Source: Pseudohongiella sp.
Lineage (GTDB): Bacteria > Pseudomonadota > Gammaproteobacteria > Pseudomonadales > Pseudohongiellaceae
Length of the DNA: 64,000 nucleotides
Reading direction: 5' to 3'
Assembly (NCBI RefSeq): GCF_011050365.1
Contig: NZ_DRFV01000012.1
Location: 124,001 to 188,000, forward strand
This document shows, piece by piece, positions 1-64,000 of this stretch (position 1 is its first letter; each line of letters starts with the position of its first letter). The translations under genes were made by a program, and so were the position numbers. Below the pieces are notes generated by a model that searched no databases, was not told the DNA's origin, and was given only the letters and a program-made list of their open reading frames with translations.

Positions 1-24
1 AGTAAATTCAGACAGGAGCTGTTT

Positions 25-693
25 GTGGCTTTAAGTACGGAAGAAGAAGAAAGTTTAGAGTCGCTCAAACGTTGGTGGCGCGAAAGTGGCCGCTCGATTG
101 CCATTGGTATCGCGGCCGTCGCGCTGGTCTATTTCGGCTGGCAGGCCTGGCAGGGTAGCCAGACACGCTCGGCGGCAGCAGCATCGGCAGTTTATGATCA
201 GCTGTCGCAGTTGATGGTAACCCAGCCCGGGGAAACGGTACCTGAAACTGACCGTGAACCGGCGCAGGCGTTGGTGGCAACGCTCAAGTCTGAGCATGCA
301 GGCAGTGTTTACGCGCTCTATGGCGCCCTGTTTGGTGCCCGTCTCGCAGTTGAGGCAGATGACCTGGCGATGGCTGAGCAGGAATTGCAGTGGCTGCTGG
401 ATAACACCCGCAACGGTTTTTTTGCTAGCACCGATGAGACGCTGGTCAGACTGGCGCGTTTGCGTCTGGGCCGGGTCCTGCTGGCAAATGACGAGCCGGA
501 CCGCGCATTGAGTGTGGTCAGCGGAGTTGAAGCCTCGGCCCTGGCGGCAGAGTTCGACGAGCTGCGCGGAGATATCTATCTGGCGCAGGGAAGTCGCGAG
601 CAGGCGCTGGCCGCTTATGAATCTGCCATGGCTGCTGCCGCAGGTAACCCGGTTCTGCAAATGAAACTCACTGAGCTGCAAGGCAGCCTCTGA
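25..693 (+). CDS. yfgM: YfgM-family membrane-anchored TPR protein (SecYEG-associated)
   Basis: 222-aa protein with a short charged cytoplasmic N-terminus, one membrane segment at about residues 24-43, and a periplasmic part rich in Ala/Leu helices that looks like TPR repeats. This is the architecture of YfgM, which associates with the SecYEG translocon and the PpiD chaperone. The start is GTG at 25, preceded by CAGGAG at 13-18. The next genes are bamB and der, the conserved order hisS-yfgM-bamB-der; hisS would lie just outside the window. Identification rests on architecture plus synteny. Confidence 0.88.
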   Translation: MALSTEEEESLESLKRWWRESGRSIAIGIAAVALVYFGWQAWQGSQTRSAAAASAVYDQLSQLMVTQPGETVPETDREPAQALVATLKSEHAGSVYALYGALFGARLAVEADDLAMAEQELQWLLDNTRNGFFASTDETLVRLARLRLGRVLLANDEPDRALSVVSGVEASALAAEFDELRGDIYLAQGSREQALAAYESAMAAAAGNPVLQMKLTELQGSL

Positions 694-719
694 CAGCGCA
701 AGTCGCCGAGCATTTGAAT

Positions 720-1868
720 ATGAATTATGTTGTGAAAACGCTTGTTTCGATTGTAGTTGCCGGCACCTTGGGCGCCTGCAGTATTTTCTCCAGCGACGAA
801 ACAGAGCAACCGGCCGAGCTGGTCGATTTTGATGAAGAGTTTTCACTGCAACGTGACTGGAGTGTCAATGTGGGTGATGGCCAGGGCCGTCGCTACAATC
901 GGCTGCAACCGGTTATCGTAGGTGACACAGTCTTCGCCGCCTCTGAAGACGGCGATGTTTATGCCATCGACAAGGTCTCCGGCGACGTGTTGTGGCGTGA
1001 GCGCACCGGTGAAACCATCACCGGCGGTGTCGGTGCCGGCGGTGACATGGTGTTGCTGGGGACCCGTGATGCCAGGGTATTTGCGCTGGAGCAGAGTTCC
1101 GGCGAGCTGATGTGGGAAACGTCGGTTAGCAGCGAAGTGCTGGCAGCGCCGGCAAGCGATGGCCGCGTGGTGGCAGTGCAGACCATTGATGGTCGGCTGA
1201 TTGCACTGGAGCCGGCTGATGGGCGGCAACGCTGGGTGTATGAAACAACTGTGCCGGCATTGTCATTGCGTGGCAACAGCAAGCCGGTGATTTCCGGCAA
1301 CGTCGTGATTGCCGGATTCAGCAGCGGTATCGCGGCCGGTGTTGATGCCAATAACGGTTTCCTGATGTGGGAAGAACGTATCGCAGTGCCACAGGGACGT
1401 TATGATATCGAACGCATCATCGACATCGACGGTGATCCGGTGATTGTTGGCAACGTGGTCTATATGGGCAGTTACCAGGGCAACCTGATGGGCCTGGATG
1501 TGCAAACCGGACGTATTGTCTGGGGTTTGCCGGGATCAACCTATCATGGACTGGCGCTGGGCCTGGGTAATATTTATTGGGTTGACGGTTTCAGCCATGT
1601 TTACGCCGTGCAAAATAATACTGAACGCACAGTCTGGGAAAACGATTCTCTGCGACTGCGCCGCATAACTGCACCCACAACATTCAATAATTTTGTTGCG
1701 GTCGCTGACGTCGAAGGCTATCTGCACATTCTGTCGCAGATTGACGGTAGTTTTGTTGCCCGCACCCGTGTTGACCGTGATGGTGTGCGCGCACCGATTG
1801 TGGCTGAAGGCAGCAGCATCTACGTTTTCGGTAACAGCGGCCGGTTGTCAAAGTACAGCCTGCCCTGA
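720..1868 (+). CDS. bamB: outer-membrane assembly lipoprotein BamB
   Basis: About 382 aa. It has a lipoprotein signal peptide ending in a lipobox LGAC within the first 25 residues, then PQQ-type beta-propeller repeats with recurring blades such as VYAIDKVSGDVLWR and LIALEPADGRQRW. BamB is the propeller subunit of the BAM complex, which inserts beta-barrel proteins into the outer membrane. I prefer the ATG at 720 over the in-frame TTG at 714, because it leaves a short basic signal peptide beginning MNYVVK. It lies 26 nt after yfgM and 56 nt before der, so it is probably cotranscribed. Confidence 0.95.
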   Translation: MNYVVKTLVSIVVAGTLGACSIFSSDETEQPAELVDFDEEFSLQRDWSVNVGDGQGRRYNRLQPVIVGDTVFAASEDGDVYAIDKVSGDVLWRERTGETITGGVGAGGDMVLLGTRDARVFALEQSSGELMWETSVSSEVLAAPASDGRVVAVQTIDGRLIALEPADGRQRWVYETTVPALSLRGNSKPVISGNVVIAGFSSGIAAGVDANNGFLMWEERIAVPQGRYDIERIIDIDGDPVIVGNVVYMGSYQGNLMGLDVQTGRIVWGLPGSTYHGLALGLGNIYWVDGFSHVYAVQNNTERTVWENDSLRLRRITAPTTFNNFVAVADVEGYLHILSQIDGSFVARTRVDRDGVRAPIVAEGSSIYVFGNSGRLSKYSLP

Positions 1869-1887
1869 GTACATCTGATTGACACTG

Positions 1888-1905
1888 CGCGGCGTGGTCG
1901 CCGCG
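1888..1905. other. hairpin in the bamB-der spacer
   Basis: Perfect 7-bp inverted repeat CGCGGCG / CGCCGCG with a TGGT loop, 20 nt after the bamB stop and 19 nt before der. No T-run follows, so it is not a canonical intrinsic terminator. It may stabilise or attenuate the message between the two genes. Confidence 0.45.
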
Positions 1906-1924
1906 TGCATTATCTGGATATTCT

Positions 1925-3328
1925 ATGAAACCCGTACTGGCCCTTGTTGGGCGACCGAACGTGGGTAAATCCACCCTGTTTAACCGGCTTACCCGTAGTC
2001 GCGATGCCATTGTGGCGGATTTTTCCGGTCTGACCCGTGACCGGCAGTATGGCGAGGGCAAAGGAGGCGATAAACCCTTTATCGTCATTGATACCGGCGG
2101 TCTGGAGGGTGGTGAGCAGGGGATTGATTTCCAGATGGCCTCGCAGTCGTTACTGGCGATTGAGGAAGCTGATGTGGTTCTGCTTCTGGTTGATGGTCGC
2201 GCCGGCCTCAACCCGGGTGATACCCAGATTGTTGAGCATTTGCGCAAGCTCGGTAAACCCGCGCACCTGGTGGTCAACAAAGTTGACGGCATTGACGAGA
2301 ATGTCGCCATGGGTGACTTCTATGGCCTGGGTATCGAACAGGTTTTTCCCATTACCGCATCCCAGGGCCGGGGCATCGCCAAGTTGCTGGAGTCCGTGCT
2401 AAACGGTTTCCCCGAACCGGTTCCCGAAGATGATCGTGCCGATGAAGGCATTCGTATCGCCATCGCGGGACGCCCCAATGTGGGCAAGTCCACACTGGTC
2501 AACCGGATGCTGGGAGAGGAGCGCGTTGTTGTCTTTGATGAGGGCGGTACCACACGCGACAGCGTTTACATCCCTTTCGAACGTCACGGTCATCGCTACA
2601 CGCTGATTGATACCGCCGGTATTCGGCGACGTGGTAAAACCACCGAAACGGTGGAGAAATTTTCAGTGGTGAAATCACTGACTGCGATTCAGGATGCCAA
2701 TGTGGTCATACTGGTGGTGGATGCGCGTACCGGTATAGTTGAGCAGGACCTGCATCTGCTGGGTTACGTAGTGGATGCCGGCCGTGCGCTTGTGATCGCC
2801 CTGAACAAATGGGACGGCATGGATACCGAGCAGAAAGAGCGGGTCAAGAGCGATATCCGGCGTCGTTTTGCCTTTGTTGATTTTGCCGCTATCCACTTTA
2901 TCTCGGCGCTGCATGGCACGGGTGTAGGTGATCTGTATAAGTCTATCCATGTCGCCTATGATTCGGCAAAACGTGACCTGGGTACCAACGTGCTGACTAA
3001 AACCCTGCAGGATGCTGTGCTGGATCATTCGCCACCGATGATCAATGGTCGACGCATCAAGCTGCGTTATGCGCACGCGGGCGGACAGAATCCACCCATT
3101 ATTGTGATTCATGGCAAGCAGACGGATAAGCTACCCGATTCTTACAAACGCTATCTGGAGAAAACCTTCAGAAAGGTGCTGAAGCTGGAAGGCACACCGG
3201 TACGGATTGAGCTGCGCAGCGATGAAAATCCTTACGTTCAGCATGAGAAAGGCTTATCCGGGCGACAGGTAGCACAGAAACGTCGTATCACCAAAAACCG
3301 CAAAATCGCCAGGTCGCGTGACCACTGA
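1925..3328 (+). CDS. der: ribosome assembly GTPase Der (EngA)
   Basis: 467 aa with two tandem GTPase domains. Both P-loops read GRPNVGKST, the first at residues 9-17 and the second starting at residue 182. Each domain has a DTGG/DTAG G3 motif and an NKxD G4 motif (NKVD, NKWD). The C-terminal KH-like domain runs from about residue 360 and ends in a basic tail. Der binds the 50S subunit and is essential for its late assembly. Length and domain order are normal for the family. It is the third gene of the yfgM-bamB-der block. Confidence 0.98.
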
Positions 3329-3389
3329 ACAGTGCGGGCGGGCAACGCAGCAGTCAGCTGCGTCGTCCGCCAGCCAGCACGGGTGCGGG

Positions 3390-3830
3390 TTAGCGTCGGC
3401 CGCGAATCATAGAGTCCAAACTGATTTTGCCGGGACCAAAGGCGAAGATGGCAAAGTAGACCAGGAAATACATGGTCGCCAATTCGCCATTGTTGAGAGT
3501 CGGAAACCAGGCCGGATGCGCAGTGAGGTAGGCCATTACCATCAAGATGGCGGCCAGCAAAGCAACGTAACGGGTAAACAGGCCCAGTACCAGCAAGGCG
3601 CCACCGAATAACTCAATCGCGCCGGCAATCCATAACATGTTCACGTAGAGGTCAATGCCGAAGAATCCCATGCCGCCCAGAAAGGGCTGAGCCTGCTCGC
3701 CAAACATCTTGGGCCAGCCATGGGTCATGAACATCGCACTGGCAAGAACGCGAAGCAGCGTCCAGGCCAAAGTCTGGGTGTTATTGCCAATGCTGTCCAC
3801 GCCTCGATTTATTGCGCCTGATATCGACAT
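3390..3830 (-). CDS. DoxX family inner-membrane protein
   Basis: 146 aa, four predicted membrane helices, with the family signature around LRVLASAMFMTHGWPKMFG and a second helix containing IAGAIELFGGALLVLG. DoxX-like proteins are small quinone/redox-linked or uncharacterised membrane proteins. A strong AAGGAG ribosome site precedes the ATG at 3830. It is convergent with der and divergent from rodA, so it is probably monocistronic. The substrate cannot be told from the sequence. Confidence 0.85.
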   Translation of the reverse strand: MSISGAINRGVDSIGNNTQTLAWTLLRVLASAMFMTHGWPKMFGEQAQPFLGGMGFFGIDLYVNMLWIAGAIELFGGALLVLGLFTRYVALLAAILMVMAYLTAHPAWFPTLNNGELATMYFLVYFAIFAFGPGKISLDSMIRGRR

Positions 3831-3952
3831 GATTGCTCCTTGTTATGTGGTGATCGGGTTTTACGGCAAAGATTCCTGAGCATAGACTTAAAACGCCGCT
3901 TGCGCTACCCTGCGGCTTTAATTCCCGCGCTGAGCGCCCGAACGATTCCAAT

Positions 3953-5098
3953 ATGTCTGAGCTGACGAGACGAGCGATCCATCCCCGATTCGAGCTGGGT
4001 ACGCAGGAACGCACACTCGCCTGGCGTTTACATATTGATGTGCCATTACTGGTGGCTGCGTTGACGGTGTGCTGTCTGGGGCTGTTCGTACTGTACAGTG
4101 CCAGTGGCGAAGACATGGATTCCGTTATCCGGCAGGCGATTCGTCTGGGCATCGGTTTCTCCGCCTTGCTGATCATCGCGCAGATACCGCCGCGCACTTA
4201 TCGCTACTGGGCAATGCCGGCATTTGCTGTTGTCACCGTATTGCTGGTACTGGTGCTGTTTTTTGGTACCGTCGTCAATGGTGCGCAGCGCTGGCTGGCG
4301 ATTCCCGGCCTCGGGGTATTCCAGCCTTCGGAGTTGATGAAGCTTTCGTTACCGGTCATGGTGGCGTGGTATTTCAGCAAAGTCGCATTGCCGCCGCGGT
4401 GGCACGATATCGTTGTCAGCCTGATAATCGTCGGTATCCCCAGCTTTCTGATTGCTACTCAGCCCGACCTGGGCACATCTATCCTGGTAGGGATGTCGGG
4501 CCTGATAGTGGTGTTCTTTGCCGGGCTGTCCTGGCGCATCCTGTCCGCAGCAGGCCTGCTCACCGTCATTGCAATTCCATTGATGTATATGTTTGTGCTG
4601 GAGGATTACCAGCGCCGAAGGGTGGACACACTGTTCAATCCCGAAGCTGATCCGCTGGGCGCGGGCTGGAATATTATTCAGTCTACCATCGCCATGGGCT
4701 CGGGCGGGCTGATGGGCAAGGGCTGGCTAAACGGTACCCAGTCGCGGCTGGACTTTCTGCCGGAGTCGTCCACCGACTTTATCCTGGCTGTCATCGGTGA
4801 AGAGTTTGGCCTGTTAGGCATTGTGGTGCTGCTTTCGCTATACCTCTTTATCGTTGGCCGGGGGCTGTTCATCAGTTGGCAGGCCAAAGAAACCTTCAGT
4901 CGTTTGCTCGGCGTCAGTCTGTCGCTGACCTTCTGCATTTATGTTGTGGTCAACATGGGCATGGTGTCAGGTATTTTGCCGGTAGTCGGTGTACCGCTGC
5001 CGCTGGTCAGCTACGGTGGCACCTCTGCCATCACATTGCTGACCGGGTTTGGCATTCTGATGTCGATACACACACATCGCCGGCTGTTGCCGCACTGA
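3953..5098 (+). CDS. rodA: rod-shape peptidoglycan polymerase RodA
   Basis: 381-aa SEDS-family polytopic membrane protein with about ten helices. It carries the family motifs FQPSELMKL near residue 123, the loop ending FLPESSTDFI with the conserved acidic residues, and the C-terminal GVPLPLVSYGGTS signature. RodA is the glycosyltransferase that polymerises lipid II with PBP2 during cell elongation. mrdA (PBP2) is not adjacent here; the gene stands alone between doxX and the dsbA-like gene. The SEDS relative FtsW is less likely given the length and the lack of division-cluster context. The start has only a weak ribosome site. Confidence 0.92.
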   Translation: MSELTRRAIHPRFELGTQERTLAWRLHIDVPLLVAALTVCCLGLFVLYSASGEDMDSVIRQAIRLGIGFSALLIIAQIPPRTYRYWAMPAFAVVTVLLVLVLFFGTVVNGAQRWLAIPGLGVFQPSELMKLSLPVMVAWYFSKVALPPRWHDIVVSLIIVGIPSFLIATQPDLGTSILVGMSGLIVVFFAGLSWRILSAAGLLTVIAIPLMYMFVLEDYQRRRVDTLFNPEADPLGAGWNIIQSTIAMGSGGLMGKGWLNGTQSRLDFLPESSTDFILAVIGEEFGLLGIVVLLSLYLFIVGRGLFISWQAKETFSRLLGVSLSLTFCIYVVVNMGMVSGILPVVGVPLPLVSYGGTSAITLLTGFGILMSIHTHRRLLPH

Positions 5099-5120
5099 CG
5101 CGAGCTACGCTGTCCCTGAC

Positions 5121-5825
5121 CTACTCGGCACTGGCTTCGCGTGCGCGGTTGACCACGGAGATCATGTCGATCGGGTTCTGCGGCACGGGTGTCAAGCGGC
5201 CGTTGACGAACAGCGCGGGTGTTGATCGCACCCCGGCACTGGTCCCGCCCCGCTGATCATTGCGCACCTTCTGCAGCAAGGTTTCATCGTCCATGTCCAG
5301 GTGTGCCTGCGCGACATCCAGGTCGAGCTGCTCAAGATAACCATCAAATTCGTCTTCAACCTCGCTCAATGCAGACCAGTAAGCCTGATTGAGAAATAGC
5401 TGATCATGCATTTCCCAGAATTTTCCCTGTCGCCCGGCGGCTTCGGCATATAACGCGGCGGTCCAGGCAAAGCGGTGGGTTGAGGTCAATGGGTAATGCC
5501 GGAACACCAATTGTGCATTCGGTGCGATGCGAGGCCAGGCCTGGCTCATCACCCGGTGTTCGGTGGCACAGGCAGGGCACTGGAAGTCAGCGTAGACCAC
5601 CAGTGTGACCCCGTCGGGGCTGCCTTTGACATGATCCAGTTCACTGACCTGGTCGGGTGGATAGACTTCGCCCCGGCCCATCAGACCGTAAACAATGCTG
5701 ATGAGTACCAGTGGTATGACAACGATCATGGTCAGGCGCGATATGTTTTTGCGCAATTTGGCCTGCTGTTCGGCCTGCTGTTGTTTCTGTTCGCGAATCA
5801 GACGCTGTTGCTCGCGTTTGTTCAT
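5121..5825 (-). CDS. membrane-anchored DsbA-like thioredoxin-fold oxidoreductase
   Basis: 234 aa. A glutamine- and lysine-rich cytoplasmic N-terminus is followed by one membrane helix at about residues 31-49 and then a periplasmic DsbA-like thioredoxin fold. The active site CPAC is at residues 83-86, and the cis-proline loop TPALFVNG lies near the C-terminus. It probably acts as a periplasmic disulfide oxidoreductase. It overlaps the end of xseA by 4 nt and has its own strong AAGGAG site, so it is translationally coupled to xseA. The family is the DSBA-like/Com1 group rather than canonical soluble DsbA. Confidence 0.88.
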   Translation of the reverse strand: MNKREQQRLIREQKQQQAEQQAKLRKNISRLTMIVVIPLVLISIVYGLMGRGEVYPPDQVSELDHVKGSPDGVTLVVYADFQCPACATEHRVMSQAWPRIAPNAQLVFRHYPLTSTHRFAWTAALYAEAAGRQGKFWEMHDQLFLNQAYWSALSEVEDEFDGYLEQLDLDVAQAHLDMDDETLLQKVRNDQRGGTSAGVRSTPALFVNGRLTPVPQNPIDMISVVNRAREASAE

Positions 5826-7072
5826 GCCTTGATCTCCTTGACTGTACTGATAATCTGGCCTGTGGCCAGCGTGCTGATAATATCATCGCCGGGTCTGACC
5901 CGGGATGATGAGCTGATAAGTTTGCCTTCGGGGGTGCGGGTGATGCTGTAGCCGCGCTGCAGGGTTTGCAACGGACTGATGTTTTCCAGATTGCGTGCCA
6001 GCATTTGCAGATTGCTGCGTCGCTGCTCCAAAAAGCGCAACATGGCTCGTTGCAGTCGGGCGTCCAGTTGTATCAGTGCCTGCGACTGTTCCTGCAAACG
6101 ACGGCCCGGATGCTGGAGGCGTTTGCGTAACCAGTCGAGCTGTTGGCTGCGTTGATTGAGCAGTGTTTGCATCTGGCGCACCAGCTTGTTCTGTTGATTC
6201 TGCAATGCCATGCGCAGTTGTGCCTGGTCCGGACTGAGCAGCTCGGCAGCGGCCGAAGGGGTTGGCGCACGCAAATCGGCTACAAAGTCGGCAATGGTGA
6301 TATCGGTTTCGTGACCGACCGCGCTGACCACGGGCAGGGCGCAGGCATGGATGGCGCGCGCCACCGACTCTTCATTAAAGGCCTGCAGATCCTCCAGCGA
6401 ACCACCGCCGCGCGCCAGCAGCACCACGTCGATGCCCAGCTCATGTCGGCGTCGTTCAGCATTGTGCAGCGCCTGAATGATTGCGGGTGCGGATTCCTGG
6501 CCCTGCACTGGTACCGGCAACACGGTAACCTGCATTGCCGGAAACCGGCGCCGGAATACGCTGATGATGTCCCTGATTACCGCGCCGGTTGGGGAGGTGA
6601 TCACCGCAACGTGCCGGACATGTGCTGGCAGGGGCTGTTTCAGCCCGGCATCAAACAGGCCTTCGCGGGTCAGTTTCTGTTTCAGTTCATCAAAAGCGCG
6701 CTGCAGAGCGCCGGCACCGGCGTCCTGCATGCTGTCCAGTATCAGCTGATAGTCACCGCGGCCTTCATAAATACTGAGTTTGCCGCGCACCACTACCTGC
6801 ATGCCATTGGTGGGCCGAAAGCGCACGGAGGTATTGCGGTTGCGGAACATGGCGCAGCGGATCTGGGCGCCATCGTCTTTTAAGGTGAGATACCAGTGCC
6901 CGGAGCCGGGCTGCGCGAGGTTGGAAATTTCACCCTCTACGGTGACGGACGGAAAACAGTCTTCCAGCAGGCCACGGGCCAATCGGTTCAGGCTGCTGAC
7001 GCTCAGGACGCGGTTATCACCGCCGGCGTCACGTGCATCGAATTGTTGAAATGAAGGGATGTCCGGGTTCAT
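5822..7072 (-). CDS. xseA: exodeoxyribonuclease VII large subunit
   Basis: 416 aa. An N-terminal OB-fold (about 20-120, with EISNLAQPGSGHWYLTLKD) is followed by the catalytic domain containing ITSPTGAVIRDI, ARGGGSLEDL and SAVGHETDITIADFVAD, and then a long coiled coil. With XseB it degrades single-stranded DNA in both directions. xseB is not in the window. It is somewhat shorter than the E. coli protein but has all family blocks. It is transcribed divergently from guaB, a common arrangement. Confidence 0.96.
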   Translation of the reverse strand: MNPDIPSFQQFDARDAGGDNRVLSVSSLNRLARGLLEDCFPSVTVEGEISNLAQPGSGHWYLTLKDDGAQIRCAMFRNRNTSVRFRPTNGMQVVVRGKLSIYEGRGDYQLILDSMQDAGAGALQRAFDELKQKLTREGLFDAGLKQPLPAHVRHVAVITSPTGAVIRDIISVFRRRFPAMQVTVLPVPVQGQESAPAIIQALHNAERRRHELGIDVVLLARGGGSLEDLQAFNEESVARAIHACALPVVSAVGHETDITIADFVADLRAPTPSAAAELLSPDQAQLRMALQNQQNKLVRQMQTLLNQRSQQLDWLRKRLQHPGRRLQEQSQALIQLDARLQRAMLRFLEQRRSNLQMLARNLENISPLQTLQRGYSITRTPEGKLISSSSRVRPGDDIISTLATGQIISTVKEIKA

Positions 7073-7115
7073 CCGTGCATGTTAACCCAGCCGATGCAGG
7101 TATCATAGATGCCGG

Positions 7116-7144
7116 TTTACCTTGGCCCGCCACATCTGTATAAT
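7116..7144 (+). promoter_or_regulatory. sigma-70 promoter of guaBA
   Basis: TTTACC at 7116-7121 and a perfect TATAAT at 7139-7144 with a 17-nt spacer, followed by a GC-containing discriminator (CCGC). This lies 28 nt before the guaB ATG. A GC-rich discriminator is typical of promoters under stringent or growth-rate control, as expected for guaBA, though that control is inferred here. Confidence 0.8.
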
Positions 7145-7171
7145 CCGCTTTTTGTGGATAGGTGAAAACTT

Positions 7172-8641
7172 ATGTTACGCATTGCTGAAGAAGCGCTGAC
7201 ATTCGACGATGTTCTGCTTCTGCCCGCCCACTCCTCTGTACTCCCCAAAGCTGTCAGCCTGAAAACGCGTTTGACTGCGAGTATAGCCCTGAATATTCCC
7301 CTGATGTCTTCGGCCATGGATACTGTGACGGAAGCGCGTCTTGCTATTGCCATGGCGCAGGAAGGGGGCATCGGTGTCATACATAAAAACATGAGCATTG
7401 AGCAGCAGGCTCGCGAAGTGCGTCAGGTGAAAAAGTACGAAAGTGGCGTGGTCAAGGATCCGATAACCATTTCTCCCGAGGCGCGAATCAGTGATTTGAT
7501 CGCCTTGATGCGTGAAAACGACATTTCCGGTATGCCGGTGGTGGTCGGTCGTCAATTGGTTGGTATCGTGACCAGTCGTGACGTGCGTTTCGAGAGCAAT
7601 CTCAACGCCAAAGTCGAGACCATCATGACTCCCAAGCAGAGTCTGGTGACGGCAAAAGAAGATGCCAGTCATGAAGAGATCAAAGAGTTGTTGCATCAGC
7701 ACCGGATTGAAAAAATCCTGGTGGTCAATGATGAATTCGAGCTACGTGGTCTGATAACGCTGAAAGATATCCGCAAGTCGGAAGATTTCCCCAACGCCTC
7801 CAAGGATCAGCAGGGTCGCCTGCGTGTCGCCGCAGCGGTGGGTACCAGCGCCGACACTGAAGACCGTGTCAATGCACTGGCTGAAGCGGGCGTGGATGTT
7901 ATCGTTGTGGATACCGCGCACGGGCATTCAGCTGGCGTTCTGGACATGGTCCGTCGGATCAAGGGCCTGTACCCGGAACTGGCAGTGATTGGCGGTAATA
8001 TCGCTACCGCCCAGGCTGCGCGCGACCTGGCTGATGCCGGTGCTGATGCCGTCAAGGTGGGTATTGGTCCGGGTTCCATCTGTACCACGCGCATCGTCAC
8101 CGGTGTGGGTGTGCCGCAGATCACCGCCGTGTCCAACGTGGTCGATGCTCTTAAAGATACGGATGTCTGTGTTATCTCTGACGGTGGTATCCGTTTTTCC
8201 GGCGACATCGCCAAAGTGGTCGCTGCCGGAGCACATGTGGTCATGATTGGCAGCCTGCTTGCCGGTACCGAAGAAGCACCCGGCGAAGTTGAACTGTTTC
8301 AGGGGCGCAGCTACAAGGCCTACCGTGGCATGGGTTCAATGGGCGCCATGTCACAAAGCCAGGGCTCCAGCGACCGCTACTTCCAGGATGCGTCCTCCGG
8401 CGTGGAAAAGCTGGTGCCCGAAGGTATTGAGGGTCGGGTGCCTTACAAAGGAACCATGTCCAGCATTGTTCATCAGCTGATGGGCGGTTTGCGCTCCAGC
8501 ATGGGTTACACCGGCTGCGCCACCATGGACGAGATGCGGACCAAACCCGAATTTGTCAAAATCACCGCGTCCGGTATGCAGGAAAGTCATGTTCATGATG
8601 TGAGCATTACCAAGGAAGCACCCAACTATCGCATGAGTTGA
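7172..8641 (+). CDS. guaB: inosine-5'-monophosphate dehydrogenase
   Basis: 489 aa. IMP is oxidised to XMP with NAD+, the committed step of GMP synthesis. The TIM barrel is interrupted by a tandem CBS (Bateman) module at about residues 95-205. The catalytic loop [11 protein letters not shown] carries the nucleophile Cys304, and the flap region GRVPYKG and mobile YRGMGS segment are present. It is the first gene of guaBA, 34 nt upstream of guaA, behind a clear promoter at 7116-7144. Confidence 0.99.
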
Positions 8642-8675
8642 GTATCAACTCGGACATGAGCAAGGCATTCCACGC

Positions 8676-10256
8676 ATGAGTCAGCAAAATATTCATAGCC
8701 AGAAAATTCTGATTCTGGACTTTGGGTCACAGTACACGCAATTGATTGCCCGCCGGGTCCGTGAACTCGGTGTGTATTGTGAAATCTGGGACTACCAGTG
8801 TACCGAGGACGAAGTCCGGGCGTTTGCCGCCCAGGGTATCATTTTCTCGGGCGGACCGGAGACCGCCACGCTGGCTGACTCGCCCCAGGCTGCTGACTAT
8901 CTGTTTACGCTGGGTTTGCCATTGCTGGGTATCTGTTATGGCATGCAGACCATGGCGGCCAGGCTGGGCGGCAAGGTCGAGGCGTCTGATAAATCCGAAT
9001 TTGGTTATGCTGAAGTGGATCTGCCAGCGCCAGGTGCCTTGTTTGAGGGCATCGAGGATCGCATGGCTGAAGGCGGCGTTCCGCAACTGGATGTATGGAT
9101 GAGCCACGGTGACAAAGTGGTTCGGCTGCCGCCAGGTTTTGTTGTCAGTGCTGAAACCGATAGCGCTCCGATCGCTGCCATGGCTGACGAGTCGCGTCAG
9201 TTCTACGGCGTACAGTTTCATCCGGAAGTGACCCACACGCTGCAGGGCCAGCGCATACTGGAACGATTTGTAAGTAAAATATGTGGCTGCGATGCACTGT
9301 GGACAGCCGCCAATATCATTGAGGATGCCATCAACACCGTGCGTGAGCAGGTTGGCAATGATCACGTGTTGCTGGGTTTGTCCGGCGGCGTTGATTCGTC
9401 AGTGGTTGCCGCATTGCTGCACAAAGCCATTGGTGATCAGCTCACCTGTGTGTTTGTTGATAACGGGTTGCTGCGTCTGAACGAAGGCGACCAGGTGATG
9501 GCGACCTTCGCCCAGAACATGGGTGTGAAGGTCATCAGAGTGGATGCTGAAGACATGTTTCTTGACCGCCTTGCCGGGGTCAGTGACCCGGAGCTGAAAC
9601 GCAAGGCCATCGGCAATACCTTTATTGAAGTGTTCGATCAGGAGGCTTCAAAAATCGACAACGTGCGCTGGTTGGCGCAAGGCACCATCTACCCGGATGT
9701 GATTGAATCGGCCGGATCCCGGACCGGCAAGGCTCATGTTATCAAGTCGCACCACAATGTCGGTGGTCTGCCTGAGCACATGGCACTAAAGCTGGTGGAA
9801 CCACTGCGCGAACTGTTCAAGGATGAGGTGCGTCGCATCGGCCTGGAGCTGGGCCTGCCGTATGACATGGTTTATCGTCACCCGTTCCCCGGCCCGGGTC
9901 TGGGCGTGCGTATTCTGGGTGAAGTGAAAAAGCAATACTGCGACGTGCTGCGTCGCGCTGATGCCATTTTCATTGAAGAGCTGCACAAAGCCGACTTCTA
10001 TCACAAAACCAGTCAGGCCTTTGCCGTCTTTCTGCCGGTGAAATCGGTCGGTGTGGTGGGCGACGCGCGTCGCTATTCCTACGTCATTGCCTTGCGGGCG
10101 GTGGAGACCATCGACTTCATGACAGCGCGCTGGGCGCACCTGCCTTACGAGATGCTGGAAACTGTCAGCAATCGCATCATCAACGAAATCACCGATGTCT
10201 CGCGTGTGACCTACGATATTTCGTCAAAACCACCGGCGACGATTGAGTGGGAATAA
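8676..10256 (+). CDS. guaA: GMP synthase (glutamine-hydrolysing)
   Basis: 526 aa. The N-terminal class I glutamine amidotransferase has nucleophile Cys87 in GICYGMQ and the catalytic HPEV pair. An ATP-pyrophosphatase domain follows with the P-loop SGGVDSS starting at residue 236. The C-terminal dimerisation domain ends in the conserved PPATIEWE. It converts XMP to GMP. It is cotranscribed with guaB and followed immediately by an intrinsic terminator. Confidence 0.99.
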
Positions 10257-10260
10257 TGAC

Positions 10261-10293
10261 AACGGCAGCGACTTTCGTTGCTGCCGTTTTTTT
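10261..10293 (+). terminator. intrinsic terminator after guaA
   Basis: A 12-bp stem (10261-10272 with 10277-10288, one G-U pair), a TTTC loop and a run of seven T. It starts 5 nt after the guaA stop. Confidence 0.93.
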
Positions 10294-10321
10294 ATTTCGC
10301 CGATAACCGGAGATCAGCAAA

Positions 10322-10525
10322 TCAATTATCCAGATCGAACCCTGGTGCCGACATCAGGCTCGCGCGAGTCAGCCTGACCTTCAGTTCTTCCGCGTCATCG
10401 CTATCGCGACATTTGCTCACATCATCCCGGCCAAGGGCGACGTCTTTTTCGCCCATGCCAGTAAATGTCATTTCTGCATATGATTCCCGTTCCAGCCCCT
10501 TAACCAATAAAAACTCCAAAAACAT
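10322..10525 (-). CDS. possible small hypothetical protein (67 aa)
   Basis: A 67-aa reading frame in the 356-nt gap between guaA and the outer-membrane gene. Its composition is acidic and protein-like (many Asp/Glu, few stops in frame), but the ATG at 10525 has no clear ribosome site and I recognise no domain. It is convergent with guaA. It could be a real small gene, a decayed remnant, or chance. Apart from this frame and the guaA terminator, the gap shows only the upstream region of the next gene. Confidence 0.25.
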   Translation of the reverse strand: MFLEFLLVKGLERESYAEMTFTGMGEKDVALGRDDVSKCRDSDDAEELKVRLTRASLMSAPGFDLDN

Positions 10526-10612
10526 GTAATTTTCTGGCAGTCAGCAGGTCCACTGCCGTGACCCTGAAAATTTGGGGTTTTTTAAGGAAGCATTAACTCA
10601 TTGGAGAGACGT

Positions 10613-11176
10613 ATGAAACTTAAAAAAAGCGCAATACTCATGTCCGCCGTGCTGATGACAGGCAGCGGCTACACCCTGGCCCAGGATAACAACTGGTCTC
10701 CCATGCTGGATCGTGGAACAAAGGAAGTCAGCCTGTCGGGTCGACTTGAATTTCCTGATTTTGACAGACTGGATTATGACCTCGATGGATCGTATGGCTA
10801 CTTCCTGCAGGATGGTTGGGAAGTTGGTGCCCAGGTCGGTGCATCAGATTTTGGTGGGGTCGATCGCGTTGATGTCGGCGTGTTCACCGAGTACAACTTC
10901 AACCGCGACAGCCGCTGGGTGCCCTATCTCGGGGCTGCAGTCGGTCTTGGCTCCGTCAGTTTCGACGACGGAGATTTTGATACAGAGAGCGATCTGGACG
11001 ACGGCGATGGTGCCGTATTCGATATAGAGACTGGCGTTAAATGGTTTGTCCGCCCCTACATGGCGATTTCCACGGCGATCAATTTCCAGCTGGCCACGGA
11101 TGATGTCTTCGCGACTGATGATTCGATTGAAGACAATATTACAACCTTGCAGATTGGTATGAGATTCTACTTCTAA
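10613..11176 (+). CDS. outer-membrane beta-barrel protein (OmpA/OmpX-like barrel)
   Basis: About 187 aa. A signal peptide (MKLKKSAILM... ending TLAQ) is followed by a barrel with alternating hydrophobic/polar strands, and the chain ends in FYF, the terminal aromatic residue used for BAM-mediated insertion. Glycine- and Asp-rich loops (for example DDGDFDTESDLDDGDG) suggest metal or surface exposure. The ATG at 10613 has GGAGAG upstream; the in-frame TTG at 10601 lies before that ribosome site. It most resembles the 8-stranded outer membrane protein beta-barrel domain family. Ligand unknown. Confidence 0.8.
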   Translation: MKLKKSAILMSAVLMTGSGYTLAQDNNWSPMLDRGTKEVSLSGRLEFPDFDRLDYDLDGSYGYFLQDGWEVGAQVGASDFGGVDRVDVGVFTEYNFNRDSRWVPYLGAAVGLGSVSFDDGDFDTESDLDDGDGAVFDIETGVKWFVRPYMAISTAINFQLATDDVFATDDSIEDNITTLQIGMRFYF

Positions 11177-11184
11177 TCTGTCAC

Positions 11185-11241
11185 CAGGTTGACGGGGGAT
11201 GGCCATCCTGCAGCAAGAATGGTTATCCCCCCCAGAACCTG
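11185..11241 (+). other. long stable 3' hairpin after the barrel gene
   Basis: In RNA, GGGGGATGGCCAT (11194-11206) pairs with ATGGTTATCCCCC (11219-11231), 13 bp with two G-U pairs. It is enclosed by CAGGTT (11185-11190) and AACCTG (11236-11241). There is no T-run, so it is more likely a 3'-end stabilising structure or a weak terminator than a classical terminator. The rest of the 265-nt spacer to tadA shows nothing else I can name. Confidence 0.55.
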
Positions 11242-11441
11242 ATTGTCGCCGGTATTACGGTGATCCCGCCCGATTGTTAGCCAGCCTGCATTGTTAATTT
11301 CCGCTTGTCGGCCTTTCACACCTATGATGTGTAGTCATTGATTGTCCGCTAGCTGACGGGCCACGCTAGATGACACTGGCGCCCTTGCCAGAGCTGCCGT
11401 TAGAATAAGCGCTGCATCAGCGCAGCGGCAGGAGGAAAACA

Positions 11442-11999
11442 GTGACCGATCTTACCAGTAGCGGTGACAGTAAAAATGGGGCTCAGGGAGATGGCGCACT
11501 GTCCGACGATATCGCTTTTATGCGTGCAGCGCTGAGCCTCGCTCGCCGGGCCGGCAGTCACGATGAGGTGCCGGTTGGGGCTGTCATCGTCAAGAACGGG
11601 CAGGTCGTGGGCCAGGGTTTTAATCAGCCTGTTGGCAGCCATGACCCCTCGGCTCACGCGGAAATCTGTGCCCTGCGTGATGCCGGGCAGACGCTGGAGA
11701 ATTACCGCCTGCCGGGTTGCACTCTGTATGTCACGATTGAACCCTGCACCATGTGCCTTGGGGCGATTATCCATGCCCGCATTGAGCGACTGGTATTCGG
11801 GGCTGCCGAGCCGCGTTATGGCGCTGTCAGTAGCGGGCAGCGATTGCTGGAGAATGGTGTGTACAACCATGAACTGGAGGTCAGCAGCGGTATTCTGGCA
11901 GATGAGGCTTCGGCGCTGATGAAACAGTTTTTCCGGCAGCGCCGCGATCGTCGGGTAGGCAAGGAGCCGGCACCCGAGGCGGGTTCCGGGTCGCAATAA
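11442..11999 (+). CDS. tadA: tRNA-specific adenosine deaminase TadA
   Basis: 185 aa, cytidine/deoxycytidylate deaminase fold. The zinc site is HAE (His72, Glu74) plus PCTMC (Cys102, Cys105). It deaminates A34 to inosine in tRNA-Arg(ACG), allowing reading of CGN codons. The start is GTG at 11442 with an excellent AGGAGG site at 11430. The N-terminus is about 20 residues longer than the E. coli protein. It lies just upstream of purL. Confidence 0.95.
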   Translation: MTDLTSSGDSKNGAQGDGALSDDIAFMRAALSLARRAGSHDEVPVGAVIVKNGQVVGQGFNQPVGSHDPSAHAEICALRDAGQTLENYRLPGCTLYVTIEPCTMCLGAIIHARIERLVFGAAEPRYGAVSSGQRLLENGVYNHELEVSSGILADEASALMKQFFRQRRDRRVGKEPAPEAGSGSQ

Positions 12000-12094
12000 T
12001 TGTCTGATTTTTGCTGGTAAATGGCGTATCATATCGCCCCGAATTCTGCAGGTTTCTTCTTCCGGCTCGACTGACTTTAAGGCTATCAGACACA

Positions 12095-15000
12095 ATGCTT
12101 GTTCTCACTGGCAGCACCGCGCATTCCGACTTCCGACTTCGTAAACTGCTGCGTAATGTGCAGCGCGAATTGCCTGCCGTGCAAGCGCTGGCATCACACT
12201 TTGTGCATATTGCCGAGTGTGACCGGGAGCCCTCATCCGATGAGCTGAAGATGCTGGGGCAATTGCTGGCCTACGGCCAGGGCATTGAGCAGGACGATGT
12301 CCGTGACGTAGCCCATGGCATTACACGGCTGGTGGTACCGCGACCGGGCACCATTTCCCCCTGGTCCAGCAAGGCCACCGATATTGTGCGCAATTGCGGC
12401 CTGGAAGCCATTTCGCGTATTGAGCGCGGCATTGTCTGGGATATCGTGATCAACAAAGCCTTATCCGACACCGAGCTGTTGGCGCTGGATGGTTACCTGC
12501 ACGATAAAATGACGCAGGCGGTGCTGGCCGATGTGGATGAGGCGGGATGTCTGTTCTCGCATGCAGAACCCGGCGTGCTGGCAACGGTTGACGTCCTGGC
12601 TGCGGGTAAACCGGCGCTGCAAAGTGCCAACCAGAGTATGGGGCTGGCGCTGGCTGAGGATGAAATGGACTATCTGCTGGAATCCTTCCAGCGTCTGGGA
12701 CGAAATCCGACAGACATAGAGCTGATGATGTTTGCACAGGCGAACTCCGAGCACTGTCGCCACAAAATTTTTAATGCCAGCTGGACACTGGACGGAATTG
12801 ATCAGGATTTGTCGCTGTTTGCGATGATCCGCAACACCCATAAAAAATCCCCGGACAAGGTGTTGTCGGCTTACAAGGACAACGCTGCCGTGATGTGTGG
12901 CAGTGAAGGCGGCCGATTCTTCCCGCAGCCACAGAGTCATGAGTACGCCTATACCCAGGAACCCATTCATATCCTGATGAAGGTGGAAACCCACAATCAT
13001 CCCACCGCAATTGCGCCATTCCCGGGTGCGGCAACCGGCAACGGTGGTGAGATCCGCGACGAGGGTGCCACCGGCACTGGCGCCAAGCCCAAAGCGGGCC
13101 TGTGCGGGTTCAGTGTCTCCAATTTGCGTATTCCGGATCTGATACAGCCCTGGGAAGAGGACTTTGGTCGCCCGGGGCATATCGTGTCGGCGCTGGATAT
13201 CATGCTGGAAGGTCCGATCGGTGCCGCCGCGTTCAACAATGAATTCGGTCGCCCGAACCTGTGTGGTTATTTCCGCACCTACGAGGAATCGGTGCCCTCG
13301 GCCAATGGCCATGAAGTTCGCGGCTACCACAAGCCCATCATGATTGCCGGTGGTCTGGGCAATATTCGCGAGCAACACGTACAGAAGCATGCGTTCAAGC
13401 CGGGCGCCAAACTGATTGTGCTCGGTGGTCCGGCGATGTTGATCGGGCTGGGTGGCGGCGCCGCCTCATCCATGGCCGCTGGCGCCAGCGCCGCCGAACT
13501 GGACTTTGCCTCGGTGCAACGGGAAAATCCGGAAATGCAGCGACGCTGTCAGGAAGTCATCGATCAGTGCTGGCAGATGGGTGATGACAACCCCATTGCC
13601 TTTATCCACGATGTGGGTGCCGGTGGTTTGTCCAATGCCTTGCCGGAGCTGGTGAAAGACGGTGAGAGTGGCGGCATATTTCAATTGCGCAATATCCCCA
13701 ATGCCGAGTCTGGCATGTCGCCGCTGGAGATTTGGTGCAACGAGGCGCAGGAGCGTTATGTGCTGGCGGTAATGCCGGCCCAGCTCGCGCAGTTTGAAGC
13801 CATCTGCCGACGCGAACGCTGTCCGCATGCGGTGGTTGGTGAAGCCACGGACGAAGACGTTATTCGTGTGCAGGATTCGCATTTTGACAACCTGCCGATT
13901 GATCTGCCGATGTCGGTGCTGTTTGGCAAACCGCCGCGCATGCACCGTGATGCGGTCAGTGCAGGCATTGAGCCGGTGGCACTGGACACAGCACAGATCG
14001 AGTTGGATGAGGCGCTGGAACGGGTCCTGAGTTTGCCTGCGGTGGCCAGCAAGAGCTTCCTGATCACCATTGGCGATCGAACGGTGACCGGTCTGGTCAG
14101 TCGCGACCAGATGGTCGGCCCCTGGCAGGTGCCGGTGGCCGATGCGGCCGTGACGGCGTCCGCATTTGACAGCTATTGTGGCGAAGCCATGGCGATGGGT
14201 GAGCGTACCCCCGTGGCCTTGCTGGATGCGCCGGCCTCCGGTCGTATGGCGGTGGCTGAAGCGATCACCAATATTGCCTGCGCCCGTATCAACGATATAC
14301 GTGATATCAAATTATCCGCCAACTGGATGGTCGCAGCCGGTCACCCGGGCGAAGACGCGCGTCTGTACGAAACGGTTCGCGCTGTGGGCATGGAACTGTG
14401 TCCGGACCTGGGCATCTGTATCCCGGTGGGCAAGGACTCAATGTCAATGCGCACAGTCTGGCAGGACAAGGGAGAGCAAAAGAGCAACACCTCACCCTTG
14501 TCGCTGGTGATTTCGGCGTTCGCACCGGTGCTCGATATCCGGCGCACAGTAACACCACAGCTGCGTACCGACAAAGGCGAGACAGACCTGCTGCTGATTG
14601 ACCTTGGCCGGGGCCGCAATCGTATGGGTGGTTCAGCGTTGGCGCAGGTCTATCGCGAGCTGGGCGATGTGCCGGCGGATCTGGACAGTGCCCAGGATCT
14701 GAAAAATTTCTTTAGCCTGGTGCAGCAATTGAATGCCCAGGAGTTGCTGCTGGCCTATCACGATCGCTCTGATGGCGGTGTCATGGTGACACTGGCAGAA
14801 ATGGCGTTTGCCGGCCATTGCGGCCTGGATATTCAACTGGCTGAGCTGTTACACCCGGAGACCAACGCCATCGATGTGCTGTTCAGTGAAGAGCCCGGCG
14901 CGGTGCTGCAGGTTTCTCACGCACAGCTCAACACGGTGCTGAGTATTATCGAGGAGCAGGGCCTGTCTGACTGCACCAGTGTCATCGGACAGCCGACAAG

Positions 15001-16009
15001 CCATCCGAACTTGCGTGTCTTTAACGCCGGCCGCTTGTTGCTGGAGCGCAGCCGGGTGGCGTGTCAGCAAGTGTGGGCGCGCACCAGTTACGAGCTGCAG
15101 GCTTTGCGTGACAACCCGGAAAGCGCCGAGCAGGAGTTTGAACGTCTGCTGGATAAAAAAGATCCGGGTCTGCAGGCCCGCCTGAGTTATGACGTCAACA
15201 AGGACATTGCCGCGCCGTTTATCAATACCGGCGTGCGCCCTGCTGTTGCGGTGTTGCGTGAACAGGGGGTCAACGGCCATGTGGAAATGGCGGCGGCATT
15301 TGATCGCGCCGGTTTCCGTGCGATTGACGTGCACATGAGCGATATTGTCAACGGCAGCGTGGATCTGGCCGCGTTCAACGTGTTGGCTGCCTGTGGCGGG
15401 TTCTCCTACGGGGATGTGCTGGGCGCCGGCGGCGGCTGGGCCAAATCGGTGCTGTTCAATGATCCGTTGCGGCAACAGTTTGCGGCGTTTTTTGAACGTG
15501 CCAATACCCTGTCGCTGGGCGTCTGCAATGGCTGCCAGATGATGTCTCTGCTGCATGAACTGATCCCGGGTGCCGACAACTGGCCACGATTTGAGCGCAA
15601 CCGCTCTGAGCAGTTTGAGGCACGGGTCAGCCTGCTGACGGTGCCGGAGTCGCCGTCGGCTTTCCTGCAGGGCATGAAAGGTTCATTGTTCCCGGTTGCG
15701 GTGGCCCATGGCGAAGGTCGCGCCCGGTTTGAAGGCAGCAGCGATCAGCTGCAGCTGAAGGCCGCAGCCGGTATTGCGCTGCAGTATGCCGATAACCACG
15801 GTGCGGTGACTGAGCATTATCCGGAGAACCCCAATGGTTCGCCCGCCGGTATTGCCGGGGTGTGCAGCAAGGATGGTCGTGCCACCATCCTGATGCCGCA
15901 TCCCGAGCGGGTTTTCCGCGCGGTGCAGAACTCCTGGCGTCCGGATGAGTGGCAGGAAGATGCGCCCACCATGCGCATGTTCCGCAATGCGCGGGCCTGG
16001 CTGAAATAG
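12095..16009 (+). CDS. purL: phosphoribosylformylglycinamidine synthase (large type)
   Basis: 1304 aa, the single-chain proteobacterial FGAM synthase that converts FGAR, glutamine and ATP to FGAM in purine synthesis. An N-terminal PurS-like part is followed by the linker with [12 protein letters not shown], two AIRS-like ATP-binding halves ([18 protein letters not shown]), and a C-terminal class I amidotransferase with nucleophile Cys1144 in [10 protein letters not shown] choose the ATG at 12095 ([14 protein letters not shown]), which matches the family N-terminus; the upstream extension from 12011 is in untranslated leader. A TATCAT box at 12027-12032 may be the promoter -10. Confidence 0.98.
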
Positions 16010-16038
16010 ACGAGTGACGTGACTGACGGGAGGTAAGC

Positions 16039-16350
16039 ATGTACAAGCTTTGCTTTTATGTGCCCGACGAACACCTGGAAGCGGTCAAAACGGCGGTGTT
16101 TGCTGCCGGCGGTGGCCGCATGGGCGACTATGACAATTGTTGTTGGCAATCGGCCGGAGAAGGGCAGTTCCGTCCACTGTCGGGGGCCAACCCTTTTGTC
16201 GGGAAGCATGACACGCTGACACAAGTTCCGGAAACCAAAGTGGAACTGGTGTGTGATGAAGCTTGTATCAGACCGGCGCTTGCGGCACTCAAACTTGCCC
16301 ATCCCTACGAAGAACCTGCTTACGATGTGATCCTGCTCGCAGACTTTTGA
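16039..16350 (+). CDS. NIF3/YqfO-type CutA-like domain protein
   Basis: 103 aa, starting MYKLCFYVPDEHLEAVKTAV and containing the GRMGDYDNCCW and HPYEEPAYDV motifs typical of the PII/CutA-like insert of NIF3-family proteins, here as a free-standing protein. The biochemical role is unknown; CutA-like folds form trimers and often bind small ligands or metal. A GGGAGG ribosome site sits 8 nt upstream. It lies 29 nt after purL and is probably cotranscribed with it. Confidence 0.85.
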   Translation: MYKLCFYVPDEHLEAVKTAVFAAGGGRMGDYDNCCWQSAGEGQFRPLSGANPFVGKHDTLTQVPETKVELVCDEACIRPALAALKLAHPYEEPAYDVILLADF

Positions 16351-16410
16351 CGCCAGGTGCCGGAAAATTAATGAAAGCATTCAGCGCTTAAATGTCACAG
16401 CTTATCGATA

Positions 16411-16717
16411 CAGGGGTGTTTTAGACACAAATTGTTTCATTTGGTCAAACAATTGTATTATTATCCCCTGCAAGTGATCGTATGGCTCAGATCATACGCA
16501 TTGCTATCAAGGGAAAGCGACATAAAAGACGGTGATACCGTCAGCGGGACACGGAGCCAGAAGTCTGGAGCCGGAAAAGGGACAAACGGGCAGGGATCGC
16601 CCATATGTATTTAGTGCATGAGCCAGGGATGGGGGCGGGATGCCTTTGGCCCGGCAGGGATGCCGGGACCTCTGCCCATACTTGCGGATTGAGGCAGGGC
16701 GGGCAGCAAGGCCGGGC
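16411..16717. repeat. hairpin-rich convergent spacer with AGGGAT-loop inverted repeats
   Basis: The 367-nt gap between the ends of the nif3-like gene and the psp operon holds a chain of inverted repeats. They are AATTGTTT/AAACAATT (16430-16454), CGTATG/CATACG (16479-16498), GACGGTGATACCGTC (16528-16542), GGGCAGGGATCGCCC (16588-16602), a GCC..GGC arm enclosing GGCGGGATGCC (16622-16650), and CCCGGCAGGGATGCCGGG (16650-16667). The last three share an (A/C)GGGAT core in the loop. A promoter-like TTGTTT-18-TATTAT (plus strand, 16432-16461) precedes them. It could be a REP-like 3' element or a structured RNA. Confidence 0.6.
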
Positions 16718-17299
16718 TCAACCGCCCTCACTGATCAGTGTAATCTCTGCTTTACGTTCCGGAGAATAGCGCACATCGTACATCCGCACCGGGAAATGCT
16801 GTTTCCTGCGGTCGTCAAAGTACTGCTGCAGAGTGGATTTGACGACGGCGAATGCGATGTCGTCCCATGGCACCTCAGCTTCGGTAAACAGTTTTACTTC
16901 CAGGCTTTCGATACCCGCGCTGAATTCGCTGCTGGCCAGTTCGCCCTTGAAAAACAGGTAAACCTGATTGATATTGGGCAGATTGAACAGCGCGTATAAA
17001 CTGTCATCGCTCAGATTGAGCTCAGCGCCAGCTTCCTCTCGCGTCTCCCGGATAGCTCCTTCCAGCGTGGTCTCGCCGTTTTCCATGAACCCGGCAGGCA
17101 GCGTCCACAAACCCTTGCGTGGTTCAATGGCGCGTCGGCAAAGCAGAACCTTGTCGCCCGTCACCGGGAGCGTGCCGACTATGTTGTTCGGATTCTGGTA
17201 AAAAACAACGTCGCAGCCAAGACAGCAATAACGCAATTTGTCGTCGCCGGGCGGTATGTGATGGGTCACCGGGCCGGCGCAATAGTGGCAAAATTTCAT
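16718..17299 (-). CDS. Nudix hydrolase with N-terminal zinc ribbon
   Basis: 193 aa. The N-terminal CHYC...CCLGC zinc-ribbon-like segment (residues 4-30) is followed by a Nudix domain whose box runs from GFMENGE to REEAGAEL, with the required REEAG glutamates. The family hydrolyses nucleotide diphosphates such as ADP-ribose or NADH-type molecules; the substrate is not predictable. It is the last gene of the pspABC-DUF3135-Nudix operon, 10 nt after the DUF3135 stop. Confidence 0.9.
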   Translation of the reverse strand: MKFCHYCAGPVTHHIPPGDDKLRYCCLGCDVVFYQNPNNIVGTLPVTGDKVLLCRRAIEPRKGLWTLPAGFMENGETTLEGAIRETREEAGAELNLSDDSLYALFNLPNINQVYLFFKGELASSEFSAGIESLEVKLFTEAEVPWDDIAFAVVKSTLQQYFDDRRKQHFPVRMYDVRYSPERKAEITLISEGG

Positions 17300-17309
17300 G
17301 CGATCTCTG

Positions 17310-17687
17310 TTAGTGGGGTTTTGACGAGTCGGCGTTGTCTTTTGATGACCGGGCGGTGCCCGGACGACGCCGACTCATCGGCAGGATATCAGCCTTGGGT
17401 CGGTTCTGTCGCGTACTAACTTCGTCAAAGGGGTGTTGCAGGCAGTGGTTCAGGCGGGAAAAAGAATCGTGCATCATGTCCGAAATCCGAAGACAGCGCG
17501 CGGTAGGGTTGGTGGCCCGGCGCAGTTCCATATCAATGCGGAACTGAAGCCCCTCCAGCCGCTGGCGCGTGCTATCCGGGGCCGAGTGCAGAAGCTTGCG
17601 GGTTAACCGGCGTCGCAGTTTTTCCAGCGACTCCGGGTTTTCCCGGTGCATGGCCAGCAGGGTATCGAAGTCAGGTAAATCGCCCAT
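17310..17687 (-). CDS. DUF3135 family protein
   Basis: 125 aa, small basic cytoplasmic protein starting MGDLPDFDTLLAMHRENPES. It matches the DUF3135 pattern (PDFDxLxxLxxxdPexle), with a helical core and a low-complexity basic C-terminus. Function unknown. It lies 6 nt after pspC and 10 nt before the Nudix gene, so it belongs to the psp transcript. The recognition is from memory of the family; no catalytic residues stand out. Confidence 0.8.
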   Translation of the reverse strand: MGDLPDFDTLLAMHRENPESLEKLRRRLTRKLLHSAPDSTRQRLEGLQFRIDMELRRATNPTARCLRISDMMHDSFSRLNHCLQHPFDEVSTRQNRPKADILPMSRRRPGTARSSKDNADSSKPH

Positions 17688-17693
17688 AAGCGG

Positions 17694-18461
17694 TTAAATC
17701 CTGTTAATTTCACAATGCAACCTGAACTGCTTGGATGTAATGAACGCCTCTACGTCTTGCAATTTCCTTTCGGCGGCGCGCAGGGCGTTGTGGCATGTTT
17801 CGATATCCAGACCGTTATCGGTTTCTTCGTCGGTGGTCTGTGCCTGTTCGCCGCTGTTTCGACGTCCGCGTCGTCCTGATACTTTACGACCTTTCGGTTC
17901 CTTGTCAAGTACGATCCAGAAAATGATGTAACCCCACAATGTTACGGCGCCTACGATAAACAGCGACAGAAAGGTAACCAATCTGACCAGAAACGTGCTG
18001 ATGCCCAGGTAGTCCGCGACACCGGCGCAGACGCCGGCGATACGGGCGTTGCTGCGACTGCGGTATAACGGCTTTTTCAGGTCAAAGCGTGGAGTCTGCG
18101 CTTCGGTCTCAGTTTCTGGCTCGGCCTCGACATCCGGGGTGACCGGATCTGCTCCGGCTGCTGCCTGTCTGGTGCTTTTGTCAACAAAACCAGCCGTTTT
18201 CGCTTTGCCACCCATCGCTGCCTTGATCCGCGCCGGACGCTCTTCGTCATCGAGCAGCCAGTACATGACAAAATAGACGATGATCAGGAACGGTGAAGCC
18301 AGGCAGGCAACACAGTAAATCACCCTGACCAGTGCCGAGGGCACTTCGAGATAGCGCGCGAAGCCGCCACAGACACCCAGTACCTTCCGGTTTTCCCGGT
18401 CCAGCGTCAACGGTGCCCGGGTGTTGCGGTAAGCAGTGTCGCTTTCAGTGTTGTTGCTCAT
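17694..18461 (-). CDS. pspC: PspC-type stress protein with two PspC domains
   Basis: About 255 aa. There are two PspC modules: VLGVCGGFARYLEVPSALVR plus membrane helix (residues about 20-75), and a second, RIAGVCAGVADYLGISTFLV, plus helix (about 135-190). They are joined by an acidic linker; a coiled-coil-like C-terminus follows. PspC is the inner-membrane regulator that binds PspB and releases PspA inhibition of PspF on membrane stress. I choose the ATG at 18461 with GGAGGGAG upstream. It overlaps the end of pspB by 17 nt. The duplicated module makes it about twice the length of E. coli PspC. Confidence 0.88.
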   Translation of the reverse strand: MSNNTESDTAYRNTRAPLTLDRENRKVLGVCGGFARYLEVPSALVRVIYCVACLASPFLIIVYFVMYWLLDDEERPARIKAAMGGKAKTAGFVDKSTRQAAAGADPVTPDVEAEPETETEAQTPRFDLKKPLYRSRSNARIAGVCAGVADYLGISTFLVRLVTFLSLFIVGAVTLWGYIIFWIVLDKEPKGRKVSGRRGRRNSGEQAQTTDEETDNGLDIETCHNALRAAERKLQDVEAFITSKQFRLHCEINRI

Positions 18462-18681
18462 GATGCTCCCTCCAGCCAGGCACTTCGGCGTCCAGAATCG
18501 ACTCAAGCGTATCAATCCGTTGATTCATGCTATTGGCCAGCGCGCTAAGTTGACTCAAGTTATAAGCCTGTTCCGCCGCAGGCAGTTTTTTCTCCTTGCG
18601 CCGGTACAACAAGGCAACCCAGATCGTCACGAATGTGCCGCCTACGGCGACCAGCGCGATGATAAATTCGAAGAATTCCAT
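18445..18681 (-). CDS. pspB: phage shock protein B
   Basis: 78 aa. An N-terminal membrane helix (FFEFIIALVAVGGTFVTIWVA, split here by position 2-22) is followed by a short basic hinge (RRKEKK) and an amphipathic coiled coil, as in PspB, the partner of PspC in sensing inner-membrane stress. The ATG at 18681 has AAAGGA upstream and gives the usual length. It sits 16 nt after pspA and overlaps pspC. Confidence 0.9.
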   Translation of the reverse strand: MEFFEFIIALVAVGGTFVTIWVALLYRRKEKKLPAAEQAYNLSQLSALANSMNQRIDTLESILDAEVPGWREHHEQQH

Positions 18682-18697
18682 GGGTCTTGTCCTTTGG

Positions 18698-19354
18698 TTA
18701 TTTGTTGAGTTTGGCTTTGATGCTTTCCAGTTCCTGGTCGATCTTTTCCTGATTGGCCAGTTCCTCGAATTCATCCTGGAGGCCGCGCTGTTTGATGTTC
18801 AGGCTGTCTACCTGACCTTCCATCTGGTCGATCTTGCGCTCGTAGTATTCAAATTTGTTCATTGCGTTGTCAATACTGTAGCTATGCAACTTCTGATTGA
18901 CGTCGACGCGTGACTGCGCTGCCGTGGTTCGCATCAGCAGTGTTTTCTGGCGAGCCCGGGCATCGGTCAGCTTGGCCTGCAGCTGCTCGATCTCATGGCT
19001 GAGCTTGTCCACAGTCTGATCCAGCTTGGCCAGCTCGTCTTCCAGCATCTGAATTGTGGTCAGTACGCTGGATTTTTCAATCAACGCGGCACGCGCCAGG
19101 TCTTCGCGCTCTTTCTTCAGCGCCAGCTCCGCTTTTTCTTCCCAGTCGGTAGCCTGGCGGCCCAGTTGTTCAATGCGGCGGTTAACGGTTTTTTTCTCGG
19201 CAATCACCTTGGCGGTGCTGCTGCGAACTTCAACCAGTGTCTCCTCCATTTCCTGTATCATCATACGAATCATTTTTTCCGGATCTTCGGCCTTGTCGAG
19301 AATGGCGCTGATGTTGGAGTTAATGATGTCGCTTAATCGTGAGAAGATACCCAT
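18698..19354 (-). CDS. pspA: phage shock protein A
   Basis: 218 aa, almost entirely helical coiled coil, starting MGIFSRLSDIINSNISAILD, the amphipathic membrane-binding helix of PspA/IM30. It includes the conserved EDPEKMIRMMIQEME segment. It oligomerises on stressed inner membrane and in the resting state inhibits PspF. The ATG at 19354 has TGAGGT upstream. It is the first gene of the five-gene operon behind a sigma-54 promoter at 19404-19420. Confidence 0.97.
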   Translation of the reverse strand: MGIFSRLSDIINSNISAILDKAEDPEKMIRMMIQEMEETLVEVRSSTAKVIAEKKTVNRRIEQLGRQATDWEEKAELALKKEREDLARAALIEKSSVLTTIQMLEDELAKLDQTVDKLSHEIEQLQAKLTDARARQKTLLMRTTAAQSRVDVNQKLHSYSIDNAMNKFEYYERKIDQMEGQVDSLNIKQRGLQDEFEELANQEKIDQELESIKAKLNK

Positions 19355-19403
19355 GTTTATTACCTCAAAAATTGGCGTTGATGGATTGGGTCCAAGCAGA
19401 TTG

Positions 19404-19420
19404 AGCAGGAACTGTGCCAA
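19404..19420 (-). promoter_or_regulatory. sigma-54 (-24/-12) promoter of pspA
   Basis: On the minus strand the sequence reads TTGGCAC-AGTTC-CTGCT, a close match to the TGGCAC-N5-TTGCW consensus with the invariant GG and GC dinucleotides. It lies about 50 nt upstream of the pspA start and faces away from the divergent pspF gene, as expected for PspF-activated transcription. Confidence 0.88.
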
Positions 19421-19564
19421 GATCCCTTTTCCGCCCTAAGACACTGAAAATAATAGATATAAAATTTTACTTCAATTTTCGTGACTTATGGCGCTTGGTT
19501 GTTTGAGTTAATAAGTGGTATTTTTCGCGACATGTTGGTTTAGGGCCTTGCCGAGAGAACTGTT

Positions 19565-20623
19565 ATGTCGTCTGATGTGTCGCCGCCCCGCATGATCGGG
19601 GAGTCTGCCTGTTTTCTTGAGATGCAGGAGCATGTATCCCGGGTGGCACCGCTCAACAAACCTGTGCTGATCGTGGGTGAGCGCGGCACCGGTAAGGAGC
19701 TTATCGCGTCACGCCTGCATTACCTGTCAGCACGCTGGCAACAGAATTTCCTCAAAATTAATTGTGCAGCACTCAGTGATGCCTTGCTGGAGGCGCAACT
19801 GTTCGGCCACGAGGCGGGCGCCTTTACCGGCGCGACCGGGCAACGCAAAGGTCTGTTCGAGCGCGCCGACGGCGGCACGCTGTTCCTCGATGAGCTGGCC
19901 AATACTGCCATGCCGGTGCAGGAGAAAATTCTTCGGGTCATCGAGTATGGAGAGTTTGAGCGCCTGGGTGGCAATCAGACATTGACGGTGGATGTGCGCC
20001 TGGTCGCTGCTACCAATGAAGATCTGCCCGCGCTGGGTCGGGCCGGCAGGTTCCGTGAAGACCTGATCGACAGGCTTGCATTTGATGTGGTGACACTGCC
20101 GCCGCTACGGGTGCGTACGGAGGATATTCTGGTGCTGGCCGAACATTTTGCCATCAGCATGGTGAAAGAGATGGGCGAGGAATTTTTTGCCGGCTTTTCC
20201 GAATCGGTGCAGCGACAACTGCTTGGTTATAGCTGGCCTGGCAATATCCGTGAGCTGAAAAATGTCATTGAGCGGGCGGTGTACCAGCATCCCAATAAAA
20301 CCGTGAACCGGCTGGTATTCAATCCCTTCGATTCGCCTTATCGACCGTCAGTATCGCCGGTGCGCGAGGTGGCGGAGTCGGCATCATCAGAGTTGGTGCC
20401 GGACGAGAATCCGGCTAATGGTGGTGCCGTCATCGACAAGGCCAGCGTCAACTGGGATGGCCAGACACTGGATTTTCGCCAGCACATACAGGATTACGAA
20501 ACCGATTTGCTGCGTAAGGCGCTTGAGCATTGCCAGTTTAATCAACGCAAGACGGCGACGCACCTGAATCTCAGTTATCACCAGTTGCGAGGTTATCTGC
20601 GTAAATACGATTTGTTGTCCTGA
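19565..20623 (+). CDS. pspF: sigma-54 enhancer-binding activator PspF
   Basis: 352 aa. An AAA+ sigma-54 activator domain starts almost at the N-terminus, with no receiver domain. It has Walker A GERGTGKE (38-45), the sigma-54 contact loop GAFTGA (85-90) and Walker B GGTLFLDE (103-110). A C-terminal Fis-type helix-turn-helix follows (RKTATHLNLSYHQLRGYL). Lack of a sensory domain and divergence from pspA identify PspF, which is held inactive by PspA. The linker between AAA+ and HTH (about 255-310) is longer than in E. coli. Confidence 0.95.
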   Translation: MSSDVSPPRMIGESACFLEMQEHVSRVAPLNKPVLIVGERGTGKELIASRLHYLSARWQQNFLKINCAALSDALLEAQLFGHEAGAFTGATGQRKGLFERADGGTLFLDELANTAMPVQEKILRVIEYGEFERLGGNQTLTVDVRLVAATNEDLPALGRAGRFREDLIDRLAFDVVTLPPLRVRTEDILVLAEHFAISMVKEMGEEFFAGFSESVQRQLLGYSWPGNIRELKNVIERAVYQHPNKTVNRLVFNPFDSPYRPSVSPVREVAESASSELVPDENPANGGAVIDKASVNWDGQTLDFRQHIQDYETDLLRKALEHCQFNQRKTATHLNLSYHQLRGYLRKYDLLS

Positions 20624-20658
20624 TCCGCTGTACCGTTTGTTGCCTGAGTATTAACGCC

Positions 20659-21747
20659 ATGGAATACCAATTTCCGCCCATCAATTATCTCTACCTGGTT
20701 GCCTGTCTGATGGCGTGTGCCCTGGCCGTGTTCAGTCTGGGGCAGGCGCACACGCGCAGCGGCAAGCTGTGGGTGGCGGTGATGGCCAGCTTTGGTCTGT
20801 GGACCTTCGGTGAGCTGGTGGCCAATGCGGGCACCACACTGGCCTGGCAGGTCGGCTTTCAGCGCGTGGTCTACCTGGGTGTTATCAGCGCCACCACGTC
20901 ATGGCTGCTGTTTGCCATCTGCTTTTCCGGCTACGGGCGTTGGCTTGGTAAGCGTCTGGTGGTCATATTGCTGGTAGTGCCGTTCAGCTCGATAGCCCTG
21001 GTGATGACGCTCGATCATCATCAGCTCCTGTATACCGGTGCGGTGTTACTGGAACGTGATGGTTACCTCGTTCTGGACCCGGAATATGGTGTCGGGTTCT
21101 GGTTGCACTTGCTTTGCGCGCATCTGTTTACCATGGCCGGTTCGTTGCTGTTACTCAATGCCAGCATAAAACAACCTCAGGTTTACCGGGGACAGTCACT
21201 GTTGATTGGCATTGCCGCGCTGATGCCGGTGGTGCCCAATATGATGTATGTCGCCGGCATCGATCTGGCCGGCGGTTTTGATCCGACATCCCTGTTTTTT
21301 GTGGTCAGTGCCATTCTGGTCACTGTTGCCACGCACCAGTATCACTTCCTGTCGCTGACACCCGTTGCACGCGACCGGGTGTTTGATCAGATCAATATTG
21401 CCGTTGTGGTGGCGAACGAGAAACACCAGATCTCTGATGTAAACCCGGCGTTTGTAGACATGACGGGTGAAGCGCTGGCCGACCTGGCAGGGCTGACCGT
21501 TGCCGATGTGTTGTTAAGGTACTTCAAGGGAGTTGATGTGTCTGTCATTGAAAGCGGCTGGCAGGGGCGGCTGACAGCGCTCGACAATGAGCGCCACTAT
21601 GATGTCACCAGTATGCCAATACGCGGTAACAACCATAAGGTCATGGGTTATCTGGTGTTGCTGAATGACGTTACCCAGATACAGAAAGCTCTTGACGAAA
21701 TCAGTCGTCTGGCGGGCCCGGATGACAGCGACCGGGATGATGTGTAA
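20659..21747 (+). CDS. 7TM sensor protein with PAS domain, no output domain
   Basis: 362 aa. Seven hydrophobic segments span residues about 7-225, matching the histidine-kinase N-terminal 7TM domain. A PAS domain follows at about 233-345 (INIAVVVANEKHQISDVNPAFVDMTGEAL). The chain then ends in an acidic tail, with no histidine kinase, GGDEF, EAL or adenylate cyclase domain. It lies 35 nt after pspF, and its stop overlaps the start of the phosphopantetheinyl transferase by one nucleotide. It may signal through a partner protein. No frameshifted kinase remnant is visible downstream. Confidence 0.78.
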   Translation: MEYQFPPINYLYLVACLMACALAVFSLGQAHTRSGKLWVAVMASFGLWTFGELVANAGTTLAWQVGFQRVVYLGVISATTSWLLFAICFSGYGRWLGKRLVVILLVVPFSSIALVMTLDHHQLLYTGAVLLERDGYLVLDPEYGVGFWLHLLCAHLFTMAGSLLLLNASIKQPQVYRGQSLLIGIAALMPVVPNMMYVAGIDLAGGFDPTSLFFVVSAILVTVATHQYHFLSLTPVARDRVFDQINIAVVVANEKHQISDVNPAFVDMTGEALADLAGLTVADVLLRYFKGVDVSVIESGWQGRLTALDNERHYDVTSMPIRGNNHKVMGYLVLLNDVTQIQKALDEISRLAGPDDSDRDDV

Positions 21748-22559
21748 TGACATCGTTGTCTGAACCGGTGTCTGCTGACTCCGAACCGTTGACTGCACTT
21801 GATTTGCCTGCTTCGCAAATTGATCTTTGGCTGGTGCCGGCTGTCACGGATATGGCGGCCGTTGAACAGCTTGCCGGTGCCTGGTTGAGTGATGCTGAAC
21901 GGGTGCGCCTGAATAGTCGACGCCTGCCCAAAGGCAGAGCCATGTTTCTGCTTACCCGGGCCGTCACCAGACGTTTGTTGTCAGCCTATTGCCCCGATGT
22001 TGAGCCGGGTCAGTGGCAGCTGGGACGCAGCGCTGAAGGTCGTCCGGACGTGTCGGGACCGGTGGTGGCCCCGGTATTCAATCTTTCCCATACCGACGAT
22101 ATGCTGGTGTTGGCATTTGCGGCGCAGGGAGAGCCCGGCGTGGATATCGAAGCGCTGGATCGCGAGCTTGATTGCATGGCACTGGCACAACGGTTTTTTT
22201 CGCCCGCAGAGTATCAGGCGTTGCGATTATTGCCTGCCTTACAGCAGCGCGAGCGTTTTCTGCGACTCTGGACGCTGAAAGAGGCCTGCGTCAAGGCCAA
22301 TGGTCAGGGGCTGGCCCGGGCACTGCGGGATTTTGAGTTTGCGTTTGATGACGGGTTAATGTTCTACCCGGCGCCTCACGAGGCGCCTCCGCATCAGCAC
22401 TGGCGACTGTGGTCGACCACGCTGGCGGGCTTGCGTATCGCGCTGGCATTGCGTAGTCAGACCGATCCGGGCGCGCCCCGGTTGTGTGTGCGACAATTGC
22501 TGTGGCCCGATCGGTTACATGTTGTTGCGTGCAGGCCGGAATTCACCGGCAGCACCTGA
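21747..22559 (+). CDS. 4'-phosphopantetheinyl transferase, Sfp/EntD superfamily
   Basis: 270 aa with the family motifs FNLSHTDD, GVDIE and LWTLKEACVKANG. It moves the phosphopantetheine arm of CoA to a serine on carrier proteins of fatty acid, polyketide or nonribosomal peptide synthesis. The two-domain Sfp length distinguishes it from the short AcpS. The ATG overlaps the stop of the preceding 7TM-PAS gene (TAATG), so translation is coupled. No synthase is encoded nearby, so the carrier target is unknown. Its stop abuts the corC stop on the other strand. Confidence 0.93.
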   Translation: MTSLSEPVSADSEPLTALDLPASQIDLWLVPAVTDMAAVEQLAGAWLSDAERVRLNSRRLPKGRAMFLLTRAVTRRLLSAYCPDVEPGQWQLGRSAEGRPDVSGPVVAPVFNLSHTDDMLVLAFAAQGEPGVDIEALDRELDCMALAQRFFSPAEYQALRLLPALQQRERFLRLWTLKEACVKANGQGLARALRDFEFAFDDGLMFYPAPHEAPPHQHWRLWSTTLAGLRIALALRSQTDPGAPRLCVRQLLWPDRLHVVACRPEFTGST

Positions 22560-23852
22560 TCAGTCGTCGGTATCTTCAGTTTCCACGAGTTCTTGCGCAC
22601 GCCACATGCGTACCGTCTTGATCAGGTTGTCTTTCACCTGGATGATTTCTACATAGTAATTGCCAACCTGAATACCGGTCGCTGACTCGGGGATCGACTC
22701 CAGTGCTTCAACCAGCAGGCCATTCAGCGTTTTGGCATTTTCTGCTTCCAGATCCCAGTCCAGTGTGCGATTGATATCGCGCAGGGTCGCGGTGCCGTCA
22801 ATCAGGAAGCTGCCATCGGCTTGCGGATGAATATCACGGCTGTTATCAGCCATGTCGGTGGTGAATTCGCCAACAATTTCTTCCAGAATATCTTCCAGGG
22901 TAACGATTCCCTTGATGACGCCGTATTCATCAACCACAAAAGCCAGGCGCTTTCTGCCGGACTGGAAATTGAACAACTGTGTGTGCAGCGGCGTGCTCTC
23001 CGGAATAAAGTAGGGTGCATCAGCCTCCCTTAAAAAATCCTCACGCTCTATGTCACTGCTGCGCAGAAATTTGCCCAGGCTGCGCATATGCAGAACGCCG
23101 ACGATATTATCTATCTCCTTTTGATAAATCGGCATGCGTGTATGCTGGCTGTTGCTGATGGCGTCGAGAATCTCCGAAACCTCATCGTCGATATCAATGC
23201 CAATAATTTCACTGCGGGGCACCAGAATATCGTTTACTGTCACTTTTTCCAGATCCAGAATGTTCAGCAGCATACCCTGGCCCTGTTCCGGAATCAGTTG
23301 TGCGGACTCATGTACGACAGTGCGCAGCTCCTCCGGGGACAGCTGGTGGTCCGCAGATGCTTCCGGTTTGATGCCAAGCGTCCGGATCAACACATGCGAA
23401 ACCCGGTTGGCCATCCACACCAATGGGTACAGAAGCTTCAGCAACACCACCAGTAGCAGGCTGGACGGATAAGCGATGCGTTCCGGGTGCAGCGCGGCTA
23501 TGGTCTTGGGCGTGATCTCGGCAAAGATGAGGATGACCAGAGTCAGCACAACGGTGGTCAACACCGTCTCGGGATTGCCGAAGACCTGAATGGCTATTGT
23601 GGTTGCAATGGACGCAGACAACAGATTAACGAAGTTATTGCCAATCAGGATAACGCCCAACAATTTGTCCGGCGCCTCCAGCAATTTGCTGACGCGCAGC
23701 GCGCCGGCATGCTTTTGGCGAACCCGGTGTTTAAGGCGGTAGCGGTTGAGGCTCATCATGCTCGTTTCCGAGCTGGAGAAATAGGCCGATGCGATGACCA
23801 GAAAAACTAAGAGTCCGGTGAGAAACGGGACAGGTGACGATTCAGCGTCCAT
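22560..23852 (-). CDS. CNNM/CorC-type transporter-associated protein (HCC family)
   Basis: 430 aa. An N-terminal DUF21/CNNM membrane domain (about 8-180, including SSSETSMMSLNRYRLKH and FAEITPKTIA) is followed by a CBS pair (about 205-330, DILVPRSEIIGID, VVDEYGVIKGIVTLEDI) and the C-terminal CorC/HlyC domain. It belongs to the magnesium/cobalt efflux-linked family (YfjD type). AAGGAGG precedes the ATG. It is followed upstream by ypjD on the same strand, a conserved pairing beside ffh. Confidence 0.93.
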   Translation of the reverse strand: MDAESSPVPFLTGLLVFLVIASAYFSSSETSMMSLNRYRLKHRVRQKHAGALRVSKLLEAPDKLLGVILIGNNFVNLLSASIATTIAIQVFGNPETVLTTVVLTLVILIFAEITPKTIAALHPERIAYPSSLLLVVLLKLLYPLVWMANRVSHVLIRTLGIKPEASADHQLSPEELRTVVHESAQLIPEQGQGMLLNILDLEKVTVNDILVPRSEIIGIDIDDEVSEILDAISNSQHTRMPIYQKEIDNIVGVLHMRSLGKFLRSSDIEREDFLREADAPYFIPESTPLHTQLFNFQSGRKRLAFVVDEYGVIKGIVTLEDILEEIVGEFTTDMADNSRDIHPQADGSFLIDGTATLRDINRTLDWDLEAENAKTLNGLLVEALESIPESATGIQVGNYYVEIIQVKDNLIKTVRMWRAQELVETEDTDD

Positions 23853-23920
23853 CAGGACGGTGACCTCCTTGATTTGATTGTGGGTGATATCGGGCTAGCC
23901 TGGTGCATGTACCTGTCTGT

Positions 23921-24721
23921 TTACAGGATAAACTCCAGCACAAATTTGGAACCGTAAAAGCCCAGTAGCAGGCAAATGAAACCAGCCAGCGTGCCGCGGA
24001 TGGCGGTGTTGCCGCGCCAGCCCAGTTGATGGCGGCCCCAAAGCAATACAGCAAAGACTATCCATGCCAGCACCGAGAAGAACATTTTGTGGGGCAGGCC
24101 CTGGGCGCCCAGGTCTTCAACAAACACGAAGCCGGCGATGATGCCCAGGCTCAGTAATCCTTGCGCGACCCAGATCAGCTCGAACAGCAATCGCTCCATG
24201 TCCTGCAAGGGAGGAAAGCGTTTGATGACACTGGCTGCATGTTTATGACGCAGCTGGTAGTTCTGAAAAGCCAGAAATGCGGCCTGTACGGCCGCCAGCG
24301 TGAACAGGCTATAGGCCACGATAGAGAGCAGGATATGGCTGGCGATGCCAGCATCAATGGGCTGTGCCGGGTAATTGCTGTCAATGATCAGGGACAGGAC
24401 GATGACCAGTGCGGCAAACGGAAACACACCAATAATGAGGTTGCCCAGAGGGCGTCGGGCGCTGCTGATGATGGCAAACAGCGCGATGACAGCAAAAATC
24501 AGGGTGCTGATTTCGGTGACACCAAAATGATAACCATCAGTGCGCGCGATCAGCGACCAGGCGCTGATACCATGGGCGAGCACTGCGGCCAGACCGGTTA
24601 TCAGCACTTTCCCCTGGGTTTTGGTGCGCGCGGATCTGGCTTTGATCGCCTGTCCCTGGAGCGTGAGGCTGATAAGGTACAGCGCGACGGCAACAAGTCC
24701 TGACAGCGTCGTTATTGGCAT
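23921..24721 (-). CDS. ypjD: YpjD-type cytochrome c assembly membrane protein
   Basis: About 266 aa, eight predicted membrane helices, CcsA/CcmC-like domain with the tryptophan/histidine-rich region (AQGLLSLGIIAGFVFVED, KMFFSVLAWIVFAVLLWGR). This is the inner-membrane YpjD family, conserved next to corC and ffh in gammaproteobacteria; a role in haem or cytochrome handling is inferred from the domain only. I start at the ATG at 24721 (MPITTLSG), which opens directly into the first helix; an upstream in-frame ATG at 24784 would add 21 polar residues. Confidence 0.88.
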   Translation of the reverse strand: MPITTLSGLVAVALYLISLTLQGQAIKARSARTKTQGKVLITGLAAVLAHGISAWSLIARTDGYHFGVTEISTLIFAVIALFAIISSARRPLGNLIIGVFPFAALVIVLSLIIDSNYPAQPIDAGIASHILLSIVAYSLFTLAAVQAAFLAFQNYQLRHKHAASVIKRFPPLQDMERLLFELIWVAQGLLSLGIIAGFVFVEDLGAQGLPHKMFFSVLAWIVFAVLLWGRHQLGWRGNTAIRGTLAGFICLLLGFYGSKFVLEFIL

Positions 24722-24819
24722 GAGATCTCTGTGTGGTTCCAAGTGGTGTGCTTCAACGCGCAAAGTGTCGCACAACTGGTGCATGCGTTGAAGTGTTTTT
24801 TCCGGCGGCGCGCTGGCTA

Positions 24820-24848
24820 TTGTAGGTGTTCGCCATCAGGGTGATAAT
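24820..24848 (+). promoter_or_regulatory. candidate sigma-70 promoter of ffh
   Basis: TTGTAG and GATAAT separated by 17 nt, about 70 nt upstream of the ffh ATG and divergent from ypjD. The -10 is good and the -35 moderate. Confidence 0.5.
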
Positions 24849-24916
24849 AGAGGGCTTTACAGTTGCCAACCGGTTTGTTGATCAGCAGGCCGTGACCAAG
24901 CAGAGGCATATCACAG

Positions 24917-26299
24917 ATGTTTGACAGCTTAACCGAACGGCTTTCCGGCGCACTCCGCAAGATTAGCGGCAAAGCCACGCTGACCGAAAACAATATTGAA
25001 GAAGCCCTGCGCGAGGTGCGTCGTGCCTTGCTGGAGGCTGATGTTGCGCTGCCCGTGGTCAAGGACTTCATCGAGCGCGTCAAATTGCGTGCGGTTGGTC
25101 AGGAGGTCTCACAAAGCCTGAGCCCCGGGCAGGCGTTCATCAAGATCGTGCAGGCCGAGCTGGAAGCGGTCATGGGATCGGCCAATGAAGAGCTGAATCT
25201 CAATGCGCAGCCACCGGCGGTGGTATTGATGGCCGGTCTGCAGGGGGCGGGTAAAACCACCACGGTAGCCAAGCTGGCGCGCTGGCTCAAAGACTCAAAA
25301 AAGAAATCAGTCATGGTTGTCAGTGCCGACGTCTACCGTCCGGCCGCCATAAAACAGCTGGAAACACTGGCCGGTGAAGTCGGGGTCAGGTTTTTCGCCT
25401 CGGATGTGTCTCAGAAACCACAGGATATTGTGCAGGCGGCAGTCAAAGAGGCTCGCAAGGCGTTTGTTGATGTGTTGCTGGTGGATACCGCAGGTCGTCT
25501 GGCCGTTGATGCGGAGATGATGACCGAGATCGGTGATCTGCATCGCCTGTTGAATCCGATTGAAACCCTGTTCGTGGTTGATGCCATGACTGGTCAGGAT
25601 GCGGCGAATACTGCCCGTGCCTTCAATGAGGCGTTACCGCTGACCGGTGTAGTATTGACCAAGGCTGATGGTGATGCGCGTGGCGGTGCTGCGTTGTCAG
25701 TGCGGCAAATTACCGGCAAGCCCATCAAATTCATGGGTATGGGCGAAAAGACAGATGCCCTGGAGCCTTTCTACCCTGATCGTATTGCCTCGCGTATTCT
25801 CGGCATGGGCGACCTGCTGTCGCTGATCGAAGAGGCTGAGCGCAAGGTCGACAAGGACAAGGCGGCCAAGCTCGCGGGCAAGTTCCAGAAGGGCAAGGGC
25901 TTTGATCTGGAGGATTTCCGCGAGCAGCTGCAGCAGATGAAGAGTATGGGTGGCATGGCCAGCATCATGGACAAGATGCCGGGTATGGGGGCGCTGCCGC
26001 CCGGCGCCGCAGCCAAGGTGAATGACGGCCAGTTCGGGCGTATGGAAGCCATTATCAACTCCATGACACCCCGCGAACGACGTAACCCGGATATGCTTAA
26101 CGGCTCGCGCAAACGACGCATCTGTCAGGGTTCAGGCACGCAAATTCAGGATTTGAATCGTCTGATGAAACAGCATAAGCAGATGCAGAAGATGATGAAG
26201 AAGATGAAAGGTGGCGGTATGGCCAATATGATGCGTGGCCTGGGCGGTATGGGGGGGCAGGGTGGATTCCCCGGCGCCGGTGGTCCGCCGCGATTCTGA
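24917..26299 (+). CDS. ffh: signal recognition particle GTPase Ffh
   Basis: 460 aa. An N-terminal four-helix N domain is followed by the G domain with P-loop GLQGAGKTT, the DTAGR motif and TKADGDARGG. The methionine-rich M domain follows, with MKSMGGMASIMDKMPGMG and an HTH that binds 4.5S RNA, and a Gly/Met tail. It delivers nascent inner-membrane proteins to FtsY and SecYEG. It begins the conserved ffh-rpsP-rimM-trmD-rplS block. Full length and intact. Confidence 0.98.
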   Translation: MFDSLTERLSGALRKISGKATLTENNIEEALREVRRALLEADVALPVVKDFIERVKLRAVGQEVSQSLSPGQAFIKIVQAELEAVMGSANEELNLNAQPPAVVLMAGLQGAGKTTTVAKLARWLKDSKKKSVMVVSADVYRPAAIKQLETLAGEVGVRFFASDVSQKPQDIVQAAVKEARKAFVDVLLVDTAGRLAVDAEMMTEIGDLHRLLNPIETLFVVDAMTGQDAANTARAFNEALPLTGVVLTKADGDARGGAALSVRQITGKPIKFMGMGEKTDALEPFYPDRIASRILGMGDLLSLIEEAERKVDKDKAAKLAGKFQKGKGFDLEDFREQLQQMKSMGGMASIMDKMPGMGALPPGAAAKVNDGQFGRMEAIINSMTPRERRNPDMLNGSRKRRICQGSGTQIQDLNRLMKQHKQMQKMMKKMKGGGMANMMRGLGGMGGQGGFPGAGGPPRF

Positions 26300-26419
26300 C
26301 TGGCCGCGCGGGCTGCGGGTGCTACGCTGGCCCGCCGGTAACCTGCGGGCTATCCGTACATCGGGGGAAAGAAATGCGCAGAATAGTCGGTAAATCAGTA
26401 AAAAACCTGCAAACATTCC

Positions 26420-26448
26420 TTCCCACAAGCCACCATTTCGCTTAGAAT
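26420..26448 (+). promoter_or_regulatory. candidate promoter of the rpsP operon
   Basis: TAGAAT at 26443-26448 with a weak -35 (TTCCCA at 26420-26425, 17-nt spacer), 72 nt before rpsP in the 220-nt gap after ffh. Confidence 0.4.
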
Positions 26449-26519
26449 ACCGCACTTTTTCCGGCACTGTGTCGGGAATACTCTGTTTTCGTACGAAGCT
26501 AACATTAGGAAAGTAGTCT

Positions 26520-26780
26520 ATGGTCACAATCCGACTGGCTCGCGGCGGCGCCAAGAAAAAGCCTTTTTACCACATCACGGTTACCGATTCACGCAACGCA
26601 CGTGACGGCCGTTTCATTGAGCGCGTAGGGTTCTTCAACCCGCTGGCTCGTGGGGCTGAAGAGCGTCTGCGCATTGATCTGGATCGTATCGGTTACTGGT
26701 CTGGCCAGGGCGCACAGCCTAGCGAGCGCGTTGCCAAGCTGATCAGTGAAGCAGCCCAGGCTGCCAGCACTGAGGCCTGA
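26520..26780 (+). CDS. rpsP: 30S ribosomal protein S16
   Basis: 86 aa, beginning [19 protein letters not shown], the invariant N-terminus of S16, with [14 protein letters not shown]. It binds 16S rRNA early in 30S assembly. First gene of the rpsP-rimM-trmD-rplS operon. Normal length with a short acidic/Ala tail. Confidence 0.99.
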
Positions 26781-26805
26781 TCAACAGGTTCAAGAGGCTA
26801 TCTCC

Positions 26806-27333
26806 TTGAACAAGTCACGCATCCGGCTGGGTCGTGTTGCATCGCCCTACGGCGTAAAGGGCTGGGTGAAGCTGGTATCGTTTACTCAGCCCAGAGACAA
26901 CATTTTCAGCTACCAGCGTTTTTTCGCGATGCGGGACGGCGCTGAAATCGAGCTGGAACTGGATGCCGGTAAGCCGCAAGGTAAGGGCTTGGTTGCCCAT
27001 TTTGTCGGGTTTGATACACCCGAAGCGGTGCGCGAACTGACCGGTCTGGAGTTGAGTGTGTCGTCCGATGCGCTCCCGGAACTGGGCAAGGATGACTATT
27101 ACTGGCATCAACTGGTCGGTTTGCAGGTACTTAATCGTGCCGGCATTAATCTGGGCCGGGTAGAGAGCCTGTTCGAGACCGGTGCCAATGATGTTATGGT
27201 CGTTGTGCCAGACACGGACAGCGTTGATGACAATCAGCGCCTGATTCCATGGCTGCCGGATCGGGTGGTGATTGAGGTAGACATGGCAGCCGATCGGATC
27301 GTGGTCGATTGGGAGCCGGATTACCTCATTTAA
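26806..27333 (+). CDS. rimM: 16S rRNA processing protein RimM
   Basis: About 175 aa. The N-terminal RimM domain ([22 protein letters not shown]) is followed by the C-terminal PRC-barrel ([13 protein letters not shown]... [13 protein letters not shown]). It assists maturation of the 30S head with S19. I assign the TTG at 26806 (coding [10 protein letters not shown]), 8 nt after AAGAGG at 26792; the in-frame ATG at 26746 would overlap rpsP by 35 nt and has no family counterpart. Use of TTG may keep its level below that of the ribosomal proteins. Confidence 0.93.
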
Positions 27334-27356
27334 GGATTTTGCACGGAGACGCGCAC

Positions 27357-28139
27357 ATGCAGGTTGGCATTGTCACGCTGTTTCCGGAAATGTTTTCGAC
27401 AGTAACGCAGTATGGCGTTACTGGCCGGGCCTGTCGCAACGGCCTGATGCAGGTGTCGTGTCACAATCCTCGCGATTTTACGACAGACCGGCATCGGACG
27501 GTGGATGACAAGCCTTTTGGTGGCGGTGCCGGCATGTTGATGAAAACCGGCCCCCTGTGTGCCGCGATCGATCAGGCAAAAGTCTGGCAATCTGCAGCGC
27601 CCACAGTGATTTATCTGTCCCCGCAAGGGCGCAGACTGGATCAGGCCGGTGTCACCATGCTGGCGGCGCGCACTAACCTGGTACTGGTGTGCGGGCGTTA
27701 TCAGGGTATCGATGAGCGCGTGCTACAGACCGAGATTGATGAGGAATGGTCGGTAGGTGACTATGTTCTCAGTGGCGGAGAGTTACCCGCCATGGTGATG
27801 CTGGATGCGATCATCCGGTATCAACCCGGTGCGCTGGGGCATGAGGATTCAGCCGGACTGGATTCATTTGCGCCGCTGGAAGATGACGCATCGGGTTTGA
27901 ATGGAACAAGTTTGCTGGATTGCCCGCGCTATACGCGGCCGCAGGATTTTGCGGGGCTGCCGGTACCGGAAGTACTGGTGGGTGGTAACCACGAACACAT
28001 CAGGCGCTGGCAGTTAAAGCAGCGACTGGGCAGGACATGGCTAAAGCGGCCGGACATGATTGAGCAACAACAGCTCACTCGGGAACAGCAGGCTTTGTTA
28101 AACGAATTTATTAGTGAATACGGTACCTCAGCTAACTGA
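27357..28139 (+). CDS. trmD: tRNA (guanine-N1)-methyltransferase
   Basis: 260 aa, SPOUT-fold enzyme that methylates G37 and prevents frameshifting. It starts [13 protein letters not shown], with [11 protein letters not shown], the trefoil knot motif [11 protein letters not shown] and [12 protein letters not shown]. The ATG at 27357 is used; the longer frame from 27309 starts inside rimM. The interdomain linker is followed by a C-terminal domain ending [15 protein letters not shown]. It is 23 nt after rimM. Confidence 0.98.
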
Positions 28140-28200
28140 ATGGCCGCCCAGGGCGGAGCAGACGAAGGCTTGAGGGGTATCAATAACCGGGAGTACGGCA

Positions 28201-28566
28201 ATGAGCAACAGCAAAATTATCGAGATGATTGAAAAAGAACAGATGAGCAAGGAGATTCCGGCGTTTTCACCGGGTGATACCGTTGTTGTTCAGGTCAAGA
28301 TCAAAGAAGGCGATCGTGAGCGTCTGCAGGCCTACGAAGGTGTGGTTATCGGTGTTCGCAACCGTGGTCTGAACTCTGCTTTCACTGTTCGCAAGATTTC
28401 TCACGGTGTGGGTGTTGAGCGTACCTTCCAGACCTACAGCCCGCTGATCGACAGCGTGACTCTGAAGCGTCGTGGTGACGTACGTCAGGCCAAACTGTAC
28501 TACCTGCGTGAGCGTTCAGGTCGTTCTGCCCGTATCGCCGAGAAGCTGGACAAAAAAGTCAGCTGA
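28201..28566 (+). CDS. rplS: 50S ribosomal protein L19
   Basis: 121 aa with [22 protein letters not shown] and the C-terminal [23 protein letters not shown] blocks of L19, located at the 30S-50S interface. Codon use is strongly biased to favoured codons, as for a highly expressed gene. Last gene of the operon, followed by a terminator. Confidence 0.99.
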
Positions 28567-28623
28567 TTTTGTGCCCGCCCGGTCTGTTTCAGGCCGGCCG
28601 GGCCGACGATTGCAGAGCAGGTC

Positions 28624-28656
28624 AAAAAAAGGGGAGCTTAGCGCCCCTTTTTTTTT
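28624..28656 (+). terminator. intrinsic terminator after rplS
   Basis: A stem of A-run plus GGGG (28624-28634) pairs with CCCC plus T-run (28644-28656), with an AGCTTAGCG loop. The symmetric A and T runs mean it could also act on the minus strand. About 60 nt after the rplS stop. Confidence 0.88.
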
Positions 28657-28739
28657 GCCTCGCTGGCCACGCTATTTGGCTGCAATCTGCGATTTTGACC
28701 GACTCGGTGCAGGAAATGCCGGAGCGGAAGTTTCTTGTC

Positions 28740-28753
28740 CATGACCGGTCATG
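28740..28753. promoter_or_regulatory. 14-bp perfect palindrome upstream of dsbC
   Basis: CATGACCGGTCATG, a perfect palindrome 52 nt before the dsbC start, in the presumed promoter region. It could be an operator; the regulator is unknown. Confidence 0.4.
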
Positions 28754-28805
28754 ATAAAGTCAGGCTGGCACGGCCAAAGTAACCGTATTACGGAGTGATT
28801 TAGGT

Positions 28806-29570
28806 ATGTACATGAATTCAGCCCGGCGACTGCTGTCGCAATTTGCTGTTATTGTCGGTATGGCCGTTGCGATTGGGGCGCAGGCGCAAACCGAGGATTG
28901 GGAAACCAGTCTGCGCGAGACCATCAATACCAGTCTGGGCGCGGCATCCCAGGGTCAGTTGCGGGTCGAGAGCATGCGCGAAACCCCGATGGCCAATGTG
29001 GTTGAGGTTATTCTCAGCTCCGGCGAGATTCTGTTCAGCGATAAAAGCGGCCGCTTCATGATCGCCGGCGAGATGTATATGACCCGGCCTGAGGGCCTGG
29101 TCAACCTGACTGCTGAAACGCGTAAAGGGCAGGTGCGTGATCTGCTTGCCGGTGTGCCCGAAGATCAGATGGTGATCTTTGAGCCTGAAGGCGAAACCAA
29201 AGCCACCATCAGCGTGTTCACTGATGTCGACTGCACCTACTGCCGTCGCCTGCATCACGATGTCGAGACAATCAACGCCAATGGCATTCGGGTGCGCTAT
29301 CTGGCCTATCCACGCGGAGGGCTGGAGTCGACGGCCTACCCGAAGATGATCTCCGTTTGGTGTTCTTCCGATCGTAACCGTGCCCTTACGCAGGCGAAGA
29401 ATGGCCAGAATTTGCCCGAACGAGACTGCGAGAATCCGGTGCTGAATCATCATAGCCTGGGCAATCGCATCGGTATTACCGGAACCCCAGCGATTGTATT
29501 GCCTGATGGCACATTGATCCCCGGTTATATGGACGCAGAACGGCTGACAGCGACAGTATTGGGACAATAA
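28806..29570 (+). CDS. dsbC: periplasmic disulfide isomerase DsbC
   Basis: 254 aa. A signal peptide ends near AQAQ (residue 28), an N-terminal dimerisation domain follows (about 30-85), then a thioredoxin domain with active site CTYC at residues 143-146 and cis-proline segment GTPAIVLPDG. A second Cys pair (near 200 and 213) fits the structural disulfide. It isomerises wrong disulfides and is kept reduced by a DsbD protein; a DsbD-like protein is encoded at 36726-38993. It precedes hom-thrC, a common pseudomonad-type order. Confidence 0.94.
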   Translation: MYMNSARRLLSQFAVIVGMAVAIGAQAQTEDWETSLRETINTSLGAASQGQLRVESMRETPMANVVEVILSSGEILFSDKSGRFMIAGEMYMTRPEGLVNLTAETRKGQVRDLLAGVPEDQMVIFEPEGETKATISVFTDVDCTYCRRLHHDVETINANGIRVRYLAYPRGGLESTAYPKMISVWCSSDRNRALTQAKNGQNLPERDCENPVLNHHSLGNRIGITGTPAIVLPDGTLIPGYMDAERLTATVLGQ

Positions 29571-29652
29571 AGCCGGGCAACCCGAATCAATAGAATCAAT
29601 AATAATTCGCCGTTCATTATTGTGGGCGGAGTACAGCTAGTGTGAGGCAAAT

Positions 29653-30996
29653 GTGAGTCAGGACAGTAAAAAGCAGGTATTGCGGATAGGAATATGTGGA
29701 CTGGGTACCGTCGGTGGCGGCACCTACAGTCTGTTGAACAGCAAAAAAGCGGAAATCACCCGACGGGTGGGTATGGACCTGACTATTGTCCATGTGGCGA
29801 CCCGGCATCCTGCACCCGAGCTGGCCAAAAGTGGCATTCGCGTCAGCACCAATGTATTTGATGTTGCCAATGACCCTGACGTCGACATCCTGGTTGAGTT
29901 GATCGGCGGATATGAGCCCGCGCTGGAATTGGTGCTACTGGCCATCGAGAATGGGAAAGATGTAGTGACAGCCAATAAGGCGCTGATAGCTGTGCACGGC
30001 AACACCATCTTCGAGGCGGCGCGCAAAAAAGGCGTCGCCGTGTCGTACGAAAGTGCGGTGGCCGGTGGCATCCCGATCATCAAGGCACTGCGCGAAGGTC
30101 TGGCTGCCAACTCTATCCAATGGCTGGCGGGTATCATCAACGGCACCAGCAACTACATTCTGACTGAAATGGGCGAGAACAGCCGTGACTTTCCTGAAGT
30201 GCTCAAGGAAGCGCAGCAACTGGGTTACGCTGAAGCTGATCCCACCTTCGACGTTGAAGGCATCGATGCCGCGCACAAACTGGCCATTCTGGCTTCCAAT
30301 GCCTTTGGTATTGCTCTGCAATTTGAACGTGTCTATACCGAAGGCATCAGCCATATCACGACTGCCGATATTGCCTACGCCGAAGAGTTGGGTTATCGCA
30401 TCAAGCACCTGGGCATTACCCGTATCACTGAACTGGGCATTGAGTTGCGTGTGCACCCGACACTGATTTCCGAACAGGTACTGATCGCCAACGTTAACGG
30501 CGTGATGAATGCGGTGGTGGTCAAGGGCGATTCGTCGGGCAGCACCCTGTACTATGGTGCCGGTGCCGGCGCCGAGGCAACTGCTTCATCTGTGGTAGCC
30601 GACATTATCGATATTGCCCGGGCTGGCCGCGACGTGGCACAGGGTGCCAGTATTCCGCCGCTGGCATTTATGGCGTTGCGCAACGACCTCAAGATTCTTG
30701 ATATCACCGAAATCGAATCAGAATATTATCTGCGGATCTCTGCGCGGGACCGTGTGGGTGTGTTTGCCAAAATCTCCCAGGTATTGACCAACTACGGCAT
30801 CAATATTGAGGCAGTCATTCAAAAAGAGCCGCATGGCGAGGACATTGAAAAAGGTATCGTGCCCATTGTGTTGCTGACCAGCCGGATCAATGAGGCAACG
30901 ATGGATGTGGCAATTGCGGTGATCGAAGGTCTGGATGAAGTTGCCGGAGAAATCATGCGTATTCGCGTGGAACAGTTTGACGGCGAGAATGGTTGA
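29653..30996 (+). CDS. hom: homoserine dehydrogenase
   Basis: 447 aa, monofunctional. It has an NAD(P)-binding Rossmann motif GICGLGTVGGG, a catalytic domain with the conserved GIINGTSNYILTEM and EADPTFDVEG segments, and a C-terminal ACT domain for threonine feedback (YYLRISARDRVGVFAKISQ). It reduces aspartate semialdehyde to homoserine. The start is GTG at 29653 with TGAGG at 29643; the overlapping ATG at 29651 is out of frame. It is followed after 9 nt by thrC. Confidence 0.97.
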   Translation: MSQDSKKQVLRIGICGLGTVGGGTYSLLNSKKAEITRRVGMDLTIVHVATRHPAPELAKSGIRVSTNVFDVANDPDVDILVELIGGYEPALELVLLAIENGKDVVTANKALIAVHGNTIFEAARKKGVAVSYESAVAGGIPIIKALREGLAANSIQWLAGIINGTSNYILTEMGENSRDFPEVLKEAQQLGYAEADPTFDVEGIDAAHKLAILASNAFGIALQFERVYTEGISHITTADIAYAEELGYRIKHLGITRITELGIELRVHPTLISEQVLIANVNGVMNAVVVKGDSSGSTLYYGAGAGAEATASSVVADIIDIARAGRDVAQGASIPPLAFMALRNDLKILDITEIESEYYLRISARDRVGVFAKISQVLTNYGINIEAVIQKEPHGEDIEKGIVPIVLLTSRINEATMDVAIAVIEGLDEVAGEIMRIRVEQFDGENG

Positions 30997-31005
30997 GGTC
31001 GGGCG

Positions 31006-32397
31006 ATGAAATACATCAGTACACGCGGCAAGTCACCGGCCTGCAATTTCGAACAGGTGCTGTTAACAGGGTTGGCGCCAGATGGCGGGTTATATGTGCC
31101 CGAATCACTGCCGCAGTTTTCGGCGGCTGAGATCGCGTCCTGGGCCGGCCTGCCATACGACCAGTTGGCCTTCAACGTTATCAAGCCGTTCATTGACGGC
31201 GAGATTCCCGACGATGTGCTGCAGCGTATCCTCAGCGAAAGTTATCAGAGTTTCACCCATAAAGCGGTGGCGCCGTTGCGTCAACTGGATGCCAACGAGT
31301 GGGTGCTGGAGCTGTATTGCGGGCCAACGTTGGCGTTCAAGGATTTTGCCTTACAGCTGCTCGGGCGTTTACTGGACTACGTGCTAACCCGCGACAACAA
31401 GAAAGTGGCGGTGTTGGGTGCGACCTCGGGTGATACCGGTTCGGCCGCGCTGGAAGGCTGTCGGCATTGCGACAATATCGACCTGTTCATTCTGCACCCC
31501 TATCAGCGGGTGTCGGATGTGCAACGTCGTCAGATGACCACCGTTCCGGGTGACAACGTCCACAATATTGCCGTGCGCGGAAATTTTGATGATTGTCAGC
31601 GTATCGTCAAAGCGGCTTTTGGCGATCAGTCTTTCCTGCCTGCAGACCGTCAGCTGGTCGCGGTCAACTCCATCAACTGGGCCAGAATCATGGCGCAGAT
31701 TGTCTACTATTTTTACGCATCGCTGAATCTGGGTGGCCCCTTGCGGCCGGTTTCGTTTTCAGTGCCAACGGGTAACTTTGGTGATATCTACGCAGGCTAC
31801 CTGGCACGCTCGATGGGGCTGCCGATCAATCAGCTGATTATCGCCACCAACCGCAACGACATCCTGCACCGGTTGCTCAGCGATAACGAATATTCTCTGG
31901 GCACGCTGGAGCACACCCTGTCACCCAGTATGGATATCATGGTGTCGAGCAACTTCGAGCGCTATCTCTTTGACCTGTTTGATCGCGATGCCGACGCAGT
32001 TACTGCTTTCGTTACTGGCCTGGGCAATACACCGCAAAAACTGAACCCAGAACAGTGGCAGCGCGCCCGCGAACTGTTCAGCAGCCTGAGCGTGGATGAC
32101 GACACCACCTGCAAGGTCATTGCGCAGGTGTACAAGGACTCTGAGTTCCTGATTGATCCCCATACTGCCATTGGTGTGCACGCCGCCCGGGTCTGCAACA
32201 AGGAGCGCAGTGTGCCGATGATAACCCTGGCCACGGCGCATCCGGTGAAGTTTGCCGATGCCGTGGAAAAAGCCGGGCTGGAATACCCGACATTACCCGA
32301 GCATCTGCAGGACCTGATGGAACGTGAGGAACGCTACGACGTGCTGGACAATGACATCCATGCCATCACGGAGTTCATGCAGCAACGTTTATGCTGA
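31006..32397 (+). CDS. thrC: threonine synthase
   Basis: 463 aa, the long PLP-dependent form that converts O-phosphohomoserine to threonine. The PLP lysine lies in LAFKDFALQLLG, and the phosphate-binding loop is GATSGDTGSAA. An N-terminal segment MKYISTRGKSPACNFEQVLLTGLAPDGGLYVPE is typical (quoted in two parts by position 1-20 and 21-33). It is cotranscribed with hom, and the stop overlaps recJ by 7 nt. Confidence 0.97.
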   Translation: MKYISTRGKSPACNFEQVLLTGLAPDGGLYVPESLPQFSAAEIASWAGLPYDQLAFNVIKPFIDGEIPDDVLQRILSESYQSFTHKAVAPLRQLDANEWVLELYCGPTLAFKDFALQLLGRLLDYVLTRDNKKVAVLGATSGDTGSAALEGCRHCDNIDLFILHPYQRVSDVQRRQMTTVPGDNVHNIAVRGNFDDCQRIVKAAFGDQSFLPADRQLVAVNSINWARIMAQIVYYFYASLNLGGPLRPVSFSVPTGNFGDIYAGYLARSMGLPINQLIIATNRNDILHRLLSDNEYSLGTLEHTLSPSMDIMVSSNFERYLFDLFDRDADAVTAFVTGLGNTPQKLNPEQWQRARELFSSLSVDDDTTCKVIAQVYKDSEFLIDPHTAIGVHAARVCNKERSVPMITLATAHPVKFADAVEKAGLEYPTLPEHLQDLMEREERYDVLDNDIHAITEFMQQRLC

Positions 32398-34154
32398 TAG
32401 AGCGCAGGCAGGTCAGCGCTCAGACAGCCTTGCACGGCACGCTGCCGCCTCTGCTGGAACGCATCTACGCGGCGCGCAACATCACTGATCCGGCGCAATT
32501 GAAGCTGGAACTGTCGGCGCTGTTGTCGCCCGATTCCATGAAAGACATGCCGGCCGCTACCGCGCTGCTGTGGGATGTTTTGCAGGGGCAGGGCCAGCAG
32601 CAAGGCCGCATCCTCATTATTTCGGATTTCGACGCCGATGGTGCCACCAGCTGTGCGTTGGTGTTGCGCGCACTGCGTCAGATGGGTTTTCACAGCCTGG
32701 ATTACATCGTACCGGACCGCTTTATTTACGGTTACGGGCTGAGTCCTGAAATTGCCGAGCTGGCGGTTGCCCGCAAACCCGATCTCATCATCACCGTCGA
32801 TAACGGCATCTCCAGTCACGAAGGCATAGCCCTGGTGCGGGCGGCCGGTATCAAGGTACTGGTTACCGATCATCACCTGCCTGGCGATGAACTGCCGGAC
32901 GCCAATGCCATCCTCAACCCGAATCAGCACGGCTGCAACTTCGCCAGTAAAGCGCTCGCCGGCGTGGGAGTGGTGTTCTACCTGATGCTCGCGCTGCGCG
33001 CGTTTCTGCGTGACAAGCAGTGGTTTTCGAAAGCCGGCACCCCGGAGCCCAATCTGGCAGACCTGCTGGATCTGGTGGCACTTGGCACTGTTGCCGATTT
33101 GGTGCCGCTGGATAAAAACAATCGTATCCTGGTAAACGAGGGTTTGCGCCGTATCAGGGCAGGGCGTGCCTGTGCCGGCATTCTTGCCATCCTGGAGCAG
33201 GCTAAACGCCCACGTCACAATCTGGTCGCCTCAGACCTCGGGTTTGCGGTGGGTCCGCGACTCAACGCCGCTGGCAGGCTACAGGATATGGCGCGCGGCA
33301 TCGACTGCCTGCTGTGTGACGATGCCAATACCGCTGCCAGCATTGCCAGTGAGCTGGACCGGATCAACAACGAACGCAAACGCATTGAAGGTGACATGCG
33401 TGAGCAGGCAATGGCCTCGCTGACACTGATGCAGGCGGAGTTGCAGGCGCAAAGCTCTGCGGACATGCCCGCTGCTCTGTGCCTATACAATGGTGATTGG
33501 CATCAGGGCGTAGTGGGGATCCTGGCATCGCGCATCAAGGAAACATTCCACCGACCGGTGATCGTATTCGCCAGTGCCGACAGCGCCGAAAACGGGGAAG
33601 CAGAGCTCAAAGGCTCGGCGCGCTCCATCCCCGGTCTACATATCCGCGACCTGTTGGACACCATTGCGACGCGCAATCCGGGCATGATTACCCGTTTTGG
33701 CGGGCACGCCATGGCTGCCGGGCTCAGTCTGCCGCGCGATCAGCTTGATGACTTCCGTCAGGCCCTGGAAAACGGGGCTGCTGCGTTGCTGGATAAGGCA
33801 GCATTGCAACAGAAACTGCTCAGCGACGGCGACCTGGCTGCCGATGATCTGTGTATGGGTACCGCCCAGCTATTGCGTGATGCCGGCCCCTGGGGCCAGG
33901 CGTTCCCCGAGCCCCTGTTTGACGGTGAATTCCTGGTGGTCAGCCAACGCCTGGTCGGTACCAACCATCTCAAGCTGGTGGTCTCACCCGACGACGGCCG
34001 TACAGTGATTGATGCCATCGCCTTCAATATCGATACTGCGCTGTGGCCTGATGCCTCCTGCCAGCGGTTGCGCCTGGCCTATCGGCTGGATATCAATGAA
34101 TACCGCGGTCAGCAACAGGTGCAGCTTATGGTGGAACACCTGGCTGCGCTCTAG
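32391..34154 (+). CDS. recJ: single-stranded-DNA 5'-3' exonuclease RecJ
   Basis: 587 aa with the DHH-family phosphoesterase motifs DFDADG, VTVDNG-like IITVDNG, VTDHHLPGD and ALGTVADLVPL, the DHHA1 motif RFGGHAMAAGL, and a C-terminal OB-fold. RecJ acts in RecF-pathway recombination and mismatch repair. The ATG lies inside the end of thrC, so translation is coupled. Length is normal. Confidence 0.96.
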   Translation: MLIERRQVSAQTALHGTLPPLLERIYAARNITDPAQLKLELSALLSPDSMKDMPAATALLWDVLQGQGQQQGRILIISDFDADGATSCALVLRALRQMGFHSLDYIVPDRFIYGYGLSPEIAELAVARKPDLIITVDNGISSHEGIALVRAAGIKVLVTDHHLPGDELPDANAILNPNQHGCNFASKALAGVGVVFYLMLALRAFLRDKQWFSKAGTPEPNLADLLDLVALGTVADLVPLDKNNRILVNEGLRRIRAGRACAGILAILEQAKRPRHNLVASDLGFAVGPRLNAAGRLQDMARGIDCLLCDDANTAASIASELDRINNERKRIEGDMREQAMASLTLMQAELQAQSSADMPAALCLYNGDWHQGVVGILASRIKETFHRPVIVFASADSAENGEAELKGSARSIPGLHIRDLLDTIATRNPGMITRFGGHAMAAGLSLPRDQLDDFRQALENGAAALLDKAALQQKLLSDGDLAADDLCMGTAQLLRDAGPWGQAFPEPLFDGEFLVVSQRLVGTNHLKLVVSPDDGRTVIDAIAFNIDTALWPDASCQRLRLAYRLDINEYRGQQQVQLMVEHLAAL

Positions 34155-34184
34155 GCCCATGAGATACCCGATTGCGAGGTCAGT

Positions 34185-35594
34185 ATGAAACGCTACGAGC
34201 AGCTCGCGCACGACATTGCCGAAATGATTAAAAGTGGCGTGCTGGTGCCGGGGGAGCGTGTACCTTCCGTGCGACACGCCAGCCGGACCTACGGCGTGAG
34301 CGCTGCCACGGTTTACCAGGCCTATTACCTGCTGGAGAATCGTGGATTGATTCGTTCACGACCGCGATCAGGGTATTTTGTCTGTAGCCAGCCTCGCCAG
34401 TCCCTGCCTTCCGTGCAGCGCCCGTCAGGGTCTGTCGCCTCCACTGTGGTGGACGTATCAGAGCTGGTATTCACCGTGCTGGGTTCGGTTCGTGATCCGG
34501 GTATTGTCCCCCTGGGGTCGGCGTTTCCCAGCCCGGCCCTGTTCCCGATGCAGCGACTCAGCAAATCCCTGACCAAGGCCACCCGGCAAATGGATCCTGA
34601 TGCCACGGTGGCCCACTTACCGGCCGGCAGCCTGGATCTGCGTCGGCAGATTGCACAACGTTATTCCATTGCCCGCACGCACGTGGACTTTGATGAACTG
34701 GTGGTCACCAGTGGCGCTCTGGAAGCGCTGAACCTTTGCCTTCAGGCGGTAACCGGGCCCGGTGATTACGTTGCGGTGGAGTCCCCGGCATTTTATGCCA
34801 GCCTGCAAGCACTTGAGCGGCTTAATCTCAAAGCAGTCGAGATACCCGTTGATCCGGACGGTGGTGCAGATCTGCAGGTCTTGCAGGAAGCGCTTGCCAG
34901 ACATCCCATCAAAGCCTGCTGGTTCATGACCAGTTTTCAGAATCCCACCGGTGCAAGTATGCCCGACGAGAAGAAGAGTGCACTGGTCGAGATTCTGACA
35001 AAAAACCAGGTGCCACTGATTGAGGATGACGTTTACAGTGAATTGTATTTTGGCAGCGAGCAACCCAGGCCTGCCAAGGCTTTTGATACTGACGGTTATG
35101 TGATGCATTGCGGTTCGTTCTCTAAAAACCTGGCACCGGGCTACCGCGTGGGTTGGGTTGCGGCAGGGCGTTATGCCCGGCAGGTAGAACGCTTGAGGTT
35201 GATGACAACACTGTCGGCGTCAACCCCGGCGCAGATTGCCATCGCCGACTATTTGCAGTTTGGTGGCTTCGATCGCCATTTGCGAAAGCTGCGCCACCAG
35301 CTGGAAGTGCGGCAGAATGTCATGCGGGTCGCAATCGACCAATATTTCCCTGATACCACCCGGGTCTCCCGGCCGGAGGGTGGTTATTTTCTGTGGCTTG
35401 AGCTGCCAACGGGCACGGACTCACTGGAATTCCTGAAGCGGGCGTTGGCGCAGAATATCAGTATTGCACCCGGCCCCATCTTTTCCGCCAAACGTGCTTT
35501 TGGCAATTGTATTCGGCTGAACTACGGGGCACCTGCCGAAGCCGCGTTGGTACCCGCGATTAAAGAACTGAGCCGTATTGCTCATTGCATCTGA
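34185..35594 (+). CDS. MocR/GntR family PLP-dependent regulator
   Basis: 469 aa. An N-terminal GntR winged helix (residues about 3-68, GERVPSVRHASRTYGVSAATVYQAYY) is fused to a class I aminotransferase fold with the PLP lysine at Lys314 in SFSKNLAPGYRVGW. MocR proteins use PLP or its derivatives as effector and usually control a neighbouring gene. The neighbours here are recJ upstream and a redoxin 138 nt downstream on the same strand, so the target is not evident. Confidence 0.93.
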   Translation: MKRYEQLAHDIAEMIKSGVLVPGERVPSVRHASRTYGVSAATVYQAYYLLENRGLIRSRPRSGYFVCSQPRQSLPSVQRPSGSVASTVVDVSELVFTVLGSVRDPGIVPLGSAFPSPALFPMQRLSKSLTKATRQMDPDATVAHLPAGSLDLRRQIAQRYSIARTHVDFDELVVTSGALEALNLCLQAVTGPGDYVAVESPAFYASLQALERLNLKAVEIPVDPDGGADLQVLQEALARHPIKACWFMTSFQNPTGASMPDEKKSALVEILTKNQVPLIEDDVYSELYFGSEQPRPAKAFDTDGYVMHCGSFSKNLAPGYRVGWVAAGRYARQVERLRLMTTLSASTPAQIAIADYLQFGGFDRHLRKLRHQLEVRQNVMRVAIDQYFPDTTRVSRPEGGYFLWLELPTGTDSLEFLKRALAQNISIAPGPIFSAKRAFGNCIRLNYGAPAEAALVPAIKELSRIAHCI

Positions 35595-35732
35595 TCTGGT
35601 TTTTTTTCTCGTATCTGCATCTGTTTTGTTTTTCTCGCGCCAGTTACGATGTTGCTGTCAGTTTCTTTATCAGTTTCATTAATAGGGGCCGGCACAAGCT
35701 GGTTTATCCGAAAACAAACAGAGGATTTGCTC

Positions 35733-36338
35733 ATGAGAGCCGTATTAAGAAAATGCTCAGTTATGACGATTGCGCTACTGTTGGGCTGGTCCACCTTGGG
35801 ACACGCCGAGGACTTTCTCAAAAACGTAAAGGACTTTGAGCTCGAAGATCAGCACGGAATCCGCCACAGCCTGGAAGACTATGCCGAGCGGGACTTCGTG
35901 GTAATCTATATTCACGGCACGGGCTGCCCTATTGCGCGGCTATCGGTGCCCACTTATCTTGAAATTGAGCAGGATTACTCTGATCGCAATATCGAGTTTC
36001 TGATGCTCAACTCGTTTGTTCAGGATGACATTCCACGCATTGCGCAGGAAGCCGAAGAGTTCAACATTGGTTTTCCCATCCTCAAAGACGCCGACCAGTC
36101 CGTTGCTCGCTCCATGGGTGTTGAGCGCACCGCAGAAGTTTTCATCGTTGATCCGCGTACCAATAAGATCCATTTCCGCGGCCCGATCAATGATGCGCTG
36201 GGTTACGAAACGCAGCGCACACGTACCAGCAATCATTATCTGCGCGACGCGCTTGAGACCGTTATGGCAGGCGGCACCGTTAACATGAACGAGATCCCGG
36301 ACGCCAAGGGTTGTCTGGTGGGATATTTCCTGAGCTGA
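35733..36338 (+). CDS. exported redoxin (AhpC/TSA-like thioredoxin fold)
   Basis: 201 aa. A signal peptide (LRKCSVMTIALLLGWSTLGH, ending near HAED) is followed by a redoxin domain with a single active-site-type cysteine, HGTGCPIARLS, Cys65, where thioredoxin would have CxxC. The latter half has GVERTAEVFIVDP with the cis-proline region altered, and an isolated Cys near the C-terminus (KGCLVGY). It may be a periplasmic peroxiredoxin-like or thiol-transfer protein. The ATG at 35733 has GAGGA upstream. It is probably cotranscribed with the DUF2970 gene 13 nt away; a DsbD-like gene follows. Confidence 0.8.
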   Translation: MRAVLRKCSVMTIALLLGWSTLGHAEDFLKNVKDFELEDQHGIRHSLEDYAERDFVVIYIHGTGCPIARLSVPTYLEIEQDYSDRNIEFLMLNSFVQDDIPRIAQEAEEFNIGFPILKDADQSVARSMGVERTAEVFIVDPRTNKIHFRGPINDALGYETQRTRTSNHYLRDALETVMAGGTVNMNEIPDAKGCLVGYFLS

Positions 36339-36351
36339 GGAGAGCGACGTG

Positions 36352-36558
36352 ATGCGAATCAAAGAGTCAGGTGCTACCGTCAGTTTCTGGCAAGTCCTGC
36401 AGAGCATTGTCGGCGCAGCATTCGGTGTGCAGTCTCGCCGTCGGCGCGAAGGCGATTTTACTTCATCAAGCCCCTTCCCCTTTATTGTGGGCGGCTTGTT
36501 GTTTACCGCCGTATTCATCGGTGTGTTGCTATTTTTTGTCCGGTTATCATTGGGCTAG
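36352..36558 (+). CDS. DUF2970 family small membrane protein
   Basis: 68 aa. An amphipathic N-terminus with the family signature SFWQVLQSIVGAAFGVQSRR is followed by one membrane helix (FIVGGLLFTAVFIGVLLFFV). The DUF2970 call rests on this pattern; the function is unknown. GTG at 36349 and ATG at 36352 are adjacent; I use the ATG. AGGAGAG precedes it. It sits between the redoxin and the DsbD-like gene. Confidence 0.85.
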   Translation: MRIKESGATVSFWQVLQSIVGAAFGVQSRRRREGDFTSSSPFPFIVGGLLFTAVFIGVLLFFVRLSLG

Positions 36559-36639
36559 TGTGGCTTGCCGCCCCGGCTAGTCCATTTGTAAGCAAGTGCT
36601 GGCAGTGGCGGGCAATGTTACCTTTTATCACAATCAGTA

Positions 36640-36669
36640 CTGACAATTGCGCCCACAAGGCGCTACAAT
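36640..36669 (+). promoter_or_regulatory. candidate sigma-70 promoter of the DsbD-like gene
   Basis: CTGACA at 36640-36645 and TACAAT at 36664-36669, spacer 18 nt, 56 nt before the start at 36726. Both hexamers match 5 of 6. Confidence 0.65.
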
Positions 36670-36725
36670 CGGGCAACAACAAATTGATAATGCTAAAAAA
36701 ATAATCACCCGTTCGGAGAGTTCAC

Positions 36726-38993
36726 ATGGTGTACACGTTTCAGCGGCTAAGGAGTCTGTCAGGCCCGGAGACACGGCGGATATTGTCCCCGTTCCTGGCT
36801 TTGCTATGGGTATTTGTGGTGGCCTTGCCAGCGCTGACAGCAACCTCTGCCATGGCACAGGAAGGTGACTTTGATAGCAGTGACGCACCCCAGTATGTGA
36901 ATGGTGTGTACAAGGGCGACGAGATCGATGTCGAACTGATAGCCGAATCTCAGAACGCGGTACCGGGCCAGACCCTGTGGACAGCGATCCGTCTGGATCC
37001 CACTGAAGGCTGGCATACCTATTCCAAATGGCCGGGTGACAGCGGTGATGCCACCTTTATTCACAGCTGGCGCCTGCCAGAGGGTGCGCAGGCTGGCGAT
37101 ATTCAATGGCCGGTTCCGACCTGGCTGCCATTCCCCGGCAGCGACCTGGTTACTTTTTCGTATAAAAAAGAAGTGCTGTTGATGGTGCCGATAGAGGTGC
37201 CAGCCGATTTTAGCGGCGACGAATTCTCTATGACGGCGCATGTCGAGTGGCAGGTGTGCGATCTGATCTGTCTGATTGAAGATGCAGAAATCAGTCTGTC
37301 CCTGCCGGTCACGCAGGACGCGCTGCGCCCTGATCCCCAATGGGCCGACATGTTTGCCGCTACCCGCGCCACCTTGCCCACTGATGATCACACCATTGAA
37401 GGCCTGTTTGCCATGGCCGGCGAACGCGTGAGTTTTTCATTTACCTCCAATACACAGGCATTTGCTGATGCCGAAGAGGTCTGGTTTTTCCCGGAGCAGC
37501 GCAGAATTCTGGATCCGGGTCCGCTGCGCGATGTGACTTTATTGCCCGGCGTGGCGCAAATAACCCATGCACAGCCGCGCCGCATGCTGACCGACCTGGA
37601 ACAAATCAATGGCCTGCTGGCCGTTCAGAATGCTGATGGCCAGGTTCGGGGTTACGAGATCACTGCCGATCTGGCCAGCCCTGACGGGCTCGCTGCGATT
37701 GCGGCGGTGGCTAGCGAGCAGGCCGGACCCGGCAATCTGGCCGGTGCTGAACGCAGCCTGCTGACCATCATCGTGTTTGCCATACTGGGGGGTTTGATTC
37801 TGAACCTGATGCCATGTGTATTCCCGGTATTGTCGATCAAGGTACTTAACCTGACTGCCAAGGGTACTGCCAGCAGCGGACAGAAAAAAATGCATGGTCT
37901 GGCATATACCGCCGGTATTGTGCTGACGTTCATGGCGCTGGCATCGGTACTGTTGGTGCTGCGGGCCGGCGGCGAAGCCGTGGGCTGGGCATTTCAACTG
38001 CAGTCACCCTGGTTCGTGGCGTTGCTGGTATTCCTGTTCTTTGTCATGGGCCTGAGTCTGTCCGGTGTTTATGAATTCGGCACACGTCTGATGGGCGTGG
38101 GCACCAGCCTGACCACCTCCAAAGGATACAAATCGTCGTTCTTCACTGGTGTGCTGGCGACCGTGGTTGCCAGCCCCTGTACAGCGCCGTTCATGGGCGC
38201 GGCTCTGGGATTCGCGTTAGCTCAGTCCTGGGTGGTGGCAATGATCGTATTTGCCTTCCTTGGGCTGGGTATGGCACTCCCATTCCTGGCACTGGCTTTC
38301 AGCCCGGCGCTGATGAAACACATGCCTAAGCCGGGCCCATGGATGGTTACGTTCAAGGAATTCATGGCCTTCCCGATGTATGCGGCAGCTCTGTGGTTGT
38401 TGTGGGTGTTGGGTGTACAAGTCGGTGTCAACGGAATGGTAGCGGTGGCGTCAGCAGCGTTGTTGCTGGCTCTTGCGTTGTGGTTATTACAGAAAAGCAG
38501 CAATGCAGGTGATGGCTGGCGCCGTGCCAACACCGTGGTGAGTCTGGTGATGATCGTGGTAGCCTTGTCGGTGTTGCGGATGCCCTTACTGGAGCCCAGA
38601 TTGGGCAATCCCGATTCAGGTGTGGACATGAGCGGGGCAGACTACGAAGCGTCATTTGAGCCGTTTGCCTCAGCCCGCGTGACTGAACTGCGCGAGAGCG
38701 GCATACCGGTACTGGTCAATATGACAGCAGCGTGGTGTATAACCTGTCTGGCTAACGAGCAGACCACCCTGAACACGCAGCGTGTACAGCAGGCCATGCG
38801 TGACAGTGGCATTACCTACATGAAAGGTGACTGGACCAACCAGGATCCGGAAATCAGCCGGGTCCTAGATGAGTTCGACCGACCCAGTGTGCCGCTGTAT
38901 ATCCTGTATCCGGGCAATTCATCGGCAGAACCGGTCATTCTGCCACAGTTGTTGACGCCATCTATCGTGCTGGACGCATTTGCCAGCTTATGA
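36726..38993 (+). CDS. DsbD/ScsB-like thiol:disulfide interchange protein
   Basis: 755 aa. A signal sequence (about 20-44) is followed by a periplasmic N-terminal domain with the cysteine pair CDLIC, as in ScsB-type proteins. The membrane domain of eight helices has the two electron-relay cysteines in NLMPCVFPVLS and ASPCTAPFMGAALG. A C-terminal periplasmic thioredoxin domain has WCITC (Cys671, Cys674). It carries electrons from cytoplasmic thioredoxin to periplasmic partners, plausibly DsbC and the redoxin at 35733. Gene order redoxin-DUF2970-DsbD supports a functional link. Confidence 0.92.
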   Translation: MVYTFQRLRSLSGPETRRILSPFLALLWVFVVALPALTATSAMAQEGDFDSSDAPQYVNGVYKGDEIDVELIAESQNAVPGQTLWTAIRLDPTEGWHTYSKWPGDSGDATFIHSWRLPEGAQAGDIQWPVPTWLPFPGSDLVTFSYKKEVLLMVPIEVPADFSGDEFSMTAHVEWQVCDLICLIEDAEISLSLPVTQDALRPDPQWADMFAATRATLPTDDHTIEGLFAMAGERVSFSFTSNTQAFADAEEVWFFPEQRRILDPGPLRDVTLLPGVAQITHAQPRRMLTDLEQINGLLAVQNADGQVRGYEITADLASPDGLAAIAAVASEQAGPGNLAGAERSLLTIIVFAILGGLILNLMPCVFPVLSIKVLNLTAKGTASSGQKKMHGLAYTAGIVLTFMALASVLLVLRAGGEAVGWAFQLQSPWFVALLVFLFFVMGLSLSGVYEFGTRLMGVGTSLTTSKGYKSSFFTGVLATVVASPCTAPFMGAALGFALAQSWVVAMIVFAFLGLGMALPFLALAFSPALMKHMPKPGPWMVTFKEFMAFPMYAAALWLLWVLGVQVGVNGMVAVASAALLLALALWLLQKSSNAGDGWRRANTVVSLVMIVVALSVLRMPLLEPRLGNPDSGVDMSGADYEASFEPFASARVTELRESGIPVLVNMTAAWCITCLANEQTTLNTQRVQQAMRDSGITYMKGDWTNQDPEISRVLDEFDRPSVPLYILYPGNSSAEPVILPQLLTPSIVLDAFASL

Positions 38994-39046
38994 TGTAGCG
39001 GCTATCGTCAGCCTGAAGCTTGTCTTTTTGTGCCAGGGAGTGCCGG

Positions 39047-40114
39047 ATGAACGTCAAGCCGCAACAACGACCGTTAATGAACTTTACGCTGAGCGCCGCG
39101 CTGGTGGCGCTGACTGTCTATTTGCTGGTGGTCGGGCAGAACCTGCTTCTGCCCTTGGTCATCGCCATCGTATTCTGGTTTCTGATCAATGTATTGGCCG
39201 CCAGTTTCGGTCGCCTTCAAATTGGCGGATATCATATACCGCGGCCCCTGTGCTTTATTGCCTCCATCCTGATGTTTCTCATTGCCGTGACGGTGGTCGT
39301 ACAATTCATCAGCGGCAGTCTTAACGATCTGGGCAGTGTAGCCCGGGTATACGAAACAAATCTGCGTGCATACTGGTTGGCGTTTCCCTTCGCCGATAGC
39401 TTGCCTGCCGGCGGTATGGCGCAGATGGTGACCGAGTGGCTTGATATTTCGGCATTGATTACTACCACGGCTCTGACTTTCACCGGCCTGGCTGCCGATG
39501 GTGTGCTGATCATCATCTATGTCGGTTTTCTGTTGTTTGAACAGGGGAATTTCAACGCCAAGTTGTCTGCGTTGGTGGGTAATGAGGCACGGGAACGCAG
39601 TGTGCGGCGTATCATCAATCGCGTGCGCAAGGATGTGCAGAAATACATCAGTATAAAAATGTTTACCAGCCTGCTGACGGGTATTCTGAGCTACCTGATA
39701 CTACGCGCCCTGGGAGTGGATTTTCCCGAGGTTTGGGGGGTGCTGATCTTTCTGCTGAATTTCATACCCACCGTAGGCTCCATTATCGCCACCATTTTTC
39801 CGGCGACCATCGCGTTGGCACAGTCAAATGAAGGCATTGCGTTGTCCCTGATCGTACTGGTGTCCATCGGCACGCTGCAGGTGTGTATCGGCAATATCCT
39901 TGAGCCACGTCTTATGGGCACCTCGCTTAACCTCAGCCCGGTTGTTATCCTGTTTAACCTGGCATTATGGGGTTATATCTGGGGCGTGGCCGGCATGTTC
40001 CTGTGTGTGCCGTTTCTGATTATCACCACCATAGTTTTATCGCATTTCCCCAGAACGCGCCCCATTGCTATCCTGTTGTCCAGTAACGGTAAAATTGACA
40101 TTACCGAGGAATAA
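39047..40114 (+). CDS. AI-2E/PerM family permease
   Basis: About 355 aa, polytopic, with the family pattern LVIAIVFWFLINVLA at the N-terminus, a soluble middle part containing RIINRVRKDVQKYISIKMFTS, and a C-terminal helix cluster ending in NIL(E)PRLMG and WGYIWGVAGMFLCVP. Family members include exporters of AI-2 and Na+/H+ antiporters, so the substrate is open. The ATG at 39047 has GGGAG 6 nt upstream; ATG 39077 is an alternative. It follows the DsbD-like gene by 53 nt. Confidence 0.88.
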   Translation: MNVKPQQRPLMNFTLSAALVALTVYLLVVGQNLLLPLVIAIVFWFLINVLAASFGRLQIGGYHIPRPLCFIASILMFLIAVTVVVQFISGSLNDLGSVARVYETNLRAYWLAFPFADSLPAGGMAQMVTEWLDISALITTTALTFTGLAADGVLIIIYVGFLLFEQGNFNAKLSALVGNEARERSVRRIINRVRKDVQKYISIKMFTSLLTGILSYLILRALGVDFPEVWGVLIFLLNFIPTVGSIIATIFPATIALAQSNEGIALSLIVLVSIGTLQVCIGNILEPRLMGTSLNLSPVVILFNLALWGYIWGVAGMFLCVPFLIITTIVLSHFPRTRPIAILLSSNGKIDITEE

Positions 40115-40121
40115 CACGGTT

Positions 40122-40150
40122 CTGTAATTAAGCTACTATAAGAGTATAAT
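40122..40150 (+). promoter_or_regulatory. candidate promoter of alaS
   Basis: Perfect TATAAT at 40145-40150 with a weak -35 (CTGTAA, 17-nt spacer), 76 nt before the alaS start. Confidence 0.5.
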
Positions 40151-40226
40151 CTGCCGCCATATCTGGCTATGTGGCCGCTCTGGCGGCAGGCATTGTTGCT
40201 CAATGAATTTGTTAACGGAAGACCCG

Positions 40227-42836
40227 ATGAAAAGTAATGATATACGTCAGACGTTTCTTGACTACTTCAAGTCCAAAGGCCATGAAGTGATTGCCAGCAG
40301 CTCACTGGTGCCCGGAAATGATCCAACCCTGCTGTTTACCAATGCGGGAATGGTGCAGTTCAAGGACTGTTTTCTGGGTGCCGACAAAAGGGCGTATACG
40401 CGAGCGGTCAGCTCTCAGCGTTGCGTACGGGCCGGTGGCAAGCACAACGATCTGGAAAACGTCGGGTATACCGCGCGCCATCATACGTTCTTCGAGATGT
40501 TGGGCAACTTCAGTTTTGGCGATTATTTCAAGGATGATGCCATCGCTTTCGCCTGGGAATTTCTGACCCGGGAACTGGGCTTGCCGAAAGACAAACTCTG
40601 GGTCACCGTCTACAAAGACGATGACGAAGCCGCCGCCATCTGGATCAACGACGTGGGCGTGGATGCCTCGCGCGTGGTCCGGCTAGGAGATGATTCCAAT
40701 TTCTGGGCCATGGGTGATACCGGCCCCTGTGGTCCCTGTAGTGAAATCTTCTATGATCACGGCCCTGATGTCGCCGGTGGCCCTCCGGGTAGCCCGGACG
40801 AGGACGGTGATCGTTACATCGAGATCTGGAACCTGGTTTTCATGCAGTTCGATCGTCAGCCCAGTGGTGAGCTGGTTCCGTTACCCAAGCCGTCGGTTGA
40901 TACCGGTATGGGCCTGGAACGTTTGGCGGCGGTTCTGCAGCACGTGCATAGCAACTACGAAATTGATCTGTTTCAAAACCTGTTGCAGGCAGCGGGTGAC
41001 GTTACAGGCATCAAGGACACAGGCAACACGTCGCTGCGCGTGATTGCTGATCACATCCGCTCCTGTGCTTTCCTGGTGCTCGATGGTGTGACGCCATCCA
41101 ATGAAGGGCGAGGTTATGTGTTGCGACGAATTATCCGTCGTGCCGTGCGTCACGGCTACCAGCTCGGCGTCAAGGATGTGTTCTTCTACCGCCTGGTTGC
41201 GGCCCTGGTCAGCGAAATGGGCGACGCCTATCCGGCGCTGAAAAAAGAACAGGCACGCGTTGAAAAGGTGTTGAAGGAGGAAGAGCAGCAGTTCGCCCGC
41301 ACTCTGGAAAATGGCATGCAGATTCTGAACCAGGCCATCAGTCAACTGTCCGGCAAAGAGCTGCCCGGCGAGACGGTGTTCCGTTTGTATGATACTTATG
41401 GCTTTCCCGTTGATCTCACCGCCGATGTTGCGCGTGAGCACGATCTGACGTTGGATATGGCCGGATTTGAGCGCGCCATGGAAGGACAGCGACAGCAGGC
41501 GCGCGCGGCCAGTCAGTTCAATGCCGTGGATAAACTGAGCATAGACAGTTCGGAAGGCACTGAGTTTGTCGGATACGAAAAGCTGCATGCGGACGCCGAT
41601 GTGTTGGCTGTATACCAGAACGGAAAGTCAGTTAACGCCCTTATTGGCAATGCTGAGGCCGTGATATTGTTGAATACAAGCCCATTCTACGGTGAATCCG
41701 GTGGGCAGGCGGGTGACCGCGGTGTGCTGGAGATCCGTCAGGGCGCCAAGGTATCTGCGTTGTTTGAGGTGTCCGACACTCAAAAGCAGGGTGAGCACGT
41801 ATTACACAAAGGTGTGCTGAAGCAGGGCAGTATCAAGGTCGGCGACAGTCTGTCTGCCAGTGTTGAGGCAGAAAATCGTCACGCCATCATGCTTAACCAT
41901 TCAGCCACACATTTGCTGCACGCAGCGCTGCGTACTGTGTTGGGGGATCATGTCACCCAGAAAGGGTCGCTGGTAAACGCCGAACGCCTGCGCTTTGATT
42001 TTTCGCATAATGCGCCGATGAGCGAAGAGGAAGTGCGCCGCATAGAAACGCTGGTCAATGCCCAGATCCAGCAGAATCATGCTGTACAAAAGGAAGTCAT
42101 GTCTATCGACGAGGCCATGGAAAAAGGCGCCATGGCCTTGTTTGGTGAAAAGTATGGTGATCAGGTGCGCGTGGTCACCATGGGTGAGTTTTCCACAGAA
42201 TTGTGTGGCGGCACACACGTGCAGCGGACCGGTGATATTGGCCTGTTCAAGCTGGTGGCTGAGTCCGGCATCGCGGCGGGTGTGCGCCGGGTCGAAGCGG
42301 TGACCGGCCTGGGCGCACTTAACTATGTTGAGCGCGAGGAAGCCGTGTTGCGGCAGATCTGTGAATTGCTGAAAACCGGCGCTGACGGCGCGCTTGATCG
42401 TGTCCAGCAGTTGGTCGCCGGCACCCGTGCGCTGGAGAAGGAGCTCGCACAACTCAAGGGCAAGCTGGCCAGCGCCGCCGGCAGTGACATGGCATCCGAT
42501 GCCATCGATATCAATGGTATCAAGCTGCTGGTCAAACAACTGGACGGTTTCAACAGCAAAACCCTGCGTGATACCGTGGATCAGCTCAAGAACAAGCTGG
42601 GTAGTGCAGTGGTGGTTCTGGCCAGCGTTGAGGGCGACAAGGTCAGTCTGGTGGCCGGTGTTACCCAGGACCTGACCGGCAGAATCAAAGCCGGTGACGT
42701 GGTGAACATGGTGGCGCAGCAGGTCGGCGGCAAGGGCGGTGGTCGCCCCGATATGGCGATGGCGGGGGGTACTGACCCGGATGGTCTGCCGGCGGCACTG
42801 AAGTCGGTGTCTGATTTTGTGACGCAGCTCACTTGA
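40227..42836 (+). CDS. alaS: alanine-tRNA ligase
   Basis: 869 aa from the ATG at 40227 ([20 protein letters not shown]), with CGGAAGA upstream; the in-frame ATG at 40203 would add eight residues. It has the class II core with [14 protein letters not shown], a tRNA-recognition part, and an editing domain with the zinc/hydrolysis residues [12 protein letters not shown] and [12 protein letters not shown]. The C-terminal DHHA1 oligomerisation domain is [15 protein letters not shown]. It charges tRNA-Ala and clears Ser/Gly mischarging. It begins the conserved alaS-lysC-csrA-tRNA-Ser run. Confidence 0.98.
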
Positions 42837-42864
42837 CAATGCTCAAGTTCGTCTGTGAAAACCA

Positions 42865-42893
42865 TTGCAATCAACCGGCCAATTTTGTTTAAT
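42865..42893 (+). promoter_or_regulatory. sigma-70 promoter of lysC
   Basis: TTGCAA at 42865-42870 and TTTAAT at 42888-42893 with a 17-nt spacer, in the 84-nt gap between alaS and lysC; the start codon is 28 nt downstream. Confidence 0.72.
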
Positions 42894-42920
42894 CACGCAC
42901 TTTTCCAGTAAATAGACTCT

Positions 42921-44150
42921 ATGGCGCTCTTTGTTCAGAAGTTTGGCGGTACCTCGGTGGGCACAGTCGACCGCATCGAGGCGGTGGCCGACAGGATTGT
43001 CGCCAGTCGCGCCTCCGGCCACGATATTGTGGTGGTGGTATCTGCCATGAGCGGAGAAACCAATCGTCTTATCGGCCTGGCGGAGCAGATTCAGGGCCAG
43101 CCCTCGCCAAGGGAACTGGACGTGCTGGTGTCCACGGGTGAGCAGGTGACAATTGCGCTGCTGTGTATGGCTTTGCACAAACGCGGCTGCGCCGCCCGCT
43201 CATTCACGGGCGGGCAGGTACGAATTTTGACGGATGAGTCGCACACACGTGCACGCATCCGGGAAATCGATTCCGAGCGTATTAACGCAGAGCTCGGTAG
43301 CGGATCGGTGGTCGTCGTCGCCGGATTTCAGGGGGTCGACGAGAACGGCAATATCACTACCCTGGGGCGTGGTGGCTCAGATACCTCTGCTGTCGCCCTG
43401 GCTGCGGCTCTGCACGCTGATGAATGTCAGATCTATACTGACGTCAAAGGCGTATACACCACGGACCCCAGGGTCGTGGAAGACGCCCGCCTTTTACGCA
43501 GCATCACTTTCGAGGAGATGCTGGAACTGGCCAGTCTGGGGGCGAAAGTTCTCCAGATTCGTGCTGTTGAATTTGCCGGCAAGTACAAAGTGCCACTCAG
43601 GGTGCTGTCGAGTTTTGAGGATGATCCGGGAACACTGATCAGTCTGGAGGATGACAAAGAAATGGAAGCACCGATTATCTCCGGCATCGCGTTTACCCGC
43701 GACGAGGCTAAAGTAACCGTTACCGGCGTCCCGGATGTCCCGGGTGTGGCCTACCAGGTCCTGGGGCCGGTCAGTGATGCCGGTATTGAGGTCGATGTCA
43801 TCGTGCAGAACGTCTCTGCAGATGGCTCCACTGACATTACATTCACCGTGAAACGTCAGGATAGTGAGCAGACGCGCGGTCTGGTGGCTGAAATCGCTGA
43901 ACGAATTGGCGCCAAAAACGTGTCCTTTGACAAGAAGATCGCAAAAGTGTCTCTGGTAGGGGTCGGCATGCGATCTCATGCCGGCATCGCCAGCAAAATG
44001 TTTAAAACGCTGGCTGACGAGTCAATAAATATACAAATAATAACAACCTCCGAGATCAAGATTTCAGTGGTGATCGAGGAGAAATACCTGGAGCTGGCAG
44101 TGCGTTCACTGCACGCGGCATTCGGGCTGGGAAGTGACGCTGTGGCCTAG
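42921..44150 (+). CDS. lysC: aspartate kinase (monofunctional, two ACT domains)
   Basis: 409 aa. The amino-acid kinase domain starts VQKFGGTSVGTVDRIE and includes TTLGRGGSDTSAVALAAAL. Two C-terminal ACT domains follow (from about 265, VTGVPDVPGVAYQVL; and KVSLVGVGMRSHAGIASKMF). It phosphorylates aspartate, the first step to lysine, methionine and threonine, and so feeds hom and thrC at 29.7-32.4 kb. ACT domains imply feedback by lysine and/or threonine. No lysine riboswitch is visible in the 84-nt leader. Confidence 0.97.
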   Translation: MALFVQKFGGTSVGTVDRIEAVADRIVASRASGHDIVVVVSAMSGETNRLIGLAEQIQGQPSPRELDVLVSTGEQVTIALLCMALHKRGCAARSFTGGQVRILTDESHTRARIREIDSERINAELGSGSVVVVAGFQGVDENGNITTLGRGGSDTSAVALAAALHADECQIYTDVKGVYTTDPRVVEDARLLRSITFEEMLELASLGAKVLQIRAVEFAGKYKVPLRVLSSFEDDPGTLISLEDDKEMEAPIISGIAFTRDEAKVTVTGVPDVPGVAYQVLGPVSDAGIEVDVIVQNVSADGSTDITFTVKRQDSEQTRGLVAEIAERIGAKNVSFDKKIAKVSLVGVGMRSHAGIASKMFKTLADESINIQIITTSEIKISVVIEEKYLELAVRSLHAAFGLGSDAVA

Positions 44151-44423
44151 AGGCCGCGAAAGCGTGGCATGCTGACAATTGTGGGTTAGTGCCTGAGAAA
44201 ATAAGATAAAGAAAAAATGAAGGTCCGGTAGTGATTTGTTTTGGGGCAAATGACTGCAAATGGTTCGTTTTCCGGTCTGTGCTAATGAGATAGGAGAACG
44301 GTGTTTACAGTGCAGTGAAATAAAGCATTTCCGTGAATACTTTTCAGGCAGCGAGAAGGCTGAGAGCTGATTGAGCTGAAAGGGACGTTACATGGATATC
44401 ATGAATGGAAAAGGAGATACATC

Positions 44424-44639
44424 ATGTTGATCTTGACTCGCCGAATCGGTGAAACCCTGATGGTTGGTGATGACGTCACCGTGACCGTCCTCGGTGTAAA
44501 AGGTAACCAGGTACGAATTGGCGTCAACGCGCCCAAAGATGTTGCAGTGCATCGAGAGGAAATCTACCAGCGCATCCAGAAAGAAAAGGGTGCCGTCAGC
44601 GAAAATGCCGATGAAGGTGGTACTCCGGACAACGAATAA
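44424..44639 (+). CDS. csrA: carbon storage regulator CsrA
   Basis: 71 aa, beginning [20 protein letters not shown], the invariant RNA-binding N-terminus, with the [19 protein letters not shown] core. It binds GGA motifs in mRNA leaders to repress or stabilise messages. Its own ribosome site AAGGAG at 44411-44416 contains GGA, and another GGA lies just upstream, so autoregulation is plausible. The 273-nt gap to lysC shows no clear promoter or other gene. Confidence 0.98.
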
Positions 44640-44712
44640 GTGCCGGATTAAGCGCAAAAGCCGCGGTATCACAATCAATTGGAAATTCAGGTCTGAAAAT
44701 TCCGTTTCAGCC

Positions 44713-44741
44713 CTGCCATTTCTCCTGAGTTGTGCTATGAT
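44713..44741 (+). promoter_or_regulatory. promoter of tRNA-Ser
   Basis: CTGCCA and TATGAT separated by 17 nt, followed by a GC-rich discriminator GCGCCC; the tRNA starts 14 nt after the -10. A GC discriminator is typical of stable-RNA promoters under stringent control. Confidence 0.7.
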
Positions 44742-44754
44742 TGCGCCCGATTTT

Positions 44755-44845
44755 GGAGAGATGGCCGAGTGGCTGAAGGCGCGCCCCTGCTAAGGGCGTA
44801 TAGGTTAATCCCCTATCGAGGGTTCGAATCCCTCTCTCTCCGCCA
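44755..44845 (+). tRNA. tRNA-Ser (anticodon GCU)
   Basis: 91 nt including an encoded CCA. The acceptor stem GGAGAGA pairs with TCTCTCC (44835-44841), with discriminator G and CCA at 44843-44845. The anticodon stem CGCCC/GGGCG encloses the loop CTGCTAA with GCT at 44789-44791. A long variable arm (class II) and the T arm GAGGG-TTCGAAT-CCCTC are present. It reads AGC and AGU. Following csrA is the common gammaproteobacterial position. Confidence 0.98.
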
Positions 44846-45020
44846 TATTAAATATCCCCGTCCGTGTACGTGCCGCTAGCGACATAAATATAGCCAGCGG
44901 CAAACACGGAGAGGGAAGCGAACCCGACAGAGGGTCGACTGATTGCAACGCAATCAGAGACGAGCGCGATAGCGCGAAGCCCGGAAGGGGCGAAACAGCG
45001 CAAAGCTGTTTTGCTCAATC
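44831..45020 (+). repeat. 190-bp tRNA-terminal repeat, copy 1
   Basis: First of two tandem 190-bp units. It starts in the tRNA-Ser T arm/acceptor and ends just before a second copy of the 19-nt tRNA 3' end AATCCCTCTCTCTCCGCCA (44827-44845 and 45017-45035). Inside are a two-part stem (TCCGTGT 44861-44867 with ACACGGA 44904-44910; TGCCGCT 44871-44877 with AGCGGCA 44896-44902), TGATTGC-AAC-GCAATCA, GCGC-GATA-GCGC, and AAACAGC-GCAAA-GCTGTTTT (44993-45012), which resembles a weak terminator. Confidence 0.95.
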
Positions 45021-45210
45021 CCTCTCTCTCCGCCATATTAAATATCCCCGTCCGTTTACGTGCCGCTAGCGACATAAATATAGCCAGCGGCAAACACGGA
45101 GAGGGAAGCGAACCCGACAGAGGGTCGACTGATTGCAACGCAATCAGAGACGAGCGCGATAGCGCGAAGCCCGGCAGGGGCGAAACAGCGCAAAGCTGTT
45201 TTGCTCAATC
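45021..45210 (+). repeat. 190-bp tRNA-terminal repeat, copy 2
   Basis: Identical to copy 1 except for two substitutions (G to T at 45056, A to C at 45175). The first change breaks one pair of the outer stem. It is followed by a third, partial 18-nt copy of the tRNA end (45207-45224, lacking the final A), after which similarity stops. Confidence 0.95.
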
Positions 45211-45294
45211 CCTCTCTCTCCGCCTGCCCGTATACGTGAATCGGAGCATGACAATGCAAGCGCCGCCAGTTCGCACCGGCGGCGGTATCACAAA

Positions 45295-47985
45295 CTACAT
45301 CGGTAGGGTGACTACCAGGTCTTCCGAGCTTGACACACGCCCCTCCGCGTCCCTGTTCAGGGCCCGGAAGTGATACGTTTCGCCTGGTATGAGATCGCGC
45401 AATACTGTGAGGTGGTTCTCTGACAGCACGGCATTGAGATCACTGTCAGTGCCATACTGTGCGCTGAGACCATATTGCACCATGCTTTCCGACGGCCGGT
45501 CAGTGACCCAATTGACCTCCAGTTCGTCCGGGTTTTTATGGTAAACAACCAGTGAACTCAATTGAGGTGACTGCCCGACGTCAAACCGCAGGTTCTTCAC
45601 CGCCGCTCCCGTGGTATTGAATGTCACGCCAGCGAACAACGGATAACTTGCAGACATTTTGCTGGTATAAAAAACCACGTCATTCACCAGATATTGAACC
45701 TTCCCACCTTCGACAAGAATTCTGAAACGGTCTCCTGCGGCGAATCGGGTATCGGCGCGGTAGATGCCGCGTTCCCTGACTTCGGCGATACCTTGCTGCA
45801 ACCGCAGACCAAACTTAAACCCTTTGGCCGACGCAATCTCTTGCTTGCTCGTCAAACCGGCGATCAACATTGGCGCCGACGCGTTTGCGGTAAAGTCAAA
45901 GGCGGCGTTGCCCGTGGTGACACTCTGCAGAGAAATCACGCCAGCGTCGTCACAGCCATTACATCCCGATGTTTTGGTCAGTTCTTCCCCTTCGATTGCT
46001 ACATTGCTTATGTCACTCCAGAAAATCGAGCCGGCCGGGATGGTGTCGACGGTCAATAGTGGTGGAACAATGACGGGCTCGGAAACCTGGAGCGACTGTT
46101 CGACGCCAAGCCGCAGGTTATTCACCGCTGCACCCGTGGTATTGAAGGTCACGCCAGCGAACAACGGATAACTTGCAGGTGCTGTGCTGGTATAGAAAAC
46201 CGTGTCATTCACCAGGTATTCTACCTTGCCGCCGTCGACAAGAATTCTGAAGTGGTCTCCTGCGGCGAATCGGGTATCGGCACGGTAGATTCCGCGTTCC
46301 CTGACTTCGGCTATACCCTGCTGCAATCGTACACTGAACTCAAACCCGTTGGCCGACGCAATCTCCTGCGTGCTCGTAAAACCGGCGAACAATATTGGCG
46401 CCGTTGCGTTTGCTGTAAAGTCAAAGGTGGCGTTGCCCGTGGTGACACTCTGCACAGAAATCACGCCAGCGTCGTCGCAGCCATTACATCCCGATGTTTT
46501 GGTCAGTTGTTCGCCTTCGATAGTTACATTACGTATGTCATGCCAGAGAACCGGGCCCGCCGTGATGGGGTCGACGGGCGATAGTGGCGGAACAGTGACG
46601 GGACCGGGAACCTCGATTAACGGCTCCTCCGAGGTGGGCGCCGGGCTGTAATCCACATTGCCTGTCAATAAATGATCAGGCACCTGCACGATAAAGGCAT
46701 CAAGGCGTGAGCCACCCATGTTGCTTGTCCAGAAGAAATATCGCCCGGTGACATCAAGATTGCCTTTGGGTGCCTTGGCGTAGGTATCGCCTCCGCCAGT
46801 CGCATTGAGGTCGGTCATCACCGGCGCCACGACCAGATTTGATTCGCGGCCATCCAGATTGAAGCAGATGATTTCATTGGCGTGGGGGCCGGCACGCTGA
46901 CTTGCACTGCTGCCGCAAGCATATTGATCACGGGCGGCCAGGTCCGGGCGGGCATTGGTATGCGACAGGTGATTTGGAGCTGATACATTCCAGTCATTGT
47001 TGTGATAGACACGCTCACCTTTGAGTGAGCTTTGGCTAAAATCCCACAACTTCCAGGTGTTGGCATCGTTGGCCCAGTTGTCGGCCGCGATCATGTATCC
47101 GTGCCCGAGGTCGGAGTGTCCGGCAGCGCCGTCACTATCAAGCAGAATTCGCTCGTTTCCGGTACTCAGCTCAACGACCAGGTTGTCTTCACCTTGTTGT
47201 CCGTCCAGGTTTGCCTTGATGAGCAGCCACTTGCCACTGCGGTCGACCTGACATTCATCATAATCGCTCGCGATTGGGTAATAGTGGAAACGCTTGCTGT
47301 CTTCTTCATAAGCCATACAGCCCAATGCTTTATAACTCTTGCTCTCCCGAACCGTCGCAGAATGCACACGATCGTTGTCACTGGAGTGTATCTGTGACAG
47401 GTAATGCCCGCTCCCCAGCGTATCGGTTATATCAGTGACCGTTTGCATCTGACCGGTGATGACATCCAGACGAACAATGCTCGGACCGTCATTGATATAA
47501 AGTTTTGTTGGCATCGTGGCGCTGAAATACCAGCCTTCGCCAGTCGCCCAGCTTAACGGGTTGTTCGAGGGGAACAGGGCGCCCAGGTCTTTGACTTCAC
47601 CGGTATTTTTGTTGAGTTCAAGTAAACTGGGGCCGCGGCCGCCACGATTCTGATCCAGGCCCAGGAAAATAAGCATGGACTCCATGCCGACGTGATTATT
47701 CATGTTGCGCCAGTAGGAGTAACCAGCATAATTGACACAATCCTGCCCGGCGCAATCACTGCCATTGGTCAAGCGGACGGCTTGAGTATTGTATGGTGCA
47801 GGAAATGTGAATGCGCCGCGCGCGGGCATGAAGCTTTGGATGGTGTTGCTGTCCAGAACAGGCCTGACTGCAGCGTTGTCCGGGGTTTCCAGAAAACCAC
47901 CTGTGCCGGGGACGGCTGATACAATCGGGGGCAGCATGGTCACGACCAATGACACGCAAGTGGCAACGTATTTAGAGTTGAGCAT
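45295..47985 (-). CDS. large secreted protein: propeller-like N-terminus, two 175-aa repeats, FnIII-like C-terminus
   Basis: 896 aa with a signal peptide (VATCVSLVVTMLPPIVSA). Residues about 40-440 form repeated strands suggestive of a beta-propeller (SIVRLDVITGQMQTVTDI, HGYMIAADNWANDANTWKLW). Two tandem 175-aa repeats follow at about 456-630 and 631-805, each with CNGCDD, RGIYRADTRFAAGD and FNTTGA motifs typical of a jelly-roll/lectin-like fold. A fibronectin III-like end (about 806-896) completes it. Strong AGGAG before the ATG. I do not recognise a catalytic site. It could bind or degrade a polysaccharide or be a surface adhesin. Confidence 0.75.
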   Translation of the reverse strand: MLNSKYVATCVSLVVTMLPPIVSAVPGTGGFLETPDNAAVRPVLDSNTIQSFMPARGAFTFPAPYNTQAVRLTNGSDCAGQDCVNYAGYSYWRNMNNHVGMESMLIFLGLDQNRGGRGPSLLELNKNTGEVKDLGALFPSNNPLSWATGEGWYFSATMPTKLYINDGPSIVRLDVITGQMQTVTDITDTLGSGHYLSQIHSSDNDRVHSATVRESKSYKALGCMAYEEDSKRFHYYPIASDYDECQVDRSGKWLLIKANLDGQQGEDNLVVELSTGNERILLDSDGAAGHSDLGHGYMIAADNWANDANTWKLWDFSQSSLKGERVYHNNDWNVSAPNHLSHTNARPDLAARDQYACGSSASQRAGPHANEIICFNLDGRESNLVVAPVMTDLNATGGGDTYAKAPKGNLDVTGRYFFWTSNMGGSRLDAFIVQVPDHLLTGNVDYSPAPTSEEPLIEVPGPVTVPPLSPVDPITAGPVLWHDIRNVTIEGEQLTKTSGCNGCDDAGVISVQSVTTGNATFDFTANATAPILFAGFTSTQEIASANGFEFSVRLQQGIAEVRERGIYRADTRFAAGDHFRILVDGGKVEYLVNDTVFYTSTAPASYPLFAGVTFNTTGAAVNNLRLGVEQSLQVSEPVIVPPLLTVDTIPAGSIFWSDISNVAIEGEELTKTSGCNGCDDAGVISLQSVTTGNAAFDFTANASAPMLIAGLTSKQEIASAKGFKFGLRLQQGIAEVRERGIYRADTRFAAGDRFRILVEGGKVQYLVNDVVFYTSKMSASYPLFAGVTFNTTGAAVKNLRFDVGQSPQLSSLVVYHKNPDELEVNWVTDRPSESMVQYGLSAQYGTDSDLNAVLSENHLTVLRDLIPGETYHFRALNRDAEGRVSSSEDLVVTLPM
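45569..46618 (-). repeat. tandem 525-bp intragenic repeat
   Basis: Two in-frame copies, 45569-46093 and 46094-46618, with a period of exactly 525 bp (175 codons) and high nucleotide identity, including long identical runs. They encode the duplicated CNGCDD domain. The similarity at DNA level points to recent duplication or ongoing gene conversion. Confidence 0.9.
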
Positions 47986-48350
47986 TCTTTCGGACTCCTG
48001 TTGTTAACAAATCACATTGTTGTTTTTGTGTGAGTTGCATCAGGTGTTTACCTGAGCGGGAAGTCATTAAGCCGGAGCAATCCGAAAATATCACCTATCT
48101 GAAGTAACGTTTGTGTAACGATAAGCGGCGCGGCACACGTTGCCAGCTTTCCAAATCGATGTTTTTGACTGATATGTACAGGAAGATATTGTCATTTCGC
48201 CGAAGTGGTGAAGCGAGAAAGGGTGAAGCGGGAAAGTGGGGGGCGCGAGAAATGGGTTAGGCAAGAGTACCCAAGACTGGATTATCTTTAGTGCGGCGCA
48301 CTGGAAATGAAATGGACGGCGGGTGATGCAGAGGGTGTGTCAGCAAGGAA

Positions 48351-48390
48351 AAATGAGCCGGAACTGATCCTTCAGTTTACCGGCTCATTT
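48351..48390 (-). terminator. strong intrinsic terminator after the TonB-C gene
   Basis: An 11-bp perfect stem AAATGAGCCGG/CCGGCTCATTT encloses a second 6-bp stem AACTGA-TCCT-TCAGTT. Read on the minus strand it ends in TTTTT. It lies about 150 nt beyond the stop of the gene at 48539-48904. The rest of the 553-nt gap (47986-48538) holds the leader of the secreted-protein gene and nothing else I recognise. Confidence 0.85.
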
Positions 48391-48538
48391 GTTTACGCTT
48401 TTTACTATTGTTTTCATAATGATCCCGTTTTGTCTTTATTGTTATTGAACTTTTTTATGGCTTGTGGCCATTACGCACTGTCGGTTACGGGTTTTAAGCG
48501 ACAGTCGTCTGTTTCATATTGGTCGCGATCCGGTAGGA

Positions 48539-48904
48539 TTACTGACCAACAAAGCTGAAGCGCATAACCGAACGAACCGGAACTGCTTCACCTGCGTCTG
48601 CGATTACTGGCTCAAACTTCCAGTTTTCAATAGCGGCCATGGTGGCGCGAGTAAATCCGCGGTAGCTTGAGTCACGAACAGCCGGCTCGGCAACAGTGCC
48701 ATCAGGCATAACAGTGAACTCAACAACAGTGTAACCTTCGATGCCTGACATTTGGGCGGTACGGGGATACTCAGGCACTGACTGAGCAACGGCGCGCAGG
48801 TTTTTGCTGCTGTACATGGCAGGTTCCTGGGCTTGTGCTGCACCGGCAATCATGGAGCTACCAGCAACAACGGCGATCATAGCGGCTTTAGAAATCAATT
48901 TCAT
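48539..48904 (-). CDS. secreted TonB C-terminal-domain protein
   Basis: 121 aa. A cleavable signal peptide (MKLISKAAMIAVVAGSSMIA, ending AQA) is followed directly by a TonB C-terminal domain (EYPRTAQMSGIEGYTVVEFTVMPDGTV, quoted as residues about 45-70; then ENWKFEPVI). The cytoplasmic anchor and proline-rich linker of true TonB are missing, so it is unlikely to energise transport by itself. GAGGTG precedes the ATG. It stands alone between two strong signals and has no ExbBD nearby. Confidence 0.85.
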   Translation of the reverse strand: MKLISKAAMIAVVAGSSMIAGAAQAQEPAMYSSKNLRAVAQSVPEYPRTAQMSGIEGYTVVEFTVMPDGTVAEPAVRDSSYRGFTRATMAAIENWKFEPVIADAGEAVPVRSVMRFSFVGQ

Positions 48905-49117
48905 TTTTTCACCTCGGTTCAGTTTTAGGTCAATTTAGGAGTTTCATGTTTCACTCACTTGCACTCAGGATAAAGCAAAAGCAATGCCAACTTTATATTT
49001 ATATATAAAACAATAACATAGAAAATCTGCCCGATATCACTGATACATGGCTGTGCGCCACAACGATGCATGTTGCACAACAATGGCTCGTCAGTGACAG
49101 CATATTACCAATATGAA

Positions 49118-49147
49118 TTGACAATAATGTGTCATTTTCTTGTTAAT
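49118..49147 (+). promoter_or_regulatory. candidate promoter of the DUF6351 gene
   Basis: Perfect TTGACA at 49118-49123 and GTTAAT at 49142-49147 (18-nt spacer), about 150 nt before the start at 49298. The surrounding 393-nt gap is AT rich and also contains the start region of the divergent TonB-C gene. Confidence 0.5.
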
Positions 49148-49223
49148 TTAGTGAATGCTGGAAACGCCCGGGCCGGACGCCAGGCTTCAGGTGGTTTTTG
49201 TGCCACATGAGCACGTTCCAAAA

Positions 49224-49251
49224 ATGAATATATTCATGGTAGTGTATGAAT
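49224..49251. promoter_or_regulatory. palindromic operator-like site ATGAATATATTCAT plus half-site
   Basis: A perfect 14-bp palindrome at 49224-49237, followed 8 nt later by a third ATGAAT half-site at 49246-49251. It lies 61 nt before the DUF6351 gene, downstream of the candidate promoter, where a repressor could block elongation. The regulator is not identifiable. Confidence 0.5.
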
Positions 49252-49297
49252 CAGTGAGGTCTTCTAAACAACGACAATAAAACATTGGAGAACTGTC

Positions 49298-51643
49298 ATG
49301 AGGTTACGCCGCTTGCCTCTGGCTGCATGCATTGCAGCTTTTACCACCCTGGTTGCCTGTTCCGAGACTGACCAAAGCCCTGAGCCTGTTGCCGTCATCG
49401 ATGACAGGTCCGATCCGCTTCTGCTTACTGTCGTTTCCAGTGCGCCTGATCAGGTCAGTGGAGGCAATGTGCTGCTCAGGGTTGCAGCATCGGCCGATGC
49501 CGAGCTGGCGTTTTTTGCCAATGGGCAGGGACTGAGCGTCGAGCGCCAGCTGAGCGCTGACAATGATTTACTGGTTCTGCTGAATGGTCTTCAGGTCGGT
49601 GCCAATCAGCTCTCGGTCATGAACCAGGCTGGTGACGAGGTTGCTGCCCTTGAAATCGTCAATCATCCAATCACCGGGCCGATGTTCTCCGGCCCACAAC
49701 AATATCCCTTTGTCTGCAGCAGTGTCCTGGAATGGGGTGTACAACCCCTGGTTGACCATGACGAGGCATGGGGGTTTCCGGTCTATGACGAGACGGGCGA
49801 TGTTGCCGGGCACAGCAAGGACTGCTCGATTGAGCCCATCGTTGAATACCATTACATGAGCACCGACGGCGAGTACTATCCGATGCCCGCCGATGGCTCG
49901 CGCCCGGCAGACCTGGCGCGAACGGTACTGACGGACGGGCGTGACGTTGAATTTATCGTGCGCTGGGAGCGCGGTACCATCAACCGTTTTCTGTACAGCT
50001 ACGCCATTCTGGCGGACACCGACGGCAGCCGGATTGATGTTAACGACACCGGCACCACCTACTGGAATGAGCGCCTGCTTTATCACTTTGAAGGCGGTGT
50101 TGGTGTTGGTCACTTCCAGGGGCGGGTCAGTACCGAGCGCGCCCGCCTGGCGGCAGCGCTGGCGCAAGGCTATGCGGTGGCTTATTCATCCGGCAATCGC
50201 ACTGGCGAGCATTACAACCTGGAGCTGGGCGGTGAGACAGCGTTGATGGTGAAAGAGCATTTCATCAAGCGTTTCGGTGAGCCGGACTATACGGTTGCCA
50301 TTGGTGGCTCCGGCGGCGCCATTCAGCAATATGTCTATCAACAGAATCATCCCGGGCTGATCGACGCTGGTGTGCCGCAGTACTCCTATCCCGACATGGT
50401 GACCCAGACCATCCATGTGGGTGACTGCGAGCTGTTGGAGCACTACATGGATGTAACTGATCGCGACAACCCCAAATGGCAGGTGACTGCGAACCGCAGC
50501 CTGCTGCTCGGTTTCAATTCCACCGATGCCGTGCCTGATCCGCTGGCGGCCGCCAAACGCGAGCTGGGTTACAGCTCGGCTCCCGGCTCCAATGAGTGTA
50601 TCCCGGCCTGGCGGGGTCTGACACCACTGAGCATGAACCCGCACTACGGGCAGGTTCGTGAACAGGACAAAATGCATCCACCGGGCATCATGGATGACGT
50701 GAAGTGGACGCATTACGATGATTTACGCAATATCTACGGTGTTGACGAGCGCGGCTGGGCGCGGGTGCCATGGGACAATGTCGGTGTTCAGTACGGATTG
50801 CGCGCACTCAATGAAGGCGCGATTACCGAAGAAGAGTTTCTGGATATGAATGCCAGGGTGGGGGGTTGGAAGCACCCCTCGGAAATGGTGCAGGAAGGCT
50901 TTCCGTTTTTGGGAGAACCGACCCCGGAGAATTTTGATCCGTGGAGCCGCCGTAATATGAACCTGTCAGATGGTGATGCGCCGGCACCCAGAACACGCGG
51001 TGATTTGCAGGCGATTCAGGCACTTTACGACAGCGGCATGGTGTTTGACGGTCAGCTCAATATTCCTGTCATCGACTGGCGGCACTATCTGGAAGAAGAG
51101 CTGGACATGCACAACAGCCATCAATCATTCTCGGCGCGGCAGCGCATCGAAAACCGTATGGGCAACAGCGATAATCAGGTGATCTGGTTTACCGACGCGC
51201 GTCCGGAGCGGACATTTGACCAGACCGGCCAGGCTCTGGAAGTGCTGCATGAGTGGGTGAGCAATATCAAAGCAAACCCTGATGCGGGTGTTGCCGGCAA
51301 CCGACCGGCGTCAGCGCAGGATGCCTGTTTTATGACCGATGGCAGTTTGATTGCACGGGGCGATGATGTCTGGGGTGGCGTGCTTGATGACAGTGCCGCA
51401 GGTGCCTGTGCCGAAGTCTTCCCGTTATACACCACATCGCGTATTGAGGCGGGCGGACCGATCGAAGGCAGTGTCTTCAAGTGCCGGTTAAAGCCCCTGG
51501 ATGTGGCACTGAGCGACGGCACCTATCGCAATTGGGCGCCTGATGACGAGCAGATAAGCGCATTGCGTGACATATTTCCAGACGGCGTCTGTGACTATAC
51601 ACAAGCGGATCAGGGGAGGCCGGGCCAGGACGGGGCCGAGTAG
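49298..51643 (+). CDS. DUF6351 family lipoprotein, alpha/beta-hydrolase-like
   Basis: 781 aa. A lipoprotein signal has lipobox LVAC (Cys21), then a short beta-rich domain (about 40-120). The large remainder contains a nucleophile-elbow-like motif IGGSGGAIQQY with Ser338 and downstream His/Asp-rich blocks (DWRHYLEEELDMHNSHQ). The arrangement and sequence fit the DUF6351 family of presumed secreted hydrolases, reminiscent of tannase/feruloyl or PHB-type esterases; the substrate is unknown. Several Cys are spaced as for disulfides. GGAG lies 8 nt before the ATG. Confidence 0.8.
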   Translation: MRLRRLPLAACIAAFTTLVACSETDQSPEPVAVIDDRSDPLLLTVVSSAPDQVSGGNVLLRVAASADAELAFFANGQGLSVERQLSADNDLLVLLNGLQVGANQLSVMNQAGDEVAALEIVNHPITGPMFSGPQQYPFVCSSVLEWGVQPLVDHDEAWGFPVYDETGDVAGHSKDCSIEPIVEYHYMSTDGEYYPMPADGSRPADLARTVLTDGRDVEFIVRWERGTINRFLYSYAILADTDGSRIDVNDTGTTYWNERLLYHFEGGVGVGHFQGRVSTERARLAAALAQGYAVAYSSGNRTGEHYNLELGGETALMVKEHFIKRFGEPDYTVAIGGSGGAIQQYVYQQNHPGLIDAGVPQYSYPDMVTQTIHVGDCELLEHYMDVTDRDNPKWQVTANRSLLLGFNSTDAVPDPLAAAKRELGYSSAPGSNECIPAWRGLTPLSMNPHYGQVREQDKMHPPGIMDDVKWTHYDDLRNIYGVDERGWARVPWDNVGVQYGLRALNEGAITEEEFLDMNARVGGWKHPSEMVQEGFPFLGEPTPENFDPWSRRNMNLSDGDAPAPRTRGDLQAIQALYDSGMVFDGQLNIPVIDWRHYLEEELDMHNSHQSFSARQRIENRMGNSDNQVIWFTDARPERTFDQTGQALEVLHEWVSNIKANPDAGVAGNRPASAQDACFMTDGSLIARGDDVWGGVLDDSAAGACAEVFPLYTTSRIEAGGPIEGSVFKCRLKPLDVALSDGTYRNWAPDDEQISALRDIFPDGVCDYTQADQGRPGQDGAE

Positions 51644-51700
51644 GGCACGTCGGTAGTCGCGGTCTCTGGTGATTCAGGGGCCGCAGCTTGTCAGCCCGGC

Positions 51701-52012
51701 TCAGCGCAAGGCCCGGCGGAGCTGCTCGCGATGGAATACCGAGGTTTCGTCGATGTCCACTGCCAGTCGGCATTTGCGAACCGGGATATTGCTGCCAATA
51801 GGTATTTCTGTGCGACACACGATGCGCTCCTCAGGCTGCACCATGGCATTGTACTGTTCAACTTCGGCCGGTGTTGGTGGTCGTTGGAAATTCCCTTCGC
51901 CGGGGGCGACGCATCCGACCAGCAATGCCAGGGTCAGGTACGGCAGTGATTGCCAGTGACGACCACGGGGGCGGGCATTGATTTTTTTAGCGCGAAGCCG
52001 GGTGCAACTCAT
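51701..52012 (-). CDS. small lipoprotein with CRxExPxGSxIPxRxCR motif
   Basis: 103 aa. A basic N-terminus and lipobox LLVGC (Cys34) are followed by a short domain ending in IVCRTEIPIGSNIPVRKCRL, a two-cysteine motif I recall from small proteobacterial hypothetical proteins. I start at the ATG at 52012, because GGAGG lies 9 nt before it; the longer frame to 52039 has no ribosome site. The start lies inside the end of the next gene (26-nt overlap), so the two are translationally coupled. Function unknown. Confidence 0.72.
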   Translation of the reverse strand: MSCTRLRAKKINARPRGRHWQSLPYLTLALLVGCVAPGEGNFQRPPTPAEVEQYNAMVQPEERIVCRTEIPIGSNIPVRKCRLAVDIDETSVFHREQLRRALR

Positions 52013-53069
52013 GCGGATGATCCTCCGTAAAAAAATCATCCGTGAGTTGGGGTCTGAGTCGTCCTTGAGAGGTGTTCATGGTCGCGAGCGCTGCGGCATC
52101 GCTGTCTGCGGGCGCAGTCGGGAATGCTGTTGCCGGCGGTGCGAAATACGGTGCGGGCAGGGTAACCCGGCGGGCAAACAGCTGCTCGATCACGGGGCTT
52201 GCCGCCGGCTCCGTCTGCAGGGCCTGGTAGGCCTTACGGTAATAGTCCCGCGCCAGTTCGTCTCTGCCAAACAGCAACTGCCAGTCCCCCAGCAGCGTAT
52301 CAATCTGGGCCAGGGTACTGACATTGTCGGCTTCGCGGGCGTGTATCCGGTAAATGCGCTCCAGTAACTCCTGTCCTACGGCATAGCTGCGTCGTGTTGT
52401 TTCATTGCCCGACATGGACCAGCCGCTGACCCGCACCGGCTGATCCGTACGTACCTCCAGGCTGGTCAGGCCGCGTGTGCTGGCTTCGTTGGTCAGGTAG
52501 TAGTGCAGAATGGCGATACGGTACAGAAGCGGTGATAGCCGGGAATGATTTGCCGGCATCTGCTCCAGGGCACTGACGGCTTGCCAGATCAGGTTTCGCG
52601 AGCGGATCAGGTGCCAGGTTCGGTGTTGATCATTCAGCATCAAGGCCGCGCGCTGGTGCCAGTCAGCACCGAATTGCAATGCCTGTGCGTAGCGCACCGC
52701 CTGCCCTTGATACATCCGCCGGGTAAGGCCGCCGTGATAGTCCAGGTAGTGATTGAACTGCTGCCAGTCCTGCCGGGCAAAATTGGTCGCCAACAGGCGA
52801 TCAAGCACCGGCAGTTGCGCTTCATGAAACAGTCCGCGGTCCGCCCGCACACTCTCAAAGGCCTGGCGGAAGGCAATGTCAGCAGCGTCAAGCTCGCCCG
52901 CTTGCAGGTGCGACTCAGCGGCTTCCAGAACCCGTGTCTGATTACTCTGGTTGTAGTGATTGCCGGTGAACGGCGTGGGCGTCTGCGCGGGCAACACAGC
53001 AGGCACAATCGCGGCAAGTGTCGCGACGCAGACAAGCACCAGATAGTACGGTCTACAGTAATGCTGCAT
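51987..53069 (-). CDS. exported TPR-like hypothetical protein
   Basis: 360 aa. A signal peptide (LVLVCVATLAAIVPAVLPAQ) is followed by mostly helical sequence with TPR-like units (VLEAAESHLQAGELDAADIA, and near 270 LLFGRDELARDYYRKAYQAL), and a proline/alanine-rich C-terminal region. No enzyme motif was seen. It is coupled to the lipoprotein gene downstream. A likely envelope scaffold or assembly factor; this is inference only. Confidence 0.7.
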   Translation of the reverse strand: MQHYCRPYYLVLVCVATLAAIVPAVLPAQTPTPFTGNHYNQSNQTRVLEAAESHLQAGELDAADIAFRQAFESVRADRGLFHEAQLPVLDRLLATNFARQDWQQFNHYLDYHGGLTRRMYQGQAVRYAQALQFGADWHQRAALMLNDQHRTWHLIRSRNLIWQAVSALEQMPANHSRLSPLLYRIAILHYYLTNEASTRGLTSLEVRTDQPVRVSGWSMSGNETTRRSYAVGQELLERIYRIHAREADNVSTLAQIDTLLGDWQLLFGRDELARDYYRKAYQALQTEPAASPVIEQLFARRVTLPAPYFAPPATAFPTAPADSDAAALATMNTSQGRLRPQLTDDFFTEDHPHELHPASR

Positions 53070-53313
53070 GTTGGAAAGCCCCGAGCATGGTTATGAGTTA
53101 TGCTGAGCGTTGTTTGAGGCTAATCTATTCCGGATACGTTGTCTATTACCTCGCAGGTAACGGGCGGCCAGCGCTGGCGCTATCAAAATACATGGCATTG
53201 ATAAAAGGTATCAGTAAAATAAGGGCTGAAAATGCCCCCGGGTTTTTATTAGAATGAAGTTTTGCGATCATTCATCACTCGCCCGTAACCAGCAATAGCA
53301 ACAGGAACCATTT

Positions 53314-54186
53314 ATGAAACTGGAAGATATCAAGAATATTTGTGTGGTCGGCGCCGGCAACATGGGGCATCAGATTGCCCTGCAGGCAGCGATCTGTGGC
53401 TACCAGGTCAAATGCTCGGATGTGAGCGCCGATACGCTGAAGAAAGCCGATGCCTTTGTTGATTCCTATTTGCCGGGCCGTGTCGAAAAAGGTCGACTGA
53501 CAGCAGAGCAGGCTAAACAGGCGCGGACGAATATCAAGTTTGTGGCCAGCCTGGAAGAGGCCGCCGGCGATGCGGACTTTGTGATTGAGGCGGCGACCGA
53601 GGTACTGTCTCTGAAAAGAAAGATTTTTGCTGACCTTGATCGTATTGCACCCAAGCACGCCATTCTGGCCACGAACAGTTCTGCGATCGTGAGCTCCAAG
53701 ATCGCCGATGCGACTCAGCGTCAGGACAAAGTGGTCAATATGCACTTCTTTAATCCGGCACTGGTGATGAAACTCGTCGAGGTAGTGAAGGGTGAACACG
53801 TGTCTGAGGAAACCGCCGATGTCACCATGGCGCTGAGCAAAGACATGCAAAAGGTCCCGGTTCTGCTCAAGAAAGAAGTGGACGGATTTTTGCTCAACCG
53901 CATCTTTGCCGCGATATCAAAAGAGGCCATGTGGCTGCTGGAGATGGGTGTGGCGGAAGTGGAAGATATTGATAATGCGTGTGTTTATGGCGCCGGGCAT
54001 CCGATGGGGCCGTTCCGTCTGAACGACCTCACCGGCCTGGATCTGAGCTACATCATGCGCATGGAAAAATTCCGCGAGACCGGCAATCCGGCCGACTTGC
54101 CCAACCCGCGCCTGGTCGAGCATTACATGAAAGGCGAATATGGCGAGAAGACCGGTCAGGGCTGGTACAGCTATTCTAAAAAGTAA
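53314..54186 (+). CDS. 3-hydroxyacyl-CoA dehydrogenase (3-hydroxybutyryl-CoA type)
   Basis: 290 aa. An N-terminal NAD-binding Rossmann fold has VVGAGNMGHQIALQAA, and the catalytic His lies in VVNMHFFNPALVMKLVEVV. A C-terminal helical dimerisation domain follows, ending TGQGWYSYSKK. It oxidises 3-hydroxyacyl-CoA (or runs in reverse) in fatty acid or butyrate metabolism; the short single-chain form favours 3-hydroxybutyryl-CoA. No partner beta-oxidation genes are adjacent. The 244-nt gap before it shows no gene that I can support. Confidence 0.93.
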   Translation: MKLEDIKNICVVGAGNMGHQIALQAAICGYQVKCSDVSADTLKKADAFVDSYLPGRVEKGRLTAEQAKQARTNIKFVASLEEAAGDADFVIEAATEVLSLKRKIFADLDRIAPKHAILATNSSAIVSSKIADATQRQDKVVNMHFFNPALVMKLVEVVKGEHVSEETADVTMALSKDMQKVPVLLKKEVDGFLLNRIFAAISKEAMWLLEMGVAEVEDIDNACVYGAGHPMGPFRLNDLTGLDLSYIMRMEKFRETGNPADLPNPRLVEHYMKGEYGEKTGQGWYSYSKK

Positions 54187-54216
54187 CAGCTACCATCGTT
54201 GCTGTATCGTCATTGC

Positions 54217-54271
54217 AAGCAGGCAGTCAATGCTCATTTACTGACAGTAAATTGAGCCTTGCTGCCTGCTT
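54217..54271. terminator. long imperfect hairpin terminator between convergent genes
   Basis: AAGCAGGCAG (54217-54226) pairs with CTGCCTGCTT (54262-54271). The interior can fold GCTCA-TTTACTG / CAGTAAA-TTGAGC. It lies between the convergent dehydrogenase and DUF2750 genes. The T-run is short, so efficiency is uncertain. Confidence 0.6.
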
Positions 54272-54324
54272 TCGCCTCGATCCAGCGGCCTCGTCTTATG
54301 CGCTTGATTGGCGGAATTGAGTCT

Positions 54325-54702
54325 TTAGTCTGCGGACAGCGCCGCGGCCAGATCGGCGGGCTCCAGTTCGACTCCGCTCATCTCGGTATCCCAGTTGGGG
54401 CCGACCATGGCGTTGTCCTCGTGGATGCCGGGCAGCCACTCAGTGGCAAAATCCTCCAGCGAGATGACCTTGGGCTTGTAGCTGCTCCACTCGTCGGTAC
54501 ACAACGCGGCGGCATAACGCTCATCTGACCAGAACGGAAATACCTCGGTCTCTTCAAACTCTACTGACGGGCACAGAGCCCAGCCGTCTTCACCGTGCAG
54601 GCCCCAGACCTCACCGGTATGCTGCACCTGATCGAGAAAAAGTTGATAATTGGCATCTTCGTCTTCGCCAAGTACGGCGGGGGGATTGATGGCTGTTGTC
54701 AT
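54325..54702 (-). CDS. DUF2750 family protein
   Basis: 125 aa, acidic, with the family pattern YQLFLDQVQHTGEVWGLHGE, VEFEETEVFPFWSDERYA and SLEDFATEWLPGI. It resembles DUF2750, small cytoplasmic proteins of unknown function. The ATG at 54702 has AGGAG 8 nt upstream; the longer frame to 54756 is not needed. It is transcribed convergently with the dehydrogenase and divergently from ppnN. Confidence 0.85.
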   Translation of the reverse strand: MTTAINPPAVLGEDEDANYQLFLDQVQHTGEVWGLHGEDGWALCPSVEFEETEVFPFWSDERYAAALCTDEWSSYKPKVISLEDFATEWLPGIHEDNAMVGPNWDTEMSGVELEPADLAAALSAD

Positions 54703-54834
54703 TGCGCTGTCTCCTGCTGGATGTGTCGGCAATCGGTTACATCCGGGCCGGCACAAGTCACGTAGTCATTCGGGGGCGCGTATAGTAGCTGAAACAGGCT
54801 CAGGATACAGCAAATTCACCACAAGGAAGCAATT

Positions 54835-56301
54835 ATGTCGCACGATTCGCCAGCAACACCCTGTCAGCCCAATACGCTGGATACCTCGGTCAGTCCCACC
54901 GGCAGCCTGGAGCTGTTGTCCCAGGCCGAGGTTGAACGCCTGCGAGGGGTTGCCCGGGGCGCCCTGTACGAACTGTTCCGGCGCTGCGCGCTGGCGGTAC
55001 TGAACTGCGACGACACCTCTGACAGTGCCGAAGAGGTTTACAAGCGTTACCCGGATTTTGGCATCGAGATTGTCCAGCGCACCCGCGGTATCAAACTGCA
55101 GCTGCGCAATGCGCCGGCTTGTGCCTTTGTCGATGGCGTCATCATCAGTGGCATACGTGAACATCTGTTTGCCGTGTTGCGTGACATTGTGTTTGTCTCC
55201 AGCGAGTTGTACCGGCCGTTGGAGAGTGGTCATGATGCGGACCCGGATGATGCGGTGCTGCACAATTTCGAAGCCATTCGTTTTGATCAGTCGGACGCCG
55301 ACAGTGCCGAGGCGATCAAAAGCCTGGTATTCCATGTGCTGCGCAATGCCGGCATGCTCCAGCCCAAGGTGCTGCCCCGGCTGGTGGTGTGCTGGGGCGG
55401 GCATGCCATCAGTCGCGAAGAATACGACTACAGCAAAGCGGTGGGGTACCAGTTAGGTCTGCGTGGACTGGATATCTGCACCGGGTGCGGTCCGGGTGCC
55501 ATGAAAGGACCCATGAAAGGCGCCACCATTGGTCATGCCAAGCAGCGCATACAGGGCGGTCGCTACATCGGCATCAGTGAGCCTGGCATTATTGCCGCCG
55601 AATCACCCAATCCGATTGTTAATCATCTGGTGGTGATGCCGGATATCGAAAAACGTCTGGAGGCCTTCGCCCGGCTGGGGCATGGCATTATCGTGTTTCC
55701 GGGCGGTGTGGGTACGCTGGAGGAGATCCTGTTTTTATTGGGCACACTGATGGACCCGGCCAATGCTGAGGTGTATATGCCAGTGATATTCACGGAGCCG
55801 GCTACCAGCCGCGGCTATTTCAGCAAGGTTGATGCCTTTCTGGTTGATACCCTGGGGGAGCGTGTGCGGGCATTTTACCAGATCGTGGAGGACGACCCGG
55901 TGAAAGTTGCCAGGGCCATGAAAACCGGCATCGACAAAGTCGCACGCAATCGCCGCAAGTCACGTGACGCGTATTACTACAATTGGCTGCTCAATATTCC
56001 GCAGGGCATGAAGGATCCGTTTGAGGTTAGCCACGAATCCATGGCGGCGTTGAAGCTGACCCGGGATCTCCCGGTCGAGACCCTGGCGGTCAACCTGCGG
56101 CGCGCTTTTTCCGGCATCGTGGCCGGTAATGTGAAAGACAAGGGTGTGCGCCTGGTGCGCCAGCACGGGCCTTTTGAGTTGCGCGGTGAGCGCGTCATCA
56201 TGGATGCCATGGACAGTCTGCTGCGCGATTTCGTCGCCGATGGGCGCATGAAGATACTCAGAGAGCAGTACAATCCTTGTTATACTGTGCGCCCGCTGTA
56301 G
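54835..56301 (+). CDS. ppnN: pyrimidine/purine-5'-nucleotide nucleosidase PpnN
   Basis: 488 aa. An N-terminal PpnN domain is followed by a LOG-type Rossmann core with GGHAISREEY, TGCGPGAMKGPMKGA and the signature FPGGVGTLEEI, and then a C-terminal domain. PpnN (YgdH) cleaves nucleoside monophosphates into base and ribose-5-phosphate and in E. coli is stimulated by (p)ppGpp. About 30 residues longer than E. coli at the N-terminus. The next gene is the suf operon after 135 nt. Confidence 0.95.
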   Translation: MSHDSPATPCQPNTLDTSVSPTGSLELLSQAEVERLRGVARGALYELFRRCALAVLNCDDTSDSAEEVYKRYPDFGIEIVQRTRGIKLQLRNAPACAFVDGVIISGIREHLFAVLRDIVFVSSELYRPLESGHDADPDDAVLHNFEAIRFDQSDADSAEAIKSLVFHVLRNAGMLQPKVLPRLVVCWGGHAISREEYDYSKAVGYQLGLRGLDICTGCGPGAMKGPMKGATIGHAKQRIQGGRYIGISEPGIIAAESPNPIVNHLVVMPDIEKRLEAFARLGHGIIVFPGGVGTLEEILFLLGTLMDPANAEVYMPVIFTEPATSRGYFSKVDAFLVDTLGERVRAFYQIVEDDPVKVARAMKTGIDKVARNRRKSRDAYYYNWLLNIPQGMKDPFEVSHESMAALKLTRDLPVETLAVNLRRAFSGIVAGNVKDKGVRLVRQHGPFELRGERVIMDAMDSLLRDFVADGRMKILREQYNPCYTVRPL

Positions 56302-56318
56302 ATTTCGGGTCCGGTGTA

Positions 56319-56351
56319 ATACTTGACTAAATTAGTCGGATAATGAATAAT
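56319..56351 (+). promoter_or_regulatory. IscR type-1 operator overlapping the suf promoter
   Basis: At 56319-56343 the sequence reads ATACTTGACT-AAAT-TAGTCGGATAA, split here by half-site; it matches the class 1 IscR consensus ATASYTGACTRWWNYAGTCRRSTAT closely. The -35 TTGACT (56323-56328) sits in its left half, and the -10 AATAAT (56346-56351) follows after 17 nt, so bound [2Fe-2S]-IscR would block RNA polymerase. This is the classic iscR-promoter arrangement; binding here is inferred. Confidence 0.82.
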
Positions 56352-56436
56352 TCACCGTCTGTAATCGCCGTTTTGGGTGCATTTGCAGGCATGCAGTGTC
56401 AGGTTCCAGAATCAGGTTTTAGCAAAGAGGTTTTTC

Positions 56437-57891
56437 ATGAGTGAACAGGTGAGTGGCAACGCGCAGGTAGAAGACCTGATGCGCAAGGATTACGCAGCCG
56501 GGTTTCACTCTGCTATCGAATCCGACACCCTGCCACCGGGGCTCGACGAGGACACCGTGCGCTTCATTTCCGCGCAGAAAGAAGAGCCGGAATGGATGCT
56601 GGAATGGCGTCTGAAAGCCTACCGCGCCTGGCGCGAGATGGCTGAGCCGACGTGGGCGCACGTGCATTATCCGGAAATCGATTTTAGCTCGATCTCCTAC
56701 TACAGCTCACCGAAAAGCATGAAAAACCGGCCCAAAAGCCTTGATGAGGTCGATCCGGAGCTGATCGCCACCTATGAGAAGCTGGGCATCCCCCTGCATG
56801 AACAGGCGGCACTGGCCGGGGTGGCGGTGGATGCGGTGTTCGATTCGGTCTCCGTGGTGACCACCTTTCGCGAAAAGCTGTACGAAGCCGGCGTGATTTT
56901 CTGCCCCATCAGTGAAGCCGTGCACAAGCACCCCGAACTGGTGAAGAAGTACCTGGGCTCGGTGGTGCCGCAAAAAGACAATTTTTACGCCGCGCTGAAC
57001 TCTGCGGTGTTTTCTGATGGCTCTTTTGTCTATATCCCCAAGGGTGTGCGCTGCCCCATGGAGCTGTCCACCTATTTCCGCATTAACGAGCTCAACACCG
57101 GCCAGTTCGAACGCACCCTGATCATTGCCGAGGAAGGCTCCCATGTGAGCTATCTGGAAGGCTGTACCGCGCCCATGCGCGATGAAAATCAGCTGCATGC
57201 GGCGGTGGTAGAACTTGTGGCACTGGATGATGCCACCATCAAATACTCCACCGTGCAGAACTGGTACCCGGGCGACAAGAACGGCAAGGGCGGCATTTAC
57301 AACTTTGTCACCAAGCGCGGTATCGCGCATAAAAACGCGCGCATTTCCTGGACTCAGGTGGAGACCGGCTCTGCCGTCACCTGGAAATACCCCAGCTGCA
57401 TCCTGAAAGGCGACAACAGCGTCGGCGAGTTCTACTCGGTGGCTTTGACCAATAATTTTCAGCAGGCCGATACCGGCACCAAGATGATTCACCTGGGTAA
57501 GAACACCAGCTCTACCATCATCGCCAAGGGTATTTCTGCCGGGCGCAGCAACAGCTCCTATCGTGGGCTGGTGCGGATGAATCCGGGCGCTGAAGGCGCA
57601 CGTAACTTCACCCAGTGTGACTCGCTGTTGATCGGGGACCAGTGTGGCGCCCACACTTTCCCTTATATCGAGAATCGCAATTCTTCAGCGGTCATCGAAC
57701 ATGAGGCGACAACCTCCAAGGTCAGTGATGACCAGATGTTTTTGTGCCAGCAGCGTGGTCTGGACGCAGAAAAAGCGGTGTCCATGATCGTCAACGGTTT
57801 TTGCCGCGAAGTATTCAAAGAACTACCCATGGAGTTTGCGGTGGAAGCCGGCAAGCTGCTCGAAGTCAGCCTTGAAGGCTCGGTCGGATAA
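56437..57891 (+). CDS. sufB: Fe-S cluster assembly scaffold SufB
   Basis: About 484 aa. It starts [20 protein letters not shown] with AAAGAGG just upstream; the longer frame from 56377 is leader. It has the SufBD beta-helix core with [36 protein letters not shown] and [18 protein letters not shown], and the C-terminal conserved Cys/His/Glu region ([20 protein letters not shown]). Scaffold of the SufBC2D complex. First gene of sufBCDSATE. Confidence 0.97.
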
Positions 57892-57906
57892 CACGGAAAA
57901 CGAATT

Positions 57907-58656
57907 ATGCTCGAGATAAACAAACTCAACGCCCAGGTCGAAGACAAACAGATTTTGCACGACCTGAGTCTGAACATAAAAGCCGGCGAAGTGCATGCCA
58001 TCATGGGCCCCAACGGCTCAGGTAAAAGCACGCTGGGCAATGTGCTGACGGGCCGGGATGGTTATGAAGTGCTGTCCGGTGATATCACTTTCAACGGCAA
58101 GAATCTGCTGGATATGGGCATCGAAGAACGTGCACGCGAAGGCATGTTCCTGGCGTTTCAGTACCCGGTGGAAATTCCCGGTGTCAGCAATATGGAATTC
58201 CTGAAAGCTGCGGTGGATGCCCGGCGCAAACACCAGGGCCTGGAAGAGCTGTCCTCGTTTGATTTCATGAAGCTGGCGCGTGATACCAGCAAAAACGTGA
58301 GTCTTGACCCGTCATTTTTGAAGCGCGGCGTCAACGAAGGCTTCTCCGGCGGTGAGAAGAAACGCAATGAGATCATGCAGATGATGTTGCTGGAGCCCAG
58401 CCTGTGTATTCTCGATGAAACCGACTCCGGTCTGGATATCGATGCGCTGCAGGTGGTTGCCAGCGGCGTGAACGCCATGCGCAACAGTGAGCGCAGCTTT
58501 ATTGTGGTAACGCATTACCAGCGCCTGCTGGACTTTATTGTGCCGGATTACGTGCACGTATTGGCCGGTGGCAAGATCGTCAAAAGTGGTGACAAAGAGC
58601 TGGCCAGGGAACTGGAAGCGAAAGGTTACGGCTGGCTGGAAGGCGAGGTCGCCTGA
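57907..58656 (+). CDS. sufC: Fe-S assembly ATPase SufC
   Basis: 249 aa, ABC-type ATPase with Walker A GPNGSGKST, signature FSGGEKKRNE, Walker B LCILDETDSGLD and the H-loop VVTHYQ. It powers the SufBC2D scaffold. 15 nt after sufB and 1 nt before sufD. Confidence 0.98.
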   Translation: MLEINKLNAQVEDKQILHDLSLNIKAGEVHAIMGPNGSGKSTLGNVLTGRDGYEVLSGDITFNGKNLLDMGIEERAREGMFLAFQYPVEIPGVSNMEFLKAAVDARRKHQGLEELSSFDFMKLARDTSKNVSLDPSFLKRGVNEGFSGGEKKRNEIMQMMLLEPSLCILDETDSGLDIDALQVVASGVNAMRNSERSFIVVTHYQRLLDFIVPDYVHVLAGGKIVKSGDKELARELEAKGYGWLEGEVA

Positions 58657-58657
58657 T

Positions 58658-60076
58658 ATGTCCGCAATCGCCACACCCGCCGCTGAGTTTCAGAAGCATG
58701 CGCTGACCCTGGCCGCCGCGCAATCGGCTACCATCGCCCAGCACAACAACAGTCCGGCCTGGATGACGACCCTGCGAGAGCAGGGCGCCGCCGACTTTGC
58801 CCGCACGCCATGGCCCGGCCGCAAGACCGAGCAGTGGAAATACACCAGTCTGCAATCGTTGCAGGATTTTGTTGCGGCCGATTGGGGCGCGGCGCTCGTG
58901 CCGGCTGCCGGACATGAGGCAGTAACAACGGGCTCGGCGGTCAGCAGCGCGTTGCTGAGTTTTGATGCCACCCGCCTGGTCTTTGTTGATGGTGTGTTTG
59001 ATGCCAGAGCATCCGATGCGCTGCCATCGGGCATGACGCTGTTCAGCCTGGCAGATGACGCTGCCAGCAAGATTATTGCCGACAATCTGGGACGCGTTGC
59101 GGGCAGTGTCGACGCCGCGCGTCGCAACCTGTTTAGCATGCTCAACAATGCCTGGACCCGCGACGGTCTGCTGGTGCACCTGCCGCGTTCGGTGACCCTG
59201 GAAAAACCGCTGTATATCGCCCATGTGTCATCGGCGGCGCCGGCCAACACCGAGGCCACGGTGGCCAACCAGCGTGTGCTGGTGGTGATGGAAGAGGGCA
59301 GCAGCGCCCAGATCGTTGAGCACTACATTGCCAGCACGCCCGGACAGGCCGCGTTCGTGAACGCCCTGACCGAAATCCAGCTCGGCAACAACGCCAGCCT
59401 GCATCACACCCGCCTGAACATGGAAGACGAAGCCTTGTCCCATGTCGGCGCCGTGCACCTCAACCTGCAGCGCGACGCACGCTTCCACGGCTTCACCATT
59501 GCCGAAGGCAGCCGCCTGAAACGCATTGACTATCAGATGAATCACTGCGGGCAGGGCGCCGAACTCAACCTGGATGGTGTCTACCTGGCACGCAACAAAC
59601 AACTGGTGGATTACCACACCACCATCGAGCATCGCGTGCCCAATGGCACCAGCAAAGAAGTGTTCCGTGGCATAATTGGCGACAAGGCCAGGGCGGTGTT
59701 CAATGGCCGCATCCATATCCACAAGGATGCCCAGAAAACCCTGGCCGAGCTGAACAACCGTAATCTGCTGACCTCCAACAGCGCCGAGATCGACACCAAG
59801 CCGGAGCTGGAAATTTACGCTGACGATGTGCGCTGTGCGCACGGCGCCACCATCAGTCAGCTTGACGAGACGGCGCTGTATTATCTGCAAAGCCGGGGTA
59901 TCAGCCCGGCGCAGGCGCGCGTTATGCTCAGCTTCGGTTTTATCAACGAACTGCTTCAGGGTCTGCCGCATGAAGATATCAAGACGGCCCTGGGCACACA
60001 CCTGAGCGCGCTGTTTGCGGCCGATCGTGCCTTTGTCAGTGATGGTGACGTCCGTGACGCTGCCGAGAGTGCCTGA
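58658..60076 (+). CDS. sufD: Fe-S assembly protein SufD
   Basis: 472 aa. An N-terminal helical part (ARTPWPGRKTEQWKYTSLQS) is followed by a beta-helix core with GQGAELNLDGVYLARNKQLVDYHTTIEH in the C-terminal third (residues about 305-330), ending with the SufBD motif ISQLDETALYYLQSRGISPAQA. Partner of SufB and SufC. I use the ATG at 58658, directly after the sufC stop; the longer frame overlaps sufC heavily. Confidence 0.97.
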   Translation: MSAIATPAAEFQKHALTLAAAQSATIAQHNNSPAWMTTLREQGAADFARTPWPGRKTEQWKYTSLQSLQDFVAADWGAALVPAAGHEAVTTGSAVSSALLSFDATRLVFVDGVFDARASDALPSGMTLFSLADDAASKIIADNLGRVAGSVDAARRNLFSMLNNAWTRDGLLVHLPRSVTLEKPLYIAHVSSAAPANTEATVANQRVLVVMEEGSSAQIVEHYIASTPGQAAFVNALTEIQLGNNASLHHTRLNMEDEALSHVGAVHLNLQRDARFHGFTIAEGSRLKRIDYQMNHCGQGAELNLDGVYLARNKQLVDYHTTIEHRVPNGTSKEVFRGIIGDKARAVFNGRIHIHKDAQKTLAELNNRNLLTSNSAEIDTKPELEIYADDVRCAHGATISQLDETALYYLQSRGISPAQARVMLSFGFINELLQGLPHEDIKTALGTHLSALFAADRAFVSDGDVRDAAESA

Positions 60077-60077
60077 C

Positions 60078-61331
60078 GTGGGCGCAGCGAATACAGCCGA
60101 ATTAAACACAACCGGCTTTGACGTGGAGCGGGTGCGTGCGGATTTTCCGATTTTGCAGCAGCAGGTTAACGGACATCCGCTGGTGTACCTGGACAACGCC
60201 GCCACCACCCAAAAGCCGCGCGCCGTGATTGATGCCATCAGCGACTATTACTGCCACGACAACAGCAATGTGCACCGCGGTGCGCATGCACTGAGTGACA
60301 GAGCCACCGCAAAATTTGAAGCCGCGCGGCAGAGCGTCGCCGACTTTCTGCACGCCGAATCATCGGTGCAGATTCTGTGGACACGCGGCACTACTGAAGC
60401 CATCAACCTGGTGGCCTCCAGTTGGGGCGGTGCCAATCTGAAAGCCGGTGATCGTATTCTGGTCTCCGCCATGGAACATCACTCCAACATCGTGCCCTGG
60501 CAGATCGTTGCGGAGAAAACCGGCGCGCAGGTTGAAGTGATTCCGGTGGATGACACCGGCACGCTGGATGTAAAAGCCTTTGCCATGATGCTCGACCACC
60601 GGGTGCGCATGGTGGCGGTCAATCATGTGTCCAATGCGCTGGGCAGCATCAACCCGGTTGCCGACATGATCAGACTGGCGCATGAGGCCGGTGCCCTGGT
60701 GCTCATTGACGGCGCCCAGGCGATCGCGCACTGGCCGGTTGATGTGCAGGCCCTGGACTGTGATTTCTACACGTTCTCCGGCCACAAGCTGTTCGGGCCA
60801 ACGGGTATCGGTGTGCTGTATGGCCGCCGCGAATTGCTCGACGCCATGCCGCCGTATCAGGGTGGCGGCGAAATGATTGAAACGGTGAGTTTTACCGGCA
60901 CCACCTATAACCAGCTGCCGTACAAGTTTGAAGCCGGCACGCCCGACATTGCCGGCGCCATCGGCCTGGGCGCGGCGATTGATTATGTTAATGCGCTTGA
61001 CCGCGCCGCTGCCGCCGCGCACGAAGATGCGCTGCTGGCTTACGCCCGTGACAAGGCGCTGCAGGTGCCCGGGCTGCGTCTTATCGGCACCGCCACCAAC
61101 AAGGTCGCCGTGCTCAGTTTTGTACTGGAAGGTGTCCACCCGTCAGACATCGGTATGTTGATGGACCAGCAGGGTATCGCGGTGCGTACCGGTCATCATT
61201 GTGCACAACCGCTGATGGACCAGTACCAATTGCCCGGCACCGTGCGGGCGAGTTTCAGTATTTACAATACATTCGACGATGTTGACCGGCTGTTTGCCGC
61301 CCTGGAAAAAGCCAGAGGCATGTTGCTGTAG
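60078..61331 (+). CDS. sufS: cysteine desulfurase SufS
   Basis: 417 aa, class II cysteine desulfurase. The PLP lysine is Lys237 in FSGHKLFGPTG and the active-site cysteine is Cys375 in RTGHHCAQP. It supplies persulfide sulfur to SufE. The start is GTG at 60078, one base after the sufD stop, with GAGAG upstream; the longer frame from 60015 lies inside sufD. N-terminal segment VRADFPILQQQVNGHPLVYL is typical. Confidence 0.97.
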   Translation: MGAANTAELNTTGFDVERVRADFPILQQQVNGHPLVYLDNAATTQKPRAVIDAISDYYCHDNSNVHRGAHALSDRATAKFEAARQSVADFLHAESSVQILWTRGTTEAINLVASSWGGANLKAGDRILVSAMEHHSNIVPWQIVAEKTGAQVEVIPVDDTGTLDVKAFAMMLDHRVRMVAVNHVSNALGSINPVADMIRLAHEAGALVLIDGAQAIAHWPVDVQALDCDFYTFSGHKLFGPTGIGVLYGRRELLDAMPPYQGGGEMIETVSFTGTTYNQLPYKFEAGTPDIAGAIGLGAAIDYVNALDRAAAAAHEDALLAYARDKALQVPGLRLIGTATNKVAVLSFVLEGVHPSDIGMLMDQQGIAVRTGHHCAQPLMDQYQLPGTVRASFSIYNTFDDVDRLFAALEKARGMLL

Positions 61332-61371
61332 TGCAACAACAGTGGTTCGATGTCAAAAAGAGGGTAATATC

Positions 61372-61740
61372 ATGGCTGTAGAAACGTTTGATCCGCGTAC
61401 TGCTGCCAACACGCCGGTCACCGTAAGCCCGGCGGCAGTAGAACATTTTCGCCGACAGTTGCAAAAGGACCAGAGCGCCCAGGCCGTTCGCCTGAGCGTG
61501 AAGGAAAGCGGCTGCACCGGTTTCATGTATGTGGTTGACCTGGTACCTGACCTGAACGCCGACGATATCCGCCAGACCCTGGATGAGGGTGTGGACCTGA
61601 TGATTGATCGCGGCAGTCTGGGTGTGGTCAGTGGCACACAGATAGACATCGTTACCGAAGGCGTCAACCGCCAACTTCGTTTTCAGAACCCCAACGCCAA
61701 GGATCATTGCGGCTGCGGTGAAAGTTTCAGCGTTGGCTAG
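61372..61740 (+). CDS. sufA: A-type Fe-S carrier (SufA/IscA/ErpA-like)
   Basis: 122 aa with the three conserved cysteines, one in KESGCTGFMYVVD and two in the C-terminal CGCGESF. A-type carriers hold and pass Fe-S clusters from SufBCD to apo-proteins. The ATG at 61372 has AGAGGG upstream. 40 nt after sufS. Position in the suf operon supports sufA over iscA or erpA. Confidence 0.92.
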   Translation: MAVETFDPRTAANTPVTVSPAAVEHFRRQLQKDQSAQAVRLSVKESGCTGFMYVVDLVPDLNADDIRQTLDEGVDLMIDRGSLGVVSGTQIDIVTEGVNRQLRFQNPNAKDHCGCGESFSVG

Positions 61741-61790
61741 TGTTGGTTATCGTATTCCAACAAAGCCAGCCGCAATACAGAGAGTAAAAC

Positions 61791-62324
61791 ATGCAGCGAC
61801 AGATGGTTGTAGCGCAAGCGGACTGCCCGGCACGACGTGTGCCGGACGGCACGCCGATTACCATTGCCAAGGACAGTTTTGTCAGCATCACCCAGGCTCT
61901 GGGCGGTAACTACACCGTTGTCCACAATGGCCAGATGCTGCGTGTGGACGGCACCGATGCCGCCATCCTGGGCCTGAAGCCGGAGACGCTGAGCTTTCCC
62001 CCGGCGACCGATGACCGTATTCACGAAGAACAGGTCTGGGAAGCACTGGGCACAGTGTTTGATCCGGAGATTCCTGTTGACCTGGTTAATCTGGGACTTA
62101 TCTATAAAGTCGCCCTGGATCAGGACAATAAAACCGTCAATATCGAGATGACCCTGACCGCACCTGGTTGCGGCATGGGCCCGGTGCTGGTCGGTGACGT
62201 GGAATACCGCGTGCGCAAAGTGCCCAATGTTGAAACCGTCAACGTGGATCTGGTGTTTGATCCGCCCTGGAGCCGCGACATGATGAGTGAAGAGGCGCAA
62301 TTGGAAACCGGGATGTTTTTTTAA
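61791..62324 (+). CDS. sufT: Fe-S maturation factor SufT (DUF59/MIP18)
   Basis: 177 aa. An N-terminal extension of about 75 residues (ITIAKDSFVSITQALGGNYT) is followed by the MIP18/DUF59 domain with FDPEIPVDLVNLGLIY and the conserved Cys in TLTAPGCGMGPVL, ending VNVDLVFDPPWSRDMMS. SufT aids Fe-S protein maturation, mainly at high demand. Its stop overlaps the sufE start (TAATG). Confidence 0.95.
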   Translation: MQRQMVVAQADCPARRVPDGTPITIAKDSFVSITQALGGNYTVVHNGQMLRVDGTDAAILGLKPETLSFPPATDDRIHEEQVWEALGTVFDPEIPVDLVNLGLIYKVALDQDNKTVNIEMTLTAPGCGMGPVLVGDVEYRVRKVPNVETVNVDLVFDPPWSRDMMSEEAQLETGMFF

Positions 62325-62749
62325 TGAAAGAGTTTGGCACTGACATTACCACTGACGACATCATCGACACGTTGGCATTTTTTGACAGTTGGGATGACCG
62401 CTATAAATACATCATCGATCTGGGCAAGGAACTGCCGCCGTTGCCGGACAGCGAGCATGTTGACGAGAACATCATTCGCGGCTGTCAGAGCAAAGTCTGG
62501 CTGGCCAGTGAGCAGCGCGACGGCGTGCTGTATTTTCAGGTCGACAGCGACGCGTTTATTGTCAAAGGTTTACTGGGCGTGGTGCTGGCAGCGTACAACA
62601 GCAAAACCCCGCAGCAGATTCTGGATTTTGACATCGAAGCCTATTTTGCCGAACTGGATCTGATGCGTCACCTGAGCCCGACCCGCGGCAGCGGTCTGCA
62701 GGCCATGGTGGCCCGTATCAAGAATATCGCGGCCTCGGCTGCGGCCTAG
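62324..62749 (+). CDS. sufE: sulfur acceptor SufE
   Basis: 141 aa with DSWDDRYKYIIDLGKELPPLP and the acceptor cysteine in VDENIIRGCQSKVWL. It takes the persulfide from SufS and passes it to SufB. Last gene of the operon; it converges with the Sel1 genes after 12 nt. Confidence 0.97.
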   Translation: MKEFGTDITTDDIIDTLAFFDSWDDRYKYIIDLGKELPPLPDSEHVDENIIRGCQSKVWLASEQRDGVLYFQVDSDAFIVKGLLGVVLAAYNSKTPQQILDFDIEAYFAELDLMRHLSPTRGSGLQAMVARIKNIAASAAA

Positions 62750-62761
62750 CCTCTTAAGCGG

Positions 62762-63460
62762 CTAACCTCGGAACTCCAATACCCACTGCGCATATTCGCG
62801 CTGCGCCTGATCCAGTTGCGCAGGCGTCATGGCAGCTTCGATCCGGCCTACCAGTTCTGCGGCACCCGTGGCCTCATTGTCACGCGCCAGTCGCGCCCAC
62901 AGATATGCCCGGGTCAGATCCTGCGTCACGCCTTCACCGGCTTCATACATGGTAGCCAGGTTGTACTGGGCACCGGCATGTTCGTATTCGGCAGCTTCCT
63001 GATACCAAATGGCAGCCTGCTGCAGGTTCTGCCGGCGGCTTATCAGGGATAGCGGCCACACCTGCATCAACGCCGAGTTCATGCCCTGGCCGTTGTAGTA
63101 CATGGTTGCCAGGTTGAACATCGAATTCAGATGTCCCTGATCAGCGGCCTGCGACAGCCAGTGGAACGCGGTTTCGTAACTCTGCTCCACGCCCTGACCG
63201 GTGTAATACATCACCCCCAGGTTGTACTGCGCCAAATGCAGGCCTTCCTCCTCGGCCGCCCGCGTGAACTCGGTCAGCGCGGTGGCGTAGTCACCGGCTT
63301 CCATCGCTTCGACCGCCGCGTAATAATCCGTGTAGTCGGGCAGTTCGGTATCTTCATCCGCGATGGTGATCTGCGCCCGGGCGGGCAGGGCGATGGTCAG
63401 TAACAGCGCCAACAGCAGACCGGTGGCACGCAGTTGTTGAGCTAATCTGGAATAGGTCAT
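62762..63460 (-). CDS. exported Sel1-repeat protein
   Basis: About 232 aa. A signal peptide (LLLALLLTIALPARAQ) is followed by about four Sel1-like repeats, each with the AQYNLGVMYYTGQGV-type pattern and QAADQG or AAEYEHAGAQYNLA links. Sel1 proteins act as periplasmic scaffolds in several systems; nothing shows the partner here. The ATG at 63460 overlaps the stop of the next upstream gene (ATGA), so it is translationally coupled to it. The longer frame to 63628 is inside that gene. Confidence 0.88.
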   Translation of the reverse strand: MTYSRLAQQLRATGLLLALLLTIALPARAQITIADEDTELPDYTDYYAAVEAMEAGDYATALTEFTRAAEEEGLHLAQYNLGVMYYTGQGVEQSYETAFHWLSQAADQGHLNSMFNLATMYYNGQGMNSALMQVWPLSLISRRQNLQQAAIWYQEAAEYEHAGAQYNLATMYEAGEGVTQDLTRAYLWARLARDNEATGAAELVGRIEAAMTPAQLDQAQREYAQWVLEFRG

Positions 63461-64000
63461 GGTATCTCTGAGGTCGTTGTGCCGGATTGGCGCTGGTTGA
63501 ACAGGTCGATCCATTGCCGGGCTTCTTCCTGCATGGCGGCGACTTCGTTGGTCGGCAGCAGTTCCTGCACCAGCACTGCATTGGCTGCAGCCGCCTGGTG
63601 GCCGGCCGCCCCTGCCAGAGTAAACCACTTGTAAGCCTGTGGTACATTCTGTGGCACGCCCAGCTGGCCGTTAAACAACAGCACCGCAAGAGTATACTGA
63701 GAAGGTGGGTCGCCATTGTCGGCGGCCCGGACAAACCACGTCACCGCCTGCGCCGGATCTTTCACCACACCGATGCCGTTGAGATACATCACTGCGATAT
63801 TGTACTGCGCGTTGGCATTGCCGCTTTCCGCCGCCAGGGTAAACCAGCGCAGGGCGGCAAAGTTATCCTGCTCAACCCCTTCGCCGCGAAGATAGCGGCT
63901 ACCCAGTGTGAACTGCGCATTGGCGTTGCCGCTGTCAGCCTGCGATGTCAGCGCCGTCAGCGACGGCTCCTGTGCATCAGCAGCCAGCGCCGGTGCCGCC
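63457..64000 (-). CDS. Sel1-repeat protein, N-terminus beyond window
   Basis: Partial; the reading frame is open from the stop at 63457 to the window edge. The visible 181 residues contain repeats such as AQFTLGSRYLRGEGV, AQYNIAVMYLNGIGV and QYTLAVLLFNGQLGV, Sel1 units of about 36 residues. The first visible residues, Ala-rich (AAPALAADAQEP), look like the end of a signal peptide. Downstream Sel1 gene overlaps by 4 nt, so the two form an operon. Confidence 0.85.
   Translation of the reverse strand, partial: AAPALAADAQEPSLTALTSQADSGNANAQFTLGSRYLRGEGVEQDNFAALRWFTLAAESGNANAQYNIAVMYLNGIGVVKDPAQAVTWFVRAADNGDPPSQYTLAVLLFNGQLGVPQNVPQAYKWFTLAGAAGHQAAAANAVLVQELLPTNEVAAMQEEARQWIDLFNQRQSGTTTSEIP

Follow-up and report, generated by a model that had tools for sequence, protein, structure and literature searches.

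A TLR/RtT repeat array behind tRNA-Ser(GCU) of Pseudohongiella that may release structured RNAs from the tRNA transcript

The DNA analyzed here (the window, 64,000 nt of a Pseudohongiella sp. contig) carries a tRNA-Ser(GCU) gene followed by two tandem repeats of 190 nt each (44827-45016 and 45017-45206), which are 99% alike. The repeat search also located the 18-nt sequence AATCCCTCTCTCTCCGCC in three exact copies, starting at positions 44827, 45017, and 45207, while Tandem Repeats Finder reported a single array at 44827-45224 with a period of 190, 2.1 copies, and a score of 782. Both results bear out the preliminary description of this DNA, which had proposed tandem 190-bp units duplicating the tRNA-Ser 3′ end. 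A register in which each unit consists of a spacer, a core, and a copy of the tRNA end is more natural and was preferred, because the tRNA end closes, rather than opens, each unit. In this register unit 1 starts at the nucleotide following the tRNA gene, in the same orientation (Table 1). The last 18–19 bp of the units match the 3′ end of tRNA-Ser(GCU) at 19 of 19 positions in unit 1 and at 18 of 19 in unit 2. The two units differ in the spacer (44866 G versus 45056 T), in the loop of hairpin P5 (44985 A versus 45175 C), and in the last base of CCA (45035 A versus 45225 T), and none of these differences breaks a predicted base pair. Other short tandem repeats of the window are located at 35589-35637 and 48207-48236 (26 bp × 2 and 15 bp × 2). 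The csrA gene (44424-44639) lies directly upstream of the tRNA-Ser gene and the array, which is probably a coincidence of the gene order alaS-lysC-csrA-tRNA-Ser.

Table 1. Positions of the tRNA-Ser(GCU) gene, its promoter-like site, and the parts of the two repeat units (window coordinates)
Feature	Position	Strand	Basis
Extended -10 type promoter CTGCCA-17-TATGAT, for tRNA-Ser transcript	44713..44741	+	consensus scan
tRNA-Ser(GCU), whose 3′ end (T-arm, acceptor, CCA) serves as template F	44755..44845	+	ARAGORN; Rfam tRNA 58.8 bits
Unit 1 of the tRNA-linked repeat, made up of a spacer, the inverted copy R, and the split forward copy F′	44846..45035	+	R1 133 bits at 44907-45032
Unit 1 spacer, imperfect hairpin, without intrinsic terminator	44846..44906	+	fold, terminator scan
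Unit 1 R, inverted tRNA T-arm/acceptor end (CGGAGAGGGAAGCGAACCC); first part is P1 5′ strand	44907..44925	+	alignment to reverse complement of own tRNA end; fold
Unit 1, first half of F′, repeating the 5′ side of the T-arm directly (GAGGGTCGA); forms helix P2 with R	44930..44938	+	sequence; fold
Unit 1 four-hairpin module P3-P6 in T loop of F′	44939..45016	+	folds, covariation
Unit 1 module hairpins	P3 44939-44957, P4 44964-44975, P5 44980-44989, P6 44990-45014	+	folds
Unit 1 F′ second half, 19-nt copy of tRNA 3′ end including CCA; P1 3′ strand	45017..45035	+	repeat search
tRNA-linked repeat unit 2; ends CCT, not CCA	45036..45225	+	R1 132.7 bits at 45097-45222
Unit 2 parts	R 45097-45115; F′ 45120-45128 and 45207-45225; module 45129-45206	+	

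A search for the unit downstream of other tRNA-Ser genes, suggested in the preliminary description, found similar units in the same genome behind both tRNA-Ser(GGA) and tRNA-Ser(UGA), where the units bear the 3′ end of their own tRNA. Judging by gene length and anticodon, these two and tRNA-Ser(GCU) appear to be the sole tRNA-Ser genes among the 36 tRNAs of the genome. Because unit 1 folds with −84.4 kcal/mol (z = −7.0 against shuffled sequences), and because like units follow both other tRNA-Ser genes, the array is not a product of chance. At least one unit was present in all 15 Pseudohongiella genomes searched, although its presence at the tRNA-Ser(GCU) locus was patchy.

Tandem repeats linked to tRNA genes have been known since 1978. 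A covariance model (R1) derived from 18 Pseudohongiella units matched the tyrT-tyrV repeats of E. coli K-12 four times, with E values from 8e-7 to 2e-6. Conversely, the Rfam RtT model (RF00391) matched sister units over the full length of the model, with a best score of 43.9 bits (E 3.5e-7), while the window unit itself scored 15.1 bits (E 4.8), below the gathering score of 45 bits. The parallel to the E. coli tyrT operon and its rtT RNA, which had been drawn from the layout, is hence better described as homology than as mere likeness. The array has two copies, and its genome has further loci, in keeping with the one to five copies per locus and several loci that are the norm for tRNA-linked repeats (TLRs). 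On these grounds the window array is classed as a member of the TLR/RtT kind.

Matches to Rfam RtT were obtained in 81 of 369 sampled Gammaproteobacteria, of which 23 exceeded the cut-off, while among 14 control genomes only E. coli had a match. The loci read from these matches lie directly behind tRNA-Tyr, tRNA-Gln, or tRNA-Ser, and most of them end with the 3′ end of that tRNA. Across many Gammaproteobacteria, units of this sort also occur behind tRNAs for Phe, Tyr, Gln, Met, Arg, and Val, and behind others. A comparison of the unit with phage and plasmid collections gave no match.

The anatomy of the repeats was compared in 140 collected units with 124 distinct sequences. An upstream tRNA, found within 400 nt for 96 of the 140, was specific for Phe, Ser, Tyr, Gln, Met, Arg, Val, Leu, Pro, or Lys. 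The order of the locus is the tRNA end (F), a spacer, an inverted copy of the tRNA end (R), and a second forward copy (F′), which is interrupted in the T loop, at TTCGA^ATCC, by the four-hairpin module. With the compared region picked independently of the tRNA, R scored 26.0 against its own tRNA and 18.3 against permuted ones (permutation maximum 20.2; 0 of 10,000 permutations reached the own score), and F′ scored 25.2 versus 14.1. In R the TTCG of the T loop is often replaced by TGAG, and a subset of Phe and Lys loci has an R that continues through CCA into a terminator to form a single long near-perfect palindrome. There are one to four copies per locus, and at some loci the module is doubled or tripled within one T loop. 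At one locus (L049, G010:C2) the TLR is followed by about three copies of an approximately 31-bp repeat, AATCAATCCCTCTCTCGTCAA..CCTGCACTAACGCC, which reuses the tRNA-end copy. What is new relative to earlier knowledge is this common anatomy of a tRNA end, an inverted end, and a split forward end with a module in its T loop.

Six helices recur among the units, P1 and P2 formed by R with F′ and P3-P6 within the module, and most free folds match the constrained ones. In the 18 units 97.5% of the cells were paired, and doubly changed cells numbered 96 versus 30 in shuffles. In 109 distinct units, in an alignment that was fitted to the R1 model and therefore leans to its structure, 93.6% were paired, with double changes at 32 of 35 pairs and 727 doubly changed cells versus 169 in shuffles, while slid controls were at most 47% paired. 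The stem pairing is hence conserved in relatives. A free MAFFT alignment (A1) still yielded P1 with four doubly changed pairs, but RNAalifold applied to this mixed alignment recovered only P1, P2, and P5, because P3, P4, and P6 are misaligned there. Overall, the six-helix fold covaries strongly.

Within P3-P6 there were 25 G-T versus 4 A-C combinations (p = 1e-4), and therefore it is the tRNA-sense strand that folds, either as RNA or as single-stranded DNA. A double-stranded DNA cruciform is disfavored by the same excess. The G-U share is low, 1.2% within P3-P6, and 4.7% in minimum free energy folds of the units, whereas the tRNAs reach 7.5% and RNase P RNA 11.5%. Triloops of the cGNAg type made up 83 of 179 hairpin triloops versus 1.2 of 54 in shuffles, and in cGNNAg loops the ratio of purines to pyrimidines at the third base was 16:16, an even balance that favors neither DNA nor RNA. 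Loops of the cGNAg type are unusually stable in DNA.

Some of these features could also arise without any benefit to the cell, if template switching copied tRNA ends in both directions and the same process kept the hairpins perfect. Such a selfish or neutral repeat would account for the tracking of each host tRNA by R and F′, for the near-perfect palindromes running through CCA and the terminator at some Phe and Lys loci, for the copy numbers of one to four and the duplicated modules, as well as for double changes with few G-U intermediates and for patchy presence. However, the architecture is kept across families of Gammaproteobacteria, and so large an excess of G-T over A-C is not expected from mutation that treats both strands alike. 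A selfish or neutral origin is considered quite unlikely.

The transcription signals around the array were also compared. The promoter-like site lies 14 nt before tRNA-Ser(GCU), and the consensus scan found one such site versus 0.5 expected in shuffles, which is weak when taken alone. The terminator scan found no intrinsic terminator on the + strand of the array region, and none between the tRNA and the units. The T4 tail previously ascribed to the last stem is not a terminator, as it lies inside that stem (AACAGC..GCTGTTTT). In five Pseudohongiella genomes that lack a TLR at the GCU locus a terminator is located at +20 to +78 after tRNA-Ser(GCU), while a TLR-bearing genome (L044) has a similar terminator at +581, behind the units. 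Given the promoter before the tRNA and the absence of an intervening terminator in the window, the best reading is co-transcription of the array with the tRNA and release of structured RNA, and we lean, with modest confidence, toward a two-copy TLR/RtT array that is read with tRNA-Ser and releases structured RNAs ending in CCA. The array would be transcribed from the tRNA promoter, and in each unit R would pair with F′ as P1 and P2, with the module projecting as hairpins P3-P6. This pairing would hold R away from the real tRNA and lend each unit a tRNA-like CCA end, at which tRNA 3′-processing enzymes could cut, so that tRNA-sized structured RNAs would be freed. The released RNA might be regulatory, for example by binding a protein. 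The conservation of base pairs is shown here, and the release of structured RNA from the tRNA transcript, which had already been suggested, is inferred.

This reading is supported by the homology, the matching of units to their own tRNAs, the pair conservation, the sense-strand bias, and the lack of a terminator in the window. Against it are the low G-U share, the patchy presence at the GCU locus, the score of the window unit under the Rfam cut-off, the lean of the alignment toward R1, and the terminators at other loci. A terminator between the tRNA and the unit was found at 11/11 loci for Phe, 5/5 for Met, 3/3 for Gln(CTG), 2/2 for Val, 1/1 for Lys, 1/1 for Pro, and 3/4 for Arg, which means that co-transcription is not general, unless it occurs by read-through. 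Read-through was reported for rrnB T1, and read-through of a terminator is the published route for the E. coli repeats rrA, rrB, and rrF (PMC8144298). Hence, the terminators before the units weaken the RNA reading, which could still hold via read-through.

At many loci an intrinsic terminator precedes the core, which agrees with a role at the level of DNA, in which the sense strand would fold as single-stranded DNA and R and F′ would rebuild the double-stranded tRNA 3′ end, the usual target of integrases. Next to tRNA genes, the units would then offer spare attachment sites or decoys, or would be substrates of recombination. The abundance of cGNAg loops, the low G-U share, and the position of units in relatives at island junctions with tRNA-Phe halves, or past an island at tRNA-Ser, also fit this role, although cGNAg triloops occur in RNA too. 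In a genus belonging to the same family, TLR units behind tRNA-Phe are spaced 3-9 kb apart, and several junctions there carry AGCACACTT-type repeats, after which comes the part of tRNA-Phe that begins with the anticodon loop. Some of these junctions proceed to a terminator and a full unit, others straight to the module in the T loop, which could be explained by direct insertion or by deletion between two GGTTCGA copies. In two Pseudohongiella genomes (L053, G003:C8; L057, G013:C10) foreign-looking DNA leads up to a bare tRNA-Ser 3′ end with the TLR behind it, as though an island had entered between the tRNA and the unit. On the other hand, the window array has no integrase within 20 kb and no cargo between its copies, and RNA products were reported in other species (PMC8144298, PMC4986893). 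A DNA-level role of this kind is considered fairly unlikely. A broader proposal, which we regard as improbable, is that TLRs are a general tRNA-parasitic structure, in which a mobile four-hairpin module sits in a copied T loop and the inverted copy rebuilds the tRNA 3′ duplex from one strand, for site-specific recombination of DNA at tRNA genes, in a manner resembling to some extent that of a folded integron site.

Further observations were made at related loci. At the tRNA-Phe loci of relatives from genus g4 (L143-L151), TLR units are separated by cassettes of about 3-9 kb. The junctions have AGCACACTTnTTAGCACACTC and then tRNA-Phe starting at its anticodon loop, and GGGGTCAGAGTAAAAATACAGTAG is present in inverted form at some cassette borders; no integrase was recognized by eye among the ORFs listed for L143, L144, and L146. 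A weak match to the REP_ORF2-G2P replication protein (PF23343, E 1.2e-5, below cut-off) was obtained at L041 (G000:C2:15000-19500), upstream of a tRNA-Phe 3′-end fragment that is accompanied by a terminator and by a TLR with two modules; this is possibly an inovirus-like element at tRNA-Phe. A mobile repeat of the IS200/REP type, mobilized as single-stranded DNA by a Y1 transposase, was rejected, as no such transposase was found in the same genome and no association was seen (present in 32/74 TLR-positive versus 87/219 TLR-negative genomes).

Insertion by tyrosine integrases characteristically leaves direct repeats of a tRNA 3′ end, and islands use these tRNA genes in relatives, which is consistent with the alternative, raised earlier, that the array is a plain att-like scar, a remnant of integrated elements, with one duplication of the tRNA end for each. 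However, the 170 bp between the copies form a conserved, covarying structure of the RtT type, which is found after many kinds of tRNA without an integrase, and neither the inverted tRNA end nor the conserved hairpins are created by simple integration. No integrase was found among the ORFs flanking the array, and the nearest, a tyrosine integrase 338 aa long behind another tRNA gene, is about 20 kb downstream, just past the window (G000:C12:188681-189715). For the window array the scar explanation is weak, and we consider it very improbable.

The RNA reading gains from what is known of related repeats. E. coli has 22 tRNA-linked repeats at ten loci, with the last 18–19 bp identical to the end of the upstream gene, and RNA from such units was reported there (PMC8144298) and in A. 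pleuropneumoniae (PMC4986893), while in Thioalkalivibrio RtT RNA was higher at 10 °C (PMC8092127). A stringent-response or starvation role of rtT was later retracted, and TLRs are described as having no known function (PMC8144298). The present analysis adds the TLR anatomy, the matching to host tRNAs over ten amino-acid types, and the division of loci by a terminator before the unit, and what was a vague “repeat after a tRNA” now yields predictions of RNA release, anti-tRNA pairing, and recombination that can be tested.

The closest known system is that of the E. coli tyrT-tyrV repeats and rtT (RF00391), which share with the window array the location directly after a tRNA, the tandem arrangement, the unit-terminal 18–19 bp copy of the tRNA 3′ end, the inverted T-arm copy, and hairpins P2-P6, and which are found by R1. 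The window family differs in following tRNA-Ser(GCU/GGA/UGA) and in the flavor of its hairpins (P4 GCGC, P6 AACAGC). The E. coli repeats rrA, rrB, and rrF belong to the TLR family and carry an 18-bp copy of the end of the upstream gene, but they are located after 5S rRNA between two terminators (PMC8144298), while the window array follows a tRNA without a terminator. These three RNAs bind CsrA and Hfq in vitro, while CsrA binding is not predicted for the 19 tRNA-linked TLRs of E. coli (PMC8144298). Arrc20 and Arrc21 of Actinobacillus pleuropneumoniae, of the RtT family, are also RtT-type RNAs adjoining tRNA genes, and RNA was detected there, but the genes are those of Asn and Lys tRNAs and the RNAs were described as upstream of the tRNA (PMC4986893). 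Finally, the attL and attR sites of tRNA-targeting islands have in common with the array the direct repeat of the tRNA 3′ end, while the array, which lacks both integrase and cargo, possesses a conserved internal fold and an inverted copy of the tRNA end.
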